From positions 1 to 32,754 of the forward strand of contig JAMONS010000077.1 in the NCBI GenBank assembly GCA_027065555.1: DNA of 32,754 nt, read 5' to 3'. The translations under genes and the position numbers were made by a program. The notes below the pieces were generated by a model, which saw nothing but the letters and a program-made list of their open reading frames with translations, ran no database searches and had not been told where the DNA came from. The stretch is from Hyphomicrobiales bacterium (GTDB taxonomy: Bacteria > Pseudomonadota > Alphaproteobacteria > Rhizobiales > Devosiaceae). Positions 1 to 32,754 of this stretch are shown here, in pieces (the first letter of the stretch is position 1; the number at the start of each line of letters is the position of its first letter).

Positions 1-543
1 AATATGGGTATGTGTGCCAACTACTAATGAGGCTCTGCCATCTAAAAAATGCCCCATTGCCTGAATTTCTGAAGTTGCCTCCACGTGAAAATCAACTATT
101 ATTGCGTCCGCCATTTCACCTAAGGGGCATTGCGCTATGGCTTCTTCAATCGCTAAAAACGGGCAATCTATTGGGTTCATAAATACTCGCCCCAAACCCT
201 GCACAACCAAAACTTGCTTACCGTTTTTTGCCGCAACCAAAGTCGCACCACGTCCCGGTGTTCCTTTTGCCATATTTATTGGGCGCACTAGGTTTTGCTC
301 TCTGGCGATAAAGCCTAATGTTTCTTTTTGATCCCACGCATGATCACCTAATGTTACTACATCAGCACCAGCCGCCAATAATTCATTATAATGTTTTTCA
401 GTTAATCCACGCCCATGCGACGCATTTTCGCCATTTATAATCACGCAATCCAAAGCTAATTGCTCAATCAATGAGGGTAATCTCTCACTAATGGCATTGC
501 GCCCTGCTTTGCCAACCACATCGCCCAAAAATAAAATCCGCAT
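1..543 (-). CDS. YmdB/TIGR00282-family metallophosphoesterase (C-terminus cut by window edge)
   Basis: Reading the minus strand from the ATG at 543 gives 181 codons open to base 1, so the C-terminus lies outside the window. The protein begins MRILFLGDVVGKAGR and keeps the family's metal-binding landmarks: GDVVG near residue 8, GENASHGRG, GDHAWD (usually GNHTWD), DFHVEATSE and GTHTHI. YmdB-type enzymes are dinuclear-metal phosphodiesterases; the Bacillus member hydrolyses 2',3'-cyclic nucleotides. That is family knowledge and the substrate here is unknown. Its ATG overlaps the stop of the upstream cyclo-ligase gene by one base (TAATG), so the two are probably translationally coupled. The cyclo-ligase/YmdB pairing is, from memory, common in rhizobia. 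Confidence is high for the family and moderate for the activity. Confidence 0.88.
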   Translation of the reverse strand, partial: MRILFLGDVVGKAGRNAISERLPSLIEQLALDCVIINGENASHGRGLTEKHYNELLAAGADVVTLGDHAWDQKETLGFIAREQNLVRPINMAKGTPGRGATLVAAKNGKQVLVVQGLGRVFMNPIDCPFLAIEEAIAQCPLGEMADAIIVDFHVEATSEIQAMGHFLDGRASLVVGTHTHI

Positions 544-1109
544 TAAAATTTTCTCACTTCTTTTTCACTGACCAAATAATCAAGCGGCATATCATGGCTT
601 TCATATTCAATACTCTCAACTTCTTGCACGCTATAGGCATATCCAACCAATAAAGGCTTTTTATCCATTTGGGCAATAGTCCTATCATAATAACCCTTGC
701 CATAACCAAGCCTGTTGCCACTTTTATCAAACGCCACCAGCGGCATAATAATAATATCTGGCACTAAAATTGGTGCACTCTCATTTGGTGCTTTTATATC
801 ATGCGCTCCTGCAATTAACTCATCGCCCCTTTGCCAAGCCCTAAATATCATTGGCTGATTATTCTCAATCACACTAGGCAGGCATATTTTCTTATTCTTT
901 GCCCATAATTTTTCAACAAGTGGCAAAACTTTAAGTTCATTATTCATTGCGTAATAAGCGGCAATGATATTTTGCCTTTCAAGGGGAATGTTTTGTAGAA
1001 AATTATCAGCAGCCTGAGTTGCCGCTTGTTGCATAAAGCTTAAAGAAAGCGCCGCACGTTTTGCTTTTGCTTTATTACGCAATTCTGATTTATTTATTAT
1101 TTGTCTCAA
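543..1109 (-). CDS. 5-formyltetrahydrofolate cyclo-ligase
   Basis: A 188-residue cytosolic enzyme of the 5-FTHF cyclo-ligase (MTHFS/YgfA) family, which converts 5-formyl-THF plus ATP to 5,10-methenyl-THF. The N-terminal basic segment (KSELRNKAKAKR) and the diagnostic C-terminal motif GNRLGYGKGYYDR are both present, and the length is normal. No ATG lies near the N-terminus: the frame is closed by TGA at 1124-1122, and the first usable start is TTG at 1109, with a weak GAAAG purine run about 11 bases upstream. The next in-frame Met is residue 26, too late for the fold. The TTG lies only about 20 bases past the closing stem of 6S RNA, so the gene is probably read through from the ssrS promoter. 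This ssrS-ygfA arrangement is known in many proteobacteria. It ends in a one-base overlap with the YmdB-like gene. Confidence 0.93.
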   Translation of the reverse strand: MRQIINKSELRNKAKAKRAALSLSFMQQAATQAADNFLQNIPLERQNIIAAYYAMNNELKVLPLVEKLWAKNKKICLPSVIENNQPMIFRAWQRGDELIAGAHDIKAPNESAPILVPDIIIMPLVAFDKSGNRLGYGKGYYDRTIAQMDKKPLLVGYAYSVQEVESIEYESHDMPLDYLVSEKEVRKF

Positions 1110-1124
1110 ATATCTAAACTTTCA

Positions 1125-1271
1125 AAATTGCCGCCTAACCGTTTAGTCTGTAATCTTAAGAAACCTATAGTATAGGTGGGCACCGTATATCCAAACCCAC
1201 GGGTCTGGTCAGGGACAGCTCCCTTAAAGATCGTAAGGCCTAAAGAATGGACTATCACAAATCAGGCAGCA
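1125..1271 (-). ncRNA. ssrS: 6S RNA
   Basis: This gap between zapA and the cyclo-ligase gene is where proteobacteria carry 6S RNA, the RNA that binds sigma-70 RNA polymerase as a promoter mimic. On the minus strand the 5' end TGCTGCCT (1271-1264) pairs with the 3' segment AGGCGGCA (1136-1129) over eight base pairs with one G-U, forming the expected closing stem. Internal blocks resemble the E. coli RNA: a GTCCCTGACC-like segment near 1208-1218, and a 3' ATTACAG...GGCGGCA segment resembling GTTACAGCCTGCGGCGGCA. The length of about 145-150 nt suits alphaproteobacterial 6S RNA. A sigma-70-type promoter is correctly placed just upstream. The exact 3' end is not defined by the sequence. Confidence 0.85.
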
Positions 1272-1276
1272 GTATT

Positions 1277-1305
1277 AATATAGTGCTTTATTTGAATTTT
1301 CGCAA
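1277..1305 (-). promoter_or_regulatory. sigma-70-type promoter of 6S RNA
   Basis: On the minus strand TTGCGA (1305-1300, 4/6 to TTGACA) is followed after exactly 17 bases by TATATT (1282-1277, 5/6 to TATAAT). The predicted start near 1270-1271 coincides with the first base of the 6S closing stem, an independent agreement that supports both calls. Confidence 0.7.
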
Positions 1306-1338
1306 AGGTTGATTTTATTAAAAACGAAATAATAAATA

Positions 1339-1713
1339 TTATGTTCTAGATTTGGTGCTTTTTTCTAAACTATCAGCGACTACTTCAATTTTTCTAGCAA
1401 CATCAGATATGCTTTTTGCAAAGTTTTTTTCTAACTCCAAATGAGCGCCGCCAAGTCTTTCCCCCTGAGAGGTAATTAATTCAAGATCTTGTCGTAATTT
1501 TTCAATTTTTTCTTCGGCTTCACTCAAAGCATCAACCGCTGCAATCCCCGCCATAACAACCAAACGATTATCACCAATTTCACCAAACTCGCCCTTAAAA
1601 CCATCTACAAAACCATTCAAACGCTCACCTAAACTCACTAGTCGGCTTTCTTGACCATCTTCACACGCCATACGGTATTTGCGATCATTTATTTCAATGT
1701 TGACTTCTGACAT
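1339..1713 (-). CDS. zapA: Cell division protein ZapA
   Basis: A 124-residue ZapA-family protein. ZapA binds FtsZ at midcell and promotes protofilament bundling. The N-terminal globular head is clear (VNIEINDRKYRMACEDGQE, then a segment with LGERLN), followed by the conserved VVMAGIAAVDAL stretch and a C-terminal coiled coil rich in Glu, Lys and Leu (about residues 60-115) that mediates tetramerisation. The length is typical for alphaproteobacteria. It begins nine bases after the DUF4164 gene on the same strand, so the two are almost certainly cotranscribed, and it precedes 6S RNA. From memory, the same DUF4164-zapA-ssrS order is common in Hyphomicrobiales. Confidence 0.92.
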   Translation of the reverse strand: MSEVNIEINDRKYRMACEDGQESRLVSLGERLNGFVDGFKGEFGEIGDNRLVVMAGIAAVDALSEAEEKIEKLRQDLELITSQGERLGGAHLELEKNFAKSISDVARKIEVVADSLEKSTKSRT

Positions 1714-1722
1714 AATAAATCC

Positions 1723-2004
1723 CTATTTCACCAACACAGATTTTATAGTTTCCATTGCATCAACAAGACGTAATGAAACCTGCCTAGCAGTTTTATCAAG
1801 CTTTTTTTCTCGCTCTGCAACTTGGTTATATTTAATAGCATATTCGTTTTTTTGTTGCGAGAGTAGCGCAACATCATTTTGCAATTTAGACAAAACTAAT
1901 CCCTGCTCGCTAAAAGCCTCAATGCTTTTTTCAAGCCGTTCCATTGCCCGCTCCATACGCTTATTGGCAACTTCTAAACTATCACTATTATTTATATCAT
2001 CCAT
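1723..2004 (-). CDS. DUF4164 small coiled-coil protein
   Basis: A 93-residue soluble protein that is almost entirely helical. Heptad-like Leu/Met spacing runs from ALEVANKRM-type residues near 9 through to about residue 80, and there is no signal peptide or membrane segment. It matches my recollection of DUF4164, a family of short coiled-coil proteins encoded directly upstream of zapA in rhizobia. The location suggests a role linked to ZapA or the divisome, but no function is established and I infer none beyond that. The start is the ATG at 2004. It is transcribed divergently from tkt, with which it shares a 228-base AT-rich intergenic region. Confidence 0.75.
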   Translation of the reverse strand: MDDINNSDSLEVANKRMERAMERLEKSIEAFSEQGLVLSKLQNDVALLSQQKNEYAIKYNQVAEREKKLDKTARQVSLRLVDAMETIKSVLVK

Positions 2005-2156
2005 TTAACGACCCAATTTTTCGAATCCAAACTTTTGTATACGATATAGTACAAATAAGCCAAATGAAACGTGATTTGGCAATAGTTCAATCAAATCTAT
2101 ACATATTAAACACACAAAATCTTCCACATTGAGCTATAGAAGCCTCCTCAAAACTA

Positions 2157-2184
2157 TTGACTCAACTATCCTACCTGCTATGTG
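2157..2184 (+). promoter_or_regulatory. Candidate promoter of tkt
   Basis: TTGACT (2157-2162, 5/6) is followed by a 16-base spacer and TATGTG (2179-2184, 3/6), ending 48 bases before the tkt ATG. The same divergent region contains TTTGTA (2034-2039) and its reverse complement TACAAA (2050-2055) around a 10-base spacer, which could be an operator or part of the DUF4164/zapA promoter. Nothing else stands out between 2005 and 2232. Confidence 0.4.
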
Positions 2185-2232
2185 TTCGCTTATGAAAATC
2201 AGACATAACAGACAAAAATGTGACGTCCAAAC

Positions 2233-4230
2233 ATGAATCAGATACAAAAAACAAAAAAATCACAAAAAAATATGGCAAACGCTATTCGCATTTTGTCACT
2301 TGATTGTGTTGAAAGAGCAAAAAGCGGGCATTTAGGGCTACCTCTTGGGGCAGCTGATATTGCAACCGTACTTTTTACCAAATTCCTTAAATTTGATCCT
2401 AAAAACCCAAATTGGTTTGATCGAGACAGATTTGTGCTTTCAGCAGGTCATGGCTCAATGTTGCTCTATTCTGCGCTTTATCTATTGGGATATAAAGGCT
2501 CAACCCTTGAAGGCTTAAAAGACTTTCGCCAATTAGGAGCAAAAACCGCTGGCCACCCAGAATTTGGCCATCTCGAGGGGGTTGAAACAACCACAGGGCC
2601 ACTTGGTCAAGGCATTGCAAATGCAGTTGGCATGGCACTATCAGAAGAAAAGCTAAGAGCTGAATTTGGGCAAGAATTAGTTGATCATTATACTTATTGC
2701 TTAATTGGTGATGGTTGCTTGATGGAAGGCATTTCTCATGAAGCCTGTTCATTAGCTGGACATCTAAAACTTAATAAACTCATCGTTTTATGGGACGATA
2801 ATGACATCACGATTGATGGGCATATTTCTCTAGTTGATAGCACTGACCAAAGAGAACGCTTTAAGGCCTATGGCTGGAACGTAATTTCTATTGATGGTCA
2901 TAATGAACAAGAAATTGTTTCAGCTCTAACAAGTGCAAAGCAAAGCGAAAAGCCAACTCTTATTGCTTGTAAAACTATTGCAGGCTTTGGTGCTCCAACA
3001 AAGGCAGGTAAGCCAAAGGCGCATGGCGGCCCTTATGGACAAGAGGAAGCCGCTGGCATTCGTGAAAATCTTGACTGGGAAAATGAGCCATTTGATTTAC
3101 CACAAGATATTGTTGACGCTTGGCGCTTGGCTGGGCTTCGCTCGACCAAGTTACGTGTTAGTTGGGAAAAACAGTTTGAAAAACTAAATGGTGAAAAAGG
3201 GGCTGAGTTTAAGCGCCGCTTGCGTGGAGATATAAGTTCTGATCTTGAGAACGCAATTCTTGAGTTGAAAAAACAATATATCAAAGATATGCCAAATGTT
3301 GCAACTCGCAAAAGTTCACAAATGGCGCTTGAAATTATCAACCCCATTTTAAGCGAAACTATGGGCGGCTCAGCCGATTTAGCTGGCTCAAACCTTACAA
3401 AAACCACAGATATGAGCGATTTTTCTGCTGATGAGCGCTCAGGGCGGTTTATTAATTATGGCGTTCGTGAGCACGCTATGGCAGCTATGATGAACGGCAT
3501 GGCGTTACATGGTGGCCTATTGCCCTATTCTGGCGGATTTTTCATTTTTTCAGATTATGCACGCCCCGCAATTCGCTTGGCCGCATTGATGGAAATTCGC
3601 ACTATTCACGTAATGACTCATGACTCTATTGGAGTTGGCGAAGATGGCCCAACCCACCAGCCAGTTGAACATTTAGCCTCTTTTCGTGCTATGCCAAATA
3701 TCAAGGTCTATCGCCCATGCGATGCCAGTGAAACCGCAGAATGTTGGCAATTAGCTTTGATGGATAAAACTGCACCAGCAATTTTAGCACTTTCTCGTCA
3801 AGGCACAAAAGCAATTCGGGCTGAATTTAGCGAGAAAAATCTTTGTGCCAAAGGCGCATATATTATCATTGGCAATAATGATGCTGATATTGTTATTTTT
3901 GCTAGCGGCACCGAAGTTGCTATTGCGCTTGATGCTTATGAAGAATTAGCCAAACAAGATATTTCAGCACGAGTGGTTTCAGTGCCTTGTTTTGAATTAT
4001 TTTACGCTCAGGACGAAGATTATCAACGCTGTATAAAAGGCGACGCAAAGCTCCGCATCGGCATAGAAGCTGGTGTTCGTCAGGGTTGGGATAGATTACT
4101 TGGGGACAATGGGATATTTATAGGAATGGATAGTTTTGGCGCAAGTGCTCCAGCCAGCAATTTATATCAGCATTTTAACATTAGCGCCGATGCCATTGTT
4201 GATGCAGTAAAACAAAAATTATCAGATTAA
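2233..4230 (+). CDS. tkt: Transketolase
   Basis: A 665-residue thiamine-diphosphate enzyme that transfers two-carbon ketol units in the non-oxidative pentose phosphate pathway. The N-terminal TPP domain has the GDGCLMEG...DDND motif that binds Mg-TPP. The central pyrimidine domain has the catalytic-glutamate motif YGVREHAM, the DSIGVGEDGPTHQPVEHLA block follows, and the C-terminal domain is complete. The usual SGHPG motif near the N-terminus reads SGHLG here; the His is kept. The start is the ATG at 2233. No Shine-Dalgarno is evident, and Met14 (MANAIRILS, where homologues align) is an alternative. It is first in a plus-strand tkt-gap-pgk run, with gap starting 21 bases after its stop. Confidence 0.97.
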   Translation: MNQIQKTKKSQKNMANAIRILSLDCVERAKSGHLGLPLGAADIATVLFTKFLKFDPKNPNWFDRDRFVLSAGHGSMLLYSALYLLGYKGSTLEGLKDFRQLGAKTAGHPEFGHLEGVETTTGPLGQGIANAVGMALSEEKLRAEFGQELVDHYTYCLIGDGCLMEGISHEACSLAGHLKLNKLIVLWDDNDITIDGHISLVDSTDQRERFKAYGWNVISIDGHNEQEIVSALTSAKQSEKPTLIACKTIAGFGAPTKAGKPKAHGGPYGQEEAAGIRENLDWENEPFDLPQDIVDAWRLAGLRSTKLRVSWEKQFEKLNGEKGAEFKRRLRGDISSDLENAILELKKQYIKDMPNVATRKSSQMALEIINPILSETMGGSADLAGSNLTKTTDMSDFSADERSGRFINYGVREHAMAAMMNGMALHGGLLPYSGGFFIFSDYARPAIRLAALMEIRTIHVMTHDSIGVGEDGPTHQPVEHLASFRAMPNIKVYRPCDASETAECWQLALMDKTAPAILALSRQGTKAIRAEFSEKNLCAKGAYIIIGNNDADIVIFASGTEVAIALDAYEELAKQDISARVVSVPCFELFYAQDEDYQRCIKGDAKLRIGIEAGVRQGWDRLLGDNGIFIGMDSFGASAPASNLYQHFNISADAIVDAVKQKLSD

Positions 4231-4251
4231 AAAAAATATAAGGAAAACATC

Positions 4252-5262
4252 ATGACAATAAATGTTGCTATTAACGGATTTGGCCGAATTGGGCGCAATA
4301 TTTTGCGTGCCATTATTGAAGAAGGCCGCACCGATATTAAAGTGGTTGCGATTAATGATTTAGGGCCTGTTGAAACTAACGCACATTTATTTCGCTATGA
4401 TTCAGTGCATGGTAAATTTAATGGTGAAGTAAAAGTTGATGGCGATAGCATTGATGTTGGGCATGGGCCAATTAAAGTATTTGCTATTCGTGATCCTAAA
4501 GCCCTACCTTGGGGCGAGTTAGATGTTGATATTGCGCTTGAATGTACTGGTATTTTTTCAGCACGTGACAAAGCGGCGTTTCATCTTGAAGCTGGTGCAA
4601 AACGTGTGCTGGTTTCAGCTCCTTCTGCTGGTGCTGATTTAACCGTTGTTATGGGTGTTAATGATGAGCTTATTTCAAGCGAGCATTTAGTTATTTCCAA
4701 TGCATCTTGCACCACAAATTGCCTTGCGCCATTAGCTAAAATCCTAAACGATAGCGTGGGCATTGAGCATGGTTTCATGACAACAATCCATGCCTATACT
4801 GGTGATCAGCCAACGCTTGATACAATGCACTCCGATCTTTATCGTTCCCGTGCAGCAGCACTTTCTATGATACCAACTTCAACAGGAGCGGCAAAAGCCG
4901 TTGGTCTAGTATTACCAGAATTAATTGGAAAATTAGATGGCTCTTCGGTTCGTGTGCCAACTCCAAATGTTTCATTGGTTGATCTGTCATTTGTTGCCAA
5001 TAAAAACACAAGCACTGATGAAATAAATCAAATAGCCAAAGATGCCGCCAATAGCTCTCGCTTAAAGGGCATTTTTGATTATGATGAAGAGGCAAAGGTT
5101 TCTATTGATTTTAACCATGACCCGCACTCCTCAAATTTTGCACCAGCGCAAACCAAAGTAATAGGCAAGCGATTTGTACGAGTAGTAAGCTGGTATGATA
5201 ATGAATGGGGCTTTTCTAACCGCATGATTGATGTGGCCGTTGCGATTGGCAAAACACTTTAA
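4252..5262 (+). CDS. gap: Glyceraldehyde-3-phosphate dehydrogenase, type I
   Basis: A 336-residue homotetramer-forming GAPDH that converts glyceraldehyde-3-phosphate plus NAD and phosphate to 1,3-bisphosphoglycerate. The Rossmann motif [10 protein letters not shown] is at the N-terminus, with AIND at the end of beta-2, where the Asp favours NAD over NADP. The catalytic signature ASCTTNC places the nucleophile at Cys153. The C-terminal [12 protein letters not shown] is intact. The ATG at 4252 has an AAGGA ribosome-binding site about 7-8 bases upstream. The gene follows tkt by 21 bases and ends in a strong hairpin terminator, so pgk further on probably needs its own promoter or read-through. 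Confidence 0.97.
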
Positions 5263-5289
5263 TAATTAAATTACTAAACATTACTTTCT

Positions 5290-5321
5290 AAGGGGCAGGT
5301 TAAAAAATCTGCCCCTTTTGT
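5290..5321 (+). terminator. Rho-independent terminator after gap
   Basis: A nine-base perfect stem (AAGGGGCAG at 5290-5298 with CTGCCCCTT at 5309-5317) has a ten-base A/T loop and runs into a short T-rich tail. It sits 28 bases after the gap stop codon, in the tkt-gap direction. Confidence 0.85.
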
Positions 5322-5398
5322 TTGAATTATTCTTATAAAACTTATAGACTATATTTAAGAGTCGTTTTTTAAGAATTACGAACCATACGGAGCACATT

Positions 5399-6613
5399 AT
5401 GTATAATTTACCTAATCTTGATGATGTAAGCCTTAGACACAAAAATGTATTGGTTCGGGTAGATTTTAACTTACCAATTATGAACGGCAAGGTAACTGAT
5501 AGCACTAGGGTTTCTCGCTCTGTGCCTACCATTCGAGATATTATAAAAATGAATGGCAAGGCTATTTTACTCTCTCACTTTTCTCGCCCCAATGGACAAA
5601 TAGTTCCTAAAATGTCGCTTGAGCAGGTAGTTAGTGCCGTTGAAAAGGTTCTTAATCATAAGGTTATTTTCATAAAAACCGATTGGAATGATGTTAGCGA
5701 GGCTAAAAAAATAATTGATAATGCACCGCTTGGCTCGGTCTTTTTAATGGAAAATACCCGTTTTCATGAGGGTGAAGAAAAAAATGATGGGGAGCTAGCT
5801 AAGCATATGGCAAGTTTGGGCGAAATATATGTCAATGATGCTTTTTCAGCAAGCCATCGTGCCCATGCCTCAACTGAGGGCATAGCGCATTTATTGCCCT
5901 CCTATGCAGGGCGAGCTATGCAAAAAGAACTTAGAGCGCTCTCTTCTGGCCTAGATAAGCCGAGCCACCCAGTGATTGCCATAATTGGTGGGGCAAAAGT
6001 TTCTAGTAAAATCGATTTAATAGAAAACCTACTTAAAAAAGTTGATGGCTTAGTTATTGGCGGTGGCATGGCAAATACTTTTCTTTATGCAATGGGAATA
6101 GGCATTGGTAATTCTTTATGCGAGCGAGATCTAGCAGGCATTGCTAATAAAATTATGGATAAGGCCGATAAAGAACATTGTGCAATAATTCTACCAATCG
6201 ATGCAAATGTTGCTTGGGAGTTTAAGGCAAATGCCAAACATCGCTTTTATGGACTTGATGCTATTGATCCAAATGGCATGATTTTAGATATTGGCCCAGC
6301 CTCCATTGAGCGCATTAAAGGGGCGATTGATGAAGCAAAAACAATTATTTGGAATGGCCCTTTAGGGGCATTTGAATATGAGCCATTTGATGCTGGAACT
6401 GTTGAAATAGCAAAACATGTTGCCAAACGTACCAAATTTAATGGTTTGGTTTCAGTTGCAGGAGGCGGCGATACAGTGGCAGCACTTGCAAAAGCTGGTG
6501 TTAGTGATGAGTTCACTTATATTTCAACCGCTGGGGGGGCTTTTCTTGAATGGATGGAAGGCAAGCCATTACCAGCTATTGAGGCATTAAAAGCGGCTCG
6601 AGATAAAAATTAG
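5399..6613 (+). CDS. pgk: Phosphoglycerate kinase
   Basis: A 404-residue monomeric kinase that makes ATP from 1,3-bisphosphoglycerate. The N-lobe substrate motif VRVDFNLPI is present, as are SHFSRPNG, the MENTRFHEGEE block, and the nucleotide-side motifs IIGGAKVSSK, WNGPLGAFE and the STAGGAFLEW loop (STGGGA in many bacteria). The length is normal. The ATG at 5399 has GGAG about nine bases upstream. A terminator after gap separates it from the tkt-gap transcript. In rhizobia an aldolase gene often follows pgk; here only 54 non-coding bases separate it from the ThiE-like gene, so fba must be elsewhere. Confidence 0.97.
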   Translation: MYNLPNLDDVSLRHKNVLVRVDFNLPIMNGKVTDSTRVSRSVPTIRDIIKMNGKAILLSHFSRPNGQIVPKMSLEQVVSAVEKVLNHKVIFIKTDWNDVSEAKKIIDNAPLGSVFLMENTRFHEGEEKNDGELAKHMASLGEIYVNDAFSASHRAHASTEGIAHLLPSYAGRAMQKELRALSSGLDKPSHPVIAIIGGAKVSSKIDLIENLLKKVDGLVIGGGMANTFLYAMGIGIGNSLCERDLAGIANKIMDKADKEHCAIILPIDANVAWEFKANAKHRFYGLDAIDPNGMILDIGPASIERIKGAIDEAKTIIWNGPLGAFEYEPFDAGTVEIAKHVAKRTKFNGLVSVAGGGDTVAALAKAGVSDEFTYISTAGGAFLEWMEGKPLPAIEALKAARDKN

Positions 6614-6667
6614 GCCTATTGCAAAAAAATCTAAGTTTAGCCAATATTTAGAGCTTTAAGATATTTC

Positions 6668-7234
6668 ATGGATCAACAAATATTTATCATAATTCCAGCA
6701 AATGGAAAAATTAAGCAGCTTTCGCAAACTATTGCTGAATTGCTTAACAGCGTTCCAGTTGCTGCTTTATTATTATCTAAAGGACAAAAGCTACCAGAAT
6801 ATGAGAGCATCGCAAAACAAATACTACCAATAACAAAAGCGCATGATTGTGCCTTATTATTGGATAATGAGCCAGTTTTGGCAAAAAAAATTGGCGCTGA
6901 TGGCGTTCATATTAATGGAGATATAAAGCTCATTAAAGCGGCTCTTGAGGAATTAAAGCCTGATCTGATAGTTGGTGCTGGCAATATCACTAACAAACAT
7001 GAAGCGATGGAAAAAGGCGAATTGGGCGTTGATTATGTGTTTTTTGCTAAAATCGATGCAAATGAAGATAATAGTCTTGATTTAGCTAATTGGTGGGCAC
7101 AAACATTTGAAGTACCAGCAATTTATAATATTAAGAATAAAAATTTGAACAATAATCCGCAAACTGAATTTTTGGCGTTTAATTTCAATGATTTTTCAAG
7201 TGCAAAAGAAATGATAGAGTTTTTATCAAAATGA
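6668..7234 (+). CDS. ThiE/TenI-like TIM-barrel protein
   Basis: A 188-residue cytosolic protein resembling thiamine-phosphate synthase and TenI. Recognisable parts are a central CALLLDNEP stretch, IGADGVHINGD (compare GADGVHLGQ in ThiE), LIVGAGNITNKHEA and DYVFFAKID. The loop that grips pyrophosphate in true ThiE (GPVFPT-TK type) is not visible: the corresponding place reads FFAKIDANE. Authentic thiamine-phosphate synthase activity is therefore doubtful, and I use no gene symbol. The protein is also shorter than typical ThiE (about 205-220 residues). Its stop overlaps the start of the Sel1 gene by four bases (ATGA), indicating coupling. It may belong to the ThiE-like family that sits after pgk/fba in rhizobia. 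Confidence 0.72.
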   Translation: MDQQIFIIIPANGKIKQLSQTIAELLNSVPVAALLLSKGQKLPEYESIAKQILPITKAHDCALLLDNEPVLAKKIGADGVHINGDIKLIKAALEELKPDLIVGAGNITNKHEAMEKGELGVDYVFFAKIDANEDNSLDLANWWAQTFEVPAIYNIKNKNLNNNPQTEFLAFNFNDFSSAKEMIEFLSK

Positions 7235-8199
7235 AATTATTTTTATCAAAAATCCTAGTGATTATTCTTACTCCTTTTTTTATATTTTCAACAGCACAAG
7301 CTAATGAAGACATAAGTGAAGCAAGTAAAATCTCGCAAGAAATTTTTGGTCCACGTGTGCCAATAGATAAAGCATATGGCGCATTTCAGCGTGGCTTTTT
7401 CTTAACGGCATTACAACTAGCTCTGCCACGAGCAGAGCTAGGAGAAGCATCAGCGCAAACCCTAATAGCGCAAATCTATGCCAATGGATTAGGCGTTGCA
7501 AAAAACTCAGCCCTTGCCGCAAATTGGTATATGTTAGCAGATAAAACAGGCGATATTAACGCAACATTTGAATTAGCTCTACTTTATCAAGCAGGAGAAG
7601 GTGTGCCAAAAAACCGTGAAAAAGCAGCGCAATTATTCAAAAAAGCCGCAGATTTAGGCCATATAGAAGCAATCTATAATCTCGCTATATTACATGTTGA
7701 GGGCAAATATGTTTTACCAGACCTATCATTAGCTGCAAATTTACTAAAAATAGCTGCAAATTACGGAATTTCTGAAGCGCAATATGATTATGGAATTATG
7801 TTAATTGAAGGTGCTGGAATTGCCCCAGATATTAAAGCTGGAGCAAATCAAATTAGACTAGCGGCAAATAATGGACTAAGCGCCGCACAGGTAGAATATG
7901 CAACTCTTCTATATCTTGGCAAAGGAGTTGAGCGCAATCTTAAACAAGCAATAATTTATTATCAAACCGCCGCCCAAAACGGTAATCCTGTTGCACAAAA
8001 TAGGTTAGCGAAATTATTAGCGATTGGTGAGGGGATTGAACTAAACCAACAACAAGCCGCTATGTGGCGCTCTTTAGCAAGAAGGCAAGGGTTAATTGAT
8101 AAAAGCCTTGATAGATTATTGGTTTCAATAAATGCAGATGATTTAGCAAAAGCAGAAGAAATGGCTCGTTTTTGGCCAAACCCTCCCCCTAAAAATTAA
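7231..8199 (+). CDS. Secreted Sel1-repeat (TPR-like) protein
   Basis: A 322-residue protein with a clear signal peptide (basic start, hydrophobic stretch to about residue 20, probable cleavage after AQA near residue 24). After a 45-residue lead-in there are about six Sel1-like repeats of roughly 36 residues. Each shows the A...LA..Y..G.GV..N...A...Y..AA..G pattern, between about residues 65 and 285. Such alpha-solenoids mediate protein-protein contacts; family members include exopolysaccharide and cell-envelope regulators, but the partner here cannot be read from the sequence. It overlaps the ThiE-like gene by four bases and lies 98 bases upstream of efp. Confidence 0.85.
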   Translation: MKLFLSKILVIILTPFFIFSTAQANEDISEASKISQEIFGPRVPIDKAYGAFQRGFFLTALQLALPRAELGEASAQTLIAQIYANGLGVAKNSALAANWYMLADKTGDINATFELALLYQAGEGVPKNREKAAQLFKKAADLGHIEAIYNLAILHVEGKYVLPDLSLAANLLKIAANYGISEAQYDYGIMLIEGAGIAPDIKAGANQIRLAANNGLSAAQVEYATLLYLGKGVERNLKQAIIYYQTAAQNGNPVAQNRLAKLLAIGEGIELNQQQAAMWRSLARRQGLIDKSLDRLLVSINADDLAKAEEMARFWPNPPPKN

Positions 8200-8297
8200 C
8201 CTCATTACTTATCCTATATAAATATATTCTTATCACTGGTTGATATTGTCCTTTATTTAAGGCAAAAGCCAGATAGAACATAAAAAAGAAGTAAAAA

Positions 8298-8861
8298 ATG
8301 AAAATAAATGGCAATGAAATTCGCCCCTCAAATGTAATTGAACATAATGGGCGCTTATGGGTCGCAGTTAAAGTAAATCATGTAAAACCTGGAAAAGGTG
8401 GCGCTTATGCTCAGGTTGAACTTAAAGATATAGTTTCCGGCACTAAGTTAAATCAGCGTTTTCGCTCAGCTGAAACAGTTGAAAAAGTTCGCCTTGAGCA
8501 AAAAAAGTTCCAATTCTTATATGAACAAGGTGATATGCTTGTTTTTATGGATTTAGAAACCTATGAACAACTTGAGCTTTCAAGTGAATTTGTTGGTGAT
8601 AAGGTTGCGTTTTTACAAGATGGCATGAACGTTCAGGTTGAACTTTATGAAGAAAAACCACTTGGCATTGCTTTGCCGCAAAATGTGATTTTAGAAGTTA
8701 CTGAAACAGAGCCCGTAGTTAAAGGGCAGACGGCGGCCAATTCATTTAAGCCTGCGATTTTAGAAAATGGTGTTAAAGTTATGGTGCCACCATTTGTTAA
8801 TCAGGGCGAAAAAATTGTCGTTGATACGCAAGAAGTTACTTATTTACGTCGTTCAGATTAG
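8298..8861 (+). CDS. efp: Translation elongation factor P
   Basis: A 187-residue, three-domain beta-barrel factor that enters the ribosomal E site and relieves stalling at polyproline. The domain I loop KPGKGGA places the modifiable lysine at Lys33, equivalent to E. coli Lys34, so beta-lysylation by EpmA/EpmB is plausible, although neither gene is in the window. The C-terminal signature region ([19 protein letters not shown]) and the ending TYLRR are intact. The ATG at 8298 has an AAGAAG purine run just upstream. It is followed after 29 bases by the inositol-monophosphatase-family gene on the same strand, an efp neighbour I recall in rhizobia. Confidence 0.96.
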
Positions 8862-8890
8862 ATTTTAACAAATATTTTTAAGGAATTAAT

Positions 8891-9682
8891 ATGGCTCGTT
8901 CAGCAATATTAAATATTATGTGTCAAGCAGCTTCAAAAGCTGGACGTTCATTAACTCGTGATTTTGGCGAAGTTGAAAACCTGCAAGTAAGCCGCAAAGG
9001 CCCTGCAGATTTTGTTTCAAACGCTGATAAAAGCGCTGAAAAAATAATTTTTGAAGAATTACAATACGCCCGCCCAACCTATTCTTTTTTAATGGAAGAG
9101 GGCGGCGAAGTTAAGGGGAGCGATGGGCAACATCGCTGGATTATAGACCCACTTGATGGCACAACAAATTTCTTACATTCAATTCCGCTTTTTGCAGTGG
9201 CTATTGCACTTGAGCGCAATGGCGAAATTGTTGCTTCAGTTATATATAATCCCATAATGGAAGAATTATATACTGCCGAAAGAGGCGCAGGCGCTTGGCT
9301 AAATAATCGACGCTTACGTGTTGCAGGCCGTAAAAAACTTGCAGATGCAGTGCTGTCAACTGGCATAAAAGTAACAGGCACGAGCAATGATGCAAAAGCA
9401 ATGAAGCAACTAGCCGCTATTTCCCCAACTTGTGCAGGCATAAGGCGCACAGGTTCAGCATGTACCGATTTAGCATGGCTTGCCGCTGGTCGTTTTGATG
9501 GATATTGGGAGGCAAAATTAAGCCCTTGGGATATTGCTGCTGGCTTATTATTGGTTAGAGAAGCTGGTGGTTTTGTCACTGATTTAAGCGGTAAGGATAA
9601 AGCAATAGAAAAGGGTGAAGTATTGGCAGGTAATGAGCAAATTCATGGCTCTTTGCTAAAAGCCCTAAAAGCGATTGATTAA
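8891..9682 (+). CDS. suhB: Inositol-1-monophosphatase family protein
   Basis: A 263-residue metal-dependent phosphatase of the IMPase/SuhB family, cleaving myo-inositol monophosphates or related sugar phosphates. The metal-site motifs are all present: EE at residues 69-70, DPLDGT at 86-91 and the C-terminal WDIAAG (about residue 213). The length is as expected. The ATG at 8891 has TAAGGA about eight bases upstream. The symbol suhB is used by family resemblance. In E. coli SuhB also joins rRNA antitermination complexes, which cannot be inferred here. It probably shares a transcript with efp; the MotA-like gene follows after a 99-base gap. Confidence 0.92.
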   Translation: MARSAILNIMCQAASKAGRSLTRDFGEVENLQVSRKGPADFVSNADKSAEKIIFEELQYARPTYSFLMEEGGEVKGSDGQHRWIIDPLDGTTNFLHSIPLFAVAIALERNGEIVASVIYNPIMEELYTAERGAGAWLNNRRLRVAGRKKLADAVLSTGIKVTGTSNDAKAMKQLAAISPTCAGIRRTGSACTDLAWLAAGRFDGYWEAKLSPWDIAAGLLLVREAGGFVTDLSGKDKAIEKGEVLAGNEQIHGSLLKALKAID

Positions 9683-9781
9683 AATTTATAAAAATTACTT
9701 CACGCTACCATTGTCATAATGTTGCTCACTAGTTAGAGTTAAGACTAACTATCAGCTTTAACTATTAGTGTGCCAGTAATT

Positions 9782-10777
9782 ATGACAGAAAAATATAGTC
9801 CATATCATCTAAGCAATCCAATTATCTATTTAATCAAGATAATTATTTTTCTTATTTTAATAGGGTTGGTTGGGGCTATTCTTTTTGTTCAGCTACTTAG
9901 CGCATTTTGGTCTAATCCGTTTATCAATGGACTTATATTATTTGTTTTATTCATTGGCATTGCCCTTAGCTTTAGGCAGGTGCTTAGACTACTCCCAGAA
10001 GTTAGGTGGGTTAATTCACTGCAAAGTGGCGAAAATAACATAACTATAAAACCACCAATTTTGCTTGCCCCTGTTGCAGGGATTATGCGTGAACGTTTGG
10101 GAGAAGCAATAATTACCCCAGCCTCATTACGCTCAATTTTAGATAGCGTTGGTATGCGGCTTGAAGAAGCAAAAGAAACCTCCAGATATCTCACAGGCTT
10201 GTTGGTGTTTTTAGGATTATTAGGAACATTTTACGGCCTATTGCAAACCGTTGGCTCAGTTTCAGATGTTATTCAAGGGCTAGATGTTGGGGAAGGTGAT
10301 GCAGTAAATTCATTTAGCACTCTAAAAGATGGCCTGCAAGCACCACTAAGTGGTATGGGGACGGCGTTTTCTTCTTCTCTTTTTGGCCTAACTGGCTCGC
10401 TTATTTTGGGATTTTTAGATTTGCAAACTGGACAAGCGCAAAACGCCTTTTATACCGAACTTGAAGACTGGATGGCCTCAATGACTGAACTTGATCACCC
10501 AGTAACGGCAATGCAGGCCAGCGGGCTTGGGGTTTCAGGTGATGAAATGCAATCAATGATTGAGCAATTAGGCTCAAGTATGAAAGACAATAATTCTTCG
10601 CAAAATGCTATTCGTGCAATGGCAGAATTAGCTCATGGTATTGATGGTTTGGTAAAACACATAAGAGCTGAGCAAGCAGATTTAAGAAATTTCATTAATG
10701 AGCAAAGTGAAACCAACAAACAATTACGTGATTTAATTGCCGCAATTTTGCGTGAAGATAATAATAAAGCAAATTAG
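9782..10777 (+). CDS. MotA/TolQ/ExbB-type membrane protein
   Basis: A 331-residue inner-membrane protein. Two hydrophobic segments lie near the N-terminus (about residues 18-42 and 50-68) and two more in the middle (about 140-165, with GLLGTFYGLLQTVG, and 195-220). These are followed by a soluble helical C-terminus. The LLGTFYGLLQTV segment is typical of the MotA/TolQ/ExbB proton-channel superfamily. I chose the ATG at 9782 because MTEKYSPYHLSNP fits the family N-terminus as I recall it; the GTG at 9770 would add four residues, and neither has a convincing Shine-Dalgarno. The next gene, 12 bases on, encodes a MotB-like protein, so the two probably form one ion-driven complex. No flagellar, tolA/B or tonB genes are nearby. 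Confidence 0.85.
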   Translation: MTEKYSPYHLSNPIIYLIKIIIFLILIGLVGAILFVQLLSAFWSNPFINGLILFVLFIGIALSFRQVLRLLPEVRWVNSLQSGENNITIKPPILLAPVAGIMRERLGEAIITPASLRSILDSVGMRLEEAKETSRYLTGLLVFLGLLGTFYGLLQTVGSVSDVIQGLDVGEGDAVNSFSTLKDGLQAPLSGMGTAFSSSLFGLTGSLILGFLDLQTGQAQNAFYTELEDWMASMTELDHPVTAMQASGLGVSGDEMQSMIEQLGSSMKDNNSSQNAIRAMAELAHGIDGLVKHIRAEQADLRNFINEQSETNKQLRDLIAAILREDNNKAN

Positions 10778-10789
10778 GATAAATAACTA

Positions 10790-11815
10790 ATGGCCAGATA
10801 TTTATCAAAACGAAATAGTCAAAGATCCAATTATTGGCCCGGTTTTGTTGATGCGCTTTCTTCGCTTTTATTGGTAATAATTTTTCTTTTATCTCTATTC
10901 GTTCTAGCACAATTCTTTTTAGGTCAAGAATTACTGGGTAAAGACACAGCGCTTTCAAAACTAAATTCACAAATTGCCGAACTCACCGAATTACTACAAT
11001 TAGAACAATCAGAGGCAGATGACCTTGAAGCAACTATCTCAAGTTTGAGCGCTACCCTTGTTAGTACACAAACTGACAAAGACAATCTTTCAAGCCAAAT
11101 TGCTGGAATTGGTACTGGATTAAGCGATAAAGATACAGCTATCAGTTCACTAAATTCTGAATTATTATCCGAGCAAGAAATATCTCGAGAAGCAGCGGCG
11201 CAACTTTTACTGCTTAATCAACAATTAGCCGCCTTAAGAGCCCAAATTGGCGCTCTTGAACAAGCGCTTGATGCATCAGAAGCACGTGATACTGAATCAA
11301 CTACCCGCATTACTGATCTTGGCAAAAGGCTTAATTTAGCACTAGCACAACGTGTGCAAGATCTTTCTCGTTATAGATCAGACTTTTTTGGACGCTTAAG
11401 TGAGATATTGGCTGATAGATCAGATATTAAAATTGTTGGTGATCGTTTTGTATTTCAATCAGAAGTTTTATTTGATGCTGGTGAGGCTCATATTTCAGAT
11501 GCTGGTGCAAATGAAATTGCCAAACTAGGGAACGCTATTTTACAATTAGAAACAGAAATCCCGCCAGAAATAAATTGGGTTTTACGCATAGATGGGCATA
11601 CAGATGTTCGCCCCATAGCAACAGCGCAATTCCCCTCAAATTGGGAACTTAGTGCCGCAAGAGCAATTTCAGTTGCAAAATTACTCATAGCGCAAGGCGT
11701 ATCGCCAAATCGCTTAGTAGCCGCTGGCTTTGGTGAATTTTCACCGCTAGAATTTGGTGATAGTGACGAAGTCTATCGGGCAAACCGCCGTATAGAATTT
11801 AAGCTAACGGAATAG
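10790..11815 (+). CDS. MotB/OmpA-like peptidoglycan-binding protein
   Basis: A 341-residue protein with three parts. There is one N-terminal transmembrane helix (about residues 19-45) carrying an Asp at position 21 (WPGFVDAL), placed like the proton-carrying Asp of MotB. A long coiled coil follows (about 50-195), then a C-terminal OmpA/MotB domain (about 210-340) with DGHTDVRP, NWELSAARA and ANRRIEFKL, the residues that hold peptidoglycan. It is paired with the MotA-like gene 12 bases upstream. The coiled coil is much longer than in flagellar MotB, and no flagellar genes are near, so I infer a stator-like complex outside the flagellum, perhaps in envelope maintenance. Flagellar stator use cannot be excluded. 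Confidence 0.87.
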   Translation: MARYLSKRNSQRSNYWPGFVDALSSLLLVIIFLLSLFVLAQFFLGQELLGKDTALSKLNSQIAELTELLQLEQSEADDLEATISSLSATLVSTQTDKDNLSSQIAGIGTGLSDKDTAISSLNSELLSEQEISREAAAQLLLLNQQLAALRAQIGALEQALDASEARDTESTTRITDLGKRLNLALAQRVQDLSRYRSDFFGRLSEILADRSDIKIVGDRFVFQSEVLFDAGEAHISDAGANEIAKLGNAILQLETEIPPEINWVLRIDGHTDVRPIATAQFPSNWELSAARAISVAKLLIAQGVSPNRLVAAGFGEFSPLEFGDSDEVYRANRRIEFKLTE

Positions 11816-11841
11816 TATTTTTCTCAATTCTATGAGGTTTT

Positions 11842-13641
11842 TTACAAAGAATTAAATTGCAACTCAGCCAATTCAGCATATCGACCGCCCTTTGCAATAA
11901 GCTCTTCATGCGTTCCGCTATCAAGTAACCTACCATCCTCAATAACCAAAATCCTGTCAGCGTCTCTAATAGTTGCCAAACGATGCGCAATAACAATAGT
12001 AGTACGGCCAGCCATTAAATGCTCTAGCGCTTGTTGTACCTTATGCTCACTTTGCGCATCAAGCGCACTTGTTGCCTCATCTAATAACAGGATAGGGGCA
12101 TCTTTTAATAAGGCTCTAGCAATAGCTATCCGTTGTTTTTGCCCACCAGAAAGCATCAGCCCACGCTCACCAACCAATGATTGATAGCCATGCTCTAGCC
12201 TATCAACAAACTCATCAACCAATGCAGCTTTTGCCGCTTTTTTTATTTCTTCATCACTAGCATCTGGCTTTCCAAAGCGAATATTATCAGCAATCGTGCC
12301 GGCAAAAATTACTGATTCTTGTTCAACATATGCAAATTGCGAACGTAAATCAGAAGCTTTAACATCAGAAATATTTAATCTATCAACTAAGATTTCTCCA
12401 CCATCAATATCGTAAAACCTATGTAAAAGCGAAAATATTGTTGATTTTCCAGAACCAGAAGGGCCAACTAATGCAACGGTTTCTCCAGATTTCACCAAAA
12501 AACTAACGTCTCGTAGTATTTTGTTATTTTCCCTTGTTTGATAAGAAAAATCTACATTTCTAAATTCTACTTCTCCCAATGAAGGCACAGGAATTTTTTT
12601 AGGATTAATCGGATCAACTATTTTTGGTTTAGTTTGTAATATTTCAATTAAACGTTCCGTCGCTCCAGCAACTGTTTGTAATGAGCCCCAAATATCAGAC
12701 ATATTAGTTAGTGAACTAGAAGCCATAAGCGCATAGACCAAAAATTGCACTAATTGCCCCTCACTCACATCACCCGCAAATACCGCTCGTGCGCCAAGCC
12801 AAATCACAAGTAACAAAGCAACAGTTGCAAGAAAAATTACTAGGGCCACTAAAAATGACCTAGCTAACAACCTTCTTGCCTCAGCATCAAAGCTTTGCTC
12901 TGAGCGTTTAGAAAATATTTCTATTTGTATTTTCTCTTGCACAAACGCTTTAACAGTTTTTATTGAACTTAAAATTTCTGTTGCCATAGCGCTAATATCG
13001 GCTAAGCGATCTTGAGTAGTGCGTGACATAGCTCGCAAACGATGCACAAATAAAACTATTGGAATAACAACTAGAGGGCCAATAATTACCACACTAAAAG
13101 CTAATTTTGGCGAGGTAAGAAACATCATAATCAGCGCACCAACTAATATGACTAAAGAGCGTAAAGCAACAGAAGCGCTTGAGCCAATAGCCCCACGAAT
13201 AGTCGCTACATCACCATTTAGACGAGAAGTTAATTCACCAACTCGATGGACATCAAAAAAACTAGCATCGAGTGATAATAGACGATTAAAAACCTCACGC
13301 CGTAAATCAGTTAAAACTCGCTCGCCAATAATAGAGATAAAATAAAACCTAAGCCCGCTTGCCGCGGCCATAATTGTTGCAACCCCGATTATTGCCAAAC
13401 CATATTGAAATACTTTATCAAGATTTTGTGTAACAAACCCCTCATCAATAATACCGCCAAGCAATATAGGAATTGCCAAAGACAGAGCAGCTGCAAGCAA
13501 CAGAAATATCAAAGTAAATATAAGGCGCACAGGATATTTGATTAGAAACGGAATTAAAGCTCTTAAGGGCTTTAATTTAGCAGGCTTTTTCTTAGCATCA
13601 TTGTCTTTAACAATATCAATTTTTGATTTTATATCGCTCAT
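11842..13641 (-). CDS. ABC exporter, fused permease and ATPase (MsbA-like)
   Basis: A 599-residue half-transporter that would act as a dimer in the inner membrane. The N-terminal six-helix transmembrane domain (about residues 30-330) is followed by an ATPase domain with Walker A GPSGSGKST at residues 393-401, signature LSGGQKQR from 497, Walker B ILLLDEATSALD and the H-loop IAHRLATIRDAD. All catalytic residues are intact. I place the start at the ATG at 13641 (MSDIKSK); an in-frame start at 13692 would add 17 residues with no family-like character. The family exports lipids, lipid A precursors or drugs; the substrate is not readable. It converges on the MotB-like gene with a 26-base gap and diverges from rpmE. 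Confidence 0.93.
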   Translation of the reverse strand: MSDIKSKIDIVKDNDAKKKPAKLKPLRALIPFLIKYPVRLIFTLIFLLLAAALSLAIPILLGGIIDEGFVTQNLDKVFQYGLAIIGVATIMAAASGLRFYFISIIGERVLTDLRREVFNRLLSLDASFFDVHRVGELTSRLNGDVATIRGAIGSSASVALRSLVILVGALIMMFLTSPKLAFSVVIIGPLVVIPIVLFVHRLRAMSRTTQDRLADISAMATEILSSIKTVKAFVQEKIQIEIFSKRSEQSFDAEARRLLARSFLVALVIFLATVALLLVIWLGARAVFAGDVSEGQLVQFLVYALMASSSLTNMSDIWGSLQTVAGATERLIEILQTKPKIVDPINPKKIPVPSLGEVEFRNVDFSYQTRENNKILRDVSFLVKSGETVALVGPSGSGKSTIFSLLHRFYDIDGGEILVDRLNISDVKASDLRSQFAYVEQESVIFAGTIADNIRFGKPDASDEEIKKAAKAALVDEFVDRLEHGYQSLVGERGLMLSGGQKQRIAIARALLKDAPILLLDEATSALDAQSEHKVQQALEHLMAGRTTIVIAHRLATIRDADRILVIEDGRLLDSGTHEELIAKGGRYAELAELQFNSL

Positions 13642-13819
13642 AAAAAATCTTTTCGTTGAAAATTTTATCCTACATAAACCCTCATTGCACAAGGCGCAAC
13701 AAATTGCTTCATAAAAACAACAATTCTCCTCTTGCAGTTTTATAATAACTTAGCTAGAAAGCACCAAATCTATATTTCTCGTAAAAGAACGAGCCAATTT
13801 TACAATTAAGAGTAGTTAA

Positions 13820-14041
13820 ATGAAAAAAGACCTGCACCCAGATTATCACACGATTAAAGTAGTGATGACAAATGGAGATGAATTTGAAACCCGCTCAACT
13901 TACGGCAAAGAGGGCGACGTTCTAAAACTTGATATTGATGTTGTTACTCACCCAGCATGGACTGGTGGAACTGGACAATTATTAGATCGTGGCGGACGTG
14001 TTTCTCGCTTTAAAGAAAAATTCAAAGGTATGTTGGGTTAA
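13820..14041 (+). CDS. rpmE: Ribosomal protein bL31 (zinc-free form)
   Basis: A 73-residue large-subunit protein with the family blocks [18 protein letters not shown], a THPAWTGG turn and [10 protein letters not shown] at the C-terminus. It contains no cysteine, so it lacks the CxxC zinc site of the C+ form, as I recall is normal in alphaproteobacteria. It starts at the ATG at 13820 and ends at a strong rho-independent terminator. The 178 bases between it and the ABC exporter are AT-rich and should hold the divergent promoters; I see no clear -35/-10 pair there. Confidence 0.96.
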
Positions 14042-14066
14042 ACTTAAAATATATAAAGACCTTATC

Positions 14067-14094
14067 AAACCCGACCCATTTGGTCGGGTTTTTT
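14067..14094 (+). terminator. Rho-independent terminator of rpmE
   Basis: A nine-base perfect stem (AACCCGACC at 14068-14076, GGTCGGGTT at 14082-14090) with a five-base loop is followed by a T run. It begins 26 bases after the rpmE stop. Confidence 0.92.
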
Positions 14095-14103
14095 ATTTAT
14101 AGG

Positions 14104-14305
14104 AGGCTCTTCAAAAGGGGTGCTACTGTCTGGTTAAACCCAAATACCCCCTTCTTGTCATCCTCGGGCAGCCTAGCGGCGTGAGCGGAAAATGACCCAA
14201 GGATCCGTAACGTGTTGATATTGTTAGCATTTTGGATACTTGGGTCAAGCCCGAGTATGACGAAGGGAAAGGTAGAAATCGTTTATTCTATCTTTTGAAG
14301 AGCCT
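14104..14305. repeat. 202-bp MITE-like repeat, element A copy 1
   Basis: A 202-bp element with 14-bp perfect terminal inverted repeats (AGGCTCTTCAAAAG at 14104-14117 and its complement at 14292-14305), flanked on both sides by TATA. A second copy of the same length lies at 32485-32686. I count 10 substitutions and no indels between them (about 95% identity), nine of the ten being transitions. The interior contains inverted CCTCGGG/CCCGAGG-type segments that resemble dispersed palindromic repeats common in alphaproteobacteria. There is no ORF of note. TA-flanked short elements like this are usually moved by Tc1/mariner-IS630 transposases, an inference only. It lies between the rpmE terminator and the rcdA stop. 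Confidence 0.82.
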
Positions 14306-14325
14306 TGTATAGTAAATCCCTGATC

Positions 14326-14904
14326 TTAGTCAGATTTTTTATCTTTTCCAAATGCTGCATTTAGACGAGAAAATTGCTCGGCAATTCCTCCTGCCGCTTC
14401 GAGAGATTTTTCTGCTTCGATTTGTATTTCCTCAACAGATTCATTTTCAAGCCTATCAAGTCTATCAAAACGAATAACTCGCTCATATAGGCGTTCGCCT
14501 TTTTCAATATAATCTAATAGTTTTGGAGGTAAATCACTCCACCCGGGTCCCGATTTATCATATGTAGATCTAAAGAATTTTATTTTCTCCTTCTCATCTA
14601 ATGCGCTTTGTGAGGTTACTTCTCCCTCCCTAACCGCTCTTTGCAACAATAACCAAGAGGCCATTTGCATCAATCTAGTAGTTAAGCGCATAGATTCGCT
14701 AGCATAGACAAAAGCTGCTTCACGATTAAGTTCACGGCTTTGTTTGCGCCCTTCCCCATCAAGATAGGCCGCAACCTCCTCAATTAATCCCATACCTTGT
14801 GAATATAGCTTATCAAAATCTTTTGACGCCAAAAGACTTGGCCCTATTGAAAGAAGGCTTGGGGCTCTTGAAATAACATCGGTTTTATTATCTTTATCGC
14901 TCAA
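14326..14904 (-). CDS. rcdA: RcdA-family (DUF1465) CtrA-degradation adaptor
   Basis: A 192-residue helical cytosolic protein of the DUF1465/RcdA family. The core YSQGMGLIEEVAAYLDGEGR followed by ESMRLTTRLMQMASWLLLQRAV is the conserved three-helix signature. In Caulobacter, RcdA bridges CpdR-primed ClpXP to substrates such as CtrA at the cell pole; the same role here is inferred from the family. The C-terminal tail (about residues 165-192) is charged and probably disordered, as in Caulobacter, where the tail binds partners. The start is the ATG at 14904. Its upstream region contains the palindromic element at 14941-15051, and the gene is flanked downstream by element A, so repeats bracket it on both sides. 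Confidence 0.85.
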   Translation of the reverse strand: MSDKDNKTDVISRAPSLLSIGPSLLASKDFDKLYSQGMGLIEEVAAYLDGEGRKQSRELNREAAFVYASESMRLTTRLMQMASWLLLQRAVREGEVTSQSALDEKEKIKFFRSTYDKSGPGWSDLPPKLLDYIEKGERLYERVIRFDRLDRLENESVEEIQIEAEKSLEAAGGIAEQFSRLNAAFGKDKKSD

Positions 14905-14940
14905 AATCTAACCCATTCTAGAAATAACATCATTTCATTC

Positions 14941-15051
14941 TATAGTATTTAGCATTGAAAATGCTAAATACTATCACCGCACGAAGCGAGTGCGGCGCGC
15001 GGCGAAGCCAGCGTAATTCAATTGGTATAATTGAATTTAGAAAATACTATA
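14941..15051. repeat. Composite palindromic repeat, element B
   Basis: About 111 bp bounded by TATAGTATTT and its complement AAATACTATA. It contains a run of hairpins: a 14-bp perfect stem with a five-base loop (14942-14974), a GC-rich CCGCAC/GTGCGG stem (14977-14995), a GGC-GAA-GCC minihairpin (15001-15009) and a nine-bp AATTCAATT stem (15015-15037). The GC-rich centre stands out sharply from its AT-rich surroundings. A 19-base exact match to its right end (15031-15049) recurs in inverted orientation at 30235-30253, so it is probably a dispersed element. It lies in the presumed promoter region of rcdA. Nothing else is evident between 14905 and 15130. Confidence 0.65.
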
Positions 15052-15131
15052 ACTGACAAAAAAATATTGTCACCAATTTGTTGCATTTTTCCTTAATGCA
15101 AGAATAAGTAATAATCAGAAATGTTTTTGGA

Positions 15132-15160
15132 TAAAAAAAAGAGCCGCATAAACGGCTCTG
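15132..15160 (-). terminator. Minus-strand rho-independent terminator
   Basis: Read on the minus strand, AGAGCCG (15159-15153), a six-base loop and CGGCTCT (15146-15140) lead into a run of eight T. It would end the DUF1192 transcript about 180 bases after that gene's stop, or an unannotated small RNA starting between 15160 and 15340. Confidence 0.8.
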
Positions 15161-15198
15161 AAAGTTAACAGGGAGGTATCATAAAAAGGAGAAAAAAT

Positions 15199-15225
15199 AT
15201 GTTCCTTAAAAATATGTATAACTAA
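15199..15225 (+). CDS. Possible 8-residue ORF with strong ribosome-binding site
   Basis: ATG at 15199 opens an eight-codon frame (MFLKNMYN) ending in TAA at 15225. An ideal AAGGAG lies about six bases upstream, and a second purine block, GGGAGG, lies at 15171-15176. A translation signal this strong is unusual for the window, where many real genes have weak ones. No downstream gene lies on this strand that it could lead, because DUF1192 is on the opposite strand. It may be a short peptide, a relic, or chance. Confidence 0.25.
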   Translation: MFLKNMYN

Positions 15226-15340
15226 TGATTACCGCTAAGAAGTTAATTTTATATTAATAAGAGTCATTTTCTTAACCCTATTAATTCACAGCATATAAAC
15301 CAGCAAAAAATTTACTACTTTTATAGACTAAAACTTAAGG

Positions 15341-15523
15341 TCAAAACTTAAACATCGCTTCAGCTTTTGAATGCGATTGTTGTTTTTGTTTTATTGAGCC
15401 TTGCAAGCGAATAATTTCATTTTCCAACAATTCTATTCGAAAATTTAATTCATCAACTGAAACATCACCTAGGTTTTCACCAATTTCATGTTCAATTTTC
15501 TTTTTGACCTCATCTTCTTCCAT
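15341..15523 (-). CDS. DUF1192 small protein
   Basis: A 60-residue protein matching my recollection of DUF1192. An acidic start leads to HEIGENLGDVSVDELNFRI, then a short leucine-rich coiled coil (RIELLENEIIRLQGSI) and a KAEAMFKF C-terminus. It has no signal peptide or transmembrane helix. The function is unknown; the family lies beside DUF1465 and a quinone oxidoreductase gene in many rhizobia, as here. It starts at the ATG at 15523 and diverges from the oxidoreductase gene across 48 bases. A long 3' region without genes leads to the terminator at 15132-15160. Confidence 0.82.
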   Translation of the reverse strand: MEEDEVKKKIEHEIGENLGDVSVDELNFRIELLENEIIRLQGSIKQKQQSHSKAEAMFKF

Positions 15524-15571
15524 TTTTTTATACCCCTTGCCAATAAATCAAATTTCACGTTAAAAAATAAT

Positions 15572-16570
15572 ATGAGATTCCCAAAGCAAATAAAAGCAAT
15601 TTATATTTCTAATTTTGGTGCGCCAGAAACCTTACAGCTTAAAAACCGCACTCTTAATGCACCAAAGCCCAATGAAATAACTATCAAAATTAAGGCTTGC
15701 GGTATAAATGGCCCTGATATTTTACAACGAAACGGATTTTATCAACCAACTAAAGAAAATGCCAAATGGCTTGGTTTAGAAGTTTCTGGCGAAATTGCCT
15801 TTGTTGGAGAAAAAGCTGGCAACTGGAAAATCGGTGATAAAGTTGTGGCGCTTTGTAATGGTGGTGCTTATGCAAATTATGTAAATGTTCCCTTTGGGCA
15901 AGTACTGCCATTACCAAAAAATTGGAGCTTTATTGAAGGGGCGGCTTTGCCCGAAACTTTTTTCACCATTTATCAAACTCTAATAATGAAGGCCAAACTC
16001 AAGAAAAATATGTCAGTACTGATACATGGCGCATCGGGCGGCATTGGCGCAAGTGCCATTCAAATTTCAAAACTCATAGGCGCAAAAGTAATTTGTTGCG
16101 TTTCATCAAAGATAAAAGCAGATTATGTTAAATCTCTTGGGGCAGATTATATCATCAATTATAAACAGCAAGATTATGTAGAAGAAGTGCTAAAAATTAC
16201 CAATGGTGAAGGAGTTGACAGAGTTATAGACGTGGTAGGCGGCACATATCTAAAGCGCAATATCAAAGCCGCAGCACATGGCGCAACAATTATTCAACTA
16301 GCATTTTTAGGTGGTGCAAAGGCCGAAATAAACATCGCACCTATTTTGCTTAAAAACCTCACAATTTTTGGCTCAACTTTGGGCCCTAAAAATAGTCAGA
16401 TAAAAGCAAAAATCGCCAAAGGACTTAAAGAAAAAATTTGGCCTGCGCTTAATGAGGGAAAAATCAAAGCACAACATATTCGCTCTTTCAAACTTAAAGA
16501 AGCAACAAAAGCCCATCATGCTTTTGAAGCATCAAAGCATTTTGGTAAGATAATTTTAGTTGTTGATTAG
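15572..16570 (+). CDS. NAD(P)H:quinone oxidoreductase, zinc-free MDR family
   Basis: A 332-residue medium-chain dehydrogenase/reductase of the quinone oxidoreductase type, transferring electrons from NADPH to quinones or related acceptors in the cytosol. The N-terminal GroES-like domain (KACGINGPDILQRNGFY, LGLEVSGEI) lacks zinc ligands. The Rossmann domain has HGASGGIGASAIQISKLIGA, and the conserved AAHGATIIQLAFLGG segment follows. I place the start at the ATG at 15572 (MRFPKQIKAIYI), where the family fold begins; an upstream in-frame start at 15488 would add 28 hydrophobic residues and run into the DUF1192 gene on the other strand. It ends 22 bases before an inverted repeat that separates it from the convergent hydrolase gene. 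Confidence 0.93.
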   Translation: MRFPKQIKAIYISNFGAPETLQLKNRTLNAPKPNEITIKIKACGINGPDILQRNGFYQPTKENAKWLGLEVSGEIAFVGEKAGNWKIGDKVVALCNGGAYANYVNVPFGQVLPLPKNWSFIEGAALPETFFTIYQTLIMKAKLKKNMSVLIHGASGGIGASAIQISKLIGAKVICCVSSKIKADYVKSLGADYIINYKQQDYVEEVLKITNGEGVDRVIDVVGGTYLKRNIKAAAHGATIIQLAFLGGAKAEINIAPILLKNLTIFGSTLGPKNSQIKAKIAKGLKEKIWPALNEGKIKAQHIRSFKLKEATKAHHAFEASKHFGKIILVVD

Positions 16571-16592
16571 ACTATATCTCCTAGTTCTCCCC

Positions 16593-16649
16593 TGTCACCC
16601 TGAGCGTAGCCGAAGGGTCTAAGATGCTTCGACTTCGCTCAGCATGACA
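16593..16649. repeat. 57-bp palindromic repeat between convergent genes
   Basis: Two 23-base arms starting TGTCA and ending CGAAG match in inverted orientation with four mismatches around an 11-base centre. The arm core CTGAGCG-AG-CGAAG is a GC-rich dispersed repeat type seen in many bacterial genomes. It lies between the oxidoreductase and hydrolase genes, which converge, and could act as a bidirectional terminator. Confidence 0.65.
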
Positions 16650-16669
16650 ACGCCTACAGCCTAAAACAC

Positions 16670-17473
16670 CTAAAGCGCATTCAAAAACCCCTCAATACGC
16701 TCCCACAATCCCCTAGCCCACAAATCACCATGCGTTCCGCCCTCAACAATCCACAATTCTTGGCCATTGTTTGCCAAAGCAAATAAATCCTTACCATGCT
16801 GAACTGGAATTACTTTATCCGCTGTTCCATGCCCAATAAATAAAGGCTCATCAACGTCTTTTATCCATTCACGAGAAAGAAATTTATCCTTGAGTAATTT
16901 GGCAACTGGCATAAAGGGATAACGCTGTGCCGCTACATCAACCGCCGCTGTAAAAGGCGTTTCAAGCACTAAAGCTTGCGCCTCACGTTTTGATGCGACA
17001 TAAGTTGCAGGGCCTGTACCAAGCGATCGCCCATAAAGCACTATTGGTTTATTCTTTTCTTTCGCCCAATCAAATATTTTCAAACTATCATTGAGGATAT
17101 TTTCTTCGTTTACCCTACCAAGCGATAAAGGAAAACCACGATAATCAAAAGCAACTAAGCCATAACCAGCTTCAGCAATATCTCTTAAGCGCTCATATTG
17201 CTCAGTAAAACTCCCCTCATTACCATTAAAATATATGATAATCGGCTTGTCACCAACTGGCTCAACATACCACCCACGCACTCCTAAAGTTGGTGCGTTT
17301 CTTGCGGTTGGAACAAATATAATTTCAGCACGAGGCATTTTAGCATCAGAGAGTTTTATTATCTCACCTTGCGTAGAATATTGCATATTACGCTGATTAG
17401 AATTGAGGAACAACAAAGCCCCAGCATAAAGCGAGACAATAAATATCAAGCCCCAAATAATTATTCTTTTCAT
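16670..17473 (-). CDS. Membrane-anchored alpha/beta hydrolase (BEM46/YfhR-like)
   Basis: A 267-residue serine hydrolase with an N-terminal hydrophobic anchor (about residues 4-24). The catalytic body has VAFDYRGFPLS, the nucleophile elbow YGRSLGTG, the acid region IGHGTADKVIPVQHG and the terminal histidine in EGGTHGDLW, so the catalytic triad looks complete. The ATG at 17473 has AGGA seven bases upstream; a GTG one codon earlier is the alternative. It starts ten bases after the pntB stop and is probably the last gene of the pnt operon. The substrate is unknown, and membership of the pnt transcript does not by itself imply a redox role. Confidence 0.88.
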   Translation of the reverse strand: MKRIIIWGLIFIVSLYAGALLFLNSNQRNMQYSTQGEIIKLSDAKMPRAEIIFVPTARNAPTLGVRGWYVEPVGDKPIIIYFNGNEGSFTEQYERLRDIAEAGYGLVAFDYRGFPLSLGRVNEENILNDSLKIFDWAKEKNKPIVLYGRSLGTGPATYVASKREAQALVLETPFTAAVDVAAQRYPFMPVAKLLKDKFLSREWIKDVDEPLFIGHGTADKVIPVQHGKDLFALANNGQELWIVEGGTHGDLWARGLWERIEGFLNAL

Positions 17474-17482
17474 CACGAATTC

Positions 17483-18889
17483 CTAATGCCCTAATGCTTT
17501 AACAATATCCTCAGTCATTTTCTTGGCATCAGCAAATAACATCATCGTATTATCACGGAAAAACAATTCATTTTGCACCCCAGCATAGCCTGCCGACATG
17601 CCTCGTTTAATAAATAAAACAGTGCCAGCATTTTCAACATCAAGCACTGGCATACCGTAAATAGGTGAATCTTTGTCGGTCTTTGCAGATGGGTTGGTCA
17701 CATCGTTCGCTCCAATAACAAAAGCCACATCGGCTTGCGCAAATTCAGAATTTATATCCTCTAATTCAAACACTTCATCATAAGGAACATTAGCCTCAGC
17801 TAAAAGCACATTCATATGCCCCGGCATACGACCAGCCACTGGGTGAATAGCATATTTAACTTCAACACCTTCTTCTTTGAGTAAATCAGCCATTTCACGT
17901 AACGCATGTTGCGCTTGCGCAACCGCCATTCCATATCCGGGAACAATAATCACCTTAGAAGCATTACGCATCATAAAGGCAGCATCATCAGCCGAGCCTT
18001 GTTTAACTGGGCGTGTTTCTTCTTCACCCGAACCAGCACTAACACTATCACCGCCAAAACCGCCCAAGATAACCGAGATAAACGAGCGGTTCATAGCACG
18101 ACACATAATATAAGAAAGAATAGCACCAGATGAGCCAACCAACGCACCCGTAATAATCAGCGCACTATTTGAAAGAGTAAAGCCAATGCCAGCCGCCGCC
18201 CAACCAGAATATGAATTAAGCATCGATACCACAACAGGCATATCAGCGCCACCAATAGGGATAATCATTAATACCCCAAGCACCAGTGAAAGCGCAATAA
18301 TTGCCCAGAACAACGTATTAGAGCTACTAAGCGTAAATTGCCAAATCAGATAGACCAACAAAACCCCAAGAGCAATATGTAATATATGACGAAGCGGCAA
18401 AATTATTGGCGTACCAGACATGCGCCCATCAAGTTTTAGAAAAGCAATAACCGAGCCGGTAAAAGTAAAAGCCCCTATTGCCGCACCAATACTCATTTCC
18501 ACTAAATATGTAGGCTTAATATCACCTATTATTCCAATGTGAAAAGCCTCTGGCGCATAAAGCGCCGCCGCCGCAACAAGCACTGCCGCCAAACCAACCA
18601 GCGAGTGAAAAGCCGCAACTAATTGCGGCATTGCAGTCATAGAGATTTTCTTCGCCATGATTGCACCAATAGTGCCACCAATAGCGATGCCGCCAATTAT
18701 TAGCGCCCATGAAGTAATGTCTGTAACATTAGCAATAGCTAATGTGGTAACAATGGCAATGGCCATACCAACCATGCCAAACATATTGCCCTGACGAGCA
18801 CTAGCTGGACTTGATAAGCCACGAAGTGCGAGAATGAATAAGACCCCTGCAATCAAATAAAGAAGGGCTGCCAAATTTGCTGAAATCAT
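17483..18889 (-). CDS. pntB: NAD(P) transhydrogenase subunit beta
   Basis: A 468-residue membrane subunit of the proton-translocating transhydrogenase, which reduces NADP with NADH using the proton gradient. The N-terminal part (about residues 1-260) is a bundle of roughly eight to nine hydrophobic helices rich in Gly and Ala. The C-terminal domain III (about 290-468) binds NADP, with [21 protein letters not shown], the [18 protein letters not shown] segment, [10 protein letters not shown] and [11 protein letters not shown] all conserved. Its start overlaps the end of pntAB by four bases (ATGA). The gene is full length, with no damaged motif. Confidence 0.97.
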
Positions 18890-19197
18890 TTTTTAGCGTC
18901 CTTCTTCTTATACATTGAGAGCATTCGCTGAGTAACCAGAAAACCGCCAAAAATATTTATTGATGCTAGGATTAACGCCACAAAGCCAAATGCCTTAGAA
19001 GCCCAATTTCCGCCATCAATTAGCGAAACCCCAACTGCCAATAATGCCCCAACCACAATAACCGAAGAAATTGCGTTAGTTACGCTCATTAAAGGCGTGT
19101 GAAGTGCTGGTGTTACCGACCAAACAACAAAATATCCAACAAATATCGCAAGTACGAAAATTGATAATTGGAAAACAAACGGATCTATTTGTTCCAT
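18886..19197 (-). CDS. pntAB: NAD(P) transhydrogenase subunit alpha, part 2
   Basis: A 103-residue membrane protein with three hydrophobic helices (about residues 8-30, 36-58 and 66-90), the membrane part of the alpha subunit that is fused to PntA in E. coli but separate in many alphaproteobacteria, such as Rhodospirillum. The motif [20 protein letters not shown] is characteristic. It overlaps pntAA by one base (TAATG) and pntB by four bases, so translation of the three subunits is coupled. Confidence 0.95.
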
Positions 19198-20495
19198 TAT
19201 TTAGCTCCCTTTATTTTTTGACTTTTTTTGCTTGTTAATTCTTTATGAGATTTCAGCTTAGTTTTTTTATCTGCTGGTTTTTTTGCAACTGCTTTTTTAG
19301 CAGGCGATTTTTTAGTTGCCGCTTTTTTCACAGCTGTTTTTTTCACAGGAGCTTTTTTAGCTACTGGTTTTTTAAGCGCCTCATGCACAATTTTACCGTC
19401 CCGAGTGAGATTAGTTGCCACAACCAACTCATCTTCATAATCAACATTGAGCGCCTTTTTTTCCTTATCAAACATGGTCTCTAAAAACGCAAATAAATTA
19501 CGTGCATAAAGCGAAGAGGCAGAATTTGCTACCCTACCCGCCATATTGGCATAACCAATAATGCTAACTCCCTTATGCGCAATAATTTCATCTTTTTTGC
19601 TAAGTTCACAATTTCCACCACGCTCAGTTGCCAAATCAACAATAATTGAGCCAGCACCCATGCTCTCAAGCATTTTCTTAGTTACCAAAATTGGCGCATC
19701 ACGACCCGGAATAAGCGCTGTCGTTATAACAATATCTTGTTTGGTAATATGTTTAGCCACCAATTCAGCTTGCAATTTTTGATAATCCTTGCTCATTGCT
19801 TTGGCATAACCAGCAGCAGTCTCCGCTTGTTTGAATTCTTCATTTTCAACCGCAATAAATTTACCACCCAAAGATTCGACCTGCTCTTTTGCCGCTGGTC
19901 GCACATCATTGGCAGAAACAACCGCCCCCAAACGCCTAGCGGTAGCAATCGCCTGTAATCCTGCAACCCCTGCCCCCATGATAAAAACTTTTGCTGGGCG
20001 AATTGTACCAGCTGCCGTCATCATCATCGGAAATGCTTTATCAAAAACAGCTGCCGCTTCAATTACGGATTGATAACCAGCAAGGTTAGCCTGTGAAGAA
20101 AGAACGTCCATCACCTGCGCCCGAGTAATACGAGGCATCAATTCCATCGCAAAAAGATTTACGCCCTTTTTTGCCAAAGCAGAAATATCGCCCTCATTGC
20201 CAAACGGATCCATCATGCCAATAATTAATGCGCCTTTAGCAACACCCACAAGACTATTCGCTTTTGGGCGGCGAACACAAAGCACAACATCAGCACCCTT
20301 AAGTGCGCTAGCAGAATTAGCGCAAATTTTTGCCCCAGCATCTTTATATTCAGCATCAGGAAATTTAGAACCTTGCCCTGCACTTTTCTCTATAAATACA
20401 CTAGCACCAAGCTCGATTAGTTTTTTAACAGTTTCAGGCGTAGCACCAACTCGGGTTTCATGCGCCTCTCGCTCCTTTAATATAGCAACTTTCAT
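19197..20495 (-). CDS. pntAA: NAD(P) transhydrogenase subunit alpha, part 1, with lysine-rich tail
   Basis: A 432-residue cytosolic NAD(H)-binding domain I of transhydrogenase. The N-terminal [17 protein letters not shown], the [24 protein letters not shown] Rossmann region and the [15 protein letters not shown] and ERGGNCELS blocks are normal. The core ends near residue 374, about the usual full length. The remaining 58 residues (375-432) form a basic tail with 24 lysines, including seven consecutive xxxKK pentapeptides at residues 377-411, like histone-H1 or PAKKA tails of DNA- or RNA-binding proteins. A TTGACA hexamer lies upstream (20544-20549, minus strand) but has no good -10 at 17 bases. 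It is first in the pntAA-pntAB-pntB-hydrolase operon. Confidence 0.95.
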
Positions 20496-20559
20496 TTTCT
20501 ACCTTTTATTTTTAATAATAAACCAACGCCTGTTTTACTAAATTGTCAAGTTTGAACTG

Positions 20560-22353
20560 TTAATCCGATAAGTTTTCCAACTCATCAATCATAGCTTCAA
20601 TCATATTAAGCCCAAGCAACCAAAAATCCTTATCACTAGCGTCAAGCCCAAATGGCTTTAATAATTCTGAATGATGTTTTGAGCCGCCAGCCGCTAATAG
20701 TTCAAGATATTTTTCTGCAAAGCCTCTCGGATTTTCTTGATATTTGGCATAAAGTGAATTTACCAAACAATCGCCAAACGCATAGGCATAGACATAAAAG
20801 GGCGAATGAATAAAATGCGGAATATAAGCCCAAAAACTTTCATAGCCCTCATTTAATATAACTCCATCACCAAGACTTTCTTTTGAAACTTCAAGCCACA
20901 TTGCGTCAATTTGCTCAGCCTTTAATTCACCCTTGCGTCTGGCAGTGTGCACTTTCCTCTCAAAGCTATAAAAAGCAATTTGGCGTACCACCGTGTTGAG
21001 CATATCCTCAACTTTTTGACTTAACATAGCAAAGCGTTGTTTTTTATCTTTGGCATTTTCAAGCAAAGATTGAAAAGTCAGCATTTCACCAAACACACTT
21101 GCCGTTTCAGCCAAAGTTAGCGGTGTTGATGCCATAAGTGCGCCTTGCTTAGCGGCTAATCTTTGATGCACCCCATGCCCCAATTCATGCGCTAGCGTCA
21201 TAACATCACGAGGTTTGCCGAGATAATTTAACATGAGATATGGGTGAGCACTTGGCACGGTTGGGTGCGCAAAAGCTCCGGGAGATTTTCCCTGTTTTAC
21301 TTCAGCGTCAATCCATCCAGAATTAAAAAACGGTTTGGCTAATTCTGCCAATTCTGGCGAGAAATCACCATAGGCATCAAGCACGATTTTTGTGGCACTA
21401 TCCCAATCATAAAGTTGCTCTTCGCTGGTTGGTAAAGGTGCATTTCTATCCCACGCCTCAAGCTGTTCCTTACCAAGCCATTTCGCCTTCATCTTATAAT
21501 AGCGGTGCGAAAGACGTGGATAGGCTTGGCGCACTGCTTGCTCAAGCGCATCAACAACCTCACGCTCCACAGAATTTGCCAAATGCCGACTATCAGCAAT
21601 ATCCTCAAATTTACGCCAACGATCCGATATTTCCTTATCTTTTGCCAACACATTAGTAATATGCGTGAAAAGCCGTTGGTTATCTTTGAGTGTTTTAACA
21701 ATCGCTTCAAAACCACTTTTGCGCTTTTTCTCGCTCTTATCGGTTAAAAGATTAAGTGTTGCTTCTAAACCAAGACTTTCGCCTGCCACATCGAATTTAA
21801 GCGAAGCCATAGTTTCATCAAACAAGCGATTCCATGCAGTTCGTCCCGTTATAGATTTATCATGAAATAATTCTTCAATACGCTCTTCTAATTGATATGG
21901 TTTGCTTTTGCGCAATTCCTTAAACCAATATCTATAACGAGCTAATTCTTTATCGTTATTAAGAGCAGCCTCAAGCACGTCTTCATCTATTTGATTTAAC
22001 TCAAGCGAAAAGAAAATTAAATTAGTTGAAAGATTAGTAAGTGCCTCTTGGCAATCACCCATAAATTTAGCTCGATTTGCATCATCAGTTTTTTGCGCAT
22101 AATTAAGAAAAGCAAACGAGCCTAACCTGCCAGTTAAATCGCTCAAACTTTCATAAGATTTAAGCGCCTCAAGCAATGATCCTGCCTTAGCCAAATCCTC
22201 AAGCTTATTTTTATAGTTCCCCTCAAAACTCTTAGCGTCAGATTTTGCGCTTTCTAAATCTTGCTTAAATTGAGGACTATCAATCCCACTATATAAATCG
22301 CTTAAATCCCACTGAGGTAAATTACCAAACTGATTATTCTTTTCTTTTTGCAT
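20560..22353 (-). CDS. pepF: M3-family oligoendopeptidase (PepF-like)
   Basis: A 597-residue cytosolic zinc metallopeptidase that degrades short peptides. The zinc signature HELGH is at residues 389-393, followed by the third ligand region TLAETASVFGE. The active-site block after it (YAYAFGDCLVNSLYAKY) is complete. The length and the N-terminal helical region (PQWDLSDLYSG at the start) match the PepF/M3B group. The start is the ATG at 22353. It lies 64 bases upstream of pntAA on the same strand, so part of the pnt transcription may come from its promoter, although a TTGACA between them hints at a separate one. Confidence 0.94.
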   Translation of the reverse strand: MQKEKNNQFGNLPQWDLSDLYSGIDSPQFKQDLESAKSDAKSFEGNYKNKLEDLAKAGSLLEALKSYESLSDLTGRLGSFAFLNYAQKTDDANRAKFMGDCQEALTNLSTNLIFFSLELNQIDEDVLEAALNNDKELARYRYWFKELRKSKPYQLEERIEELFHDKSITGRTAWNRLFDETMASLKFDVAGESLGLEATLNLLTDKSEKKRKSGFEAIVKTLKDNQRLFTHITNVLAKDKEISDRWRKFEDIADSRHLANSVEREVVDALEQAVRQAYPRLSHRYYKMKAKWLGKEQLEAWDRNAPLPTSEEQLYDWDSATKIVLDAYGDFSPELAELAKPFFNSGWIDAEVKQGKSPGAFAHPTVPSAHPYLMLNYLGKPRDVMTLAHELGHGVHQRLAAKQGALMASTPLTLAETASVFGEMLTFQSLLENAKDKKQRFAMLSQKVEDMLNTVVRQIAFYSFERKVHTARRKGELKAEQIDAMWLEVSKESLGDGVILNEGYESFWAYIPHFIHSPFYVYAYAFGDCLVNSLYAKYQENPRGFAEKYLELLAAGGSKHHSELLKPFGLDASDKDFWLLGLNMIEAMIDELENLSD

Positions 22354-22394
22354 ATTAACTCTCTTTTGAAATTGTCTAAAGGCTTATAAGAATC

Positions 22395-22421
22395 ATTATA
22401 CTAAAACAAAACATTCTGCAA
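22395..22421 (-). promoter_or_regulatory. Candidate pepF promoter
   Basis: On the minus strand TTGCAG (22421-22416) is followed by a 15-base spacer and a perfect TATAAT (22400-22395), about 42 bases before the pepF ATG. The short spacer lowers confidence. Confidence 0.4.
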
Positions 22422-22476
22422 TATATTAGATTATTCTAATATAAAAATATCCCTAATGAAAAATTTATTTTTATAA

Positions 22477-22491
22477 TTAAAACCCTGTTAA
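22477..22491. promoter_or_regulatory. Candidate CtrA box (TTAA-N7-TTAA)
   Basis: TTAA at 22477-22480 and TTAA at 22488-22491 are separated by exactly seven bases, the full CtrA consensus. It lies 83 bases before the start of the NtrC-like regulator, in the pepF/regulator intergenic region. In DNA this AT-rich a few such matches are expected by chance per 30 kb, so the position is the main argument. Confidence 0.3.
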
Positions 22492-22573
22492 GTGCCTTGA
22501 GTTACACTGCCCCAAAACGAGACATATAGATTTATAAATATTGTTGAGTAACAGGGATATTTCAGGGTAATAA

Positions 22574-24058
22574 ATGACAAAAGTTCTTATTGTAGATGAC
22601 GAACCAACTCAACTTAAGCTTACACAAAAAATGGCTGAAAAAGCAGGATTTGTTACTATTACTGCCGATAATGGCTACGAAGCCCTCTCAATTTTAAGAA
22701 CAGATAAAACCATTCGTGCAATGATATTAGATCTCGTAATGCCAAATCTTGATGGAATGGGCGTTCTTGAAACTATGCGCAAAGAAGGCATTAATGTACC
22801 AGTAATTGTGCAAACTGCTAATTCTTCAATGGAAACCATTATTACCGCTATGCGCTTTGGCGCTGTTGATTATTTTGTAAAACCCGTTGCAGTTGAGCGT
22901 ATTACAATTTCTTTGCAAAATGCTATTAAGCTTGAGCATTTAGAAAATTGCATAAGAAATGAGAGAACCCGCCGTGCTGGCACTTTCTCAACTAATGATA
23001 TTATTACAAAAAGCCCTGAAATGGTTAGAGTAATAAATCTCATTAATAAGACTGCAAAAAACTCTATTCCTATTTTAATAGAAGGGGAAACGGGAGTTGG
23101 CAAAGAGATGGTAGCACGTGCTATTCAAGGAACAGGCGATCGGCGTGGCAAGGCATTTATTAGTGTAAATTGCGGTGCAATTCCTAAAGACCAACTTGAG
23201 GCAACTCTTTTTGGTCATATCAAAGGCGCTTTCCCAAAAGCAACAACTGATCTTAAGGGTAAATTTGAACAGGCCAATGGCGGCACTATCTTTCTTGAAG
23301 AGGTTGGCGAATTGCCAAGTTCAATACAAGTAAAATTATTAAATGTCATTCAAAAAGGTGAAATTGAACCTGTTGGCTCATCAAAGACCATAAAAATCAA
23401 TGTTCGAGTAATTGCATCAACCAATAAGCGTTTGCTAAATCTCACCCAATCAGGCTCATTTCGTGAAGATCTTTTTTATTCACTTAATATTTTCCCAATT
23501 TATGTCCCCCCCCTTCGTGATAGAAAAGAAGACATCATACCATTAACCGAACATTTCATCGCTCGCTTTGGCGCTGAATCTGGTTTACGCATTCATGGCA
23601 TTTCTGAAAATACTATAAAAATGTTACAAGATTTTAATTGGCCAAACAATATTAGGCAATTAGAAAACTGCGTATTTCGGGCTTTAGTTTTGGCAGAAGG
23701 GGCTTATTTACGTCAAGTTGATTTCCCGCAAATTAACTTAAGCGCCTCCTCACGTGAGCAACTCCGCCTTGCAACAAAAGCTCAAGGGGCAAAAAATAAA
23801 CCAATTCATATTGACGATACATCACTCATCTTAGAAGAAAATGACATAATTCCTCCCATACCTGAGAGATTTTTAAGCGAAAATGGAGAAATAACTCCGC
23901 TCGCAGAACTTGAAAAACAACTAATAATTTTTGCCCTTGAAAAATATAAAGGTCACATGTCTCAAATTGCCCGTTCCTTAAAAATTGGACGTTCAACCCT
24001 TTATAGAAAACTAAAAGAATATGGGCTTGAAGAGCAGGGCGAGAAAACCGCAGCCTAA
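22574..24058 (+). CDS. NtrC-type response regulator with degenerate sigma-54 motifs
   Basis: A 494-residue protein with an intact receiver (acidic pair D8/D9, phospho-acceptor D53, T81, K103), an AAA+ domain (about residues 145-385) and a C-terminal Fis-type helix-turn-helix (HMSQIARSLKIGRSTLYRKLKEYGL). Walker A GETGVGKE (171-178) is normal. Three hallmarks are altered. The GAFTGA loop that touches sigma-54 reads GAFPKA (218-223). Walker B is FLEEV instead of FLDEI (Glu at 242). In FREDLFYSLN the usual second Arg, the proposed finger, is Ser303. It probably binds DNA in a phosphorylation-dependent way but may not remodel sigma-54 polymerase. NtrC of Rhodobacter, which lacks GAFTGA and acts with sigma-70, is a precedent. 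It leads a run of envelope genes. Confidence 0.9.
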   Translation: MTKVLIVDDEPTQLKLTQKMAEKAGFVTITADNGYEALSILRTDKTIRAMILDLVMPNLDGMGVLETMRKEGINVPVIVQTANSSMETIITAMRFGAVDYFVKPVAVERITISLQNAIKLEHLENCIRNERTRRAGTFSTNDIITKSPEMVRVINLINKTAKNSIPILIEGETGVGKEMVARAIQGTGDRRGKAFISVNCGAIPKDQLEATLFGHIKGAFPKATTDLKGKFEQANGGTIFLEEVGELPSSIQVKLLNVIQKGEIEPVGSSKTIKINVRVIASTNKRLLNLTQSGSFREDLFYSLNIFPIYVPPLRDRKEDIIPLTEHFIARFGAESGLRIHGISENTIKMLQDFNWPNNIRQLENCVFRALVLAEGAYLRQVDFPQINLSASSREQLRLATKAQGAKNKPIHIDDTSLILEENDIIPPIPERFLSENGEITPLAELEKQLIIFALEKYKGHMSQIARSLKIGRSTLYRKLKEYGLEEQGEKTAA

Positions 24059-24145
24059 TAAATTAATTCTATTTGACGCTGACTCTCTTATTTTCTAGAG
24101 ATAATTAAGCGAATCACCAAATCATTCTAAATTTTCTTTGGTAAT

Positions 24146-24191
24146 ATTTGCAGAAATAGTATTTGCGAGAGTAGTATTTGCAAGAATACTA
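24146..24191. repeat. Short AGTATTTGC repeats with inverted end
   Basis: AGTATTTGC occurs twice 17 bases apart (about 24158 and 24174) with a similar AATATTTGC just before, and the block closes with AATACTAT, the complement of the ATAGTATT at its left. It lies in the leader of the L,D-transpeptidase gene. It could be an operator for a dimeric regulator or slipped repeats; its ends resemble those of element B. Confidence 0.4.
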
Positions 24192-24237
24192 TAAACCCTT
24201 TTTGGGGGATATTAAGTGTGAGGACAGGATAGAAATA

Positions 24238-25884
24238 ATGAAATCTTTTTTAAGAATTATATTGGCAGCTAGCGTTCTGCTCACCCCAATTTCATTAAGC
24301 AATGCTCAAGAAACACTAACAATTAATGGCAAACAAGTAACTCGTGTCGTTATAGCCCCTGCCCGATCACCGATTGCAAAAATTATAAAAACTAGCCTTA
24401 GAAAGGAATATGACGCACAAAAATTTGAAAGCCGTAAATGGTATGACGCACAAAAATTATACTATTTTTATGGCGCTCGCCATTTTGAACCTCTTTGGCT
24501 AACTCAAAACGAAGCTGGCAAAACTGCTTTTTCAAACAAAGCACTAAAAATCATTGAGCTCTTTAACAACGCTCACCTAAGTGGATTAGAGCCAAAAAAC
24601 TACCTAACAGATGACATAAATCTTGAATTAATAGGCGATGATCAAACTAAACTTGCCTATGTTGAAACCGCTTTTTCTGCAGTTGCCCTAAATTATGCAC
24701 AAGATGCTTATGGCGGGCGCATAAATCCAAGAAAAGTGTCTAACAATTTTGATTATAAGCCAAATAAAATAGATAGAGCTAAACTATTATTGGATATGAT
24801 ACATTCAAACAACCCTGTAAATATATTATTGGCCCTTGAGCCAAAACATAAAGAATATATTGCGCTTAAATCAGTTCTCGCCCGCCATTATAATGGTGAT
24901 ATTAAACAAGTAGCTATTATTGCTGATGGCAAAATATTGCGGCTTGGTGATGAAGATACTCGCCTGCCCCTAATTCGCCAAAGACTTGAAATTGTTTCTG
25001 CAAATATAAATAAAAATATTTATGATGAAACTCTGCTTAGTGCGATTGAGGGTTTTCAAACTAAAATGGGACTAACCAGCGATGGCATAATAGGCCCTGC
25101 AACAATCGCCGCTTTTAATGGTGGTAACGCTGTTATGAAAGAGGACGTAATTGCCAATATGGAAATTTGGCGTTGGTTGCCACGTGATTTGGGTGATTTT
25201 AACGTATTTGTTAATATCCCAGAATATAGATTAACAATAAATAACAACGACAAAGTAACATTTTCAACAAGAGTTGTTGTTGGGCAAACCAAATTCAAAA
25301 CTCCACTATTTTCTGATGAAATTGAACATATTGTTGTTAATCCCTATTGGAACGTGCCTCGTTCAATCTTAAATAATGAACTTGCCCCCTCAATAAAATC
25401 CAACCCAAATTATCTTGCATCACAAAATATGGAGCTAGTTTCAGGTGGCAAAGTTGTAAATGATAGGAATATTGATTGGTCAACAACAAGTATGAATAAA
25501 TTTTACGTTCGCCAGCGTCCCGGCCCAAGGAATGCACTTGGGAGTGTAAAATTTCTATTTCCCAATAAACATGCAGTTTATTTACACGATACGCCTTCTA
25601 AATCCTTATTTTTCCGATCACGTCGTGCCTTTTCTCATGGTTGCGTACGGGTAAAAGATCCTTGGGATTTCGCAAAAGCACTTTTACAAATTGAGCCTAA
25701 AATTACTTATGCTTCTATTACCTCACAAAGAGGAGGCAAAAAAGAACGGTGGAACAATGTTGCCACTCATATTCCTGTTCATTTGGCATATTTCACCCTT
25801 AGAATTGATGAAAATGGGTCTGTAAGATCTTACGGTGATATCTATGGCCACAATAAACGTTTAAAGACTTTATTAGGCATATAG
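24238..25884 (+). CDS. L,D-transpeptidase with peptidoglycan-binding domain (YcbB-like)
   Basis: A 548-residue exported enzyme that would form 3-3 or related crosslinks in peptidoglycan. A signal peptide covers about residues 1-24 (cleavage after SNA). A large N-terminal scaffold region precedes a peptidoglycan-binding domain (LLSAIEGFQTKMGLTSDGIIGPATIAAFN). The YkuD catalytic domain has HDTPSKSLF and SHGCVR, with His467 and nucleophile Cys469. I use the ATG at 24238, which starts the signal peptide; an in-frame start at 24178 would add 20 hydrophilic residues ahead of it. An AGGACAGGAT purine-rich stretch precedes the start. It sits between the degenerate regulator and the DUF882 gene, all on one strand. 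Confidence 0.93.
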   Translation: MKSFLRIILAASVLLTPISLSNAQETLTINGKQVTRVVIAPARSPIAKIIKTSLRKEYDAQKFESRKWYDAQKLYYFYGARHFEPLWLTQNEAGKTAFSNKALKIIELFNNAHLSGLEPKNYLTDDINLELIGDDQTKLAYVETAFSAVALNYAQDAYGGRINPRKVSNNFDYKPNKIDRAKLLLDMIHSNNPVNILLALEPKHKEYIALKSVLARHYNGDIKQVAIIADGKILRLGDEDTRLPLIRQRLEIVSANINKNIYDETLLSAIEGFQTKMGLTSDGIIGPATIAAFNGGNAVMKEDVIANMEIWRWLPRDLGDFNVFVNIPEYRLTINNNDKVTFSTRVVVGQTKFKTPLFSDEIEHIVVNPYWNVPRSILNNELAPSIKSNPNYLASQNMELVSGGKVVNDRNIDWSTTSMNKFYVRQRPGPRNALGSVKFLFPNKHAVYLHDTPSKSLFFRSRRAFSHGCVRVKDPWDFAKALLQIEPKITYASITSQRGGKKERWNNVATHIPVHLAYFTLRIDENGSVRSYGDIYGHNKRLKTLLGI

Positions 25885-26107
25885 TCCACATTAATTATAA
25901 CTACCAAACTGCCTTGCTTATGCCGTGATTTATGTTCACATAAATTAGATAGAAAATATGCAAGAAAAATATATTTGGCGCACATATAAATTGTGGATAT
26001 AATAATAATTTGAATTGTTGTTAATAAAGTCTAAATTATGCCAATGTTAATACTTAATTACATTCAATAAGCGGTTTTAGGGCAGTGGTTTTAGGGGAAG
26101 ATAAAAG

Positions 26108-27721
26108 GTGCAAATTTTAGCAATTCAGCGAAAATATTTACGTCTTTTGCTTGCCTGTTTTTTGGCTCTTAGCACTATTCTGCTAACAGCAGTTTCTCCC
26201 GCCAATGCTTCAAGAGATACTCGAACCCTTTATGTTTATTACACCCACACAAAAGAAACTGCAAAAATCACTTTTAAGCGCAATGGCCGCTATGATAAAA
26301 AGGGGCTTGCTGAGCTAAATCACATGACTCGTGATTGGCGTCAAAATGAGCCAACAAGCATGGACCCAAGACTGTTTGACTTAGTCTGGGAAGTCTATCA
26401 GGCAAGTGGAGCAAGTGGCCCAATCCATATTGTATCTGCATATCGTTCCCCTAAAACTAATGAAATGTTGCGTTCAAGATCAAGAGGCGTTGCAAAAAGC
26501 TCTCGCCACACCACAGGACAAGCCTTGGACTTTTTTATTCCCGGTGTGCCAATTAGGAAATTACGAGAAATAGCCCTAAAAAAACAAGTTGGAGGGGTAG
26601 GTTATTATCCTACTTCAAACTCCCCCTTTGTTCATCTTGATACTGGCTCTGTGCGCGCTTGGCCACGCTTAACAAAAACACAATTAGCAAGACTTTTCCC
26701 AAATGGCAGAACATTGCATGTGCCAAATACTGGCGTCCCCCTTTCAAATTCTGGATATAAATTAGCGCAAGCTGACTGGAATAGGTGTCGCCAAGTGCCA
26801 TGCTCTGGTAAAACAACCACAAGAGCAACAACCCGTATAGCTAGCAACAATCAAACTCAAAACAAACCAAGCCGCACTTTATTTGATTTATTCTTTGGTG
26901 GAGATGAAGATGAGGGGAACACAAATAACAATGTTGCAATCGCTACAAATAGTCCCACTCAACGTCAAGTAACAACAAAGACGTTAAGTTCTAGAACTCC
27001 TAGATCAGCACCAGCTCCAATGATACGACCAATACAAAATAATGTCTTGCTTGCTAGCACGAATTCGGCAGCCCCTGCTCTTGCCCCTGCTCTTGCCCCT
27101 GCTCTTGCCTCTTCCCCTGCTCCTGCACCAAGACCAAATTTCCTAGTCAGCGCGCAAACACAACAAAACCCCAATAATAATTTTGCTATTGCAGCTATTG
27201 ATGAAAACTCGATACCAACTCCTAGAATCCTACTAACTAGGCAAAATGAAAATTCTAACAATTCTCTTTTAACCGCTTATGCGCCAGAAACCTCATCACC
27301 TACTAGCATTAGCTCACTTGTGAGTGCGAATTCTAAAACCACAAATGATAAAATTGTAACTGCTTCCATATCGCAAAATATAAGAAGCGAACAATTATCT
27401 GAGCTAATTGAAAGCACATGGGACATAGTTACTCTAACTCAGTCCCCTCCCAAAAAAACCACAAAAATTCAAAATTATGCTCAACGCCAAATCTCTCTTG
27501 TTGCGCCAGATCTTGATCATGTTGAACAAATCTTTACAGACCCCCGCTCAATGAGCTCTGCCCGATATGCTTTTATTTACGAACCTGATGAAGCCGACTT
27601 TAATCCAGATTTAGAACTTGGTAACTATTGGAACAGAGTTACTTTCTTAAAAAGCACTTCTAACAATATGAATATATTCAGATTCAAAATTGGCGCAAAA
27701 TTAATTGTAGCTTCAAGATAA
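26108..27721 (+). CDS. DUF882 (M15-type) peptidase with long low-complexity tail
   Basis: A 537-residue exported protein. It starts at GTG 26108 with GGGGAAG and AAAAGG purine runs upstream; no ATG fits. A signal peptide ends near residue 34 (ANA). The DUF882/YcbK-type domain (about 40-205) carries the zinc motif SSRHTTGQALDF (His134, Asp141) and the second His in FVHLDTG (His176), the arrangement of D-Ala-D-Ala carboxypeptidase-like M15 enzymes. From about residue 225 to 430 the sequence is rich in Asn, Thr, Ser, Pro and Ala with no recognisable fold, and it ends in a more ordered segment. A murein hydrolase role is inferred. DUF882 proteins are usually much shorter, so the extension of about 300 residues is notable. 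Confidence 0.87.
   Translation: MQILAIQRKYLRLLLACFLALSTILLTAVSPANASRDTRTLYVYYTHTKETAKITFKRNGRYDKKGLAELNHMTRDWRQNEPTSMDPRLFDLVWEVYQASGASGPIHIVSAYRSPKTNEMLRSRSRGVAKSSRHTTGQALDFFIPGVPIRKLREIALKKQVGGVGYYPTSNSPFVHLDTGSVRAWPRLTKTQLARLFPNGRTLHVPNTGVPLSNSGYKLAQADWNRCRQVPCSGKTTTRATTRIASNNQTQNKPSRTLFDLFFGGDEDEGNTNNNVAIATNSPTQRQVTTKTLSSRTPRSAPAPMIRPIQNNVLLASTNSAAPALAPALAPALASSPAPAPRPNFLVSAQTQQNPNNNFAIAAIDENSIPTPRILLTRQNENSNNSLLTAYAPETSSPTSISSLVSANSKTTNDKIVTASISQNIRSEQLSELIESTWDIVTLTQSPPKKTTKIQNYAQRQISLVAPDLDHVEQIFTDPRSMSSARYAFIYEPDEADFNPDLELGNYWNRVTFLKSTSNNMNIFRFKIGAKLIVASR
27071..27106. repeat. Three perfect 12-bp tandem repeats inside DUF882 gene
   Basis: GCCCCTGCTCTT is repeated three times in frame, encoding APAL units, followed by a degenerate Ala-Pro stretch. 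The 12-bp unit keeps the reading frame, so copy-number change would only lengthen or shorten the linker. Confidence 0.9.
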
Positions 27722-27790
27722 TTAATGCTTACAAAGATTGTCATATTCTGTTAAATAGCTTTATAATTTATTATTTAGTGATTTTGAACA

Positions 27791-29731
27791 GTGAATGAAA
27801 CACCAAAAACAGCTATTCTAAATAGGCTAGAAGACCCAAGCGAAATTCGCAAACTAACGCATGAAGAATTGGGGCAACTAGCAAATGAAGTTCGATCAGA
27901 GCTTATTGATAGCGTATCAAAAACTGGTGGGCATTTGGGCGCAGGCTTAGGCGTTGTTGAACTTAGCGTGGCTTTACATCATGTGTTCAATACTCCTCAT
28001 GACAGATTAATTTGGGACGTTGGGCATCAGTCTTACCCCCATAAAATTCTTACCAAACGCAAAGATCAATTCTTAAATTTGCGCAAAAAAAATGGACTTT
28101 CTGGTTTTACCAATCGCCAAGAAAGCGAATTTGACCCATTTGGCACAGGCCACTCCTCAACCTCAATTTCTGCAGGGCTTGGCATGGCGGTTGGCTCAAA
28201 ATTAACTCAAACAGAGCGAAATGTAATTGCCGTGATAGGTGATGGCGCAATGAGCGCTGGCATGGCTTATGAAGCCATGAATAATGCTGGCGCAATGGAT
28301 GCTCGTTTAATAGTCATTCTTAACGATAATGACATGTCTATTGCAACTCCAACAGGGGCAATGAGCGCCTATCTTGCACGCCTTGTTTCTTCAAGAGCCT
28401 ATCGCTCTGTACGAGAAGTAGCAAAATCTATTACCCAAAAATTACCTGCCTTTATCCATGATAAAGCACGAAAAACCGAAGAATATGCTCGTGGATTTTT
28501 TACAGGTGGCACTTTATTTGAGGAATTAGGGTTTTATTATGTTGGCCCTGTTGATGGACATAATCTAGATCATTTATTGCCCGTTTTACGCAATGTGCGT
28601 GATAGTGAAAATGGTCCATTTCTAATTCATGTCGTCACAAAAAAAGGCAAAGGCTACAAACCCGCAGAAAATGCAAAAGATAAATTTCATGGTGTTGGAA
28701 AGTTTAATATAATAACTGGTGCGCAAACAAAAACCATAAGCAATGCTCCCTCTTATACTTCTGTGTTTGCTTCTTCTTTAATTAATGAAGCAAAAAAAGA
28801 TGATAAGATAGTAGCAGTTCACGCCGCCATGCCAAGCGGCACAGGACTTGATAGGTTTGAAGAATTCTTCCCCAAAAGATGTTTTGATGTTGGCATTGCC
28901 GAACAGCACGCCGTAACTTTTGCAGCAGGCATGGCATGTGAGGGACTAAAACCTTTTGTCGCCATTTATTCAACTTTCTTACAACGTGCCTATGATCAAA
29001 TAATCCATGATGTTGCTTTGCAAAAACTCCCAGTTCGCTTTGCCATAGATAGGGCTGGATTTGTTGGGGCAGACGGGCCAACTCATGCTGGCAATTATGA
29101 CAATGCCTTTCTTGGTGCTATTCCCAATATGGTTTTAATGGCGGCATCAAATGAGGCTGAATTACAAAATATGGTAACAACTAGCGCCGCTTATAATGAA
29201 GGGCCAATAGCTTTTAGATATCCACGTGGTGAAGGGGTTGGGGTTGAATTACCAAGCAAAGGCGAAATTATAGAAATAGGTAAAGGGTGTATTGTAAAAG
29301 AGGGTTCAAGCATTGCCATACTTTCTTATGGTGCGCATCTTGAGCAATGTCTAAAAGCTGCTAAAATACTAGAAAGTTTTGGTCTTTCTTGCACTGTTGT
29401 AGATGCTCGCTTCCTAAAGCCGCTTGATGAGAAGCTTATAACAGACTTGGCTAACAACCACGAATTATTGCTCAGCGTTGAAGAGGGTGGCATTGGCGGC
29501 TTTGGCAGCCATGTTGCAACTTTTCTTGCACAAAATGCTTTGCTTGATGGGAAGCTAAAATTTAGACCGCTAATGATACCAGATAGGTTTGATGAACATG
29601 CAACCCAGCAACAGCTCTATCAACAAGCTGGACTTGATGAAAAAAGCATTGTCGCAACCGCTCTAAAGGCCATTAAGGCTGATGATAAAACCTCTAATTT
29701 TATAAATTCAAATTTAGATAATAAAGCTTAA
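27791..29731 (+). CDS. dxs: 1-deoxy-D-xylulose-5-phosphate synthase
   Basis: A 646-residue TPP enzyme that condenses pyruvate and glyceraldehyde-3-phosphate, the first step of the MEP isoprenoid pathway. Landmarks are [49 protein letters not shown], the TPP motif [18 protein letters not shown] and LNDNDMSI, the catalytic-glutamate region [15 protein letters not shown] and [15 protein letters not shown]. The frame starts at GTG 27791; an ATG overlapping at 27795 is out of frame. The 3' end overlaps the end of the convergent gapR gene by four bases. One copy is in this window; it shares substrates with gap and tkt. Confidence 0.97.
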
Positions 29732-29982
29732 CCAACATCTGGTATCATACCAAGTGCGTGCATATATAAATCCAATATCGCTTCTTGCTCTTGACGCTCC
29801 GCTTTATCTATTTTTCTAATACGCACAACTTGGCGTAAGATTTTTGCATCAAAGCCATTTCCCTTAGCCTCCGCATAAACTTCTGAAATATCATCTGAAA
29901 TTGTCTTTTTTTCTTCCTCAAGCCTCTCAATACGATCAATAATTGAACGTAACTGGTCTTTTGCTACACCATGTTCTGACAT
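29728..29982 (-). CDS. gapR: GapR (DUF2312) nucleoid-associated protein
   Basis: An 84-residue helical protein of the DUF2312 family, whose Caulobacter member GapR encircles overtwisted DNA and aids replication and transcription. The long N-terminal helix ([36 protein letters not shown] in outline), the [17 protein letters not shown] turn and the C-terminal [10 protein letters not shown] segment are all conserved, with Lys and Arg clusters for DNA contact. The length is typical. It starts at the ATG at 29982 and converges on dxs with a four-base stop overlap, so neither gene has room for its own terminator. A large palindrome begins 26 bases upstream of its start. Confidence 0.92.
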
Positions 29983-30007
29983 ATTTACTCCTATATTTTG
30001 TAATTTT

Positions 30008-30164
30008 AGTAATTTAACTTTATAACTACACTTTTATTGTGAGGATATTTTTTTAAGTAGCAAGGGGAGTTTTTGAGGCATACTATAAGTATGGCGATGA
30101 AACTACCCGCCGCTAATTAAGAAAATATGCCGCAAGAAAAGTGTCGTTATAAAGTTAAATTACT
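30008..30164. repeat. 157-bp near-perfect palindrome, element C
   Basis: Both halves mirror each other around 30086. The outer 28 bases (beginning AGTAATTTAACTTTATAAC) match with one mismatch, and the rest matches with scattered mismatches and compensating one-base indels down to CATACT/AGTATG at the centre. Both ends adjoin a TA dinucleotide. The RNA or single strand would form one long hairpin. It lies directly upstream of gapR, within the 334-base gap between gapR and the DUF1036 gene, whose remainder shows only the element B fragment at 30235-30253. A foldback MITE is the likeliest reading. Confidence 0.75.
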
Positions 30165-30234
30165 ATTGTATCAACATCAGATTATCGCATCAATCAAGCA
30201 TTTTTATATCTCTCCCCAATTTTGCCAAACTTTT

Positions 30235-30253
30235 TAGTATTTTCTAAATTCAA
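30235..30253. repeat. Fragment of element B
   Basis: These 19 bases (starting TAGTATTTTC) are the exact reverse complement of 15031-15049, the right end of element B. The following bases keep only loose similarity, so it looks like a decayed copy in the promoter region of the DUF1036 gene. Confidence 0.5.
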
Positions 30254-30316
30254 CTATATATATTACCTAATTGACTTAGCCCCTATATTTTTGGCACAAG
30301 AAAGAACTAATAATAA

Positions 30317-30775
30317 ATGCGAATCAACAAATTGAACAATTCAAAATTATCATTTCTAACAATACTCACTCTGTTGTTTTCTACTATGTTTTTTACAAGC
30401 CCAGCGAGCGCTGATTTACGGGTTTGCAACAAAACAGCCAATCAAATAAATATTGCACTTGGTTATCGTGCTGAGCGGGGTTGGCAATCAGAGGGATGGT
30501 GGTTGGCAGCCAGCAATGATTGTATTACAGTCTTTCAAGGCGATCTTAATTCTAGGTTTTATTATCTATTTGCTGTTGATGATATTGGTGGTGGTGCATG
30601 GGATGGGCCAGTTTATCTTTGCACTCGAGATGAAACTTTTACCATTTTTAGCGTTGATGATTGTCTTGCACGAGGATATGAGCGCACAGGGTTTTTTGAG
30701 ATTGATACTAAAAATGAAGGTAACTGGACGTTAGAGTTAAGAGAAGAAATGCAAGGTAAAAATGAAACGAAATAG
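30317..30775 (+). CDS. Secreted DUF1036 protein
   Basis: A 152-residue protein with a signal peptide (about residues 1-32, ending SPASA), followed by a single DUF1036 domain. The domain shows LRVCNKTANQINIALGYR, GWQSEGWWLAASNDC, FYYLFAVDD and the LCTRDETFTI and DDCLARGYERTGFFEID segments. Four cysteines in the mature part may form two disulfides in the periplasm. The function of the family is unknown. Its last 14 bases overlap the start of pyk, so the two are cotranscribed and translation is probably coupled; from memory the DUF1036-pyk pairing is common in Hyphomicrobiales. Confidence 0.88.
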   Translation: MRINKLNNSKLSFLTILTLLFSTMFFTSPASADLRVCNKTANQINIALGYRAERGWQSEGWWLAASNDCITVFQGDLNSRFYYLFAVDDIGGGAWDGPVYLCTRDETFTIFSVDDCLARGYERTGFFEIDTKNEGNWTLELREEMQGKNETK

Positions 30776-32189
30776 ACGCATAAAAATTGTAGCCACTCTT
30801 GGCCCATCTTCTGATAAAGAGAAGACAATAATGCAATTAGCGAAAGCTGGTACTGATGTTTTTCGCATTAATATGAGCCATGCCAGTCATGAGGTTTTAG
30901 CAACTACTGTTGCATACATCCGAAATGTTGAAAACGAAATAGGCCACCCTCTTGGGATTTTAGTTGATTTGCAAGGGCCAAAGTTACGAATAGGGAAATT
31001 CATTGATGGCTCAACTAACCTTACGCAAGGAAGCTTTTTTACCTTAGATAATAATAAAAAAGATGGTGATAATTCTCGTGTCTATTTGCCACATAAAGAA
31101 ATATTTAGCTCCGTTTCAATTAATGATCGTCTATTGCTTGACGATGGAAAAATCCAGCTAAAAGTAATTTCTGTTGCAAAAGGAAAAATCAAAACTGATA
31201 TTATTCATGGTGGAAAACTATCTGATAAAAAAGGCATTTCCCTGCCCGATAGTATTTTAGGCATGAGTTCACTAACCAAAAAAGATAAAGCAGATCTACA
31301 AAAAGCACTAGAACAGGAAGCTGATTGGATTGCACTTTCTTTTGTCCAACGTCCTGAAGATATTTATGAAATTAGAAAAATAGTAAAAGGGCGGGCAGGT
31401 ATTTTAGCAAAAATCGAAAAACCACAAGCCATTTCTCGCCTTGAAGAAATAATCAAATTGAGTGATGCTATAATGGTTGCTCGTGGTGATCTTGGTGTTG
31501 AAATGCCACTAGAAGAAGTACCAGGATTACAAAAGCGAATGGTAAGATTAGCTCGTGCACACGGAAAGCCTGTTGTGGTTGCAACGCAAATGCTCGAATC
31601 AATGATTTCTTCACCCATTCCAACACGCGCTGAAGTATCAGACGTTTCAACTGCGGTTTTTGAAGGGGCAGACGCTATTATGCTCTCAGCTGAAAGTGCC
31701 GCTGGTGATTATCCTGTAAAAGCCGTTAAAACGATGGATAATGTAGCAGTTGCCGTTGAAAGTGATGATAATTTCCAGTCAATTATTCGTGCACAAGCAA
31801 CCAAACCAGAGCCAACAGCTGCTGACGCTATATCAGCGGCTACAAGGCAAATTGCTGAGACTTTGGACCTATCCGCCATTGTAACTTATACATCTTCTGG
31901 ATCAACTGGACTAAGAGCCGCACGTGAGCGCCCAGCAATCCCAATCATTGCGCTATCGCCAAACCTTAGAACAACTCGGCGATTATCATTAGTATGGGGA
32001 CTTCACTGCGTGCAAACTGAGGATGCAAAAGACCTTGAGGACATGGTTTCAAGAGCATCATTAATTTCCCTGCAAGAGGGCTTTGCTCAAATTGGGGAAC
32101 GTATAGCCATAACCGCTGGCGTGCCTCTTGGCACACCGGGTGCTACAAATATGATACGCATTGCTTTTGTGAAAAAAGAAGATAAATAA
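30762..32189 (+). CDS. pyk: Pyruvate kinase
   Basis: A 475-residue glycolytic enzyme that converts phosphoenolpyruvate plus ADP to pyruvate and ATP. Motifs in order: KIVATLGPSS, FRINMSHASHE, VDLQGPKLRIG, the B domain, IALSFVQRPEDI, ILAKIEKPQAI with the catalytic Lys, MVARGDLGVEMP with the Mg ligands, VATQMLESMI followed by PTRAEVSDVSTAVFEGADAIMLS, and a complete C-terminal allosteric domain. The ATG at 30762 lies inside the end of the DUF1036 gene and has AAGG six to seven bases upstream. It is followed by a hairpin that separates it from the convergent rpmJ. Confidence 0.97.
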   Translation: MKRNRRIKIVATLGPSSDKEKTIMQLAKAGTDVFRINMSHASHEVLATTVAYIRNVENEIGHPLGILVDLQGPKLRIGKFIDGSTNLTQGSFFTLDNNKKDGDNSRVYLPHKEIFSSVSINDRLLLDDGKIQLKVISVAKGKIKTDIIHGGKLSDKKGISLPDSILGMSSLTKKDKADLQKALEQEADWIALSFVQRPEDIYEIRKIVKGRAGILAKIEKPQAISRLEEIIKLSDAIMVARGDLGVEMPLEEVPGLQKRMVRLARAHGKPVVVATQMLESMISSPIPTRAEVSDVSTAVFEGADAIMLSAESAAGDYPVKAVKTMDNVAVAVESDDNFQSIIRAQATKPEPTAADAISAATRQIAETLDLSAIVTYTSSGSTGLRAARERPAIPIIALSPNLRTTRRLSLVWGLHCVQTEDAKDLEDMVSRASLISLQEGFAQIGERIAITAGVPLGTPGATNMIRIAFVKKEDK

Positions 32190-32196
32190 ACAGCGA

Positions 32197-32220
32197 TAGG
32201 CCGCATATTTTAGCGGCCTA
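32197..32220. terminator. Hairpin between convergent pyk and rpmJ
   Basis: An eight-base perfect stem (TAGGCCGC at 32197-32204, GCGGCCTA at 32213-32220) has an eight-base loop. T-rich sequence follows only loosely in the pyk direction, so it is probably a bidirectional terminator of moderate strength. Confidence 0.6.
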
Positions 32221-32254
32221 ATATTAGTTTTAGAATAAAATCAAATTTATACTT

Positions 32255-32380
32255 TTAGCCCTGACGTGCTTTAAAGCGCTTATTCACCTTATTAATAATA
32301 TATGTACGGCCACGACGACGCACTAATTTATTATCACGATGACGACCCATTAGGGCTTTAAGAGAATTACGAACTTTCAT
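32255..32380 (-). CDS. rpmJ: Ribosomal protein bL36 (zinc-free form)
   Basis: A 41-residue frame on the minus strand, ATG at 32380 and TAA at 32257-32255. The product begins [18 protein letters not shown] and continues with [19 protein letters not shown], the YkgO-like bL36 pattern. It has no cysteine, so it cannot bind zinc. AAAGG lies about ten bases before the start. A consensus promoter lies upstream at 32432-32460. Being very short and highly basic it is easily missed, but the match is clear. Confidence 0.95.
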
Positions 32381-32431
32381 AATCATTACCTTTAATATTT
32401 CCAGCAATTAAACTGCCGCTAATTTTGCGCA

Positions 32432-32460
32432 AACATAAGGCCAACAATTAGTCCTGTCAA
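32432..32460 (-). promoter_or_regulatory. Promoter of rpmJ
   Basis: On the minus strand a perfect TTGACA (32460-32455), a 17-base spacer and TATGTT (32437-32432, 4/6) precede rpmJ by about 52 bases. An identical copy pointing the other way lies at 32711-32739 in the right arm of the terminal inverted repeat. Confidence 0.7.
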
Positions 32461-32484
32461 TAAGCTATAATATTTTACTATAGA

Positions 32485-32686
32485 AGGCTCTTCAAAAGGG
32501 GTGCTACTGTCTGGTTAAACCCAAACACCCCCTTCTCGCCATCCTCGGGCAGCCTAGCGGCGTGAGCGGAAAATGACCCGAGGATCCATAACATGTTAAT
32601 ATTGTTAGCATTGTGGATACTCGGGTCAAGCCCGAGTATGACGAAGGGAAAGGTAGAAATTGTTTATTCTATCTTTTGAAGAGCCT
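32485..32686. repeat. 202-bp MITE-like repeat, element A copy 2
   Basis: Same length and terminal inverted repeats as 14104-14305, in the same orientation, with ten substitutions. Unlike copy 1, the inverted repeat continues perfectly into both flanks. It lies upstream of the rpmJ promoter. Between 32461 and the window end I see no coding sequence. Confidence 0.85.
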
Positions 32687-32754
32687 TCTATAGTAAAATA
32701 TTATAGCTTATTGACAGGACTAATTGTTGGCCTTATGTTTGCGCAAAATTAGCG

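Follow-up and report, generated by a model that had tools for sequence, protein, structure and literature searches.

A tacA-type regulator with altered sigma-54 contact and ATPase motifs, and the recurrent loss of GAFTGA among its orthologues

The gene at positions 22574-24058 (+ strand) of the window, i.e. the whole 32,754-nt stretch of DNA that was analysed, codes for a protein that is orthologous, judging from identity and gene order, to the tacA-type regulator of rhizobia. It has lost the GAFTGA motif, and so have a number of its orthologues, on repeated occasions. We consider it probable that the protein is a DNA-binding regulator driven by CtrA, controlled by phosphorylation and independent of sigma-54. 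What points to this, at the level of sequence, is the orthology, the loss of the motifs, the retention of the other parts, the purifying selection acting on the gene and the presence alongside of an intact sigma-54 system.

The regulator and its place among tacA-type genes

Translation of 22574-24058 gives a protein of 494 aa, without internal stop, in which Pfam recognizes a receiver domain (PF00072, 4.7e-25; residues 4-112, 22583-22909, also delimited by alignment), an AAA+ sigma-54 activator domain (PF00158, 1.6e-60; residues 143-309, 23000-23500) and a Fis-family helix-turn-helix or HTH (PF02954; residues 443-483, 23900-24022), with IGRSTLYRKL as recognition segment; all are read from the + strand. 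An earlier sequence-only reading had described three deviations, and each of them was found again on alignment: GAFPKA replaces GAFTGA at residues 218-223 (23225-23242), the Walker B motif reads FLEE (residues 240-243, 23291-23302) with Glu242 for Asp, and Ser303 (23480-23482) occupies an arginine-finger position. When the protein is aligned with the solved NtrC1, Pro221 falls on the Thr of GAFTGA, Glu242 and Glu243 on the Asp and Glu of Walker B, and Arg297 and Ser303 on the two R-finger arginines; by alignment offset, Ser303 is the counterpart of R299, the residue named as arginine finger in NtrC1 (PMC7175178). The same reading had also rightly described the remainder as intact: D8, D9, D53, T81 and K103 of the receiver, the Walker A sequence GETGVGK and the Fis HTH are unchanged, as are the catalytic Glu243 and Arg297. 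The protein is without three features of functional sigma-54 activators (GAFTGA, the D-E pair of Walker B and the second finger arginine); it shows those of the sigma-54-independent activator homologues, namely no GAFTGA together with an intact receiver and HTH.

Sharing of the changes by close homologues had been proposed as a check. With G000 designating the window genome and G001 to G004 the other genomes of its genus, the orthologue of G004, which comes from a separate assembly and is 95% identical, shows GAFPKA, Glu and Ser at the corresponding positions. Among the orthologues with an intact GAFTGA, 167 out of 167 have the Walker B D-E pair and both arginines. The motif changes are thus more than chance or error.

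A regulator orthologue is present in 56 of the 61 genomes searched, and also in Sinorhizobium, with synteny holding where it was checked; most genomes of the host family and order have one strong tacA-type orthologue each. The named relatives, 46-48% identical, lie on Sinorhizobium and Methylobacterium replicons, and the rhizobial gene combines 46% identity with a matching gene order. In Sinorhizobium, a divergent M3 oligopeptidase gene adjoins the locus, a DUF882 gene lies downstream and DUF1036 and pyruvate kinase genes are found beyond. The order in the window is the same (the M3 oligopeptidase gene, identified by Pfam, is at 20560-22353 on the - strand, in the place it has in relatives and in Sinorhizobium), as it is in relatives, whether their motifs are intact or broken; this speaks for the broken copies being orthologues and not paralogues. 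The Sinorhizobium locus matched here is, judging from its position, presumably SMc04011. In S. meliloti, SMc04011 carries the name tacA (PMC11387232). A second tacA-like copy was not found, and a second, intact copy was consequently rejected as an explanation of the losses.

The downstream neighbour is an L,D-transpeptidase gene (24178-25884, + strand; Pfam YkuD) with TTG as its listed start. The gap before it contains three near-repeats of TAGTATTTGC (24142-24192); because the TTG at 24178 falls inside these repeats, translation probably begins at the ATG at 24238 instead. Unlike the window, G004 has tacA and the DUF882 gene with no L,D-transpeptidase gene in between (L317, G004:C122, 5480-5760).

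Recurrence and order of the losses

We extracted 129 orthologues from the host family and 73 from other families. With T-to-S in GAFTGA counted as intact, the motif was broken in 24 of 128 host-family genes and in 5 of the 73 outside ones, a set partly picked for low scores and whose loss rate is for that reason no fair sample; orthologues of the order are for the most part canonical. One of the 24 host-family losers, with GAFTGS, may still be functional. When the loop columns were left out of tree building, the losses formed 13 clades, 11 of them in the host family, and Fitch parsimony gave 13 as well, a count that could be exceeded by the true one, given that four long-branched losers cluster, possibly by mutual attraction, or be reduced by weakly supported nodes. 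In the genus of the window all five genomes are broken, and in various ways (GAFPKA twice, GAFVGA, GAFNNA and GANNNI). That such an event recurs in a cell-cycle regulator had escaped the earlier reading.

The earlier reading spoke of three linked losses. The linkage holds in one direction: Walker B was abnormal in 14 of the 29 proteins with a broken loop, while all 167 with an intact loop had a normal one (Fisher p about 9e-14, only indicative since the sequences are related and relatedness was not corrected for), and substitution or absence of finger arginines was seen in 4 of the first group and in none of the second. Of the 29 GAFTGA losers, 15 retain a normal Walker B. The existence of such losers, and of no intact-loop protein with an abnormal Walker B, indicates that sigma-54 contact seems to have gone first and the ATPase parts later; the losses look stepwise rather than simultaneous. 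The genus of the window contains both states, G002 and G003 having kept D-E and both arginines whereas G000, G004 and G001 have lost them.

The presence of rpoN had been suggested as another check, and the gene was indeed found in 58 of 61 genomes, that of the window included. Two other activators, NtrC and FlbD, were looked for in 30 genomes, 23 of which have a broken TacA: each was found 29 times, and in all 29 NtrC and all 29 FlbD proteins GAFTGA, D-E and both finger arginines are intact. In the window genome, where rpoN is present and both NtrC and FlbD keep GAFTGA, sigma-54 was therefore neither lost nor altered in its contact. Loss of sigma-54 as the cause was rejected on the rpoN count, and a general drift of activators on the canonical NtrC and FlbD controls. 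Exact sigma-54 promoter-like sites were few per genome in the promoter scan, with 5 in G000 and, at the threshold used, no hit inside the window.

Two further proteins of the window genome lack the motif. NtrX (L003, which passes the NtrX cut-off) resembles the regulator in its receiver-AAA+-HTH architecture without GAFTGA, the two being about 27% identical; Caulobacter NtrX is also without the motif (PMC10274813), so that the NtrX loss is probably older and fixed. The other (L004, G000:C86:29160-30245), a response regulator with AAA+ and a Fis-type HTH that passes no NCBIfam cut-off, has no GAFTGA loop (MFG, a gap, then VKGKSN).

Constraint, promoter and C-terminal tail

All 28 loop-broken orthologues that extend as far as the recognition segment have IGRSTLYRKL without change, and among the 29 GAFTGA losers, 24 retain every member of the receiver quintet. 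One distant loser (L145, from genome G032) has the receiver residues replaced (S8 H9 Q53 G81 R103), with the HTH, the CtrA-type box and the Ala-Ala tail retained. Between G000 and G004, omega was 0.07 for the receiver, 0.09 for AAA+ and 0 for the HTH, i.e. about 0.08 overall, and other broken pairs gave similar values. Loss clades comprising several species, for instance three g6 genomes, have open and constrained frames. To compare rates, branch lengths were refitted per domain: the AAA+/HTH rate ratio was 2.77 on loss branches (bootstrap 2.1-3.7) versus 1.19 on the others (1.0-1.4), while for the AAA+/receiver ratio the two kinds of branches overlap. As far as these comparisons tell, the protein is constrained as a whole with a relaxation of AAA+, which is neither pseudogenisation nor proof of positive selection. 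The acceleration of AAA+ resembles what would follow if one output of the protein had come under weaker constraint while its remaining functions were still required; it is as compatible with such relaxation as with a new mechanism. As to the selected change of mechanism that had been suggested, purifying selection on the gene continues; selection for the change itself is not claimed here, because AAA+ evolves on the loss branches as if under relaxed constraint.

A CtrA-type box, TTAA-N7-TTAA (TTAAAACCCTGTTAA; 22477-22491, + strand), lies 97 bp upstream of the start codon. Such a box was present within 300 bp upstream of each of the 125 host-family genes tested, the 24 with a broken GAFTGA among them, against an expectation from shuffles of less than 1 in total over the 125, and upstream of 4 of 32 genes of other families. 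The tacA gene of Caulobacter is a direct CtrA target (PMC7010744). The genes for CtrA, GcrA and RcdA are all in the window genome. Downstream of the box, perhaps near the transcription start, the family alignment revealed a conserved block (CCAAAACGAGACA; 22512-22524, + strand), the core positions of which mostly reach 1.2-1.9 bits over 129 host-family members. This 13-bp block, like CCAAAACGRCACA, is strongly conserved near the tacA start in the host family, and the pattern CCAAAACGNNACA occurs once in the window genome. As a lead only, it could be a candidate binding site for the regulator itself. A dyad operator, TGC-N11-GCA (NtrC-like), was tried in the promoter block; it fits some genera and fails in g15, and it too is kept as a lead only. 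In 124 of 129 host-family promoters the CtrA box is followed by a GANTC site. This CcrM site is absent from G000 (window 22517-22556), G004 and G001, where GcrA is still present; these three form the clade without the Walker B Asp and finger Arg.

At the other end of the gene, the protein terminates in Ala-Ala (24050-24055, + strand), a candidate degron of the ClpXP type. The C-terminus was AA or VA in 125 of 125 host-family proteins tested and mixed in other families. In Caulobacter, TacA is degraded by ClpXP via a C-terminal Ala-Gly (PMC7010744), with the participation of CpdR and RcdA (PMC7010744, PMC8973945). The window has an RcdA-type gene, a candidate ClpXP adaptor for the regulator (14326-14904, - strand; PF07323 (DUF1465), G000:C77:14350-14835, 1.3e-51), which is 8 kb from tacA, the gene of its likely substrate.

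Mode of action, alternatives and comparison with known systems

The motifs were lost repeatedly and nearly all else was kept, so the regulator probably controls genes in another way than by activating sigma-54. In the scheme we favour, CtrA would switch the tacA-type gene on, the receiver would be phosphorylated, and the Ala-Ala tail would serve degradation by ClpXP and RcdA; synthesis and destruction of the protein apparently follow the cell cycle. The protein is expected to bind DNA via its unchanged Fis HTH; as predicted from its motifs, it could no longer couple ATP hydrolysis to the opening of sigma-54 polymerase. It would most likely act at sigma-70-type promoters, repressing or activating them under the control of phosphorylation. 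The proposal, already made in the sequence-only reading, of a phosphorylation-controlled DNA-binding protein acting without sigma-54 is in large part supported by the lost motifs and the retained receiver and HTH, the mechanism itself being what we infer from them. A wider proposal, which we advance tentatively and hold to be somewhat short of probable, is that the TacA-type regulators of this order have a sigma-54-independent job under selection, that the sigma-54 output was shed about 12 times with cell-cycle control retained, and that the outcome is a converted, phospho-switched TacA within the CtrA circuit, possibly repressing itself via 22512-22524.

Two alternatives keep the protein tied to sigma-54. 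It might be a brake on sigma-54 promoters, operating through old enhancer sites or through mixed hexamers with other activators; the unchanged HTH and receiver, and the presence of rpoN with canonical NtrC and FlbD, would suit this role. The scarcity of exact sigma-54 promoter-like sites in G000, and their absence from the window at the scan threshold, do not, and the gradual loss of AAA+ residues speaks against a conserved ring partner, which makes a brake unlikely. Against the scheme favoured here, HTH mutants of Caulobacter NtrC, itself without GAFTGA, are reported to raise some sigma-54-dependent transcripts (mBio 2025, PMC12421884), and loss of the motif may thus not exclude every link to sigma-54. 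Somewhat less likely than a brake is a GAFPKA loop that remains active on sigma-54 while the ATPase is weakened. In its favour, Walker A is retained together with the catalytic Glu243 and Arg297, and the Walker B mutant E108Q of PspF can still remodel with little hydrolysis (PMC4132715); but in most cases activity is abolished when the central F or T is replaced (PMC3162934), the loop was lost outright in relatives, and the other activators of the same genomes retain GAFTGA, which means that sigma-54 has not adapted to another loop.

The remaining alternatives are decay of the gene and error. That the gene is in early decay could be read from the loss of several motifs, the faster AAA+ relative to the HTH on loss branches, the missing GANTC site in the promoters of G000, G004 and G001, and the receiver of G032. 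Yet the frame is open, omega against G004 is 0.07-0.09 with 0 for the HTH, the promoter box and the C-terminus are retained in every host-family loser, and the multi-species loss clades such as that of the three g6 genomes are still open and constrained. The open frame, the retained parts and the ongoing purifying selection indicate that the regulator is no pseudogene, in line with the absence of frame damage noted earlier, and we regard early decay as improbable. As to a sequencing or assembly error, the window assembly is a fragmented, metagenome-assembled one (2.06 Mb in 139 contigs), but the identical three changes in the assembly of G004 lead us to reject an artefact, the chance of which is negligible.

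Individual activators without GAFTGA are already known: in 2011, about 110 cases deviating from GAFTGA were noted, with Pro favoured at position four (PMC3162934). What is new here is the recurrence, the TacA-specificity and the order of the losses. A literature search that took in few subscription papers gave no earlier description of GAFTGA loss in TacA orthologues, or of a repeated TacA-specific loss. A single orthologous group offers about 12 losses, apparently of GAFTGA first and of ATPase residues after, in cells whose sister activators are canonical. It provides matched intact and converted pairs for studying the passage from sigma-54 activator to sigma-54-independent regulator, and these pairs also bear on the roles of TacA beyond sigma-54 gene activation. 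A word of caution follows for annotation: domain hits alone are insufficient to call such genes sigma-54-dependent.

To our knowledge, HupR, TyrR, DhaR and VpsR are not orthologous to the regulator and stand outside the CtrA cell-cycle circuit. They resemble it as activator homologues without a working GAFTGA, and TyrR, DhaR and HupR are sigma-70 dependent (PMC3162934). Closer in kind are the NtrC proteins of Caulobacter and Rhodobacter capsulatus, alphaproteobacterial response regulators which, like the regulator, are without GAFTGA, and which act at sigma-70 promoters (PMC10274813). They belong, however, to a different orthologous group, of which the member in the window genome retains GAFTGA, and their loops bear deletions, whereas the window regulator has substitutions together with the Walker B and finger changes. 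The nearest systems are the TacA proteins. The tacA gene of Sinorhizobium meliloti (SMc04011) has the receiver-AAA+-Fis architecture and the gene order of the window regulator, and TacA of Caulobacter and Sinorhizobium shares with it the CtrA-type promoter box, the Ala-rich C-terminal tail and the presence of RcdA in the genome. Caulobacter TacA, to which we liken the regulator from its published description, possesses GAFTGA, and sigma-54-dependent genes such as staR are under its control (PMC10274813); the window regulator differs from it in having neither GAFTGA nor the Walker B Asp, and in lacking a finger arginine.

Follow-up and report, generated by a model that had tools for sequence, protein, structure and literature searches.

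The mirrored end of a contig upstream of rpmJ most likely reflects a fold-back at a MITE-like element

Does the chromosome of this Hyphomicrobiales bacterium (family Devosiaceae) turn back on itself beside rpmJ, or is the mirrored sequence found there a false contig end? The window, by which we mean the whole stretch of DNA analyzed, is one entire contig of 32,754 bp (G000:C77) from a draft genome of 2,062,225 bp in 139 contigs that is 93% complete. In its last 338 bp, an 82-bp arm is followed by 174 bp of middle sequence and then by the same arm, exactly reverse complemented. The arms, at 32417-32498 and 32673-32754, are 100% complementary across a spacer of 174 nt and end inward at 82 bp, where the next inner base pair is mismatched. 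The original prediction described a perfect 82-bp inverted repeat that runs to the last base and is cut only by the end of the sequence. Both points hold, since the window is the whole contig and the right arm stops at base 32754. No other perfect inverted repeat in the window is as long; the sole other one of at least 20 bp measures 20 bp (30007-30026/30146-30165), and the longest chance inverted match anywhere in 20 simulated order-1 Markov windows was 15 to 19 bp.

Three parts make up each arm: 62 unique bases, the TA target of a 210-bp element (32481-32690, forward strand), and that element's 18-bp terminal inverted repeat. The left arm (32417-32498, forward strand) runs from unique DNA through TA into the terminal repeat, and the right arm (32673-32754, reverse strand) continues from the terminal repeat through TA into 62 bp that mirror 32417-32478; we judge the latter to be a fold-back tip rather than the true right flank. 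Beyond the element, 64 bp are mirrored (the TA and the 62 unique bases, 32691-32754), which bears out the earlier claim that the arms hold unique sequence past the element's ends. The mirrored 62 bp are intergenic DNA upstream of rpmJ. The gene itself, which encodes ribosomal protein L36 (41 amino acids; 32255-32380, reverse strand; Pfam PF00444 Ribosomal_L36, E = 2.9e-16), lies outside the mirrored part.

The 210-bp element is MITE-like and non-autonomous, and its terminal inverted repeats are identical at 18 of 18 positions. Other copies of 209 to 210 bp lie in the same genome (C77:14100-14309 and C13:42-250), a full-length copy is present in the sister genome G004 (contig C177), and shorter elements with the same ends occur on C81, C11, C43, and C64. 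Five of these seven other copies have TA on both sides (C77:14100, C13, C81, C11, and C64), while those at C43 and G004 C177 do not. As single-stranded DNA, the element with its TA flanks (32479-32692) folds into one long hairpin at -51.4 kcal/mol, compared with a mean of -22.0 kcal/mol for shuffled sequences (z = -9.5). The element resembles bacterial TA-target MITEs of the IS630/Tc1-mariner type, a tentative label based here on the TA, in being small and gene-free, in its short terminal inverted repeats, in the TA that borders most other copies on both sides, and in having an empty TA site (see below). It differs from them in that a profile search of G000 gave no match to the DDE_3 transposase (PF13358) in the readable contigs, contigs that are all N being invisible to the search. 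The copy at C77:14100-14309, whose terminal repeats have two mismatches, was assembled through without folding. Elsewhere in the window, upstream of a DUF1036 gene, a 159-bp element (30007-30165) has 33-nt inverted ends that are 94% complementary. Its second copy is found at G000:C113:18103-18262 with 93% identity, and the two seem to represent a further MITE-like family.

One base at the left end of the element at 32481-32690 is of note. At base 4 of the terminal repeat, the left ends of all three other 188- to 210-bp copies carry G, but the left end at 32481-32690 carries A, as do the right ends in four of four cases. An A at the left end would fit copying from one arm to the other, and it would also fit an original junction of the flank with the right end and a flip of the element's interior. 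The difference is one position, and plain mutation could account for it.

What should lie right of the element was judged by synteny with four congeners, the sister genome G004 together with G001, G002, and G003. G004 is 91% identical over 274 bp of the rpmJ-side region and has an empty insertion site: the left flank matches at 91% up to the TA, after which different DNA begins. Past this empty site lie a response regulator gene (Pfam-confirmed) and then a thiolase gene, and the response regulator adjoins rpmJ in all four congeners. Another contig of the draft genome, G000:C54, is collinear with G004 C131:392-9990 at 90 to 93% identity and stops at the position of the thiolase start codon (10017 in G004 C131). 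Because C54 ends at the thiolase start and C77 lies on the other side, the two contigs would face each other over about 2 kb of missing sequence, which is probably on a contig of less than 3 kb in the same assembly. DNA and protein searches of the genome's own readable contigs found no orthologue of the response regulator, the best match being 32% identical, and no match to the thiolase; these searches were blind to 16 contigs of 1666 to 2969 bp that read as N, and a small contig may carry both genes. Judging from gene order, the response regulator and thiolase genes, not a mirrored rpmJ, are most likely what should be expected right of the element.

We also examined how this assembly behaves at its contig ends. 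The 181 ends inspected, of 278, comprise 139 heads and 42 tails, including both ends of C77; 165 were readable and 16 were all N. A fold-back of more than 9 bp occurs at just one readable end, the C77 tail, which bears the 210-bp element. One pair of ends has exactly 127 bases in common, and 16 ends overlap another end by exactly 126; past these 126-base overlaps the tip of the other contig diverges, by substitutions in 13 of the 16 when read by eye. Given the exact overlaps and the substitutions in the diverging tips, we take the final k to have been about 127, with coexisting strains in the sample. Since the 82-bp arm is shorter than this k, it would represent a dead-end tip and not a closed loop. 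The same element family is also found at the contig ends C13/C67, C130, and C86, and five other elements with paired ends (C77:14100, C81, C11, C64, and C43) were assembled through unfolded.

Two artifact mechanisms were rejected on these data. An assembly graph that closes into a loop at the final k does not suit an 82-bp arm against overlaps of 126 to 127 bases. Library-wide fold-back chimerism of the kind seen in whole-genome amplification is at odds with a single folded end among the 165. A collapse of the two terminal repeats at k = 21 was considered as well; their identical part, judged against the flank in G004, would be 20 bp, just under 21.

Some other contig ends have features of their own. 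The element and its surroundings form one locus that appears at the heads of both C13 and C67, in reverse complement and with a few differences; these contigs probably join, strain variants having kept them apart. At the start of C74, 61 bases match the reverse strand within the first 1000 bases of C77, and C35 begins with 127 bases that recur 174 bases further along in direct orientation. The first 86 and last 86 bases of C2 (4644 bp) are the same, which may mean a circular contig or a repeat.

The mirror is most likely ordinary overall: we favor, with a probability of roughly 0.7, a false contig end created by assembly or library fold-back at the element's inverted ends. This was also the reading put forward in the original prediction, and it is the best supported, as synteny gives the response regulator and thiolase rather than a mirrored rpmJ. 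The MITE-like element would have entered a TA in the interval that separates rpmJ from the divergent response regulator gene. The assembled path would then have turned back at the inverted ends into the DNA from which it came, stopping 64 bp later as a dead-end tip. We infer that reads caused the turn, and likewise either of two routes by which they could have done so. Chimeric reads may have formed when a single strand whose end lay in one terminal repeat annealed to the other and was extended, which would also render both terminal repeats identical; alternatively, reads may have been joined from strains that differ in the orientation of the element. Past the element, the chromosome itself most likely runs on through the response regulator gene and the thiolase gene to C54.

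A fold-back is consistent with a mirror that ends exactly at the contig end, and with a flank predicted by synteny (from G004, gene order in four of four congeners, and C54) that differs from the mirror. The hairpin fold of the element, the presence of the element at the only folded end, and its further copies at other contig ends also speak for it. The arm does not have the length of the 126- to 127-base k overlaps, a length expected of one artifact route and not required, and fold-backs do not recur at other readable ends, as would be expected only of a library-wide artifact. Several observations count against the fold-back: with one case in 165, the library is not globally prone to it; five elements were assembled without folding; and searches of the readable contigs did not locate the missing 2 kb, whose junction with the element is unseen. 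If words of the final k required reads, both junctions are read-supported, and real variants would account for this no less well than rare chimeras.

Both kinds of event have published parallels. Chimeric library reads are reported to form at imperfect genomic inverted repeats (the PDSM model), one part of the read being the inverted complement of the other, and end repair copies mismatches from arm to arm (PMC10908179). The chimeras described there are low-frequency artifact reads in human targeted sequencing, unlike the draft-genome contig end described here, which is known from the assembly alone. In a second report, template switching between short inverted repeats homogenizes the arms and can invert the spacer (PMC8604942). 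Identical arms and a possible spacer inversion are common to that system and ours, whereas the spacer inversions in yeast genes described there changed 2 to 5 bp and the spacer here is 174 bp. A literature search for fold-back library artifacts gave no paper, and the papers listed for palindromic contigs in metagenome-assembled genomes appeared not to bear on this point.

A strain mixture with both element orientations would yield the same contig. Such a real orientation polymorphism, in which the element sits at this TA in both orientations in the sampled population and the contig mixes the two, is a tentative alternative that we consider unlikely. It could arise by inversion between the element ends or by template switching in replication; the junction of the element with the mirrored flank would then be real in some cells, and no cell would have two rpmJ flanks. 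Both junctions survive in an assembly at k of about 127, strain variants coexist at many contig ends, and the left repeat has the right-type base, as expected if the flank first met the element's right end, before a flip of the interior. That last argument is one position, however, and no contig end or match joins the other orientation to the response regulator side. What is seen is the rpmJ-side flank joined to both element ends, with the other flank absent from the readable contigs.

A real inverted duplication, with the rpmJ region present twice in opposite orientations around the element, is what the contig literally shows, and it is also favored by the lack of both response regulator and thiolase in the readable contigs. 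We regard it as highly improbable because gene order in all four congeners and the end of C54 at the missing thiolase predict a 2-kb gap and not a mirror, and a real, fully covered mirror should, by the logic of de Bruijn assembly, give arms of about 127 bp instead of 82. The suggestion that the rpmJ region exists twice was not upheld: within this genome, 32190-32480 matches nothing but itself and the mirror at the end of the contig, a pattern that a collapsed duplication would also give. There is next to no prospect that the mirror arose by chance or is only an ordinary terminal inverted repeat. Twenty bases of each arm (the TA and the 18-bp repeat) are indeed the element's own end, but 62 further bases match perfectly, against the chance maximum of 15 to 19 bp in the simulated windows.

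If the fold-back reading is correct, contig ends in metagenome assemblies that bear inverted-repeat elements can carry false mirrored flanks, and these would mislead claims about gene order or duplication. A stronger proposal, in which the element acts as an invertible switch that flips in the living population between rpmJ and the divergent response regulator gene and could alter their promoters, seems to us quite improbable. Were the orientation polymorphism true, the locus would offer a modest example of a mobile repeat that flips where two genes diverge.
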